DNA of 33,983 bases, taken from the NCBI RefSeq assembly GCF_014696105.1, contig NZ_JACJPO010000014.1, forward strand, positions 1 through 33,983, written 5' to 3'. Origin of the DNA: Microcoleus sp. FACHB-1515. GTDB taxonomy: Bacteria > Cyanobacteriota > Cyanobacteriia > Elainellales > Elainellaceae. Position 1 is the first letter of the stretch. Each line of letters begins with the position of its first letter. This document shows, one piece after another, positions 1-33,983 of this stretch. The notes under the pieces were generated by a model, which worked only from the letters and a program-made list of their open reading frames with translations, was not told where the DNA came from and ran no database searches. The translations under genes were made by a program, and so were the position numbers.

Positions 1-41
1 GTATGTGGGTTACTTTGAATAAACTGTTCGAGCGTTTCCAT
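1..41 (-). CDS. Partial N-terminus of a probable IS630-type transposase/HTH protein
   Basis: A minus-strand ATG at 41 opens a frame that runs off the left edge after 13 codons (METLEQFIQSNPH). This resembles the N-terminus of IS630-family transposases and related COG3415 helix-turn-helix proteins of cyanobacteria, which often begin with a LEQFIxxNP motif before the HTH. Only 13 residues are visible and no terminal inverted repeat could be identified, so the assignment rests on a short pattern resemblance. Confidence 0.35.
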   Translation of the reverse strand, partial: METLEQFIQSNPH

Positions 42-133
42 TGTCTGAGAGGGTAGAGTTTGAGGCACACCCTCAGCCTACCATTTGTTCACATCCTATT
101 TAGGCTGCCTGTAACGCTGAACTCAAATCTAGT

Positions 134-1621
134 TTGAAGCTTCGGGAAACAGCTTGTCCAACTTCGCTAGAATCGCGATCGCTCCCCCTTCAACCCTTCA
201 CTTTGGATCAGACCGAACTTCCCCTCGTATCCGCACTCGCCGCCGCAGCCAATCGATCGGATGCCGCCTTTCACACGCCCGGACACAAGCGCGGCCAAAG
301 TGCCCCTTCTGCGCTGCTGGAACTTTTCGGAAAATCGACGTTTCGATCGGATTTGCCGGAATTACCAGAACTTGACAATTTGTTTGCGCCAGAAGGAGCG
401 ATCGCGCAAGCCCAACTGCTTGCCGCTGATGCCTTTGGAGCCGAACAAACCTGGTTTCTTGCCAACGGTTCCACCTGCGGCATTGAGGCGGCAGTTTTGG
501 CGACCTGCAATCCGGACGACAAGCTGATTTTGCCGCGCAATATGCACCAGTCCGCGATCGCTGCCCTCATCCTGTCTGGAGCCGTCCCGATTTTCGTTCT
601 ACCCGAATATGATGCGGGTTGGGATATTGCACATCCGCCCGCAGCGAAGGAAATTGCCCAAGCTTTGCACGATCATCCGGATGCCAAAGCGGTTCTGATC
701 GTGTCGCCGACCTATCACGGCGTTTGTGCAGATGTGAGCGCGATCGCCCAACTCACTCACGCCGCTGGTCTCCCGCTCATTGTTGATGAAGCACACGGCG
801 CACATTTCGCCTTTCACCCAGATTTGCCCACTCCTGCCCTGTCCGCAGGAGTCGATTTGGTCGTGCAGTCCACGCACAAAACCTTGTCTGCTTTGACGCA
901 GGCGGCGATGCTGCACGCGCAGGGCAAGCGGATCGATCGCGCCCGCCTTTCAGCCAGCTTACGCCTAGTGCAATCGACCAGTCCGAACTATTTGCTGCTG
1001 GCGTCGCTGGATGCAGCACGGCAGCAAATGGCGCTTGAAGGAAAAGACTTGCTCGATCGCACCTTGAGGCTGAGCGATCGCGCCCGCCACGAACTTAGCA
1101 AAATTCCCGGTTTGCGCGTCCTGCAAGCGAACTCCCTCGATCGCACCCGCTTGACGATCGGCCTGATGGATTTTGGGCGATCGGGCTTCGAGGTCGATGA
1201 AGAACTTCTCGCAGTCGGCATCGCCGCCGAACTTCCCGCCCTCCGACACATCACCTTCATCCTCAGCATCGGCACGATCGACGCTGACATCGATCGCTTG
1301 ATCGCGGCATTTCAGCAACTCGATCGCCGCGATCGCAAATCCACACCGTTCCCCCAAATTCCAAATTCCCAAGTCGGAATTGCGAATTGCCTTCCTCCCC
1401 GATCGGCCTTCTTCTGTGCTCGCACTGCCGTTTCCTTTGCCGACGCGATCGATCGCCTCAGTGCCGAAACCGTCTGTCCCTACCCGCCCGGCATTCCGCT
1501 GTTGATTCCTGGAGAGCCAATCACCCGCGAGGCGATCGACTATTTGCAGCAGGTAATCGCGCTGGGTGGAATTGTGACAGGTTGCGATCGTGAACGCTTG
1601 CAGGTCGTCTCGCTAAGCTAA
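134..1621 (+). CDS. Orn/Lys/Arg decarboxylase family protein (PLP-dependent)
   Basis: This is a fold-type I PLP enzyme of the Orn/Lys/Arg decarboxylase group, similar in length (about 490 aa) to the SpeA/YaaO type. It probably decarboxylates arginine, lysine or ornithine to start polyamine synthesis. Visible motifs are AFHTPGHKRG (45-54), the DEAH cofactor-contact segment (218-221) and the Schiff-base lysine K249 in STHKT. The small C-terminal Orn/Lys/Arg domain includes the PYPPGIPLLIPGE segment. There is no ATG between the in-frame stop at 101 and the first conserved motif, so a TTG start at 134 is used; a TTG at 203 is an alternative. cbiT follows after 24 bp on the same strand. Substrate specificity cannot be read from the sequence. 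Confidence 0.88.
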   Translation: MKLRETACPTSLESRSLPLQPFTLDQTELPLVSALAAAANRSDAAFHTPGHKRGQSAPSALLELFGKSTFRSDLPELPELDNLFAPEGAIAQAQLLAADAFGAEQTWFLANGSTCGIEAAVLATCNPDDKLILPRNMHQSAIAALILSGAVPIFVLPEYDAGWDIAHPPAAKEIAQALHDHPDAKAVLIVSPTYHGVCADVSAIAQLTHAAGLPLIVDEAHGAHFAFHPDLPTPALSAGVDLVVQSTHKTLSALTQAAMLHAQGKRIDRARLSASLRLVQSTSPNYLLLASLDAARQQMALEGKDLLDRTLRLSDRARHELSKIPGLRVLQANSLDRTRLTIGLMDFGRSGFEVDEELLAVGIAAELPALRHITFILSIGTIDADIDRLIAAFQQLDRRDRKSTPFPQIPNSQVGIANCLPPRSAFFCARTAVSFADAIDRLSAETVCPYPPGIPLLIPGEPITREAIDYLQQVIALGGIVTGCDRERLQVVSLS

Positions 1622-1645
1622 GTCCATGTATGCTTTTTTGCCTCC

Positions 1646-2248
1646 ATGCCGACTTCTCTTTGGCCTTTTGTCACACCGGGAATTCCCGATGATTTGTTTG
1701 AGCAACTGCCCGGAATTCCCTTGAGCAAGCGGGAAGTGCGACTGCTGCTGATTTCGCATTTGCGCCTGAAGCCGACTGCGGTGTTTTGGGACATCGGCGC
1801 GGGCACGGGCACAATTCCGGTTGAAGTCGGATTGCTCTGTCCGCACGGGCGAATTATTGCGATCGAGCGTGATGAAGAAGTCGCCAATTTGATTCGCCGC
1901 AACTGCGATCGCTTTGCCGTCGCCAATGTGGACGTAATTGAAGGCAGTGCGCCCGATTGTCTGGAGGCGATCGCGCATCGCCCCGACTGCATTTTTATCG
2001 AAGGCGGTCGCCCGATCAAAGCCGTGATGCAGTCGGCCTGGAATCATCTGCTTCCCGAAGGCCGCATCGTCGCCACCGCCACCAATTTTGAAACCCTCTA
2101 TGCTCTCTCAGAAAGTCTGGCCGAACTGCAAGCCCGCAACATCGAAGTGGTTCAGTCTGCGGTCAACCGCTTGGAAACACGAGGCAATCATCAGGTGTTC
2201 AGCGCGGTCGATCCGATTTTTGTGCTGAGTGGGGAAAAGTTGGGGTGA
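1646..2248 (+). CDS. cbiT: Cobalt-precorrin-6B C15-methyltransferase (decarboxylating) CbiT
   Basis: This 200-residue class I SAM methyltransferase matches the stand-alone CbiT form that methylates C15 and decarboxylates the acetate side chain during cobalamin ring synthesis. The SAM-binding glycine motif DIGAGTGTIPVE lies at 49-60. The family start TPGIPDDLFEQ and the segment PLSKREVR are both present, and IFIEGGRPIKAVMQ corresponds to the post-motif region of the family. It sits 24 bp after the decarboxylase and may be co-transcribed with it. No other cob/cbi gene is adjacent, although a CobW-family gene lies about 4 kb downstream. Confidence 0.9.
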   Translation: MPTSLWPFVTPGIPDDLFEQLPGIPLSKREVRLLLISHLRLKPTAVFWDIGAGTGTIPVEVGLLCPHGRIIAIERDEEVANLIRRNCDRFAVANVDVIEGSAPDCLEAIAHRPDCIFIEGGRPIKAVMQSAWNHLLPEGRIVATATNFETLYALSESLAELQARNIEVVQSAVNRLETRGNHQVFSAVDPIFVLSGEKLG

Positions 2249-2365
2249 AGTGTCGGGGATTGGGAATTACAGCCGATCGCCCGCTTCCCTTTATACTCCA
2301 CAGCAATTCGTCACCCGCATAATCAAATCAAGCCTCGATCGCCGCTACCCGACACCCAACTATCC

Positions 2366-3397
2366 ATGCTCACCATCTACACTTCCGACCACGCCCATCA
2401 AAACGCTGTCGTTGAACTGATCGACGGCAAGCTGCTCGCGCCGTTTGAGCATCCTCGTCGTGCTGAAATGGTGCTGACGCAAGTGCAGACGACGAACCTG
2501 GGAACAGTGATCGCCCCGCAGGAGTTTGGGCTGGAGCCGATTTTGCGCGTTCACGATCGCCGCTTTGTCGAATTTTTGCAAACCGCTTGGAAAGAATGGG
2601 TGGAGGCACATGGTGACTACGATGCCCTGCCGCTGAACTGGGCAGTGCGGACGATGCGGCACGATCGCATTCCCGAAACGATCGACGGCAAACTCAGCTA
2701 CTACTCGTTTGATGCCGGAACGCCGATCACCAAAGGCACTTGGCGAGCCGCACGGTCTGCCGCCAACGTTGCCCTAACCGGAGCGAAACAGTTGCAGCAG
2801 GGCGATCGATCGGCGTTTGCCTTGTGTCGTCCGCCCGGACATCACGCCGCTGCGGATTTCTACGGCGGCTACTGCTTTTTGAACAATGCGGCGATCGCGG
2901 CTCAAGCATTACGCGATGGCGGCTGCGATCGCGTGGCAATTTTGGATGTGGATTATCATCACGGCAACGGCACACAGGCGATTTTTTACGACAGAAAGGA
3001 TGTCTTGTTCGTCTCGCTGCACGCCGACCCGCTGCAAGATTTTCCATATTTTCTCGGTTTTGCCGACGAGCGCGGAATTGGAGCGGGCGAAGGCTATAAC
3101 ATCAACTATCCGCTGCGCTGGGGCACAGGCTGGCAGCAGTATGAAGCTGCGCTGCAAGCGGCGATCGCCAACGTTCAGCAATATCGCCCGGATGCGATCG
3201 TGGTTTCCTTGGGCGTCGATACTTTTTGTGAAGATCCAATTTCGCGCTTTCAACTGAGCAGCAATCATTTTCTGCAAATCGGCGCGATGTTGAGCTTGCT
3301 CGATCGCCCGACGCTGTTTGTGCTAGAAGGCGGCTACGCGATCGAGGCGATTGGACTTAATGCCGTTAATGTGTTGCTGGGCTTTGAAAACGGCTAG
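2366..3397 (+). CDS. Acetylpolyamine amidohydrolase / class II histone deacetylase family
   Basis: This is a zinc-dependent deacetylase that follows the acetylpolyamine amidohydrolase type along its whole 343 residues, rather than the general HDAC-like hydrolases. Visible features are the N-terminal YTSDHAHQNAVVEL segment and the catalytic His pair in RPPGHHA (H159, H160). The predicted Zn ligands are D196 and H198 in DVDYHHGNG and D285 in LGVDTFCEDPIS, and the catalytic Tyr is Y324 in EGGYA. The segment FPYFLGFADERGIGAGEG is also characteristic. The expected activity is removal of acetyl groups from acetylputrescine, acetylspermidine or similar amines. A polyamine-type decarboxylase lies two genes upstream on the same strand, which supports this reading. 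Confidence 0.88.
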   Translation: MLTIYTSDHAHQNAVVELIDGKLLAPFEHPRRAEMVLTQVQTTNLGTVIAPQEFGLEPILRVHDRRFVEFLQTAWKEWVEAHGDYDALPLNWAVRTMRHDRIPETIDGKLSYYSFDAGTPITKGTWRAARSAANVALTGAKQLQQGDRSAFALCRPPGHHAAADFYGGYCFLNNAAIAAQALRDGGCDRVAILDVDYHHGNGTQAIFYDRKDVLFVSLHADPLQDFPYFLGFADERGIGAGEGYNINYPLRWGTGWQQYEAALQAAIANVQQYRPDAIVVSLGVDTFCEDPISRFQLSSNHFLQIGAMLSLLDRPTLFVLEGGYAIEAIGLNAVNVLLGFENG

Positions 3398-3547
3398 CAG
3401 CAATCGATCGAACTGCCTTTACATCTGCGCCAGTCAGAATTGCGCCTCAAGAGTGAGAATTATTGTAAACTTTTCGCTCCTTTCAGTAGATGAATGGTAT
3501 CGCAATGAATTCATAAGCTAGAGCCATTCTCGGTTGAGGCAGTCGCA

Positions 3548-3850
3548 TTGTCCCAACCATCCACTTCAGAGGTTAAAGCGATGATGCACTATCTTGGACA
3601 GCCGATCGAATTGATGCAAGAAGGTCCCGGTTGGGTTGGCATTTGGTGGCACACCGCTGGATATCGCATCGAAATGGGATTTTTCCCGACTGCCTCAGCC
3701 GCTTGGGACGCGATGGCCGAACTTGTGCGCCGCGATTTGGCCGTGCGATCGCTGCTGGAAGTCGTAGAAGCCTGGAAAGATGAAACGCTCATTAGTGACT
3801 GCGAGTATGAGCTGAGTGCTGAAGCACTTGTGCAGTCAGTTCTGGTCTAA
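3548..3850 (+). CDS. Conserved hypothetical protein, about 90-100 aa
   Basis: A small soluble protein with no recognised domain. The central segment GWVGIWWHTAGYRIEMGFFPTA, split here as GWVGIWWHTAGY plus RIEMGFFPTA, is Trp/Gly-rich and followed by a helical acidic C-terminus. Two starts are plausible: TTG at 3548 with GAGG about 9 bases upstream, or ATG at 3581 (MMHYLGQPIEL) with AGAGG at a similar spacing. The ATG gives 89 residues and begins at what looks like the folded core. Codon use and the absence of an alternative frame support a real gene. No function is inferred. Confidence 0.6.
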   Translation: MSQPSTSEVKAMMHYLGQPIELMQEGPGWVGIWWHTAGYRIEMGFFPTASAAWDAMAELVRRDLAVRSLLEVVEAWKDETLISDCEYELSAEALVQSVLV

Positions 3851-4451
3851 TCATTCTCCTGGCAAGAATTAAATTGTTCGGTTGATTACTTCAATTGTCG
3901 GTTTTTGTTCGGTGCGAGCCGAGTGATCAAGCGACAGAGCAGCGCGATCGCCGCCCTTGTAAAGGGTTGTCGAAATGCTACGCTGTCAAATTGAGAGGAT
4001 GGCGTACAACGTTTTGTTATTGAGCAGAAGGCTGCATATAGCGCAAGATGACGCTGCTGATGCGCGCTATTTGCTGACTTCATCATTGCTTCACAGTAGC
4101 CGTCCTGCCTTCCAAGCTGATTGAAGCTAAGGTGAAGAGTAAACTATTTTCACAGCGCACCCACGAAAGCTGCCTATGCTAGTTAGCGAGGTTCGAGTGT
4201 GACTGTTTTGAAATTCCTGCTGTCGATCGTCGCTTGCTTCCAAAACTGCTTTAATCTGCTTCCGCCCAGTGGTTACTGATGTCGCTAATCTGGGAAATAT
4301 TAAAATTAAACGTCGCCCGCTTAGGGCTTTCTCGATTGCTCACACGGCAGAGCGCTTGCAACCGGGTTGCGGCAACTCGTGGCCGCTGCAATGCAACACC
4401 GCTTTGGACTGAGCCAAGCTGCTGCAAAGCCTATTTACTAGGAGATTATTG
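3851..4451. other. 601-bp intergenic region without a convincing gene
   Basis: No convincing coding frame is seen on either strand. The only sizeable ORF (3886-4086, minus, 66 codons) has low-complexity, non-family-like sequence and no ribosome binding site. The region presumably carries the promoter and leader of the FAD oxidoreductase gene. A short palindromic patch occurs near 4359 (CAACCGGGTTG). An unannotated small RNA cannot be excluded. Confidence 0.5.
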
Positions 4452-5948
4452 ATGGAGCGTCATCCTGTCGTCATTATTGGTGGTGGACCTGCTGGACTAA
4501 CTGCGGGTTATGAGCTAGTCAAACAGGGCATCAAGCCAATTGTGCTAGAAAAGGCAGACAAAGTGGGTGGCATTTCCCGCACCGAAACCTACAAAGGTTA
4601 CCGTTTTGACATTGGTGGTCATCGCTTTTTCACTAAAATCACTGAGGTTGAGCGATTTTGGAAAGAAGTGCTGGGCAATGATTTCATCAAGGTTCCTCGT
4701 CTATCGCGTATCTATTACCAAGGGAAGTTCTACAACTACCCGCTGTCGCTGCTCAACACCCTTTCCAATCTTGGAATTGTCTCTAGCTTTTTTATTCTGC
4801 TGAGCTATCTCAAAGCAAAAGCAAAGGCTAAACTTTTGCCGCATGTGGAGCCAGAAACCTTTGAAGAATGGGTGATCGATCGCTTCGGCGAACGGCTGTA
4901 CCGCACCTTCTTCAAGACCTACACCGAGAAAGTTTGGGGCATCCCTTGCAGCAAAATTCGGGCAGACTGGGCAGCCCAGCGCATTCAAGGCATGTCGCTG
5001 AAGCGAGCCGTGATCAATGCAGTGTTTGGCAGCCAAAACGCCAAAAGCCTGATCAAAGAATTTGACTACCCGCGCTTGGGTCCGGGAATGATGTGGGAGC
5101 GCTGCCAGGAAATTCTCGAAAGCAAAGGTGCGCCCGTCCGCCTCAAAACTGCCGTGACTCGCATTCAGCACGATGGCAGCCGGATTCTCAGCATCACGAC
5201 GGAGCAAGACGGCAATCCGATTCCGCAAGCTTGTCCTCGTCAGATCACCGCCGACCACTTCATCTCTAGTATGCCTGTCACCGCACTGGTGCAGCGGCTT
5301 GATCCGGCTCCACCTGAGGAGGTGATTGCTGCCGCACGTGGCTTGAAGTATCGAGATTTTCTGATTGTTTCGCTGATTGTCGATCGCCCCAATCTCTTTC
5401 CCGACAATTGGCTTTATATCCACAGCCCGGAGTTCAAGGTTGGACGGATTCAAAATTTTGGCAACTGGAGTCCCGAAATGATTCCGGATGCGGGCAAAAC
5501 CTGCCTGGGCATGGAGTACTTTTGTAGCCAAGGCGATCGCCTTTGGGAGATGTCAGACGCTGATTTGATCAAGCTGGCAACGCAAGAAGCGATCGATCTG
5601 GGCTTGGGCGTTCAGCCAGGCGATGTCAAAGACGGTGTGGTGATTCGGCAGCACAAAGCCTATCCGGTTTATGACGGCGAATATCGACAGCACCTTGAGG
5701 TGATTCAAAACTACCTGAAGCAGTTTGAGAATCTGCAAACGGTTGGGCGAAACGGAATGCATCGTTACAACAATCAAGACCACTCGATGCTGACGGCCAT
5801 GCTCGCCGTGCAAAACATCTTGGGCGGCAAGCATGACCTGTGGGAAGTCAACACCGAGCGCTCTTACCACGAGGAATTTACGGTTGAAAAGTCACCTGCG
5901 CCGCCGCCTGAACATCACTTGAATCCCGCGCCTGCTTTGTCTTCTTGA
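4452..5948 (+). CDS. FAD-dependent oxidoreductase, UDP-galactopyranose mutase/amine-oxidase-like
   Basis: This 498-residue flavoprotein has the Rossmann dinucleotide motif VVIIGGGPAGLTAGYEL at the N-terminus (GGGPAG 10-15) and the ribose-binding acidic residue in VLEKADKVGG. It also has the GGHRFF segment (55-60) shared by UDP-galactopyranose mutase-like and protoporphyrinogen-oxidase-like enzymes. The C-terminal FAD loop NGMHRYNNQDHSMLTAM contacts the flavin in this superfamily. The ATG at 4452 is preceded by GGAG at 4441-4444, a 7-base spacing, and is preferred over the TTG at 4449. The substrate is unknown; a nucleotide sugar or glycan role is plausible because homologues often sit near glycosyltransferases, but none is adjacent here. 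A strong hairpin follows the gene. Confidence 0.85.
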   Translation: MERHPVVIIGGGPAGLTAGYELVKQGIKPIVLEKADKVGGISRTETYKGYRFDIGGHRFFTKITEVERFWKEVLGNDFIKVPRLSRIYYQGKFYNYPLSLLNTLSNLGIVSSFFILLSYLKAKAKAKLLPHVEPETFEEWVIDRFGERLYRTFFKTYTEKVWGIPCSKIRADWAAQRIQGMSLKRAVINAVFGSQNAKSLIKEFDYPRLGPGMMWERCQEILESKGAPVRLKTAVTRIQHDGSRILSITTEQDGNPIPQACPRQITADHFISSMPVTALVQRLDPAPPEEVIAAARGLKYRDFLIVSLIVDRPNLFPDNWLYIHSPEFKVGRIQNFGNWSPEMIPDAGKTCLGMEYFCSQGDRLWEMSDADLIKLATQEAIDLGLGVQPGDVKDGVVIRQHKAYPVYDGEYRQHLEVIQNYLKQFENLQTVGRNGMHRYNNQDHSMLTAMLAVQNILGGKHDLWEVNTERSYHEEFTVEKSPAPPPEHHLNPAPALSS

Positions 5949-5991
5949 GGACAAGCTAGCGATCGCGCTTTTGCGTCGTTAGACAACATCT

Positions 5992-6031
5992 CCCATCGAG
6001 GTCAGTGCGTTCTTATGCTGACCTCGATGGG
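5992..6031. terminator. Strong hairpin between convergent genes, likely bidirectional terminator
   Basis: A perfect 13-bp stem (CCCATCGAGGTCA paired with TGACCTCGATGGG) encloses a 14-base loop. It lies between the ends of the plus-strand FAD gene (5948) and the minus-strand cobW gene (6053). There is no long T tract on either side, so termination may be weak or factor-assisted. Confidence 0.6.
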
Positions 6032-6052
6032 GCGTCAAACTGGAAACCGACA

Positions 6053-7093
6053 CTAGGGCAAGCGAACCAGTTCAGATTCAATCGCGGCTCGATCGAGCGA
6101 TCGTCCAATAAACACGAGGCGCGTTTCTCTGGTTTCTTGCGGCTGCCAGGGTCGATCGTAAAACTGCTCAAAGCGTTCGCCCACGCCCTGCATCACCAGT
6201 CGCATCGCCTTATTAGGCACATGCACAAAGCCTTTGATGCGGTAGATTTCTTGCTGCTGCACGATCGCTTGCAGTCGCTGCTGGAGCAGGACGGGATCAA
6301 AGCTGCGATCCAAAACAACATGGGTCGAGTCGATATCATCATCGTGATCGTGGTCTTCTTCGGTGTCATGGTGGCTTGGACGCTGCGCCAGGTCGTCCTC
6401 AACCGCCGCATGAAAGCCAAGCAGCACGCTGGCATCGATCGACCCGCGATCGCACTCAACCAGCTTGACGGCGCGGGGCAGTTCCGATTCAACGATCGAT
6501 CGCACCTGCGTCACCGCTTCCACCGACACCAAATCCGTTTTGCTCAACAAAATCAGATCGGCGCAGGCTAGCTGGTCTTCAAACAATTCTTGCAAAGGCG
6601 TTTCATGGTCAAGATTTGGATCGGCTTCGCGCTGAAGAGCGATCGCTGCCAAATCTTTTGCCAACGTGCCTGCCGAAACTGCCTCACAGTCTACGACGGC
6701 GACGACGCCATCAACGGTCGCAGCATTGCGAATCTCCGGCCAGCCAAATGCCTTGACGAGCGGCTTGGGCAGTGCCAATCCAGAGGTTTCAATTAAAATG
6801 CAGTCGAGGCGATCGCGCCGCTTCAGCAGTTCTAGCATTGTCGGCAAAAATTCTTCCTGCACCGTACAGCACAAGCAGCCGTTCGTCAGTTCAACTACGT
6901 TTGCGTCTGATTCCTCTTCCGGGCAAACCTGGCACGATCGCAGCAGTTCCCCATCAATTCCCAGTTCGCCAAATTCATTCACTACAACGGCAATTCGCCG
7001 TCCCTGATTGTTTTGCAGCAGATGGCGAATCAGCGTGGTTTTGCCGCTGCCCAAGAAGCCAGTGATAATTGTAACGGGAATTTTAGCGGCCAT
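6053..7093 (-). CDS. cobW: CobW/COG0523 family GTP-dependent metallochaperone
   Basis: This 346-residue G3E-family GTPase probably delivers a metal (Zn, Co or similar) to client enzymes. The Walker A motif GFLGSGKTT is at 12-20 and the family metal-binding motif GCLCC at 72-76 (C73, C75, C76). ETSGLALP contains the switch region, and SKTD (184-187) is the guanine-specificity motif. A His/Asp-rich tract (HHDTEEDHDHDDD, 241-253) links the GTPase to the C-terminal CobW_C domain, as in metal-handling members. No zinc-responsive operator is visible upstream. In cyanobacteria the name cobW is used for this group, but a role in cobalamin synthesis is not proven by sequence; cbiT lies about 4 kb away. 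Confidence 0.88.
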   Translation of the reverse strand: MAAKIPVTIITGFLGSGKTTLIRHLLQNNQGRRIAVVVNEFGELGIDGELLRSCQVCPEEESDANVVELTNGCLCCTVQEEFLPTMLELLKRRDRLDCILIETSGLALPKPLVKAFGWPEIRNAATVDGVVAVVDCEAVSAGTLAKDLAAIALQREADPNLDHETPLQELFEDQLACADLILLSKTDLVSVEAVTQVRSIVESELPRAVKLVECDRGSIDASVLLGFHAAVEDDLAQRPSHHDTEEDHDHDDDIDSTHVVLDRSFDPVLLQQRLQAIVQQQEIYRIKGFVHVPNKAMRLVMQGVGERFEQFYDRPWQPQETRETRLVFIGRSLDRAAIESELVRLP

Positions 7094-7211
7094 AGACGGT
7101 AGCTGGAGTTGCGGTTCTATTATGGCGTGAATGGCGTGAATGGTGCGGGTGCGACACTCAGTCAGATTTCGATTTAGATGGAAGTTAGCATCTCATCGGA
7201 TTCGACTCATC

Positions 7212-7679
7212 ATGATCGACGAAATCGTTTACAGATCGCCGGAACTTGGCGACGAAGCTCAAATTGCTGCTTGCATGTGTGCTTCTGCGGATTGGGCAGA
7301 ACTCACGGGCGAAACACCAGAAGGAATCGCCGACTGGCAGCAGCTTTGCAGCGCAGAGGAATTACAAGCAAGAATCTTAAGCGGTGAAAAAACGCTCGTC
7401 GCTGTACACAATAGAATCGTGGTTGGCTTCATCGCCTTCCGCAGAGGAAATCATCTGTCGTTGTTGTTTGTGCGGCAAGAATATTCTGGAAAAGGGATCG
7501 GTCGAGAATTATTGACCCGCTGCACCAACGGATTTGAGCAAATTACAGTGAATGCCTCTGATTTAGCTGTAGGGTTCTACCGCAGGTTAGGATTTGAGCA
7601 AAGCGACGATCGCTTCTTCAAAAATGGCAGTTGGGGAACACCCATGCGATGGAGCAAATCCAAAGATCAGCCAGAATAG
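7212..7679 (+). CDS. GNAT family N-acetyltransferase
   Basis: This is a 155-residue acetyl-CoA-dependent N-acetyltransferase. The acetyl-CoA-binding motif A is VRQEYSGKGIGRELL, carrying the Q-x-x-G-x-G signature. It is followed by the typical motif B segment ASDLAVGFYRRLGFEQ and an N-terminal region ending in VGFIAFRRGNHLSLLFV. The start at ATG 7212 gives the normal GNAT N-terminus (IVYRSPELGDEAQIAAC). The open frame continues upstream to 7140, but that part resembles non-coding sequence. The gene is divergent from cobW with about 120 bp between them. The acceptor substrate is unknown. Confidence 0.8.
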   Translation: MIDEIVYRSPELGDEAQIAACMCASADWAELTGETPEGIADWQQLCSAEELQARILSGEKTLVAVHNRIVVGFIAFRRGNHLSLLFVRQEYSGKGIGRELLTRCTNGFEQITVNASDLAVGFYRRLGFEQSDDRFFKNGSWGTPMRWSKSKDQPE

Positions 7680-7949
7680 CTGACAAACCGTTCGGCAAAA
7701 TTGCATATTGAGTCTGCTTATTGTACATTCCCTTTCGACCAGCCTGAACTTTTGTCAGCAGTTCTGGGTAATTGAGTGAGACATCTGCTAAAAACTATCC
7801 TGAGCGCCGAGCATTGAACTTGGATTTTAAAGATGAACCAGCAATTTGTTTGATACATTTGTACTAAATTGTCAGTTCGATCGAGCTTGATGCTCGGCTT
7901 TGGGAATCATATTCGTCGTCTGAATTTTCTTTCTATTTTTCTTACTGCT

Positions 7950-9041
7950 ATGCCTCAGCCTGCTTTGACTCGCACTCACAATTGGCTGCTCACTAATCCT
8001 CGGCGGTTGGCTCAGGTCGCGATCGCCACAACTGCTGCCCTGACGATCGGCCATGCCCTTCCAGCGGAAGCTCAGCCTGCTAGACTCACCAGCCGCAACC
8101 CCAACAGCACGATTAATGTGCGTACAGCTCCAACGACGCAATCCGCCGCTCCGAACTACGGGATAGCAGGCGATCGCGTCGAAATTCTGAGCCAGACCAG
8201 CGGCAGCGATGGCTACACCTGGTATCGAGTCCGGTTTGTCGCATCGGGGGTGCAGGGCTGGGTGCGCGGCGATTTTGTTGTGCCGCTAGCTGCGACTGCT
8301 GTGCGGCCAACTCTGCCCTCAATCGCTCCTCCTGAGCCAAGTCCGATCGCGAGTCCTCGTCCGACGGTCAGTCCAACTCCGACGGCACGCTACACAACCG
8401 AGCAGATCAACTACTTTTTGGAAATCGCGCTGGGCGCAGAATTCGGTTCATCTGATGCCGTCATTCGCAAGTGGAACGCACCAATTCGCATTCGCGTGAC
8501 AGGCAGGCCAACAAGCGAAGATATGCGATCGCTGCAAGCGGTCATTCGCGACCTCAACGGGCTGGTGCAGGGCACTTCGCTGTCGATCGACAATAACAAC
8601 TCAAATGTTGAAATGGTGTTTGCGCCAGAATCAGAATTTCGACGCTATGAGCCAAACTATCAGCCAACAAACATGGGTTTCGGCTGGATTTGGTGGAATC
8701 AAAACACGCTCAATCGCGCTCGAATTTTGATTTCCACAACGGGCATCACGCAGCAGGAGCGATCGCATCTGATTCGCGAAGAACTCACGCAGTCGCTTGG
8801 TCTCATGCAGGATTCTTATCGCTATCCAGACAGCATGTTCTACCAGGGATGGACAGATCCAACGCAGTTTTCCGCGATCGATCGCACCGTCATCTCGATG
8901 CTGTATCGCCCAGAAATTCGAGCAGGCATGACGCGATCGCAAGTCGTTCGCGTGCTGCAATCGCTCAATGTTGCTGCTCCAACTGCCACCGCGCCTGCCA
9001 CCAGCAATCAGCCGCTAGATTTTTCGCTGGGAGCACCGTAG
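7950..9041 (+). CDS. Exported SH3-domain protein with DUF2927 (putative metallopeptidase-like) domain
   Basis: The product is a secreted or periplasmic protein of 363 residues. The signal peptide runs from a basic n-region through AIATTAALTIGHAL to a likely cleavage after PAEA (about residue 41). A bacterial SH3 domain follows (INVRTAPTTQSA to GWVRGDFVVPL), then a Pro/Ser-rich linker. The C-terminal half matches DUF2927, with the conserved HLIREELTQSLGLMQDSY segment around residue 273. This HxxxEE arrangement suggests a metal-dependent hydrolase, but no activity is established. The ATG at 7950 is chosen because it places the signal peptide at the N-terminus; TTG 7869 would add 27 residues. 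It is convergent with the next gene across a hairpin. Confidence 0.82.
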   Translation: MPQPALTRTHNWLLTNPRRLAQVAIATTAALTIGHALPAEAQPARLTSRNPNSTINVRTAPTTQSAAPNYGIAGDRVEILSQTSGSDGYTWYRVRFVASGVQGWVRGDFVVPLAATAVRPTLPSIAPPEPSPIASPRPTVSPTPTARYTTEQINYFLEIALGAEFGSSDAVIRKWNAPIRIRVTGRPTSEDMRSLQAVIRDLNGLVQGTSLSIDNNNSNVEMVFAPESEFRRYEPNYQPTNMGFGWIWWNQNTLNRARILISTTGITQQERSHLIREELTQSLGLMQDSYRYPDSMFYQGWTDPTQFSAIDRTVISMLYRPEIRAGMTRSQVVRVLQSLNVAAPTATAPATSNQPLDFSLGAP

Positions 9042-9070
9042 GAAGCGCGATCGCAAGCTTGAGCCAGGGC

Positions 9071-9106
9071 TGAGGACTGAGAGCAACAGCCGCTCTTCAG
9101 TCCTCA
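9071..9106. terminator. Hairpin between convergent genes
   Basis: TGAGGACTGAGAGC pairs with GCTCTTCAGTCCTCA around the loop AACAGCC, with a single bulged base. It sits between gene ends at 9041 (plus) and 9125 (minus) and is well placed to end both transcripts. No T tract is present. Confidence 0.55.
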
Positions 9107-9124
9107 CCGCTTGAAATCCGCCTC

Positions 9125-9979
9125 CTAGTTGACGTTCAATCCTGCGGTTGCAACCCAGCCTGCTTGACCACTGAGTTTTGCCCAGCGATAGCCATCGCGA
9201 GAAACACGCTCTCCGGTGAGGCGGAGGGTTTCGCCATAGCCTGCTCCACCGATGCGGGCATAGCCCAAGCCGGGACCAGAGCGAATCTTCACGCCAATTC
9301 CGGCGACAACACGGGCAGGCGAGCCACCGCCAACGCCGCCACCGTTCCCTGGATTGCTGCTGGCATCGGTGATGTATTGGGAAGAGATCCAGCCGCCATT
9401 GAGCAGTTGAGCAAAGCTGCTCGATCGATCGGAGACACGGACGCGCACAACCGCATTGTAGGGAAGCGACCCAATCACTGAGTTACCCGTGCTGGGACCG
9501 CTGCGAATGTTGAGACCACTGCGAGCCGTTACGCGCACCAAAGCACCAGAACCAGAATTACCCGGATTGCCGCCACCCGGACCACCGCTGCCCGCGCAGG
9601 AAATGCTGGGGTTCAATCCCATTGTGCCTGCGGTTGCCGGACCTACAATGCCATCGCGAGCCAGGCCATTGTTTCTTTGAAACTGCTTGACCGCAAATTC
9701 AGTGTTGTTGCCAAATGCGCCGTCCACACCGCCAACGCTGTAGCCGTTTCGTTGCAGCGTCGATTGCAGCGTCGAAACTGCACTGCAAACATTGCCGCGT
9801 CGCAGGGCTGCTTCGGCATCGGGAGCCTGCGTGAGAACGCCGATCGCAACCGCTGCTCCGGCTACACCCATGATGGCCGATGTGGGAATTGCTGAAGTGA
9901 TTTCGTCGATCGATCGCAGTTCTACCGGAGTGGAATCTTCGTAATCAACGGCTGCATGAATAAATGCTAGTGTTTCCAT
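9125..9979 (-). CDS. Peptidoglycan-binding protein with two SH3 domains
   Basis: This 284-residue exported protein is likely to bind cell-wall peptidoglycan. It begins with the METLAFIHAAVDYE-type N-terminus common to cyanobacterial proteins of this class. A hydrophobic stretch (IMGVAGAAVAIGVLTQA) and a possible cleavage at PDAEA follow. A PG_binding_1 domain comes next (SAVSTLQSTLQRNGYSVGG to DGIVGPATAGTMG), then a Gly-rich linker and two SH3 repeats (LNIRSGPSTGNSVIG and VKIRSGPGLGYARIG). ATG 9979 is preferred to the upstream ORF start at 10006 because AAGGAAAATT lies directly upstream of it. It probably acts in cell-wall attachment or hydrolysis; no catalytic domain is present. Confidence 0.85.
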   Translation of the reverse strand: METLAFIHAAVDYEDSTPVELRSIDEITSAIPTSAIMGVAGAAVAIGVLTQAPDAEAALRRGNVCSAVSTLQSTLQRNGYSVGGVDGAFGNNTEFAVKQFQRNNGLARDGIVGPATAGTMGLNPSISCAGSGGPGGGNPGNSGSGALVRVTARSGLNIRSGPSTGNSVIGSLPYNAVVRVRVSDRSSSFAQLLNGGWISSQYITDASSNPGNGGGVGGGSPARVVAGIGVKIRSGPGLGYARIGGAGYGETLRLTGERVSRDGYRWAKLSGQAGWVATAGLNVN

Positions 9980-10345
9980 AATTTTCCTTGTTGGTTGAAC
10001 ACCCAAACAATTTTCAATCGGAAATATTGCCGCTTATCTTGCAAGCAGCAAGTCAATCCTTGTAGAGTTCCTGATGGTTTGATTCAAGCAGCAAGCGCTT
10101 CACCACAAGATTCATTCATCTTGTGATGTCAGCAAACTGCTGGGCAAGCTGCTCATTGTCACTTTTATCTCAACATCCTATTACAGATGAATTTCGGAGA
10201 AAACGCGGATAAATTCAAGCATTCTTAAGGATTTCCGCTCGATCGAACCTTACGCTGCCTGTTTTCTCTTGATAGGAATGTCCTTGGCACTCGCGATGAG
10301 TCTGCTCACTTTTTTATCAAAATTACAGAATGGCTGAAGCTGAGT
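9980..10345. other. 366-bp intergenic region, divergent promoters
   Basis: This region separates the minus-strand peptidoglycan-binding gene from the plus-strand DUF1499 gene. No coding frame is supported. It should hold both promoters, but no clear -35/-10 pair was recognised. A short ATG frame at 10278 (about 19 codons) is not in phase with DUF1499. Confidence 0.45.
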
Positions 10346-10782
10346 GTGCTTTATTTGCATCAGCAAAATCTAAATGGAGCCACTTCATTATTTTCGTTTG
10401 CAGGAAAGCACCCGGACAATTTGGGCGTCAAGAACCGTCAGCTTCTTGCTTGTCCCAACACGCCAAACTGCGTAAGCAGCCAGAGCATCGACCCCAAAAG
10501 TCAAATTCTGCCACTGAGCTACACCGCACCGCAGCAGGCGATCGCCCGCCTCAAAGCCGTAGTCGAAGCGCAGCCGCGCACCAAAATCATCACCGCTGAG
10601 GGTAACTTCTCCATGCCGAATTTACGACAGCGCTGATGGGATTTGTGGATGATGTTGAGTTTTACCTGGATGAAGCGGCAGGCGTCATCTATGTGCGATC
10701 GGCTTCACGGCTCGGCCAGTCTGATCTGGGCGTAAACCGCAAGCGCGTTGAAACCATTCGATCGCAGTTTACGCAGTCCTAG
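10346..10782 (+). pseudogene. DUF1499 family protein, frameshifted
   Basis: Two consecutive frames together encode a DUF1499 protein. The first (from GTG 10346) carries FSFAGKHPDNLGV, the family signature LACPNTPNCVSSQ and YTAPQQAIARLKAVV, and ends at EGNFSMPNLRQR. The second frame continues AEFTTALMGFVDDVEFYLDE, then VIYVRSASRLGQSDLGVNRK, and stops at 10782. The switch lies at 10611-10613 (TCTCCATGCC). One extra C there would restore N-F-S-H-A-E-F and an intact protein, so a one-base deletion or a sequencing error in a C run is the simplest explanation. The start is uncertain because no ATG lies in phase. The function of DUF1499 is unknown. Confidence 0.78.
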
Positions 10783-10816
10783 CAGTGATGCGATCGAACA
10801 ATTCACCTTTGCACGG

Positions 10817-10924
10817 CTAGCTGAACCCAAAGACAAATAGTCCCAAACCGCACACCAAGGCCAAAATTGCTAGGACAAATCCGGCATTGGGGCTATTTTT
10901 CCAAGAGTAATTTTTGTCAGGCAT
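10817..10924 (-). CDS. Small single-span membrane protein, 35 aa
   Basis: The minus strand encodes a 35-residue protein starting MPDKNYSWKNSPNAGF, followed by the hydrophobic stretch VLAILALVCGLGLFVFGFS to the stop. This layout, a short polar N-terminus and one membrane helix, is typical of small photosystem or thylakoid accessory proteins, but the family was not recognised. No strong Shine-Dalgarno sequence precedes ATG 10924. The frame is clean and its hydrophobicity is not expected of random sequence. It is convergent with the DUF1499 gene. Confidence 0.5.
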   Translation of the reverse strand: MPDKNYSWKNSPNAGFVLAILALVCGLGLFVFGFS

Positions 10925-11072
10925 TTGTCGAGAAATGTAAAGAAACTAGAACTGATTGTGACACTGCTAGCAGCAGAAATCTACTGTCATGGGTAGAAAC
11001 TGACTTTCCTAAAGTGATGAAGATCACATCTTTGGACTGATCCTGATCGCGGACGGGTCGATCGCCCATTCA

Positions 11073-11078
11073 GATAAT
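11073..11078 (+). promoter_or_regulatory. Candidate -10 element of the small RNA gene
   Basis: GATAAT sits 6-8 bases before the first hairpin of the predicted small RNA. No convincing -35 hexamer lies 17 bases upstream, so the assignment depends on the downstream structure. Confidence 0.4.
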
Positions 11079-11083
11079 AAGGT

Positions 11084-11165
11084 TGACTCAACTCTAGCCG
11101 AGTCATCAACAGGGAACACACAACAACCGGACAGGCTTCACTGCGAAGGCTGCCGGTTTTTTATT
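11084..11165 (+). ncRNA. Yfr2-like small regulatory RNA candidate
   Basis: This roughly 80-nt stretch has the layout of a free-standing small RNA. A -10-like GATAAT precedes it. A 5' hairpin follows (TGACTC at 11084-11089 with GAGTCA at 11100-11105), then an unpaired purine-rich segment (AACAGGGAACACACAACA). An intrinsic terminator stem (AACCGG at 11125-11130 with CCGGTT at 11153-11158, plus inner pairs) ends in a T6 tract. Size, layout and the GGGAACACAC segment recall the Yfr2 family of cyanobacterial sRNAs, which are reported as 63-95 nt long. The family assignment is from memory and not checked against a covariance model. No protein-coding frame competes here. Confidence 0.5.
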
Positions 11166-11284
11166 TGTGCTGTGTTAGTCACGCTGGGCGATCGCTGTCG
11201 TGAATGGAATTAGATCGAGCTTAATCCTGCTGTGTCTAGTGCGAATGCCGCATCAAGCAGATTTGCAGCCCACAGTCGATCGCC

Positions 11285-11893
11285 TCAACGCATCGCGCCC
11301 ATTGTATTTTTCCAAGAAAGCTCTTTACACAAAATTTCCAGCGCTCGCTGCTCTGCACCAGAGAACAAGCTGCTGTCGGCGAGTTCCTTCAAAACCTGCT
11401 GCGTGAGCTGTGGGGCAAAGCTGCCGCCGCAGTGCAGCAAATGGCTGTAATAACAAAATTTTGGAGCGCCGCTTTGGTCAAGGTGAAAGCTGTAAATTTC
11501 ATCTTGCGACATGATCGACACTGGAGTATTCACGGGCACAACAACACGCGGAATGCCGTGAACACCATACAGATCGCCTCGTTCATCGGGGACAAGCCAG
11601 CCGATCAGGACGGTTCCCAACAAGGTGCGCGTTTCGTTGATCAGGTCGGGTGTAAATTGCGGGTCAGGTTCGCTAGACAGGCGCGGCCCGTTGCTGAGAA
11701 ATAGCGGGTTGACCAGTTGCGAATTGTAGATGATGCCGACTGCCCAGTGGCGGCCAAATGGTTCTTCAAGCTTGACGAAGCTGCCAAAACCATAGTCGTC
11801 AGCTTTAGGAGGAGCTACGACTTCCATATCGTCGTCTAGCTGCACGACATAGTCGCAGTGAGAATTTGATTTGACGACTTTTCCTAACCGCAT
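11285..11893 (-). CDS. HAS-barrel domain-containing protein
   Basis: This 202-residue protein begins with a HAS-barrel-like domain (MRLGKVVKSNSHCDYVVQL to FGSFVKLEEPF), the N-terminal beta-barrel also found in HerA-type ATPases. The domain is followed by family-typical sequence (VGIIYNSQLVNPLFLSNGPR, LLGTVLIGW). No ATPase domain is attached, as in the short cyanobacterial homologues. ATG 11893 is used because AGGAG lies 8 bases upstream; two GTG codons precede it in frame. It probably acts as an adaptor or regulator, but no role is established. Confidence 0.72.
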   Translation of the reverse strand: MRLGKVVKSNSHCDYVVQLDDDMEVVAPPKADDYGFGSFVKLEEPFGRHWAVGIIYNSQLVNPLFLSNGPRLSSEPDPQFTPDLINETRTLLGTVLIGWLVPDERGDLYGVHGIPRVVVPVNTPVSIMSQDEIYSFHLDQSGAPKFCYYSHLLHCGGSFAPQLTQQVLKELADSSLFSGAEQRALEILCKELSWKNTMGAMR

Positions 11894-11966
11894 CACCACT
11901 ACTCCTAGCGTCGGGATAGTCAGACATTGTAGTGGTGATGTCGTACAAATGCACCAAGAAATTTAG

Positions 11967-12025
11967 CGAATCAGGCAGAAGGCACAGGGCAAAAGGCAAA
12001 AGGTTCGATCCTGCTGCCTTCCCAT
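11967..12025. repeat. GGCAAAAGG-type short tandem repeat patch with hairpin
   Basis: A degenerate run of 7-9 base units (GGCAGAAGG, GGCACAGG, GCAAAAGG, GCAAAAGG) lies between two minus-strand genes, followed by CTGCTGCCTTCC that can pair back with GGCAGAAGG. Patches of this type are common in intergenic cyanobacterial DNA. Confidence 0.5.
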
Positions 12026-12110
12026 AAAATTTCCCCGCAACTGCTAGCAAACTTGACTTAAAGCCGGAGCCAGCTAGCGATCGCGGGGAACTAAAGTTTA
12101 ATTTCAGCGA

Positions 12111-12596
12111 TTACGACATCGACTGAATGATGTAGTCAAAGTAGGGAGCTGCCGTTGCCGCTTCTTCGGCACTCAACAGGCTCAACGAAGCCCGCTTGAG
12201 GCAGCGAATCGACTCGACCATGCCGGGAACCGGAACACCCAGCGAATTGTACATTTCGCGCACGCCAATCAAGCCAATTTTTTCGATCGGCTCCTTGTCG
12301 CCTGCCAGCACGCCATAGGTAATCAGGCGCAAATACCAGCCGTAGTCGCGCAGGCACAGGGCACGCTGCTTGTCGCCGTAGGCATTGCCGCCCGGAGCGA
12401 TAAAGTCGGGGCGCTTTTGCCACAGTTGTTTGCTGGCTTCTTGAACAATTTTCTTTTCATTTTCGGCAAGCGTGTTGGCGATTCGCAACCGCTGCTCTCC
12501 GGTTTCCAAATATTCTTTGATGCTTTTGAGTTCGCCTGTGCTGGGATAGCGCAATTCGTCGTCGGCGTTGAGAATAACCTGGCTTACTACACTCAT
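12111..12596 (-). CDS. apcD: Allophycocyanin alpha-B subunit (terminal emitter) ApcD
   Basis: The product is the 161-residue phycobilisome-core allophycocyanin variant that passes excitation energy toward the photosystems, chiefly photosystem I. It follows ApcD rather than ApcA along its length ([25 protein letters not shown]-type region [18 protein letters not shown], ending [10 protein letters not shown]). The phycocyanobilin-binding cysteine is C81 in [13 protein letters not shown]. ApcD is usually encoded alone, away from the apcAB operon, as here. No other phycobilisome gene is in the window. Confidence 0.95.
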
Positions 12597-12932
12597 GATT
12601 ATCGTGATGATGTCGTGGGATCTCAGAGATATCGCCTTATTTTACCGATTTCCGGGACGGGAAAGAAAGGGGATCGCTGGATTTAAGCGATCGCCACGAT
12701 TTCGGCTTGTACCAACAGGCAGAATTTGCGGCTGGACAAACGGCCAGCGTTTGAAAAAAATCTTCACAAATTCACGGTAGATTCCCGATCGCCCCCGTTG
12801 GGCACACCCAAGCGAACATGGTATTTTCAAGGACGACCTCAAGCTTCAGCGGTCTTCTCCAACAGTCACAGCCATTGCTCACGCTCAGTTGTCGAAATCT
12901 CGTTCTGTCCAAATTCCATTGTGCCAACATCA
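12597..12932. other. 336-bp divergent intergenic region
   Basis: This region lies between apcD (minus) and the PPC-domain gene (plus) and should contain both promoters. The plus-strand frame stays open from 12726, but its translation before 12933 shows no protein-like pattern. No operator or hairpin stands out. Confidence 0.45.
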
Positions 12933-13349
12933 ATGTCAAACAGCCTTCGTCCTGGAAATTCACTGCGTAAAGCACTTCCGGTCAGATTTGCGTATGAAAC
13001 CGCGCTCAGCGATCGCATCGGCGCGAATAACAAAAACGACTTTTTCGCCTTTCGCGTCAATGTCCGCAGTTCTTTTCGCGGACGGCTGGTCAACGCTCAG
13101 AAAAATATTGGCTTTCACCTGCTCGATCGCAACGGTCAAGTTCTGCAAACCTCAACGCGCACCGGAGCGCGATCGCAATCGATTCGCCTTGATGTGGAGG
13201 CAGGCGACTACTACGTTCAGGTTTTCTCCACCAATCCACGCAGCAAAACGTATCAACTGCGATTGTTTAAAGAAGAGCTTTGGTGTGGCTGTGGCGATGA
13301 GGATGAAGCGTCTCGCAGCCGATCGACTCCGCGATCGCTGTTCACCTGA
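12933..13349 (+). CDS. Pre-peptidase C-terminal (PPC) domain protein, stand-alone
   Basis: This 138-residue protein consists almost wholly of one PPC-like beta-sandwich (ALSDRIGANNKNDFFAFRV to YYVQVFSTNPRSKTYQLRLF). Such domains are normally found at the C-termini of secreted proteases or repeated in cyanobacterial surface proteins. A Cys-rich acidic tail (LWCGCGDEDEA) follows. No signal peptide is visible from the ATG at 12933, and no peptidase domain is attached. The upstream open frame (from 12726) does not look coding. Confidence 0.65.
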   Translation: MSNSLRPGNSLRKALPVRFAYETALSDRIGANNKNDFFAFRVNVRSSFRGRLVNAQKNIGFHLLDRNGQVLQTSTRTGARSQSIRLDVEAGDYYVQVFSTNPRSKTYQLRLFKEELWCGCGDEDEASRSRSTPRSLFT

Positions 13350-13364
13350 GGCTGTTCACCTGAG
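13337..13364 (+). repeat. 14-bp perfect tandem duplication over a stop codon
   Basis: GCTGTTCACCTGAG occurs twice in direct succession. The first copy contains the TGA stop of the PPC-domain gene, so the duplication is downstream of the coding end and without effect on the protein. Confidence 0.8.
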
Positions 13365-13384
13365 GTTGCAGCACAGGCGATCGC

Positions 13385-13543
13385 CTAATGTCGCTTTTTC
13401 GCCTTCCAGGTTCCGCCATAAACATAGTGCGGATTGTTTTCGCTGACGGTCTGCCAGCAGTCACGGCAGACAAAAATCCAGGCGAGTGAATCGTCGTGCT
13501 GGATGCGAAAAAGCGTGGGGCAATTTGGTGGCAGCGATCGCAA
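13385..13543 (-). CDS. Small conserved protein with CxxC motif, about 52 aa
   Basis: A minus-strand frame that differs from the longer overlapping one reads as a natural small protein: LPPNCPTLFRIQHDD, then AWIFVCRDCWQTV, then YVYGGTWKAKKRH at the end. The CRDCW motif and Tyr/Gly/Trp-rich end resemble short cyanobacterial zinc-ribbon-like proteins, although only one Cys of a first pair is present. The frame is closed upstream by a TGA near 13596 and has no ATG; TTG 13543 is the best start. It is divergent from rlmD and its 5' end is close to that gene's start. Confidence 0.5.
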   Translation of the reverse strand: MRSLPPNCPTLFRIQHDDSLAWIFVCRDCWQTVSENNPHYVYGGTWKAKKRH

Positions 13544-13580
13544 GGCTTCTGTCTGAATCGAGTCACGGCAGAATGGAGGA

Positions 13581-14990
13581 ATGGAAACATCTCATGATCA
13601 ATTTATCGCGACGGATCGAGCGGCGAACGCATCGCAGTGGCGGCAAGGCGAACTGGTTGAAGTCGAAATTACCGATCTCGGTCACGCAGGCGAAGGCGTT
13701 GGCCGCTTTGACGGGCGCGTCGTTTTTGTGCCCGATACCGTGACGGGCGATCGCGTCCTGGCTCGACTGGTGCGCGTTAAACCGCAATATGCCCAAGGCA
13801 AGCTACACAAGATTCTCGAAGGCTCTTCACATCGCCGCCGACCAAGCTGTATTGTCGCGGACAAGTGCGGCGGCTGTCAGTGGCAGCAAATCGATTACGA
13901 CTATCAGCTTGTCGCCAAACGCAACGCCGTGTTGCAAGATTTAGAGCGAATTGGCGGCTTCGACGGGGCGATCGTTGCTGAAACCTTGAGCGCCAATCGC
14001 CTCAACTACCGCAACAAAGCGACCTATCCACTGGCGCGATCGAACAGCGGTCAAGTGCAGGCCGGATACTACCAAAAAAACAGCCACCACCTGATCAACC
14101 TGAATCAATGCCCCATCCAAGATCCGCGACTTGATCCGCTGCTGGCCGAACTCAAAGCAGACATTCAAGCTCGCAACTGGAGCATCTACAGCGAACAGCA
14201 GCATCGCGGCAAACTGCGCCATCTCGCTCTGCGAATTGGCCGCCGGACAGGAGAAATGCTGGTTACGCTAGTCAGTACCGACGCCAATTTAGACGGACTG
14301 GCGGAGCAGGCGCAGGTGTGGATGAATCGCTATTCGGGTCTGGTCGGCGTTTGCCTCAATCTGAATGGCGATCGCACCAATGCCATTTTCGGCTCGGAAA
14401 CTCGCTGCATTGCTGGACGGTCTTATCTCCAGGAAATTTTCGCGGATCTGCGCTTTCAGGTTTTGCCAACCACGTTCTTTCAGGTGCATACTGAGGCGGC
14501 AGAACTGCTGCTAGAAGCGATCGCCACTCACCTCAATTTGCAGGGCGATGAAATTTTGGTCGATACCTACTGCGGCGTTGGCACGCTGACTTTGCCGCTG
14601 GCGAAGCGGGTGCAGCAGGCGATCGGCCTGGAAGTGCAGCTTGAAGCTGTCACGCAAGCTCAGACGAATGCAGCACTCAACGGCATCACCAATACGCAAT
14701 TTCTGGCGGGAACGGTCGAGACGCTTTTACCTCAGCTTGAAGTGCAGCCAACTGTCGTCCTGCTTGATCCGCCGCGCAAAGGGTGCGATCGCGCTGTCAC
14801 AACGGCTCTACGCGAATTGGCTCCCACTCGCATCGTTTATGTAAGCTGCAATCCGTCTACCTTGGCACGCGATCTCAAGCTGCTGTGTGAGGACGGACTA
14901 TATCAACTGGAGCAAGTTCAGCCTGTCGATTTCTTCGCACAAACGGCGCATGTCGAGTCGGTGGCGTTTTTGGTGAAGCGTCAAGACTAA
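13581..14990 (+). CDS. rlmD: 23S rRNA (uracil-C5)-methyltransferase RlmD/RumA family
   Basis: This 469-residue enzyme methylates C5 of a uridine in 23S rRNA using SAM. An N-terminal TRAM RNA-binding domain (about 20-80, EVEITDLGHAGEGVGRFDG) is followed by the iron-sulfur cluster cysteines C90, C96 and C99 and a further Cys in NLNQCPIQDP. The methyltransferase core has VDTYCGVGTLTLPLA (SAM site), LDPPRKGC and the catalytic cysteine in VSCNPSTLARD. ATG 13581 is the only ATG after the in-frame stop at 13554; the GGAGG lies only one base before it, which is unusually close. RlmC or TrmA-like specificity cannot be excluded. Confidence 0.9.
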   Translation: METSHDQFIATDRAANASQWRQGELVEVEITDLGHAGEGVGRFDGRVVFVPDTVTGDRVLARLVRVKPQYAQGKLHKILEGSSHRRRPSCIVADKCGGCQWQQIDYDYQLVAKRNAVLQDLERIGGFDGAIVAETLSANRLNYRNKATYPLARSNSGQVQAGYYQKNSHHLINLNQCPIQDPRLDPLLAELKADIQARNWSIYSEQQHRGKLRHLALRIGRRTGEMLVTLVSTDANLDGLAEQAQVWMNRYSGLVGVCLNLNGDRTNAIFGSETRCIAGRSYLQEIFADLRFQVLPTTFFQVHTEAAELLLEAIATHLNLQGDEILVDTYCGVGTLTLPLAKRVQQAIGLEVQLEAVTQAQTNAALNGITNTQFLAGTVETLLPQLEVQPTVVLLDPPRKGCDRAVTTALRELAPTRIVYVSCNPSTLARDLKLLCEDGLYQLEQVQPVDFFAQTAHVESVAFLVKRQD

Positions 14991-15068
14991 GGGTAAGATT
15001 TCTGCTAACCCAAACTGCAATTGAGGGTCGATCGCCCTGCCGATCTGCCACTCGCCACTCAACATCCA

Positions 15069-16115
15069 ATGAAATTTAGCCAACTGCTTGCCCAGCTTGA
15101 GACTGCCGCCGCTAACAGCCTGGAATCCAACTCGATCGATCCCGACCTTAGCACGGTCGCGGCGATCGATTCGGCCCTTCCCGGCAGCATCAGCTACATT
15201 GAAGGCAGCAACAGCAAATTCGCCGCTCAGATTCAAACGACGCAGGCCAGCGCGTTAATCTTGCCCAAAGACGCGAACTTGCAGGCAGCAGCAGACGATC
15301 GCGGCATTGCCTGGATTGCTTCAAGTCAACCGCGCCTCTTGTTCGCTCAGGCGATCGCCGCCTTCTACCAGCCGTTTCGCCTGTCACCGCAGATTCATCC
15401 AACAGCCGTGATCGACCCGACCGTGCAGCTTGGGGCAGAAGTGGCGATCGGCGCAAACGTCGTGATTCAAGCAGGAGTCAAGATTGGCGATCGCGTCTGC
15501 ATTCACCCAAACGTCGTGATTTATCCGGATGCGGAAATTGGCGATCGCACCGTGCTTCATGCCAACTGCGTGATTCACGAGCGATCGCAGCTTGGCGCAG
15601 ACTGCGTGATTCACAGCGGCGCGGCGATCGGGGCGGAGGGCTTTGGATTTGTGCCAACAGCAGCAGGCTGGTACAAGATGGAGCAGTCGGGGCGCACCGT
15701 TTTGGAAGATGGCGTGGAAGTGGGGTGCAATTCCGCGATCGATCGTCCGGCAGTCGGAGAAACGCGCATCGGGCGCAACACGAAAATCGATAATCTCGTT
15801 CAGATTGGGCATGGCTGTCGGACTGGGCAAGCCTGCGCGATCGCGGGACAAACCGGATTGGCGGGCGGCGTGACGCTGGGCGATCGCGTTATTTTGGCCG
15901 GACAAGTCGGCATCGCCAATCAAGCCACAGTCGGCAGCAATACGACAGTGGGTGCAAAATCCGGGATCATCACCGATATGGAAGGCAATCAAACGATCGT
16001 GGGCAATCCCGCCTTACCGCATCGCACTTTCCTCAAGGTGACGGCGCTCTACACACGATTGCCGGAACTCTATCAAACCATCAAGCAGTTGCAGAAAAAG
16101 CTGAAAGACAGTTAG
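15069..16115 (+). CDS. lpxD: UDP-3-O-acylglucosamine N-acyltransferase LpxD
   Basis: LpxD carries out the third step of lipid A synthesis, adding the N-linked acyl chain to UDP-3-O-acylglucosamine. The 348 residues begin with the uridine-binding domain (MKFSQLLAQLE). A long left-handed beta-helix of hexapeptide repeats follows (IHPTAVIDPTVQLGAEVAIG onward). The catalytic-His region is in DNLVQIGHGCRTG, and the C-terminal helix is YQTIKQLQKKLKDS. ATG 15069 gives the normal N-terminus. The gene follows rlmD after 78 bp, and its stop codon overlaps that of convergent ispD. Confidence 0.95.
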   Translation: MKFSQLLAQLETAAANSLESNSIDPDLSTVAAIDSALPGSISYIEGSNSKFAAQIQTTQASALILPKDANLQAAADDRGIAWIASSQPRLLFAQAIAAFYQPFRLSPQIHPTAVIDPTVQLGAEVAIGANVVIQAGVKIGDRVCIHPNVVIYPDAEIGDRTVLHANCVIHERSQLGADCVIHSGAAIGAEGFGFVPTAAGWYKMEQSGRTVLEDGVEVGCNSAIDRPAVGETRIGRNTKIDNLVQIGHGCRTGQACAIAGQTGLAGGVTLGDRVILAGQVGIANQATVGSNTTVGAKSGIITDMEGNQTIVGNPALPHRTFLKVTALYTRLPELYQTIKQLQKKLKDS

Positions 16116-16789
16116 CTCCGCTGCTGCAAGATGTATTCGGCGATCGCCAAATCGACGGGCGTTGTCACCTTCAAATTCGTATCTTCTCCCGGCACAATCT
16201 GCACGGGCAAGCCAAAATGCTCAAATAAAGCCGCATCGTCGGTCACTTCGAGGTGCTGCTGCTCGGCCTGAGCGTGACAGCGGCGCAGCTTTTCTACCTC
16301 AAAACCTTGCGGCGTTTGCGCTGCCCAAAGGCGCGATCGATCGATCGTCTGAGCAATTTGTAGCGATCCTGACTCGACCAGCTTGATCGTGTCCTTGACG
16401 GGGACAGCCGCAATCAGACCGGAATGCTTGACGAGCGCTTCGGCACAGCGATCGAACAGATCGGGCGTTGCCAAGCAGCGAGCGCCATCGTGAATGAGGA
16501 CGCGATCGGCAACAGCGGGAAGCGCCTGCAAGCCGCGATAAACCGATTCTTGGCGCGTTGTGCCGCCAGAAATTAGATGGACGCGCAAGCCCAAGCTGGA
16601 TGCAATTTCCTTAAAGTCCGGCCAGTCGTCGGGCTGGCCGATAATGCCAATCCAGTGAATCGATTCGGCGGCTTTTGCTGCGGTCAGCGTCCATGCGAGT
16701 AGAGGCTGACCGCGCAGCGGTAACAGCAGCTTGTTGCGATCGCTTCCCATGCGGCGACCTGATCCGGCGGCTGGAATCAGTAAATACAC
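16112..16789 (-). CDS. ispD: 2-C-methyl-D-erythritol 4-phosphate cytidylyltransferase IspD
   Basis: IspD forms CDP-methylerythritol from MEP and CTP in the non-mevalonate isoprenoid pathway, which supplies carotenoids, phytol and quinone tails in cyanobacteria. The nucleotidyl-transferase motif is LIPAAGSGRRMGSDRNK. Also present are LIHDGARCLATPDLFDRC, AAVPVKDTIKLV, AAQTPQGFE and the C-terminal PGEDTNLKVTTPVDLAIAE. A GTG start at 16789 (VYLLIPAAG) is preferred because GGGAGAAG lies just upstream and it gives the usual 225 residues; an ATG further upstream would add 18 atypical residues. Its stop overlaps the lpxD stop by two or three bases. Confidence 0.95.
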   Translation of the reverse strand: MYLLIPAAGSGRRMGSDRNKLLLPLRGQPLLAWTLTAAKAAESIHWIGIIGQPDDWPDFKEIASSLGLRVHLISGGTTRQESVYRGLQALPAVADRVLIHDGARCLATPDLFDRCAEALVKHSGLIAAVPVKDTIKLVESGSLQIAQTIDRSRLWAAQTPQGFEVEKLRRCHAQAEQQHLEVTDDAALFEHFGLPVQIVPGEDTNLKVTTPVDLAIAEYILQQRS

Positions 16790-16957
16790 ACTCTTCTCCC
16801 GATCGATCGTTCGATGGCTGAGGGCGATCGAACGTATCCTCAATTCAAATTTTTCTATTTTCTCTTAAGGTGTCCTTCTCTGGTAGCTGTTCTGCGATGG
16901 GAAGACTTCCTCTAGAATGAAGAGCGACTATTCGTAACAAATTATTTTCTTAACAAA

Positions 16958-17917
16958 ATGCGAATCGTGGCTCTCGTCCCCGGCGGCATTGGCGATCAAA
17001 TCTTGTTTTTCCCAACGCTCGACGATCTCAAGCAAAACTATCCGGATGCAGAAATCGATGTGGTTGTCGAACCGCGTGCCAAAAGCGCCTACCGCGTTTC
17101 CAAATCCGTCACCGATGTTTTGACCTTCGACTTCAAAGACCGCAACAGTCCCGCAGACTGGGCAAACCTGCTTGGCGTCCTGCGCGATCGCGACTACACC
17201 GTTGCGCTCTCGCTCGGTTCGCGCTGGGGCGTTGGCCTGCTCCTCTGGCTCACAGGTATTTCGCGGCGCGTCGGCTATGGCAAACCGGGAAATTGGTTTC
17301 TCACCGATCCCGTCCCGCTCAACCCCGACCAGTACGCTGCTGCCATGTATCACGATTTGCTGAAAGGATTGGGGATCAATTCACCGACGCCAGATTTGGC
17401 GATCGCCATCCCCAAGCGCGACCTCGACTGGGCAGAAGCTGAACAAAAGCGACTAGGCATCGCTGGCAACGGCTACGTGTTGATTCACGGCGGATCGAGC
17501 AAGCTGGCGCAAACCAAAGGCATCGACAAAATTTATCCAGTTGAAAACTGGCAGCAAATTATTCAGGATTTCCAGCAAAAGCAGCCGGATTTGCCGATCG
17601 TGGTCGTCCAAGGTCCTGAAGATGAAGCGTTCGTCAAAGCGCTGACGGCTTCCTGTCCCGGCGTGAAAGTGACTTCACCGCCGGATATTGGCAAGCTGGC
17701 TGCGACGATCGCGGGAGCAAACCTGATGCTCTGCACCGATAGCGCTCCGATGCACCTTGCCGTCGCCCTCAAGGTCTTCACCCTCGCTTTGTTTGGTCCC
17801 ACCGATCCCGACAAGCTCTTGCCCCAAGGCGATAAGTTTTTGGGGATCAAGTCGCCAACCGGAAAGATGGCCGACATCGCACCGCAAACGGTTCTCACAA
17901 AAGTTTGGGGCGGCTGA
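16958..17917 (+). CDS. Glycosyltransferase family 9 (heptosyltransferase-like)
   Basis: This 319-residue GT-B glycosyltransferase belongs to GT9, which includes the ADP-heptose:LPS heptosyltransferases. The N-terminus MRIVALVPGGIGDQILFFPTL carries the glycine-rich acceptor motif of the family. The C-terminal donor site is in LMLCTDSAPMHLAVALKV and LALFGPTDPDKL. A -10-like TAGAAT lies at 16911-16916. The stop codon overlaps the ATG of gmhB (TGATG), so the two are translationally coupled. With gmhB making an ADP-heptose precursor, a heptose transfer role is plausible, but the donor sugar is not proven. Confidence 0.88.
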   Translation: MRIVALVPGGIGDQILFFPTLDDLKQNYPDAEIDVVVEPRAKSAYRVSKSVTDVLTFDFKDRNSPADWANLLGVLRDRDYTVALSLGSRWGVGLLLWLTGISRRVGYGKPGNWFLTDPVPLNPDQYAAAMYHDLLKGLGINSPTPDLAIAIPKRDLDWAEAEQKRLGIAGNGYVLIHGGSSKLAQTKGIDKIYPVENWQQIIQDFQQKQPDLPIVVVQGPEDEAFVKALTASCPGVKVTSPPDIGKLAATIAGANLMLCTDSAPMHLAVALKVFTLALFGPTDPDKLLPQGDKFLGIKSPTGKMADIAPQTVLTKVWGG

Positions 17918-18498
17918 TGAGGCGAAGGGCTGTGTTTCTCGATCGCGACGGCGTTTTGAACATCGAAGCGGGCTACATTCACAACGTTGAAGATCTGCAC
18001 CTCGTTCCCGGTGCGGCGGCAGCAGTGCGGAAATTGAACGATCGCCAACTCTTCTGCTGCCTCGTCTCGAATCAATCTGGCCCCGCACGGGGCTACTACC
18101 CAGACAGCCACGTGCGGGCACTGCACGATCGCCTTTCCCGCCTTCTGTATGAGGAAGCTGGAGCCAAACTGGACGCGCTCTACTACTGCCCGCACCTCAG
18201 TCCGCCCGAAGGCGGCAAAGTTCCCGAATTCACCGCTTGGACAACCTGGCGCAAACCCAACACGGGAATGCTCGTCGCTGCCGCCTGGGAGCATGACCTC
18301 GACATTCCCAGCAGCTTCATGGTGGGCGACAAAGCCACCGACATCGACATGGCGCACAATGCTGGATGTACGGGAATTCTTGTCCAAACCGGATTTGGCA
18401 CTTCGGTCTTGAGCGGTGACTATCAGCACCACACGAAACCGGATTTCATTGCGGCAGATTTGCCTGCGGCAGCAGAGTGGATTTTGCAGCGAGTTTAA
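17917..18498 (+). CDS. gmhB: D-glycero-D-manno-heptose 1,7-bisphosphate 7-phosphatase GmhB-type HAD phosphatase
   Basis: This 193-residue HAD-superfamily (subfamily IIIA) phosphatase probably removes the 7-phosphate of heptose bisphosphate on the path to ADP-heptose. HAD motif I is FLDRDGVLN, motif II is in LVSNQSG, motif III includes the lysine of WRKPNTGML, and motif IV is MVGDKATDIDMAHNAG. The GmhB zinc-loop pattern is in YYCPHLSPPEGG, although the usual second Cys set is reduced here. The ATG overlaps the preceding GT9 stop. The related histidinol-phosphate phosphatases have a similar core, so the substrate is inferred from its neighbour. Confidence 0.85.
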   Translation: MRRRAVFLDRDGVLNIEAGYIHNVEDLHLVPGAAAAVRKLNDRQLFCCLVSNQSGPARGYYPDSHVRALHDRLSRLLYEEAGAKLDALYYCPHLSPPEGGKVPEFTAWTTWRKPNTGMLVAAAWEHDLDIPSSFMVGDKATDIDMAHNAGCTGILVQTGFGTSVLSGDYQHHTKPDFIAADLPAAAEWILQRV

Positions 18499-18524
18499 GC
18501 GATATCGCGCTGAAGCGATCGGGC

Positions 18525-19367
18525 TTAGGTGGCGAGATCAAGTCGAAAAATGCCGCCTCGACCTTCTTCCGTTTCGATTCCGCCTGAAACAAACAAACTG
18601 AAATTGCCATCAAACACGCAGTTGCTAGTTGTTAAATTGCCGCTGCGATATCGGCGAATAATTTGTCCTTGGGCATCAAGCACCTGCACCTGTCTCATGC
18701 CGTAGTGCGCGACAAATAGATTGCCTGCGGCATCAAAGCAAATGCCGTCCGGCTTGTTGTCAATTTGTTCGCCTTGCTTCGTTGGCAGATCGATCGCCTC
18801 CAGCCATTCCACTCGCCCAGGCGCTTTCACGGCATACACCAAAATGCGATTGCGATTGCTTTCGCAAACAAACAGCCGATCGCGATTTCTCGTCAAAGCA
18901 ATGCCGTTGGCAAACGCAATTTCTGCTGCAATTTGATGAAGTTCTCCGGCTGCATCAACGTAGTAAACCGCCCCATTTGGCGAGTTGGGATCAACATCAC
19001 CGGAGTCGGTAAAGTAAAAGCCGCCCTGAGGATCGATCGTCAAATCATTCGGATAAATCAGCGGTTGATCCTGAAATCGATCGGCCACCACTTTCAGCAA
19101 ACTGCCGTCTTCATTCAGTTGAACCACACCAGATTTTGCTGCGACCAAATGCGTTCCATCTGGCAAAATCTTGTGGCCGTTTGCGCCTTCCACTTCTGCC
19201 CAAACCTGACAGTTTCCCGCAGGGGACAATATCGAAATTCTTCCCGGTTTTGTCTCGGAAAAATACAAATTTCCGCGAGCATCAAACACAACGCCCTCGG
19301 TGTAATATTCTGTTTCTAAAACTTGAATGGGCTGGATGCGATCGCCATCCGGAAGAATCATTGTCAT
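18525..19367 (-). CDS. SMP-30/gluconolactonase/LRE family protein
   Basis: This is a six-bladed beta-propeller lactonase of about 280 residues, probably a Ca- or Zn-dependent sugar lactonase. Typical repeats are YTEGVVFDARGNLYFSE, IYPNDLTIDPQGGFYFTD, IAFANGIALTRNRDRLFVCE and NKPDGICFDAAGNLFVAHYG. The metal-ligand positions of the family (E in the first, N and D in the others) are present. ATG 19367 or ATG 19361 is the start. It lies 10 bp after an SDR gene on the same strand and is the last gene of that operon, so a shared catabolic pathway (alcohol/aldose to lactone to acid) is plausible. Confidence 0.87.
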   Translation of the reverse strand: MTMILPDGDRIQPIQVLETEYYTEGVVFDARGNLYFSETKPGRISILSPAGNCQVWAEVEGANGHKILPDGTHLVAAKSGVVQLNEDGSLLKVVADRFQDQPLIYPNDLTIDPQGGFYFTDSGDVDPNSPNGAVYYVDAAGELHQIAAEIAFANGIALTRNRDRLFVCESNRNRILVYAVKAPGRVEWLEAIDLPTKQGEQIDNKPDGICFDAAGNLFVAHYGMRQVQVLDAQGQIIRRYRSGNLTTSNCVFDGNFSLFVSGGIETEEGRGGIFRLDLAT

Positions 19368-19377
19368 TGGAAAAAAC

Positions 19378-20118
19378 CTACATTGTTGCGCCACCATTGA
19401 CCACAATATGCTGTCCGGTGATCCAGCGCGATTCTTCACTTGCCAAAAATGCAGCTACATCGGCAATATCTTTCGCTTCTCCAATCCGGCCAAACGGAGA
19501 ACTCGCCGCATACGCGGCTTGCATTTGATCAGACACGTTGTCAAACATTCCTGGACTGGTCGCACCTGGAAGAATGGAATTCACCGTAATATGGCGATCG
19601 CCCACTTCCTGCGCCAGCACAGTGGTAAACATTTTCACTGCCGCTTTGCTCGCCGCATAAACGGCCATTCCCGGTCGGGGATACAGCGTTACCGTCGAAG
19701 AAACCACAATAATTCGTCCGTTCTCGCTGACCCGCAGTGCGGCCTCTTGCAGCGTAAACAGCACACCTCGAACGTTAATTGCAAACACTTCTTCGTAGTC
19801 GGCTTCGCTGACTTCGGCGATCGCGTCACTTTTGGCGATCCCCGCATTGCAAACCACAATATCGATTTGCCCAAACCGCTGTTGCACCTCGGCAAAAAAA
19901 TCGCGAATATCTTCGACCAGCATGATATCGGCGTGCTGCACAACCGCATCGCCGCCTTGCGATCGAATTTCTTCGACGACTTCTTTTGCTTCTGCCTCGC
20001 TGCCGCCATAGTGAACAATCACCTTCGCGCCATCTTGGGCTAACCGAGTCGCGATCGCCCGTCCAATGCCTCGCGACGCTCCGGTGACGATCGCCACTTT
20101 TCCAGTCAAAGATGCCAT
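19378..20118 (-). CDS. SDR family oxidoreductase, FabG-like
   Basis: This is a classical short-chain dehydrogenase/reductase of 246 residues using NAD(P)H. The cofactor motif is TGASRGIG (12-19), NAG is in VVCNAGIAKSD, and the active site has S141 with Y154 and K158 in YAASK. The ending ESRWITGQHIVVNGGATM is typical. It resembles 3-oxoacyl-ACP reductases, but lies beside an SMP-30 lactonase and a paralogous SDR, so a polyol or sugar dehydrogenase role fits better than fatty-acid synthesis. The neighbouring frameshifted SDR ends 43 bp upstream, and the lactonase begins 10 bp downstream. Confidence 0.88.
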   Translation of the reverse strand: MASLTGKVAIVTGASRGIGRAIATRLAQDGAKVIVHYGGSEAEAKEVVEEIRSQGGDAVVQHADIMLVEDIRDFFAEVQQRFGQIDIVVCNAGIAKSDAIAEVSEADYEEVFAINVRGVLFTLQEAALRVSENGRIIVVSSTVTLYPRPGMAVYAASKAAVKMFTTVLAQEVGDRHITVNSILPGATSPGMFDNVSDQMQAAYAASSPFGRIGEAKDIADVAAFLASEESRWITGQHIVVNGGATM

Positions 20119-20160
20119 CTCTAATAAAACCTTTCCAAAAAATGCTTCAAATCTTTCAAC

Positions 20161-20896
20161 TTACACGATGCCACCATTAGCACGCAGTCCTTGACCCGTC
20201 ACCCAGCGAGCATCGTCTGACACCAGCATCGCCACTACATTCGCAATATCGTCCGACTGGCCCAAGCGACCGAGCGGCGTTTGCGCCACCATCTGCTCGA
20301 CCTGTGCTTGATCTAAGACAAGGCCATCGGTTGCCGTTGTACCGGGAGAAACGGTGTTAACCGTGATGCCTCGCGCACCCAGCTCCTTTTGCTAGCGCCA
20401 TGCTGAAATGCTCGATCGCCGCCTTACAGCCCGCATAGGCTCCGCCTGTTGGAATTGCCATTGCCGTCGCGCTACTGGAAAGATTGACGATTCGGCCTCC
20501 ATCCGCCAAGTGATGTGCGGCTTCCTGCAAAGAAAAATACACACCTCTCGTGATGTCAAACATGCTGTTGTATTCTTCCTCAGTCATATCAGCAGTGAGC
20601 TTGAAAATATTTTTTCCTGCTGCGTTGTTGACCAAAATATCGACCTTCCCGAATCGCTCGATCGCCTGTTCAAACAGCTTGCGAACCTGCTCGATCGATC
20701 GCATATCCACCTGAATTGCTGCCGCATCTGAGCCGTTTGCTTGAATTGCTGAAACAACTTCTTCTGCTTTGTCACGATTGCCAACGTAGGTGACAATTAC
20801 CGTTGCACCATCTCGCCCTAAGCGCTCTGCAATAGCGCGACCAATGCCGCGAGATGATCCGGTGACGATCGCCACTTTTCCGCTTAAATCTGCCAT
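20161..20896 (-). pseudogene. Second SDR family oxidoreductase, frameshifted near the C-terminus
   Basis: This is a tandem paralogue of the downstream SDR (same MADLSGKVAIVTGSSRGIG start, TGSSRGIG motif, YAGCK active site). The first frame ends prematurely after MALAKGAGCARHHG. Removing one base of the CC pair at 20385-20386 restores AKELGARGITVNTVSPG, then LGQSDDIANVVAMLVSDDAR and WVTGQGLRANGGIV to a stop at 20161, giving a normal length of about 244 residues. The lesion is thus a single-base insertion, or a sequencing error in a short homopolymer. Catalytic residues precede the break, but the truncated product would lack the C-terminal substrate loop. Confidence 0.82.
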
Positions 20897-21011
20897 CCGT
20901 AAAATTCTCCTTCATCTAAAATCGATCGCCAACGTCCGGTTAGGCAACTACGACCTGTAGAGTGCAGTTTCCCGTCACCACGCTACAACTAGCCTACGGC
21001 AGTATAAATAC

Positions 21012-21560
21012 ATGAACATTCAACGAATTCAACGCAACGCAAGTCCTATGTTGGTACGTTACTGGCAACCCTTCCGCGAATTTGACATGATGCGCCGTCA
21101 GTTCGATCGCTTGTTCGACGAGATGAACGCGATCGCTCCGGCTCAGCCCGCCTGGATGCCCGCTGTGGAACTGAAAGACGAAGGCGACAACTTTGTGCTT
21201 CGCGCTCAGCTTCCTGGCATTGATGCCAAAGACCTCGACGTGCAAGTCACCCGCGAAGCCGTGCTGATTGCAGGTGAACAGCGCTCTGAGCAGCGGTCTG
21301 AAAACAACGGCATTGTCAAGTCCGAATTCCGCTATGGAAACTTCCGCCGAGTCGTTCCCCTGCCTGTGGCCGTGATCAACGACCAAGTGCAAGCCGACTA
21401 CAAAGACGGCATCCTCAGCCTGACGCTGCCCAAGGTGGTTGAAGCTCGCAACACCGTTGTCAAGCTTAACCTGGCTGACACGACTGCAACCGAGTCGCTG
21501 CCTGCCGAAACTGAAGCTTCCACCGAAGCCACCAGCGCAGGCGAAGTCGCCAACAGCTAA
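21012..21560 (+). CDS. Small heat shock protein Hsp20/alpha-crystallin family
   Basis: This 182-residue ATP-independent holdase has the alpha-crystallin domain from about 48 to 148 (PAVELKDEGDNFVLRAQLPG to YKDGILSLTLPK) with the conserved A-x-x-x-x-G-x-L-type motif DGILSLTLPK. The N-terminus RYWQPFREFDMMRRQ resembles cyanobacterial HspA, which also begins with a WQPFRE segment. The tail is Ala/Glu/Thr-rich. ATG 21048 (MLVRYWQPF) is a possible shorter start. No CIRCE operator is recognised upstream. Two hairpins follow; the second is a clear terminator. Confidence 0.92.
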   Translation: MNIQRIQRNASPMLVRYWQPFREFDMMRRQFDRLFDEMNAIAPAQPAWMPAVELKDEGDNFVLRAQLPGIDAKDLDVQVTREAVLIAGEQRSEQRSENNGIVKSEFRYGNFRRVVPLPVAVINDQVQADYKDGILSLTLPKVVEARNTVVKLNLADTTATESLPAETEASTEATSAGEVANS

Positions 21561-21566
21561 TGAGTT

Positions 21567-21591
21567 GAGGGACGGCATCAAACCGTCCCTC
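21567..21591 (+). terminator. First hairpin after hsp20
   Basis: GAGGGACGG pairs perfectly with CCGTCCCTC across a 7-base loop, 6 bases after the hsp20 stop. It lacks a T tract, so it may stabilise the mRNA 3' end or pause polymerase ahead of the next hairpin. Confidence 0.6.
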
Positions 21592-21607
21592 GTTCAGGAA
21601 ATCATCA

Positions 21608-21637
21608 GGGTCGATCGATTGGATCGACCCTTTTTTT
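21608..21637 (+). terminator. Rho-independent terminator of hsp20
   Basis: GGGTCGATC pairs with GATCGACCC over a 5-base loop, followed directly by seven T residues. This is a textbook intrinsic terminator. Confidence 0.85.
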
Positions 21638-21700
21638 GTGGATGTGCGATCGCGTTCTCAATCAGCTTCTCAATCAGCGTTGAGTCGATCGCCAACCTTC

Positions 21701-22582
21701 CTAGCGCAATCGCGAGATTTCGTTACGCAGTTCACGCGACATCAAGACACGGCTGACGCCATGAATCACGCCGTTGCGAGCTTGAATGTCTGGTGCAACC
21801 ACGCTGCCGTCATTGACAATGATGCGTCCAGGCGTGACGCGAACGGCAACTCCGCCGCCCAGCGTTCTCACGCCGCCCGTCCGCAGTTGGGCGGAGGTGA
21901 CGCGACCAGGAATCACGTGATAGGCCAGTACACGACCAAGCAGCGCTCGGTTTTGCGGCTGAAGCAGGCGATTGAGCGTACCTGGAGGCAGTGCATTAAA
22001 AGCCGCATCGGTCGGAGCCAAAATGGTGAATTGTCCGCCTTGCTGTGCCAGCGTTCCGCCCACGCCAGCAGCCTGCACTGCCTGCGCCAGAATGCGGAAC
22101 TGTCCTGCACTCGAAGCTGCTTGCAGCAGTTCGCCCAGCGTTTGCGAAGAAGTATTTGGAGGCGGCGTGGGCGTCGTGGTGGGAGAAGGCGAAGGACGAG
22201 TTGTCGGAGTGACGGTCGGTAACGGTGAAGGACGAGTAGTGGGCGTTGCAGTCGGTAAAGGCGCAGGACGAGTTGTCGGAGTGACGGTCGGTAACGGTGA
22301 AGGACGAGTGGTGGGCGTCGTGGTGGGAGAAGGCAGCACCGTTGGAATTGGGGACGGTGTGGTGGTGGGGGAAACAGTCGGAGAAGGAGTTGGCGTTGTG
22401 CTGCCCGGAGTAGGTGTGGTTGGAGAAGTGGTCGGTGAGGGAGCGGGCTGCTGCTGACCGGGAGTCGGCGAATCAAACGAGGGATCTTGGGGGTTTTGAG
22501 CGATCGCTGGCAAGAGGGTGGAAGCAAACGCGGTGCATCCTGCCAGAATTGCAGCAATGGAGACGAATTTCAGTCGATTCAC
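21701..22582 (-). CDS. Exported fasciclin (FAS1) domain protein with Pro/Thr-rich linker
   Basis: The product is a surface or periplasmic protein of 293 residues. The N-terminus MNRLKFVSIAAILAGC offers a lipobox (LAGC, C16), while a later PAIA-Q site would suit signal peptidase I; both remain possible. Residues 40-145 are almost wholly Pro, Thr and Ser, with four 12-residue repeats (consensus TPTTRPSPLPTV) at 89-136. One FAS1 domain fills 148-293 (QTLGELLQAASSAGQFRIL, FTILAPTDAAFNALPPG, LAYHVIPG). Such proteins act in adhesion or matrix contacts; the linker probably spans the cell wall. It is convergent with hsp20. Confidence 0.88.
   Translation of the reverse strand: MNRLKFVSIAAILAGCTAFASTLLPAIAQNPQDPSFDSPTPGQQQPAPSPTTSPTTPTPGSTTPTPSPTVSPTTTPSPIPTVLPSPTTTPTTRPSPLPTVTPTTRPAPLPTATPTTRPSPLPTVTPTTRPSPSPTTTPTPPPNTSSQTLGELLQAASSAGQFRILAQAVQAAGVGGTLAQQGGQFTILAPTDAAFNALPPGTLNRLLQPQNRALLGRVLAYHVIPGRVTSAQLRTGGVRTLGGGVAVRVTPGRIIVNDGSVVAPDIQARNGVIHGVSRVLMSRELRNEISRLR
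22175..22318 (-). repeat. Four 36-bp tandem repeats in the fasciclin gene linker
   Basis: Codons 89-136 of the fasciclin gene encode four 12-residue units (TPTTRPSPLPTV, TPTTRPAPLPTA, TPTTRPSPLPTV, TPTTRPSPSPTT). The DNA copies are nearly identical, so unit number can change by slippage or recombination. Confidence 0.8.
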
Positions 22583-22692
22583 CTGCTTTTGTCCTTTTTT
22601 GAGGGTAAACCCCTACCACTCTAGAAAGGTTGCGATCGCCTGCCTTCTGCTTTGCGACCTATGTCCTTAGAGATATCTCTTGCAGCTTGGCC

Positions 22693-23793
22693 TCACAGGG
22701 ACTGCATTTGCTTCAGCACCGATCGAATGGTCTCCGCATCCGCTTGGTCGGTAACGATCGCCGCTCCAATTTGTCGAGGCAAGACAAACCGCACTTTCCC
22801 GGCCTCCACCTTCTTGTCGGTTTGCAGCGCAGCCAGAACCGCTTCAATCTCAAGCTGGGCGGGCAGTTGCGTTGGTAATCCCGTTTTCTCAATCAGGCGC
22901 GTTTGGCGATCGCAAGCACCTCGATCCCACAAACCGAGCGCAACGGCAATCTGTCCGGCTGCGACCATACCGATCGCCACCGCTTCGCCATGATTGACAA
23001 CGCGATATCCGGTTAAGCTTTCGACCGCATGGCCGATCGTGTGCCCATAGTTCAAAATCGCTCGCAATCCCGCTTCTTTTTCATCTTTACTGACGACATG
23101 CGCTTTGGCTTGTGCCGATCGCGTCAAAATTTCCTGACATAGTTCAGCCGAAAGGTAGCGCAACTGATCCAGCCGAGGCGCGGCTTCAAGCTGAGCAAAC
23201 AAATCCGCGTCCCAAATCACGCCGTATTTGATCACTTCCGCCATGCCTGCCCGAAATTCTCGCGGGGGCAGCGTCGTCAAAACATTCGGGTCGATCAAAA
23301 CGAAGCGCGGCTGGTGGAATGCGCCGATCAGGTTTTTGCCTTGAGGATGGTTGACTCCGGTTTTGCCGCCGATCGCCGCATCCACCATTGCCAGCAGCGA
23401 AGTCGGAACCTGCACAAAATGAATGCCGCGCAGCCAGGTTGCCGCTGCAAATCCGCTCATGTCGCCAATTACGCCGCCGCCGATCGCCACGATGGTTGAC
23501 GATCGCTCCAGCCGCATTTCCAACGCCGCATCGTAGATTTTCTGGATGGAGGCCAGCGTTTTGTAGCGTTCGCCCGCAGGCAGCAGACAAGATTCAGCCG
23601 TGAATCCAGCTTGAATAAGCGAGTCGATCGCCGCCTGTCCGTAGTGCTTCCAAATCGGCGGACTCGACACCACCAACACTTTTTGCCCCAGCTTCAAGGG
23701 CTGCATCCACTGCCCCAGATGCGCCAAACCGCCAGAGGCAACGGTAATGTCATACGCTTGCTGCGGCAGTTCCACCGAAATAACTGATTTCAT
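22693..23793 (-). CDS. aroB: 3-dehydroquinate synthase AroB
   Basis: AroB converts DAHP to 3-dehydroquinate, the second step of the shikimate pathway; it needs NAD and a divalent metal. The 366 residues have the family motifs [17 protein letters not shown] (NAD site), [40 protein letters not shown] and [10 protein letters not shown], which supply the metal-binding Glu and two His. The length is normal. The gene is divergent from petL, with 81 bp between starts. Confidence 0.95.
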
Positions 23794-23860
23794 AAATGCG
23801 ATCGCTTCAATCCGCTGATTTTACTTCATCACAAAATGGATCAATAATTGTGGAAGTATT

Positions 23861-23866
23861 AAGGAG
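23861..23866 (+). promoter_or_regulatory. Ribosome binding site of petL
   Basis: AAGGAG lies 8 bases before the ATG at 23875. A second GGAG touches the start codon. The strong SD supports the very short downstream ORF as a real gene. Confidence 0.7.
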
Positions 23867-23874
23867 AAAAGGAG

Positions 23875-23970
23875 ATGTCTGGCGTGATTTCATATTTTCT
23901 GCTGCTGGGTGGCGCATTTGGGCTGGCGATCGGGCTGTACTACGCGCTCCGCACCGTTAAGCTGATTTAG
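23875..23970 (+). CDS. petL: Cytochrome b6f complex subunit PetL-like, 31 aa
   Basis: A 31-residue single-span protein, starting MSGVISYFLLLGGAFG and ending LYYALRTVKLI. The length, the one membrane helix and the terminal KLI agree with cyanobacterial PetL, the small subunit that stabilises the cytochrome b6f dimer in the thylakoid. A strong AAGGAG ribosome binding site precedes it. It is shorter than usual annotation cut-offs and easily missed. Another 30-residue photosynthetic subunit remains possible, because the family is recognised from short conserved features only. Confidence 0.72.
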   Translation: MSGVISYFLLLGGAFGLAIGLYYALRTVKLI

Positions 23971-23983
23971 ACAGTAGAGGCGC

Positions 23984-24016
23984 AGGTTGGGTTGACTTGC
24001 TTCGTCAACTCAACCT
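23984..24016 (+). terminator. Hairpin downstream of petL
   Basis: AGGTTGGGTTGAC pairs with GTCAACTCAACCT (one G-T pair) around a 7-base loop, 14 bases after the petL stop. A T tract is absent, so it is either a weak terminator or a 3'-end stabiliser. Confidence 0.5.
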
Positions 24017-24119
24017 GAAATTGTGCTGATGCATCTGGGGCTTACGCATTTGGGCTGGAGTCGCGATCGAGCCACTTTAACCGACTGAGCGCCAGATCGC
24101 ACCTCCAAAAAATCACCCC

Positions 24120-24232
24120 TCAATGCTCCACACCAGTTCATCCACGCGCACATACGGCGCACTGCCAAAGCTATCAGCAACTTTGCCATTCACCTTCGGG
24201 CTGATGCCTACCGATGCAAGGTTCTCGCTCAG
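24120..24232 (-). pseudogene. Possible C-terminal gene remnant
   Basis: A 37-codon minus-strand frame, closed upstream by TGA at 24233-24235 and without a start codon, reads LASVGISPKVNGKVADSFG then SAPYVRVDELVWSIEG. It looks protein-like with regular alternation of hydrophobic residues. It may be the tail of a lost gene; the family is not recognised. Confidence 0.25.
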
Positions 24233-24306
24233 TCAGTGCGTTTGCCCTGGCTTCCTCGACAGGCGAACGTAACTGCGCTGCATTTTGCTATGATTGGAGC
24301 GCACCT

Positions 24307-24388
24307 GCGGATGTGGCGGAATTGGTAGACGCGCTAGATTTAGGTTCTAGTTTCGCAAGAAGTGAAGGTTCAAGTCCTTTCATCCGCA
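24307..24388 (+). tRNA. tRNA-Leu (anticodon UAG)
   Basis: A complete class II cloverleaf: acceptor GCGGATG pairs with CATCCGC, and the discriminator is A. The anticodon stem is CTAGA/TCTAG with TAG at 24341-24343. A long variable arm (TTTCGCAAGAAGTG region) and a T arm with GGTTCAAGTCC follow. The CCA end is not encoded. Confidence 0.96.
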
Positions 24389-24435
24389 TCGATCGCGCCT
24401 TTCAGCTTGAGTTAAAACGCTCAAAAGAGGCAGCG

Positions 24436-25326
24436 CTAGCTTTTGACATTTCCGGCAGGCGGAAAAAACAAGATTGGATGCAAGCTGCGGCGCAACAGTT
24501 CTCCGGCAAAGCTGGTGACAAACCACTCGAAACGTTGGCTAGAAGCGTCTGAAGTCAGAACGATCGCGCTGGTGTCGCGCGTATCTGCGATGGTCAAAAT
24601 TGCGGCGATCGGATCGCCCTGTCGGACTTCGGTTTCCACCTGCACATTCAACTGTTGCAGTTGAGATTGGACGGGCAGCAGTTCGGCTTTGGCCTGATCA
24701 AGCAGCGGTTCGATTGACACATCGCGCCGATTTCCATCACGAACCACCCAGCACAAAAAGCAGCGTTCGACGGCGGAATCAGAATTCGTTTGCAAAAGAT
24801 GCTTGACGCGATCGAGCAGATAGCGAGCAGATTGACTGCCGTTATAAGGCAACAGCAAATCTTGAAAAAGATGCTGACAGCGCAGCCGCAATTCTTCCGA
24901 TCGAAACGTTGCAATCAGTTGGGGACGCAGCACCAGCATTGGAATGGTTATGCGTCGAGATAGCTCAACGAGCGTACTGCCAAACAGCTTTTCGGTAATA
25001 AAAGCGCGGCTTTGTGTGCCTAAGATAATTAGCTCGGTCTGATGGGCTTTTGCTGTTTTAAGAATGGCATCAACTGCCTTTCCTGACTCAACTTCAACCT
25101 TCACTTCAACGTCTTCCGGAACTTGTTGCAGCGCTTTGGCAAACTGTGCTTTTGCCTGAGCAATCTTTTCTTGATCCACTTTAGGAACCGTGCGCGATTC
25201 TATGAGTGGAACGGCATGGAGAAAAACGATTTGTTTGACTCCAGCGATCGCCAAGTCGCCTACAAAATTGGTCAGACGATTCAATCCATCTGTGAATTCT
25301 GTACAGATTAAAATGCGCTCAAACAT
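24436..25326 (-). CDS. Universal stress protein with two UspA domains
   Basis: This 296-residue protein comprises two Usp folds. The first starts MFERILICTEFTDGL and carries the nucleotide-binding-type ending LIILGTQSRAFITEKLFGST. The second, less conserved, ends AIVLTSDASSQRFEWFVTSF and PILFFP. Such tandem proteins respond to stress and may bind ATP or other nucleotides; a precise role is unknown. The ATG at 25326 is chosen since the domain begins there. The upstream extension to 25431 is not family-like. Confidence 0.88.
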   Translation of the reverse strand: MFERILICTEFTDGLNRLTNFVGDLAIAGVKQIVFLHAVPLIESRTVPKVDQEKIAQAKAQFAKALQQVPEDVEVKVEVESGKAVDAILKTAKAHQTELIILGTQSRAFITEKLFGSTLVELSRRITIPMLVLRPQLIATFRSEELRLRCQHLFQDLLLPYNGSQSARYLLDRVKHLLQTNSDSAVERCFLCWVVRDGNRRDVSIEPLLDQAKAELLPVQSQLQQLNVQVETEVRQGDPIAAILTIADTRDTSAIVLTSDASSQRFEWFVTSFAGELLRRSLHPILFFPPAGNVKS

Positions 25327-25487
25327 CGTGGGTAATTGATTTTGAAAGATTGACGGCGAAGTTGTCAGTTGGAAAGTTTGTTGATGGCGCAAGATTGAGG
25401 AATGGGTTGATCGTACCTGGAATTTTGGCATTGTGAAGCGATCGATTCAGTTCAAGCGATCGTATTTTGTTTGCCATGAGAAACCGC

Positions 25488-25520
25488 AAAAATCCCTCCT
25501 TGACCGCAGCCAAGAAGGGA
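25488..25520 (-). terminator. Rho-independent terminator of the downstream-facing membrane protein gene
   Basis: On the minus strand, TCCCTTCTTG pairs with CAAGGAGGGA (one G-T pair) over an 8-base loop and is followed by five T residues. It begins 24 bases after the stop of the membrane protein gene at 25544. Confidence 0.8.
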
Positions 25521-25543
25521 CAACCCGAACTAAAAACTGAGCG

Positions 25544-26188
25544 TTAGCGATCGGTGTAGGTGGTCGTGGTTGCGATCGTGCGGGGCTTGCGCGTTCCCAC
25601 CGAAGCACCAATCAAAGAAGAGATGAGACCCAACAGCGAACCAAAGGTGAATCCCCAGCCACCCTTTGCTGCATTGCCAGCGATGTCCCGCGTTTGTTGA
25701 GCAGACGGCGAGTTAACATCCGGCACGTTTGTCGGCAGATTGCCAGCAGGAGCGACCTGTCCCACAACTTCGCCAGCATTGGCCGCAATCACGCCAAACG
25801 CGCCTGACACACCGCTTGCCAGCAGCCAAGCACTCAGAGCAAGCGTCGTTGCCCACAGCACTGCACCATTCAGCATCGCTGTACTGCGATTCATGGGACC
25901 GCAGCAGCGAGCCATCACCCAGCTACCCAAGAACAACGAGATGAACAAGCTAATAATTGACCAGATGCCAACGGCTGAGCCAACGCCGCCCGCATCCGTG
26001 CGGGGTGCACCAGAATTGGCGATCGTGGTCAGGCCAATTGCCGCACCCAAAGCGCTCAGCACCAGTTGCGAACTGATTGCCACCACTAATCCAGCGATGA
26101 TCGGACCCCAACGGACGCGATCGTGATAATCCACTGCTGCGGGAACCACAGCAGGTTCAACAATGTTCGGTCGATTCACATAAGCCAT
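25544..26188 (-). CDS. Cyanobacterial multi-span membrane protein, unknown function
   Basis: This is a 214-residue integral membrane protein with about four predicted spans: WGPIIAGLVVAISSQLVLSA, AVGIWSIISLFISLFLGSWV, AVLWATTLALSAWLLASGV and WGFTFGSLLGLISSLIGA. A cytosolic N-terminus (MAYVNRPNIVEPAVV) and a basic, Thr-rich C-terminus flank them. GGGAAA upstream of ATG 26188 supports this start over the ORF start at 26236. Similar proteins are annotated as hypothetical permease-like in cyanobacteria. No transport motif is recognised. A clear terminator follows. Confidence 0.75.
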   Translation of the reverse strand: MAYVNRPNIVEPAVVPAAVDYHDRVRWGPIIAGLVVAISSQLVLSALGAAIGLTTIANSGAPRTDAGGVGSAVGIWSIISLFISLFLGSWVMARCCGPMNRSTAMLNGAVLWATTLALSAWLLASGVSGAFGVIAANAGEVVGQVAPAGNLPTNVPDVNSPSAQQTRDIAGNAAKGGWGFTFGSLLGLISSLIGASVGTRKPRTIATTTTYTDR

Positions 26189-26461
26189 AACGATTTCCCG
26201 CTGCGTTTGATTTAGACAAAGGTTTATGAAAGTCAAATATATTGATCTCCTTGAGATGCTTTATCCCCCCCAAGGGGAGTTGCCTGTCAATCTTTAGGCG
26301 GAATCATCGCGTTTGCGATCGCGTTTTGATTTGTTTCATTTCACACTGCCATTGCGCTACCAAACTTCAGTGAAAATCAATCGTTTGCTTCATTGCTACT
26401 TGGCCAACGTACTTGATCGCACTCGATCGATGTCTAGACTTTTGCAAGATTTGCGAGGTAG

Positions 26462-26467
26462 TATAGA
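26462..26467 (+). promoter_or_regulatory. Candidate -10 box of rplS
   Basis: TATAGA lies 25 bases before the rplS ATG, with no good -35 partner at 17 bases. It is the best promoter-like hexamer in the 304-bp region between the minus-strand membrane protein gene and rplS. Confidence 0.35.
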
Positions 26468-26492
26468 AAGCTGTGAGTTTTAGGCAAAAGTC

Positions 26493-26846
26493 ATGAGTGC
26501 CGTTGAGATTATCCGCTCGATCGAGGCGGAACAGCTTAAGCAAGATCTTCCTGCTTTGGAGATTGGCGATACGGTTCGCGTCGGGGTACGAATTGTTGAA
26601 GGTGGAAAAGAGCGCGTCCAGCCGTATGAAGGCACGATCATTGCGATGCGGAATGGCGGCATCAACAAAACGATCACCGTCCGCCGCATCTTTCAGGGCG
26701 TTGGCGTTGAGCGGGTTTTCCTGGTGCATTCGCCACGTGTTGCCAAAATTGACATTTTGCGTCGAGGTCAAGCTCGCCGCGCCAAGCTGTACTATCTGCG
26801 CGATCGCGTGGGTAAAGCAACTCGCCTGAAAGAGCGCTTCAAGTAA
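26493..26846 (+). CDS. rplS: 50S ribosomal protein L19
   Basis: The 117-residue L19 sits at the 30S-50S interface. The typical motifs are [55 protein letters not shown] and [19 protein letters not shown]. It is followed by tRNA-Trp after 62 bp, an order seen in many cyanobacteria, where secE-nusG-rplK come next. Confidence 0.97.
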
Positions 26847-26908
26847 GTACAGTTGGATGTGCAACTTCTGCTAAACTGGGTAAGGCAGCTTCAGCCGCCC
26901 GCCCGCCC

Positions 26909-26981
26909 GCGCTCTTAGTTCAGTTGGTAGAACGCAGGTCTCCAAAACCTGATGTCGGGGGTTCGAGTCCTCCAGGGCGCG
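26909..26981 (+). tRNA. tRNA-Trp (anticodon CCA)
   Basis: A 73-nt cloverleaf: acceptor GCGCTCT pairs with AGGGCGC (one G-T) with discriminator G. The anticodon stem is CAGGT/ACCTG with CCA at 26942-26944, and the T arm holds GGTTCGAGTCC. Its 3' half is the likely attachment site of the element that follows. Confidence 0.96.
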
Positions 26982-26997
26982 CTTTTTCCGTGAAAAC

Positions 26998-27040
26998 AAA
27001 ACTCCTGAAATCAAGGCCGTGCCCTAATTTCAGGAGTTTT
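26998..27040. terminator. Terminator hairpin after tRNA-Trp
   Basis: AAAACTCCTGAAAT pairs perfectly with ATTTCAGGAGTTTT (14 bp) around a 15-base loop. The arms carry T4 on either strand, so it could stop transcription from both directions. It isolates the tRNA/rplS transcript from the integrase. Confidence 0.75.
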
Positions 27041-27115
27041 AAGTTTTCTATATCGTTAATGATAGTAAATGATAGTCAACAATGTAGGCTGATTTTCTAA
27101 GCAGGATTTAAGCAA

Positions 27116-28207
27116 GTGGAAATCAGCGGCAAAATTGCACAAGCCAACGGACGGCTGAAAAGCGGTCGGGTCGGGGTGCGAATTGAGCAGATCGGAGAGA
27201 AGCTTTATCTACAGGCGACACTGCCACCGCGTCCGACCAGCCGAAAAACGAAACCTCATCAGCAGCGCATCAGCTTGGGAGTGGGAGCGCATCCAGCCGG
27301 GGTGAAGCTAGCAGAGAATGAGGCGCGAATTGTCGGCGCGTTGCTGGATGCTGGCAAGTTTGAGTGGACGCCCTACCTAAAAGGCAAGTTCAAGCCCGCG
27401 CAGAGCGTTGGGGAGTGGGTCGAACGCTTTGAGGCGGCACATCGATCGAAGATGGCGGCAGTGACTTGGAGAAGCGACTATCAGGAAGTGTTTAATTCAC
27501 TGCCGATCGATCGCCCGCTGACGGTTGAGTTGCTTCAAAAGGCGATCGAGGCGACACCAGAGAACACGCGGACGCGGCGGCGCTGGTGTCTGACGTTGGG
27601 ACGGCTTGCAAAATTCGCGGGGTTAGAGTGCGACTTCAAATTGTTGCAGGGCAGCTATTCAGCCAGCAGGGTCGATCCGCGTGAGTTGCCGACTGATGAG
27701 CAAATTGTGGAGTGGTTCGGCAAAATTCAGAATCCCGCGTGGCGTTGGGTGTATGGGGCGATCGCCACGTATGGCCTGAGAAACCACGAAGCATTTTTTC
27801 TCGACGCGGCGGCGCTGGAGCAGGGCGGATGGATGGTGAGAGTGACTGAGGGCAAGACGGGATCGCATGACGTTTGGCCGTGCTATCCCGAATGGGTAGA
27901 GCAGTTCGATTTGCGGCGGAAGCTGCTGCCAGATGTGAACGGTGCTGATCATGCTGCCTATGGGCAGCGCGTTACGCAGTATTTCAGCAGAATCAGCTTA
28001 CCGTTCACAGCGCTGGATCTGCGTCACTGTTGGGCAAGAAGAACACTCGAATTCGGTTTACCCGTTGAACTGGCAGCGCGGCAGATGGGTCACTCGGTAG
28101 AAGTTCATACGAATACTTACCACCGATGGTTGAGTGCGGATGTGCATGAAAGAGCGTTTCGGTCATTGATGTTAAGGTCTGATCGTCCGTTGCCTCCAAA
28201 AAACTAA
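27116..28207 (+). CDS. Tyrosine recombinase (integrase)
   Basis: This 363-residue site-specific recombinase presumably integrates and excises the element at tRNA-Trp. The N-terminal core-binding region (about 90-175) precedes the catalytic domain. Catalytic residues are R222 in TYGLRNHE, K247 in TEGKTGS, R303 in ALDLRHCWARR, H326 in QMGHS and Y335 in NTYHRW. The box II histidine of the usual H-x-L-R-H motif is L300 here, a variation that I believe also occurs in related cyanobacterial integrases. The start is GTG 27116, with no better upstream alternative. Its 3' end is antisense to the 118-codon ORF at 28005-28361. Confidence 0.9.
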   Translation: MEISGKIAQANGRLKSGRVGVRIEQIGEKLYLQATLPPRPTSRKTKPHQQRISLGVGAHPAGVKLAENEARIVGALLDAGKFEWTPYLKGKFKPAQSVGEWVERFEAAHRSKMAAVTWRSDYQEVFNSLPIDRPLTVELLQKAIEATPENTRTRRRWCLTLGRLAKFAGLECDFKLLQGSYSASRVDPRELPTDEQIVEWFGKIQNPAWRWVYGAIATYGLRNHEAFFLDAAALEQGGWMVRVTEGKTGSHDVWPCYPEWVEQFDLRRKLLPDVNGADHAAYGQRVTQYFSRISLPFTALDLRHCWARRTLEFGLPVELAARQMGHSVEVHTNTYHRWLSADVHERAFRSLMLRSDRPLPPKN

Positions 28208-28361
28208 TTTCAAATTCATCGAAAAGGTAGAATTCAGCAATCGAAAGTGGATTATCACAAACGCCTGAATAGAAGCCAGCGTTCAAACCTTCAGAATAAA
28301 AAATGATTTGAAACTTCCCATTTTTGGTTTCCTGAAAAATCAATGCGTCCTCATCTTTCAT
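28005..28361 (-). CDS. Small protein of unknown function, antisense to integrase end
   Basis: This 118-codon ORF has an excellent ribosome binding site (GGAGG, 7 bases before ATG 28361) lying in the last codons of the upstream HTH gene, whose stop is two bases before the start. The first half (MKDEDALIFQETKNGKFQII, FYSEGLNAGFYSGV, AEFYLFDEFEISF) reads as a compact acidic protein. From residue 52 on the frame is antisense to the integrase gene for 203 bp and looks less natural. A frameshift or a shorter ancestral gene is possible. No family is recognised. Confidence 0.6.
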   Translation of the reverse strand: MKDEDALIFQETKNGKFQIIFYSEGLNAGFYSGVCDNPLSIAEFYLFDEFEISFLEATDDQTLTSMTETLFHAHPHSTIGGKYSYELLPSDPSAALPVQRVNRIRVFFLPNSDADPAL

Positions 28362-28363
28362 TG

Positions 28364-28696
28364 CTATTCCTCCGATCGCATTGCGGTTAAATTTTCAGGT
28401 GAATCGCGATCGTTTATCGACACTCGAAACGCCTCGATCGCCCTTTGAACATTCTCTTCATGCCAACGGAAGGTAGGTCTTGCGGCCTGCGGACTGATGT
28501 TTCGATAGTGCTTGTTAAGCTTCAAAATTTTCTCATTACGAAGATGCTGCAAGTGCTGACGAGTACAGCTTAAAACCTCACACATCCGCGCAGTTGTTAC
28601 CCAATCTGAAGAGAGTTCCAGCCGTTTTTTGTTTGCCATTGTAGGAAAGAGTTCGAGTTGAGTGCCTTGAAAAAATCTGCGTTTAGGTTTTGACAT
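28364..28696 (-). CDS. Excisionase-like helix-turn-helix protein
   Basis: This 110-residue protein has a MerR/excisionase-type HTH in its centre (WVTTARMCEVLSCTRQHLQH, then LRNEKILKLNKHYR). The position beside the integrase, small size and basic character suggest a recombination directionality factor or replication regulator. ATG 28696 overlaps the end of the primase gene by 14 bp; ATG 28639 (MANKKRLELSSDW) would give the HTH domain only. Neither has a good SD, which agrees with translational coupling. The same frame extends upstream to 28846 inside the primase gene but is not protein-like there. Confidence 0.7.
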   Translation of the reverse strand: MSKPKRRFFQGTQLELFPTMANKKRLELSSDWVTTARMCEVLSCTRQHLQHLRNEKILKLNKHYRNISPQAARPTFRWHEENVQRAIEAFRVSINDRDSPENLTAMRSEE

Positions 28697-30431
28697 TGAC
28701 TGGACTTGATCGCGAGGGTCGGAAGCGGTGACGCTCGATCGATCGCTGCAAAATTCGCTCATAGCCTGCCGTGCCGTAGTCGATGCTGATGCGGCAGTCG
28801 GGGCAGTAGTGGGCATCCAGTCCGGTGATGGCGCGTGAATGCTCACAGCGCTGGTTGAGTTGTCGGAAGTAGTTCTCGTCCGGCGGCGGTGAATTGTCCC
28901 GCTGGTGGCGCTTGGCGGCTTGTCGGGCGCGAATTTGCTTGAGCAGGTCTAGAAGCACGTCGCGGCGGTTTGGAGCGTCTTCCTGTCCCCCACACCCCCC
29001 AACAGCCGTTGCAGGTATCTCCACCGCCGACTGCACTGGAGGTGCGTCGGCGGAAAGTGGAGAAAGCTTATTGTGCACAACAGGGTGATCCTCCTTGCTG
29101 GGAGCGGGTTTCAGCGATCGCGGATCGTCCACTTTGGGGACAACAGGGTGATCTTCCTGACTGGGAGCGGGTTTCAGCGATTTTTTAGCCCATAAATCGC
29201 GATTTTTGTAACATGTCTTAACACTTGTGCCGCTGGCTTTGGCGATCGCGTTCCGCCGTTCAGTTAGTCCATCAGGAAGTTCGTCATTCGCAGCAAGGGC
29301 ATTGACAGCGAGGCGAATTCTCTCTCGCGCATCGTTTGCCTGCTGGTCATTCCAGCTTGGGGTGTGGCTGGCCATCCCCTCATCGTCAGGCTGTAGTTTC
29401 TGCTTGCTGCCATAGGGGTAGTAGCGGCGGATGACCGATCGCGCCCAATTGCGGCAGAGATCGACCATGTCGCGCTGATGGCCGCAGAATTCATCGAACC
29501 CCGGCAGAATGGCGGCAGTTTCGGCAATGCCGGAGGCGAGGGCGTCACCCGTCAGCGGATCGCCGCCGAAAAGCACATGGCCGAACACATAAAGCCGGGT
29601 GGCGATTCGACCTAACAGGCGGTTGGTTTGGCCGTGATCAGTCCAGCCGAGTTCGATCTCGGCATTCAGGTCGGAGAGGAACTTTTGGGCACTGCCGCGA
29701 ATGCGTCTCGACCCGCGCCGATCGTGCTGTTTGATGATTTGCTCGATCGTTCCGTGCTTGATGTCGTTGAACTGTTCGGCTTGTCGCCACAGTTGCACGA
29801 AGCGATCGCGCCCGCCGTAGATCGGCTGATAGTCGGCGTTCAGAATGTAGCTGCCAGCTTGCAGCGGCAGTCGATGCCCGCTGTAGAGAGTTGGTTCCAT
29901 CGAATAGGCTTTGGGGTTGGGAAATACCTCCAAGTTTCCCAAGCTGATTTTGAAGCCGCGATTTTCGAGTAGCAGGGTGGCGGCGCGGGCGATCGCCCAA
30001 CTGGGCACGGGTCGGGAAAAGGGAAAGTAGAGATGCAGGCCGCCGCTGTAGCTGGATGAGATGGCAACGTGTGCATAGAAACCGAGCGGCTCTAGTGCTT
30101 CGACGATGCGCCCAATGGCGTAAGGGTCGCGATCGGGGTGATAGCGAGAAGTGCGATCGACATCCAACATCAGGTAGCTGGTGGCTGCACCGAAGCGGAC
30201 GCCGTACAGGAATGAGCCTTGATTGATCAGGCGATCGCTGAGCAGGTGGCGATTTTCGGTTTGCCACTGGGGTTTCTCGTCGGCGGCTGGATGCTCTGCC
30301 CACAGATAAGACCCTCTGTGGGGAAAGAGCTTGAGAAATTCGTCTGACCGTTCATCCACGTAAGCGAACCGCTCGATCGCGGCTGTGGTGTAGGGTGTGG
30401 CATTTGTTGAGAGTGATTTGGCTGTTAGCAT
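28683..30431 (-). CDS. AEP superfamily primase / replication protein with HTH and zinc-knuckle regions
   Basis: This 582-residue protein looks like the replication initiator or primase of the element. Archaeo-eukaryotic primase motifs are present: motif I in YLMLDVD (D90, D92), motif II in SYSGGLHLYFPF (S129, H133) and motif III in LEVFPNPK (E168). A helical middle domain follows (LLGRIATRLYVFGHVLFG). Next is an HTH-like segment (LTERRNAIAKASGTSVKTCY) and a Pro/Asp-rich linker with an internal duplication of SLKPAPS-EDHPVV. A C-terminal zinc knuckle (C-x13-C-x2-C in the CEHSRAITG and YCPDCRIS region) ends the protein. No helicase motifs were found. The polymerase fold is inferred from motifs only. 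Confidence 0.75.
   Translation of the reverse strand: MLTAKSLSTNATPYTTAAIERFAYVDERSDEFLKLFPHRGSYLWAEHPAADEKPQWQTENRHLLSDRLINQGSFLYGVRFGAATSYLMLDVDRTSRYHPDRDPYAIGRIVEALEPLGFYAHVAISSSYSGGLHLYFPFSRPVPSWAIARAATLLLENRGFKISLGNLEVFPNPKAYSMEPTLYSGHRLPLQAGSYILNADYQPIYGGRDRFVQLWRQAEQFNDIKHGTIEQIIKQHDRRGSRRIRGSAQKFLSDLNAEIELGWTDHGQTNRLLGRIATRLYVFGHVLFGGDPLTGDALASGIAETAAILPGFDEFCGHQRDMVDLCRNWARSVIRRYYPYGSKQKLQPDDEGMASHTPSWNDQQANDARERIRLAVNALAANDELPDGLTERRNAIAKASGTSVKTCYKNRDLWAKKSLKPAPSQEDHPVVPKVDDPRSLKPAPSKEDHPVVHNKLSPLSADAPPVQSAVEIPATAVGGCGGQEDAPNRRDVLLDLLKQIRARQAAKRHQRDNSPPPDENYFRQLNQRCEHSRAITGLDAHYCPDCRISIDYGTAGYERILQRSIERHRFRPSRSSPVNVKT
29077..29181 (-). repeat. 63-bp-period internal duplication in the primase gene
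   Basis: Two 42-bp copies begin at 29077 and 29140, differing at a few bases, and encode SLKPAPSQEDHPVV and SLKPAPSKEDHPVV. The 63-bp period preserves the reading frame. It lies in the linker before the zinc knuckle. Confidence 0.8.
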
Positions 30432-30489
30432 CGGACTGATAGAACCGTTGAAAGCTGGGAATTTTCAATTCGGTTTGAACACCAAAACC

Positions 30490-30522
30490 ATGCGGCGCTG
30501 CTCTCGGAAAGCAGCGCCGCAT
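30490..30522. terminator. GC-rich 13-bp hairpin before the primase gene
   Basis: ATGCGGCGCTGCT pairs perfectly with AGCAGCGCCGCAT around a 7-base loop. It lies between the zinc-ribbon gene and the primase gene on the minus strand. T-rich sequence occurs on both sides but is short (T4), so it could be an attenuator that lowers primase expression. Confidence 0.6.
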
Positions 30523-30526
30523 TTTG

Positions 30527-30730
30527 TTAGGGGACTGGTAGCAGTTGAGCAGCAGCAACGGCGGTGCAATCACCGCAGTTACATTGGCTCTCCAGCTTGA
30601 CGCCGCCACACTTGCAGCGACTTAGGCCAGATTCGATCGGCATTGCGGTTGCATGGTTGCAGCCGGGGCAGGGGAACCAGGAACCAATGAATCGGACGAA
30701 GCGCAGGTCTTCACATTCAGGGCATTGCAT
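30527..30730 (-). CDS. Small zinc-ribbon-like protein, 67 aa
   Basis: This 67-residue protein has several metal-binding cysteine pairs: CPEC near the start, CPGC in FPCPGCNHA, CKCGG and CNCGDC. They suggest one or two zinc ribbons. ATG 30730 has GGAGG with a 7-base spacing, and its start overlaps the stop of the preceding gene (TAATG), so the pair is translationally coupled. No homologous family was recognised. It may bind DNA or assist the primase encoded downstream. Confidence 0.68.
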   Translation of the reverse strand: MQCPECEDLRFVRFIGSWFPCPGCNHATAMPIESGLSRCKCGGVKLESQCNCGDCTAVAAAQLLPVP

Positions 30731-30915
30731 TACGCTTCCTCCCCGGCCACGCCGATCGCTTTGTCCAGCAGCTTCACCAGGTCGGCAGCGCGACTACCCT
30801 GAAAATCAAGACTGGTTCCACCGCGAAAGTAGATGAAAAGCTCGTCGTAATCGATGTGGTAGTAGTCGATCGCCTCTGGATTGATGCGGTGTTCCTCGAA
30901 TTGAATGAATTTCAT
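30730..30915 (-). CDS. Small acidic protein of unknown function, 61 aa
   Basis: The 61-residue product (MKFIQFEEHRINPEAIDYY, FIYFRGGTSLDFQG, KLLDKAIGVAGEEA) has a mixed beta-helix pattern. It is the first clear gene of the leftward block. AGGG lies about 10 bases before the ATG, a weak ribosome site. The stop overlaps the ATG of the zinc-ribbon gene. No known domain is recognised. Confidence 0.6.
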   Translation of the reverse strand: MKFIQFEEHRINPEAIDYYHIDYDELFIYFRGGTSLDFQGSRAADLVKLLDKAIGVAGEEA

Positions 30916-30954
30916 GAGTTAAAATCCCTAGTACGTTTTGTTTGTTGCGAAATG

Positions 30955-30991
30955 AAAAGCGCCGTCTCTCTGCACAAGAGGCGGCGCTTTT
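30955..30991. terminator. 15-bp hairpin in the leader of the leftward operon
   Basis: AAAAGCGCCGTCTCT pairs with AGAGGCGGCGCTTTT (one G-T) over a 7-base loop. It lies between the predicted leftward promoter (31166-31194) and the first clear gene (30915), so it may act as an attenuator. Each arm ends in only four T residues. Confidence 0.6.
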
Positions 30992-31157
30992 GGTCTTTCA
31001 CGGAATTGTTTGCATCGGTCATGCTCCTCGATCGAGAGTTGCGATCGCTCAAACCTTCATGAAGGCGCGATCGGAGTAGATCATTAGGGGATGCAGGGTG
31101 GCTACGACAGCAAATCATCACCACCCTGTCCAGTCCCTTACCGAGAGCGGAAGTAGA

Positions 31158-31205
31158 CTACCTACACATTAGGTAGTTGACTCCCGTAAGTCAAGTACCT
31201 ATGAT
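31158..31205. promoter_or_regulatory. Divergent promoter/operator region of the element
   Basis: Two palindromes lie side by side: CTACCT-N7-AGGTAG (31158-31176) and TTGACT-N6-AGTCAA (31177-31194). The two arms of the second form -35 boxes on opposite strands. Rightward, TTGACT (31177-31182) stands 17 bases before TATGAT (31200-31205). Leftward, TTGACT (31194-31189) stands 17 bases before TAATGT (31171-31166). The first palindrome overlaps the leftward -10. The XRE protein encoded directly to the right is the obvious candidate to bind here. Confidence 0.7.
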
Positions 31206-31464
31206 TGATTCAAACGGAGAGAGAAAGAGTAGACCTGGATTGAAAGCACTTCGACTAAGAAGAGGTTTTTCGCAGTCAGCACTAGCACGCGCAATCGGTG
31301 CTACGGAGAAGGCTGTAAGGAATTGGGAAAACGACGGTGCGATTCCCAGTTTTGACAAGGCTTATCTACTCTCGAAAATCCTGGAAGTCTCACTGGATGA
31401 GCTTGCTCACGAGTTCAATTTGGACTCTAAAGAGCATGAAGCAACGCACTCCAACAGCCAGTAG
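31201..31464 (+). CDS. XRE-family helix-turn-helix transcriptional regulator
   Basis: This 87-residue Cro/C1-type regulator has the HTH at about 15-70: GLKALRLRRGFSQSALARAI, then GATEKAVRNWENDGAIPS and LLSKILEVSLDELA. It probably represses the leftward genes and itself. ATG 31201 is the first ATG, but it lies inside the -10 element of the strong rightward promoter. If that promoter is used, translation must start downstream, for example at TTG 31240 (LKALRLRRG), which would still keep the whole HTH. A shared operon with the next gene is likely (58 bp gap). Confidence 0.85.
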   Translation: MIDSNGERKSRPGLKALRLRRGFSQSALARAIGATEKAVRNWENDGAIPSFDKAYLLSKILEVSLDELAHEFNLDSKEHEATHSNSQ

Positions 31465-31522
31465 CGCGGCTGATGAAGTGCTAACCCCCAACCTAATCAA
31501 CTAGGAAAGGAGCTAACTGTAT

Positions 31523-32134
31523 ATGACTACAAAACCGCTGCCGTCAGCGGACAAATTCACGCCGATCGATGACATCGCGACCGCTTGGGGCGTCACACCC
31601 AAGACCGTCAATAACTGGTGTGAATTCGTCTACCAGGGATTCGGCATCATGCTTCCCAGCAACGGCCCGTTTCCACAATGGGCCGTCAAACTTCTAGAGC
31701 TTTGCGCCAAACACATCTCCGAAAAAGCATCGCTCTACCATGCCGAAACCGGAGAAAAGCGCCGCCTCAAAGGTGCTGATTTTGTGGCAAAAATGCGCCG
31801 TCTGCGGGCTGAAGGGCATTTCCAAGAATTCGAGAAATTCCAGAATTTCCAGAATTTCCAGAATTCCGAAGATGCTTCAGATGATTTGTTCGCAGAGGTG
31901 GGCGCGATCGTGCGCGAAAGCGATCAGGAGTTGCAGCAAATCAAAGTTGCAATCCATCAGCATGAAGACGCGCAAATTGAAGAGCTAGCGCAGTTCATCG
32001 AGGACTCGCCACAGCGCAAGAAAGGTAAGCTGCTCAGTCGTTTGCAAACCGGAAAAGTGTTGCGCGGCGTGCAAGACACCGACCCAACGATCGGCACGAC
32101 GATCGACGTTGCTTACACCAAAGAAAATTTCTAG
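31523..32134 (+). CDS. HTH protein with iteron array in its coding sequence
   Basis: This 203-residue protein has a MerR-like HTH at the N-terminus (TPIDDIATAWGVTPKTVNNW) and helical, charged sequence after it. A Phe-Gln-Asn tripeptide repeat (EKFQNFQNFQNSED) lies in the middle, and an acidic coiled-coil-like segment (QELQQIKVAIHQHEDAQIEE) near the C-terminus. AGGAAAGGAG precedes ATG 31523. The tripeptide repeat is encoded by 9-bp DNA units of the form TTCNNGAA, and another array of such units follows the stop. The protein could be a DNA-binding partition or replication factor that recognises these sites; this is inference. Confidence 0.75.
   Translation: MTTKPLPSADKFTPIDDIATAWGVTPKTVNNWCEFVYQGFGIMLPSNGPFPQWAVKLLELCAKHISEKASLYHAETGEKRRLKGADFVAKMRRLRAEGHFQEFEKFQNFQNFQNSEDASDDLFAEVGAIVRESDQELQQIKVAIHQHEDAQIEELAQFIEDSPQRKKGKLLSRLQTGKVLRGVQDTDPTIGTTIDVAYTKENF
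31820..31864 (+). repeat. Iteron-like array 1, five 9-bp units inside the HTH gene
   Basis: Units in order are TTCCAAGAA, TTCGAGAAA, and TTCCAGAAT three times. Four of the five contain the dyad TTCNNGAA. The period of 9 keeps the coding frame. GAATTTCCAGAATTTC (31843-31858) recurs exactly, inverted, in array 2. Confidence 0.85.
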
Positions 32135-32173
32135 AAGTTCTAGAAATTCTGGAAATTCCGAAATTTCCAGGTT
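32129..32173 (+). repeat. Iteron-like array 2, five 9-bp units at the HTH gene end and beyond
   Basis: Units are TTCTAGAAG, TTCTAGAAA, TTCTGGAAA, TTCCGAAAT and TTCCAGGTT. The first overlaps the stop codon and the rest are non-coding. The first three have the TTCNNGAA dyad. The 16-mer GAAATTCTGGAAATTC (32143-32158) is the exact reverse complement of 31843-31858. Confidence 0.85.
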
Positions 32174-32178
32174 TGTTC

Positions 32179-32220
32179 AAACGGCTAGGAAATAGACTCC
32201 AATCAGATTCCTAGCCGTTT
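32179..32220. terminator. 13-bp hairpin after iteron array 2
   Basis: AAACGGCTAGGAA pairs with TTCCTAGCCGTTT around a 16-base loop. There is only a T3 run, then CACCCC, so it is a weak terminator or a structural part of the iteron region. The next gene begins 25 bases later. Confidence 0.5.
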
Positions 32221-32245
32221 CACCCCAGTGAGAGGCTATATACCA

Positions 32246-32821
32246 GTGAAACAAATTCCGAGACCGAATGCGGCAGTCTGGCGATCGATCGCCATCTGCA
32301 CAACGGCGGGACTGGTCATCATCATCGATAACCAGTACGCGCCAACTGAACCCGTTCAGGCCAACGGCTACCAATACAGCAAAGTCGATCAGCACTGCAT
32401 CAGCGCGATCGATCGGACGGCTTCAATTCCGCAAGACATCGCGGCTCAAGTTCGGGCACTGCCAGCATTTACTCCAGTGCAGCAGGTGATCGCCCAAACC
32501 GGACCGCGAGTCTACTGCGAAATCGCACCCAAGAGCATTCGCACGCCCAACGGCCCCATCTTCGGAAACGTCTATGTTCTGCCGATCGAGGGCACATCTG
32601 AAGCCGTCATCGGCTATGTCGATGAGTTTGGGCAGTGGCTCGGCAGTGAAGTTTGGAATCTTGCACCCGATCGAATGCCGACCCCTGAGCAGCGGTCGAT
32701 CGACTACTTCTTGCAACCTGGCAACGTTGATCGTTCAATCCTGCCCTACGATCGCCGCAATCTTCCTGCTCAACCCGACCAGCAACCCGCCCAACCCGCG
32801 CAGCCGCCGGAGTGCCGATAA
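32246..32821 (+). CDS. Membrane-anchored or exported protein of unknown function
   Basis: This 191-residue protein begins with a short basic stretch and one hydrophobic segment (SIAICTTAGLVIIID), which serves as a signal anchor or uncleaved signal. The rest is extracytoplasmic, with two or three Cys and a Pro/Gln-rich end (QPDQQPAQPAQPPE). GTG 32246 is preferred to GTG 32228 because GAGAGG lies 10 bases upstream. The TAA stop overlaps the ATG of the lipoprotein gene. No domain is recognised. It is the first of three cargo genes. Confidence 0.65.
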   Translation: MKQIPRPNAAVWRSIAICTTAGLVIIIDNQYAPTEPVQANGYQYSKVDQHCISAIDRTASIPQDIAAQVRALPAFTPVQQVIAQTGPRVYCEIAPKSIRTPNGPIFGNVYVLPIEGTSEAVIGYVDEFGQWLGSEVWNLAPDRMPTPEQRSIDYFLQPGNVDRSILPYDRRNLPAQPDQQPAQPAQPPECR

Positions 32822-33267
32822 TGAAAACTCAATTTCTGATTGCAATCGGCGCGATCGCCGCGCTGCTGAATGCCTGCGTTCCCTACCCCGACTCCGGCGG
32901 CGGTGGAAGCTATCGGATGCCGATTCCCGTCCCGGCTGGCGGCGGCGGCAGTGTTCCCCGCACCGTTCCACCGCCCATCGGCGCGAGTGATCTCCCCTCA
33001 CAACCGCTCTATGCCCAAGACGACCAAGACCCCGACTACTGGCAAGAGGACGGCGTGAGAGAGTTGCACGGCGCAACTTCTCCCGCCCAGTGTCAGCGCA
33101 TGGCCGAACGCTTTAGGCAAGAAGGCCGTAACATTCGACTAGTGGCAGCAAAACCGAATCGAAACCCCGGTTCAACGCTGCCCTACTACTGCGTTTTTGA
33201 AGGTCCCGACGCCTCCAGCAGCTACTTCCAAGACAACCGATACAACAGCCCAGACGAGTATCAATAG
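32821..33267 (+). CDS. Predicted lipoprotein of unknown function
   Basis: A 148-residue exported protein with a lipoprotein signal (MKTQFLIAIGAIAALLNAC) whose lipobox is LNAC at C19. The mature part has a Gly/Pro-rich segment (SGGGGSYRMPIPVPAGGGG) and then a compact domain with two Cys (PAQCQRMAERFRQEGRNI, PYYCVFEGP). The start overlaps the upstream stop (TAATG). No family is recognised. It probably works with the upstream anchored protein at the membrane. Confidence 0.7.
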   Translation: MKTQFLIAIGAIAALLNACVPYPDSGGGGSYRMPIPVPAGGGGSVPRTVPPPIGASDLPSQPLYAQDDQDPDYWQEDGVRELHGATSPAQCQRMAERFRQEGRNIRLVAAKPNRNPGSTLPYYCVFEGPDASSSYFQDNRYNSPDEYQ

Positions 33268-33275
33268 GAGTCTCC

Positions 33276-33785
33276 ATGCTCATTATCTACACGGCTTTGA
33301 ATTACGACAACATCGATCGCACCAATGGTGAGAAAGCCGAGCGATTCGAGTGGCTCGACATCACGCAAACTGTCAGCAATTCGCTGTCAATGGGAAGCGA
33401 TCGAATCTGGTCAGTGATTGAAACTCACAGCTACTACGACAAAGATTTCGATCAGGTGCAACTGGTGATTGTGCATCCGCAAAATGAACCCGTTCCGCCT
33501 AAAGAAAAGTGGGACATCAACACAATTAACGCCAAAGCACTCAACATCGAGCTATCCCCTGAAGGCGATTTTCTTGGCTATGAATGGGACTTCATCGATC
33601 GCCCGCCTACAATTGGCGATCGCCTGATGACCGCTGAGCCGATCGACCACTCGACACAGTTTCGAGAAGTTCCGCGTGATTGGGTTGTCAGCAAAGTTGA
33701 GCCATACGAACGCAGCAGCGATGCACCCTACCCGTTAATTCGTTTGTGCTGGTGTGTTGCCTATCGTGAGCCGATCGCAGTTTAG
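33276..33785 (+). CDS. Hypothetical cytosolic protein, 169 aa
   Basis: AGGAG with a short spacer precedes ATG 33276, 8 bases after the lipoprotein stop. The protein is acidic and mixed alpha/beta (MLIIYTALNYDNIDR, QVQLVIVHPQNEPVPP, LIRLCWCVAYREPIAV) with no signal peptide. No domain is recognised. It is the last gene of the rightward operon and is followed by a terminator. Confidence 0.68.
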   Translation: MLIIYTALNYDNIDRTNGEKAERFEWLDITQTVSNSLSMGSDRIWSVIETHSYYDKDFDQVQLVIVHPQNEPVPPKEKWDINTINAKALNIELSPEGDFLGYEWDFIDRPPTIGDRLMTAEPIDHSTQFREVPRDWVVSKVEPYERSSDAPYPLIRLCWCVAYREPIAV

Positions 33786-33817
33786 GGCATCTTAACGCCG
33801 ATTCAAGCTCCTTGTTC

Positions 33818-33842
33818 AATCCCCAGCAATGGGGATTTTTTA
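33818..33842 (+). terminator. Rho-independent terminator of the rightward operon
   Basis: AATCCCC pairs with GGGGATT around AGCAAT and the stem merges into a T6 run. It lies 33 bases after the last stop codon. Confidence 0.8.
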
Positions 33843-33983
33843 GTCAATGTTCAGATTTGGGAATTCTAAGGTGTGAAATGTCAAGGGGGTAGCCTGTCGC
33901 GACAGCACCTTGGCGGGAAGAACACTGAACTTGTCTACCAGCCATCGCAGCGTGAGCAGGTCACCTGAGCCAATCGCCAGCGC
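33840..33983 (-). CDS. Partial C-terminus of an unidentified minus-strand protein
   Basis: A stop at 33840-33842 (minus strand) closes a frame open to the right edge for 47 codons. The readable end, ALAIGSGDLLTLRWLVDKF then SVLPAKVLSRQATPLTFHTL, looks protein-like. It is convergent with the rightward operon across the terminator. Too little is visible to name a family. Confidence 0.4.
   Translation of the reverse strand, partial: ALAIGSGDLLTLRWLVDKFSVLPAKVLSRQATPLTFHTLEFPNLNID

What the first reader, a model, noticed from the sequence alone, without database searches (positions are those of the whole stretch)
31820..32173. Two TTCNNGAA iteron arrays, one inside and one after an HTH gene
Five 9-bp units lie inside the coding sequence (encoding FQN repeats) and five straddle or follow the stop codon about 300 bp away. 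A 16-bp exact inverted match joins the two arrays. The non-coding copy indicates selection on the DNA rather than on the peptide. With a primase in the same element, this could be a replication origin or a partition site bound by the HTH protein encoded there.
Basis: partly seen in the sequence, partly recalled or inferred. Interest (0 to 1): 0.78.

Follow-up and report, generated by a model that had tools for sequence, protein, structure and literature searches.

The report
Probable prophage HTH gene with arrays
A probable cyanobacterial prophage carries a gene for a likely DNA-binding protein with short tandem 9-base DNA repeats both inside and beside it, and because the distant relatives found keep such repeats even where the non-coding copy has moved, they look like binding sites, most likely for control of that gene's own operon.

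Summary
The arrays are real, and DNA-level selection is supported. In the 5.79-Mb genome the pattern TTCNNGAANTTCNNGAANTTC occurs only at these two places. I found nine other distinct loci encoding the 203-aa protein (45-59% identity), two of them on phage contigs. With the window, ten of ten carry a non-coding tandem TTCYRGAA array at the gene: just before the start codon in eight, at the stop codon in two (window, G040). Eight of ten pass the same array rule in the FQN segment. The array is the top shared upstream motif: 8 of 10 loci, at most 3 in 20 shuffled sets. In G040, G430 and (weaker) G633 the repeat also sits in another gene, in another reading frame. The window element is integrated in tRNA-Trp, with a 48-bp att repeat whose partner is on contig C22; kin carry terminase and portal genes, so it is probably a prophage. 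Best reading: an operator array for the co-encoded HTH-like protein, probably autoregulatory. Origin or partition roles are not excluded but lack specific support. There are no binding data, and the MerR-like fold match is weak.

The parts
31523..32134 (+). array gene: 203-aa protein, predicted N-terminal wHTH-like domain (about residues 11-97) and long helix 123-161 (low confidence)
   Evidence: nine other distinct loci
31820..31863 (.). in-gene array, 9-bp period, encodes FQEFEKFQNFQNFQ; four exact TTCNNGAA units and one degenerate
32129..32172 (.). second array, starts in the last sense codon, spans the stop codon and runs into the intergenic region; three exact units, two degenerate
31843..31858 (+). 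16-bp exact inverted match to 32143-32158
32143..32158 (-). 16-bp exact inverted match to 31843-31858
31177..31464 (+). XRE/Cro-type HTH gene directly upstream, same strand (likely repressor)
   Evidence: Pfam HTH_3 E 1.4e-13
32228..32821 (+). downstream gene 2; hydrophobic N-terminal stretch read by eye; no Pfam hit
32812..33267 (+). downstream gene 3; relatives downstream of the array gene in L141, L183 and L184
33276..33785 (+). downstream gene 4; relatives downstream of the array gene in L141, L183 and L184
28683..30431 (-). 582-aa primase-like protein (weak call)
   Evidence: PHROG primase E 0.032; 47% identical over 420 residues to a protein in L182
28364..28690 (-). AlpA/excisionase-like small protein (weak call)
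   Evidence: PHROG excisionase E 0.073; 52% over 60 residues to L182
27116..28207 (+). tyrosine integrase
   Evidence: PHROG integrase E 3.5e-12; 52% over 365 residues to L182 integrase
26936..26983 (+). 48-bp att core: 3' part of tRNA-Trp plus one base; exact copy at contig C22 8315-8362

Best explanation
The two arrays are cis-acting DNA sites made of head-to-tail 9-bp units (TTCYRGAAN, each nearly palindromic). They go with one protein family of probable temperate cyanophages and are most likely bound by the wHTH-like protein encoded there. The most likely role is control of that protein's own operon: the protein coats the array beside its start codon or before the next gene, and the in-gene array about 300 bp away serves as a second operator, possibly joined to the first by looping. 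Shown: the arrays exist, a non-coding array is present in 10 of 10 loci, and its place differs between loci (leader or stop codon). Inferred: that the co-encoded protein is the binder, that it assembles cooperatively as BldC does on 9-bp repeats, that it regulates transcription, and the looping.
For: Tandem arrays only here in 5.79 Mb. Non-coding array in 10 of 10 loci: upstream in 8, the run (units scoring 6 of 8 counted) ending 6-48 bp before the start codon; at the stop codon in 2. Shuffle p <= 0.0005 (2000 shuffles each) for each of these ten. It is the top shared upstream motif: 8 of 10 loci versus at most 3 in 20 shuffled sets. Array rule met in the FQN segment in 8 of 10; summed three-unit score 216, synonymous-shuffle maximum 212 in 5000. 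Phe codons in the segment TTC 26 to TTT 5, elsewhere 30 to 34, p = 7e-4. After its stop codon G633 keeps only a decayed 9-bp repeat but has an intact upstream array; G040 shows the reverse. The unit recurs in other frames: near the C-terminus in G535 and in another gene in G040, G430 and, weaker, G633. N-terminal model nearest MerR-type wHTH. In G430, G429a and G429b a sigma-70-like guess puts +1 within 15 bp of the array's 5' edge. Leader RNA folds no stronger than shuffles in 9 of 10.
Against: No binding data. The fold match is weak: no Foldseek hit at E <= 0.001. In the window and G040 no array stands upstream, so a simple operator at the gene's own promoter does not cover all cases. Promoter calls are consensus guesses and fit only part of the set. 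The three-unit synonymous-codon test is below 0.05 in only 2 of 10 loci (G040 0.009, G429b 0.029) and is 0.11 for the window; the worst are G535 0.78 and G430 0.53. G040 and G535 have only one exact unit in the FQN segment. The codon tests treat related loci as independent. The third arrays lie inside coding regions, not at a seen promoter. Similar tandem pairs occur outside the family in 9 of 60 relatives searched, one of them a three-unit array in a glycine-serine repeat gene.
Confidence: 0.5

Rival explanations
1. The arrays are iterons of a replication origin and the 203-aa protein is an initiator, on the pattern of lambda O whose iterons lie inside its own gene (pattern recalled, no call).
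For: Array in the segment between an N-terminal DNA-binding-like domain and a C-terminal helical part; a primase-like gene in the same element (weak) with a relative in the G482 element.
Against: No AT-rich region next to the arrays in the window: in 60-bp steps from 31400 to 32539 only the two array steps are low in GC (36.7% and 30.0%); the other steps are 45-62%. In kin the usual non-coding place is directly before a ribosome-binding site.
Confidence: 0.13
2. The arrays are a segregation site (centromere-like) bound by the protein, as StbA with its two sets of five 9-bp repeats on R388.
For: Number and length of repeats resemble stbDRs, and in that paper StbB (putative ATPase) was not required for stability (PMC3098194, passages seen).
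Against: stbDRs are spaced by 2 bp and lie around the promoter; here the units are contiguous and one array is coding. The element is integrated with an att repeat. No match in 72,556 plasmid records with three different members as queries.
Confidence: 0.1
3. The arrays are bound by another factor (a neighbouring XRE or ribbon-helix-helix protein, or a host protein) and the 203-aa gene only happens to carry them.
For: Small regulator-like genes lie near the array gene in several loci: XRE in the window by Pfam; the others read by eye, not by a family search.
Against: These neighbours differ between loci, while the 203-aa protein and a non-coding array go together in 10 of 10.
Confidence: 0.15
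4. Peptide-level or neutral origin: FQN is a selected or slipping tripeptide repeat and the non-coding copies are slippage products.
For: The GHFQEF-FQ segment is conserved as peptide; most single-locus synonymous-codon tests are not significant; a glycine-serine gene in G032 shows that such DNA can arise from a simple peptide repeat.
Against: Non-coding arrays at the gene in 10 of 10 loci at 45-59% protein identity; different peptide readings of the same DNA unit.
Confidence: 0.07
5. RNA-level element: the array acts in the mRNA leader near the ribosome-binding site.
For: Place directly 5' of the ribosome-binding site; the G430 leader (z -3.1) and the window stop-codon array (z -3.8) can fold.
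Against: Leader folding no stronger than shuffles in 9 of 10 loci; an array also occurs after the stop codon and inside other genes.
Confidence: 0.05

Closest known systems
BldC of Streptomyces (MerR-like, PMC5859096; abstract start and passages seen)
   Same: Works on tandem 9-bp direct repeats of varying number, one protomer per 9 bp, head to tail; wHTH of MerR type.
   Different: BldC has 68 residues and no coiled coil; its repeat is AATTXXXX(C), not TTCYRGAAN; no in-gene array in the passages seen. The MerR-type fold of the present protein is only weakly supported.
StbA/stbDRs of plasmid R388 (PMC3098194; passages seen)
   Same: DNA-binding protein with two sets of five 9-bp direct repeats near its own gene.
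   Different: Repeats TTGCATCAT spaced by 2 bp around the promoter of stbABC, on a plasmid. Here contiguous TTCYRGAAN units, partly coding, in an integrated element.
lambda O / ori lambda (recalled, no call)
   Same: Repeat array inside the gene of a DNA-binding protein, between its domains.
   Different: Longer iterons beside an AT-rich unwinding element (recalled); no second array before the ribosome-binding site.
RacA and other MerR-type wHTH proteins
   Same: Best fold matches of the model: RacA Z 5.9, 2.2 A over 64 residues.
   Different: By the tool's own note Z below 8 may mean only a common arrangement; function of RacA is not implied.

Membership tests
BldC family | one protomer per 9-bp direct repeat, repeats in tandem | tested here: inconclusive
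   contiguous 9-bp units shown; binding not testable
BldC family | small stand-alone wHTH without coiled coil | tested here: not met
   203 aa with a predicted long helix 123-161 (low confidence in that part)
BldC family | repeat consensus AATTXXXX(C) | tested here: not met
   the free base varies, so units read AATT, AACT or AAGT
MerR-type wHTH | MerR-like fold of the DNA-binding domain | tested here: inconclusive
   VIA Z 5.9 to RacA, several MerR proteins at Z 4-5.7; no Foldseek hit at E <= 0.001; Pfam MerR E 0.011 in 1 of 10 members
StbA/stbDR system | 9-bp repeats spaced by 2 bp around the promoter of stbABC | tested here: not met
   contiguous units of other sequence, one array in the gene
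StbA/stbDR system | plasmid stabilisation in cis | not testable with these tools
   needs an experiment
Par (NTPase-based) partition locus | partner NTPase gene | tested here: inconclusive
   none among seven window proteins scanned, but the element continues on other contigs
lambda O-type initiator and origin | repeat array within the gene of the DNA-binding protein | tested here: met
   array in the coding sequence
lambda O-type initiator and origin | AT-rich unwinding region beside the iterons | tested here: not met
   GC profile of the window in 60-bp steps; kin not profiled
autoregulated operator | array at the gene's own leader or promoter | tested here: inconclusive
   upstream array in 8 of 10; window and G040 have it at the stop codon instead
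prophage | integrase, att repeats and phage structural genes | tested here: inconclusive
   integrase and 48-bp att repeat shown; no structural gene recognised in the window element or in six proteins of its C22 end; kin G040 and G429b have terminase and portal genes. A satellite is not excluded

The most novel reading that the evidence does not exclude
A so far unnamed phage protein family builds a cooperative filament on contiguous near-palindromic 9-bp units and bridges two arrays roughly 300 bp apart around its own gene. The phages keep the second array although its place shifts between leader and post-stop region, and some carry further arrays in other genes in other reading frames, so coding sequence doubles as operator. 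This would be a new mode of lysogeny or operon control.
Probability: 0.2. Interest if true: 0.72.

Novelty: new variant of a known kind. Interest (0 to 1): 0.55.

Why it matters
If right, this is a compact natural case in which a protein-coding stretch is also an operator array, with a built-in comparison: the same repeat is read as FQN, as LE-type peptide and as non-coding DNA. It gives a defined protein and site pair for probable temperate cyanophages, whose control circuits are little known (recalled), and a testable case of cooperative binding on contiguous 9-bp repeats outside BldC. Three family members used as queries matched no record of the phage or plasmid collections.

Tried and rejected
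Small terminase subunit with a pac site: considered because of the HTH and the in-gene site; set aside because G429b has a separate terminase small subunit gene (PHROG E 1.8e-31) and in G040 the terminase large subunit gene lies far from the array gene. RNA element: leader folds not stronger than shuffles in 9 of 10. Genome-wide short repeat of the host: rejected, tandem pattern only at this locus. A second pattern gave five loci, which look unrelated when read by eye.

Control for TTCYAGAANTTCYAGAA in 60 relatives: 11 genomes have a match. G000 and G429 are loci of this family; the other nine have one or two places each, read, mostly in genes that look unrelated (G032 a three-unit array in a glycine-serine repeat; G001 two arrays in one gene). 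At one mismatch, scattered single pairs occur elsewhere in G219, G429, G482, G535, G539 and G000, with reversed controls of 0 to 5 per strand.

Search of the order of G610 and a last viral scan gave no new homologue, so the prediction noted was not tested. Profile search of solved structures gave four weak hits, best E 0.034, none of a DNA-binding regulator. Paper searches: TTCTAGAA with cyanobacteria and repeat, no paper; prophage, cyanobacteria, iterons, tandem repeats, helix-turn-helix together, no paper; two wider searches, listings only seen. That the arrays are undescribed rests on these searches alone.

Dropped before the count of ten loci: G610 (same proteins and array places as G430) and three partial matches in transposase-like frames, G561, G464, G631. 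The G429b frame holds a TGA that cuts it short of the match; it was counted by its open frame and not mended.

Full report
Observation. The window is the whole contig C6 of genome G000 (33,983 bp). The 203-aa gene at 31523-32134 holds a 9-bp-period array at 31820-31863, encoding FQE FEK FQN FQN FQ(N). A second array at 32129-32172 begins in the last sense codon and spans the stop codon. Exact TTCNNGAA units: four in the first, three in the second; the other three are degenerate. The 16-bp exact inverted match is confirmed. In the whole genome the three-unit pattern occurs only here.

Element. A tyrosine integrase follows tRNA-Trp. The last 47 bases of tRNA-Trp and one more base form a 48-bp repeat with an exact copy at C22 8315-8362, so the distal end of the element is probably on contig C22. 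Six proteins of that end got no informative PHROG match, and no structural phage gene was recognised in the window element itself. An element in G482 (L182) has relatives of the integrase (52%), the AlpA-like protein (52% over 60 residues), the primase-like protein (47%), the XRE protein (39% over 61) and the array gene (49%), in the same order, with the array gene on the other strand. Other family members lie on contigs with terminase and portal genes (G429b, G040). The window element is therefore probably a prophage; a satellite is not excluded. That the host is a cyanobacterium is inferred: G610, of the same class as G000, holds the same array-gene proteins as the contig of a MAG titled Cyanobacteria bacterium.

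Homologues. Ten distinct loci including the window: two IMG/VR phage contigs, G040 (L009) and G633 (L175); a MAG contig, G430 (L141); and G219, G429a, G429b, G535, G539, G482 from genome searches. Rates, the window's genome counted where it was among those searched: 1 of 40 relatives, the window's own; 2 of 386 in the phylum draw; 2 of 36 in the order; 10 of 388 in the class draw, three of them partial; 5 of 42 in the order of G219, one partial; 1 of 63 in the order of G610. The draws overlap. The family is rare and patchy, as for a mobile element. Identity to the window protein is 45-59%. tblastn with three members (window, G482, G219) found none in 72,556 plasmid and 50,697 phage records.

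Arrays in the homologues (a run has units scoring at least 6 of 8 at 9-bp steps, two of them at least 7). A non-coding array is present in 10 of 10: upstream in G633, G430, G219, G429b, G429a, G535, G539 and G482, the run ending 6 to 48 bp before the start codon; at the stop codon in the window and G040. The rule is met in the FQN segment in 8 of 10; G040 and G535 keep one exact unit there plus weaker ones. G219, G535 and G539 have a further upstream array beginning 191, 180 and 346 bp before the start codon. G535 has one near its C-terminus; G219 has two exact units there, 15 bp apart and so off the 9-bp step. Upstream and in-gene arrays are 310-354 bp apart edge to edge in the seven loci that have both; the window's two are 265 bp apart.

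Is it selection on DNA? Upstream arrays: p <= 0.0005 (2000 dinucleotide shuffles each) in all eight; stop-codon arrays 0 of 2000 in the window and G040. The commonest 14-mers in the 200 bp upstream are array sequence, in 8 of 10 loci at two mismatches or fewer; 20 shuffled sets reached at most 3. In-gene array: summed three-unit score 216 against a synonymous-shuffle mean of 201 and maximum of 212 in 5000, but only 2 of 10 single loci fall below 0.05. Phe codons inside the segment are TTC 26 to TTT 5, outside 30 to 34 (Fisher p = 7e-4); Gln CAG 32 to CAA 9 against 68 to 52 (p = 0.016). Related loci are not independent, so these p values overstate the case. G040 and G633 group together (support 92/94, short of the tree tool's starred level). 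After its stop codon G633 has two ACTCGAAAT-type repeats at 9-bp steps where G040 has an array, and G633 has an intact upstream array that G040 lacks: one array decayed where another stands. The unit is also read in other frames: near the C-terminus of G535 and as LE-type peptide in a further gene of G040 (12035-12123), G430 (14873) and, with a mismatch, G633 (about 12135). In the six loci printed the coding FQN copies use TTCCAG where TTCTAG would be a stop in that frame; the non-coding copies use both.

The protein. AlphaFold with three sequences: about residues 11-65 at pLDDT near 80, C-terminal half poor; the first 100 residues with four sequences: mean pLDDT 76. Foldseek gives no hit at E <= 0.001. 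VIA ranks RacA first (Z 5.9, 2.2 A, 64 residues) and several MerR proteins after it; this is a lead, not proof. Pfam: HTH_23 in 3 of 10 members, HTH_17 and MerR in 1 each, all weak.

Mechanism. In G430 a consensus promoter guess TTGACA-16-TATGAT puts +1 at about -53, and the array begins at -55; in G429a both are at -32; in G429b +1 is at about -47 and the array at -32. Other loci give weaker or no such fit. An operator bound by the co-encoded protein is thus the simplest account. In the window the gene follows an XRE gene on the same strand with 58 bp between, so it may have no promoter of its own, and the array stands before the next gene instead; G040 shows the same array place but has its own upstream region, so this does not explain both. 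BldC shows that a MerR-like wHTH can bind 9-bp direct repeats head to tail (PMC5859096, passages); RdfS is an oligomeric wHTH of an integrative element (PMC11963761, passages). StbA gives a segregation analogue (PMC3098194, passages).

Limits. I have no binding, expression or experimental structure data for this family. The ten loci come from capped searches and partial draws. Functions of downstream genes 2 to 4 are unknown: no Pfam hit for the window copies.

Noticed in passing
window 26936-26983; contig C22 8315-8362 (L206): 48-bp att repeat in tRNA-Trp with its partner on another contig: the element starts in this window and probably ends on C22.
   Followed up: yes
window 32179-32220: Perfect 13-bp inverted repeat with 16-nt loop just after the second array (fold z -6.0); role unknown.
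   Followed up: partly
window 31157-31194: Two inverted repeats before the XRE gene, ACTACCT...AGGTAGT and TTGACT...AGTCAA, look like repressor operators (read).
   Followed up: no
G040 C1 12035-12123 (L019); G633 C1 about 12135 (L181); G430 C111 14873 (L163): The same repeat inside another gene about 9 kb from the array gene, read as LE-type peptide.
   Followed up: partly
L188 (G001 C597) 674-753: In the window's own genus, two arrays in one gene; by eye its protein resembles one in L141 (2459-3610) that has no array. The 203-aa family was not found in that incomplete genome.
   Followed up: partly
L161 4189-4196: A lone TTCTAGAA about 8 bp before the start of the terminase small subunit gene of G429b.
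   Followed up: no
L168 and L142, upstream of the array gene: A short open frame lies between two upstream arrays (read by eye), so an array may precede each of two successive genes.
   Followed up: no
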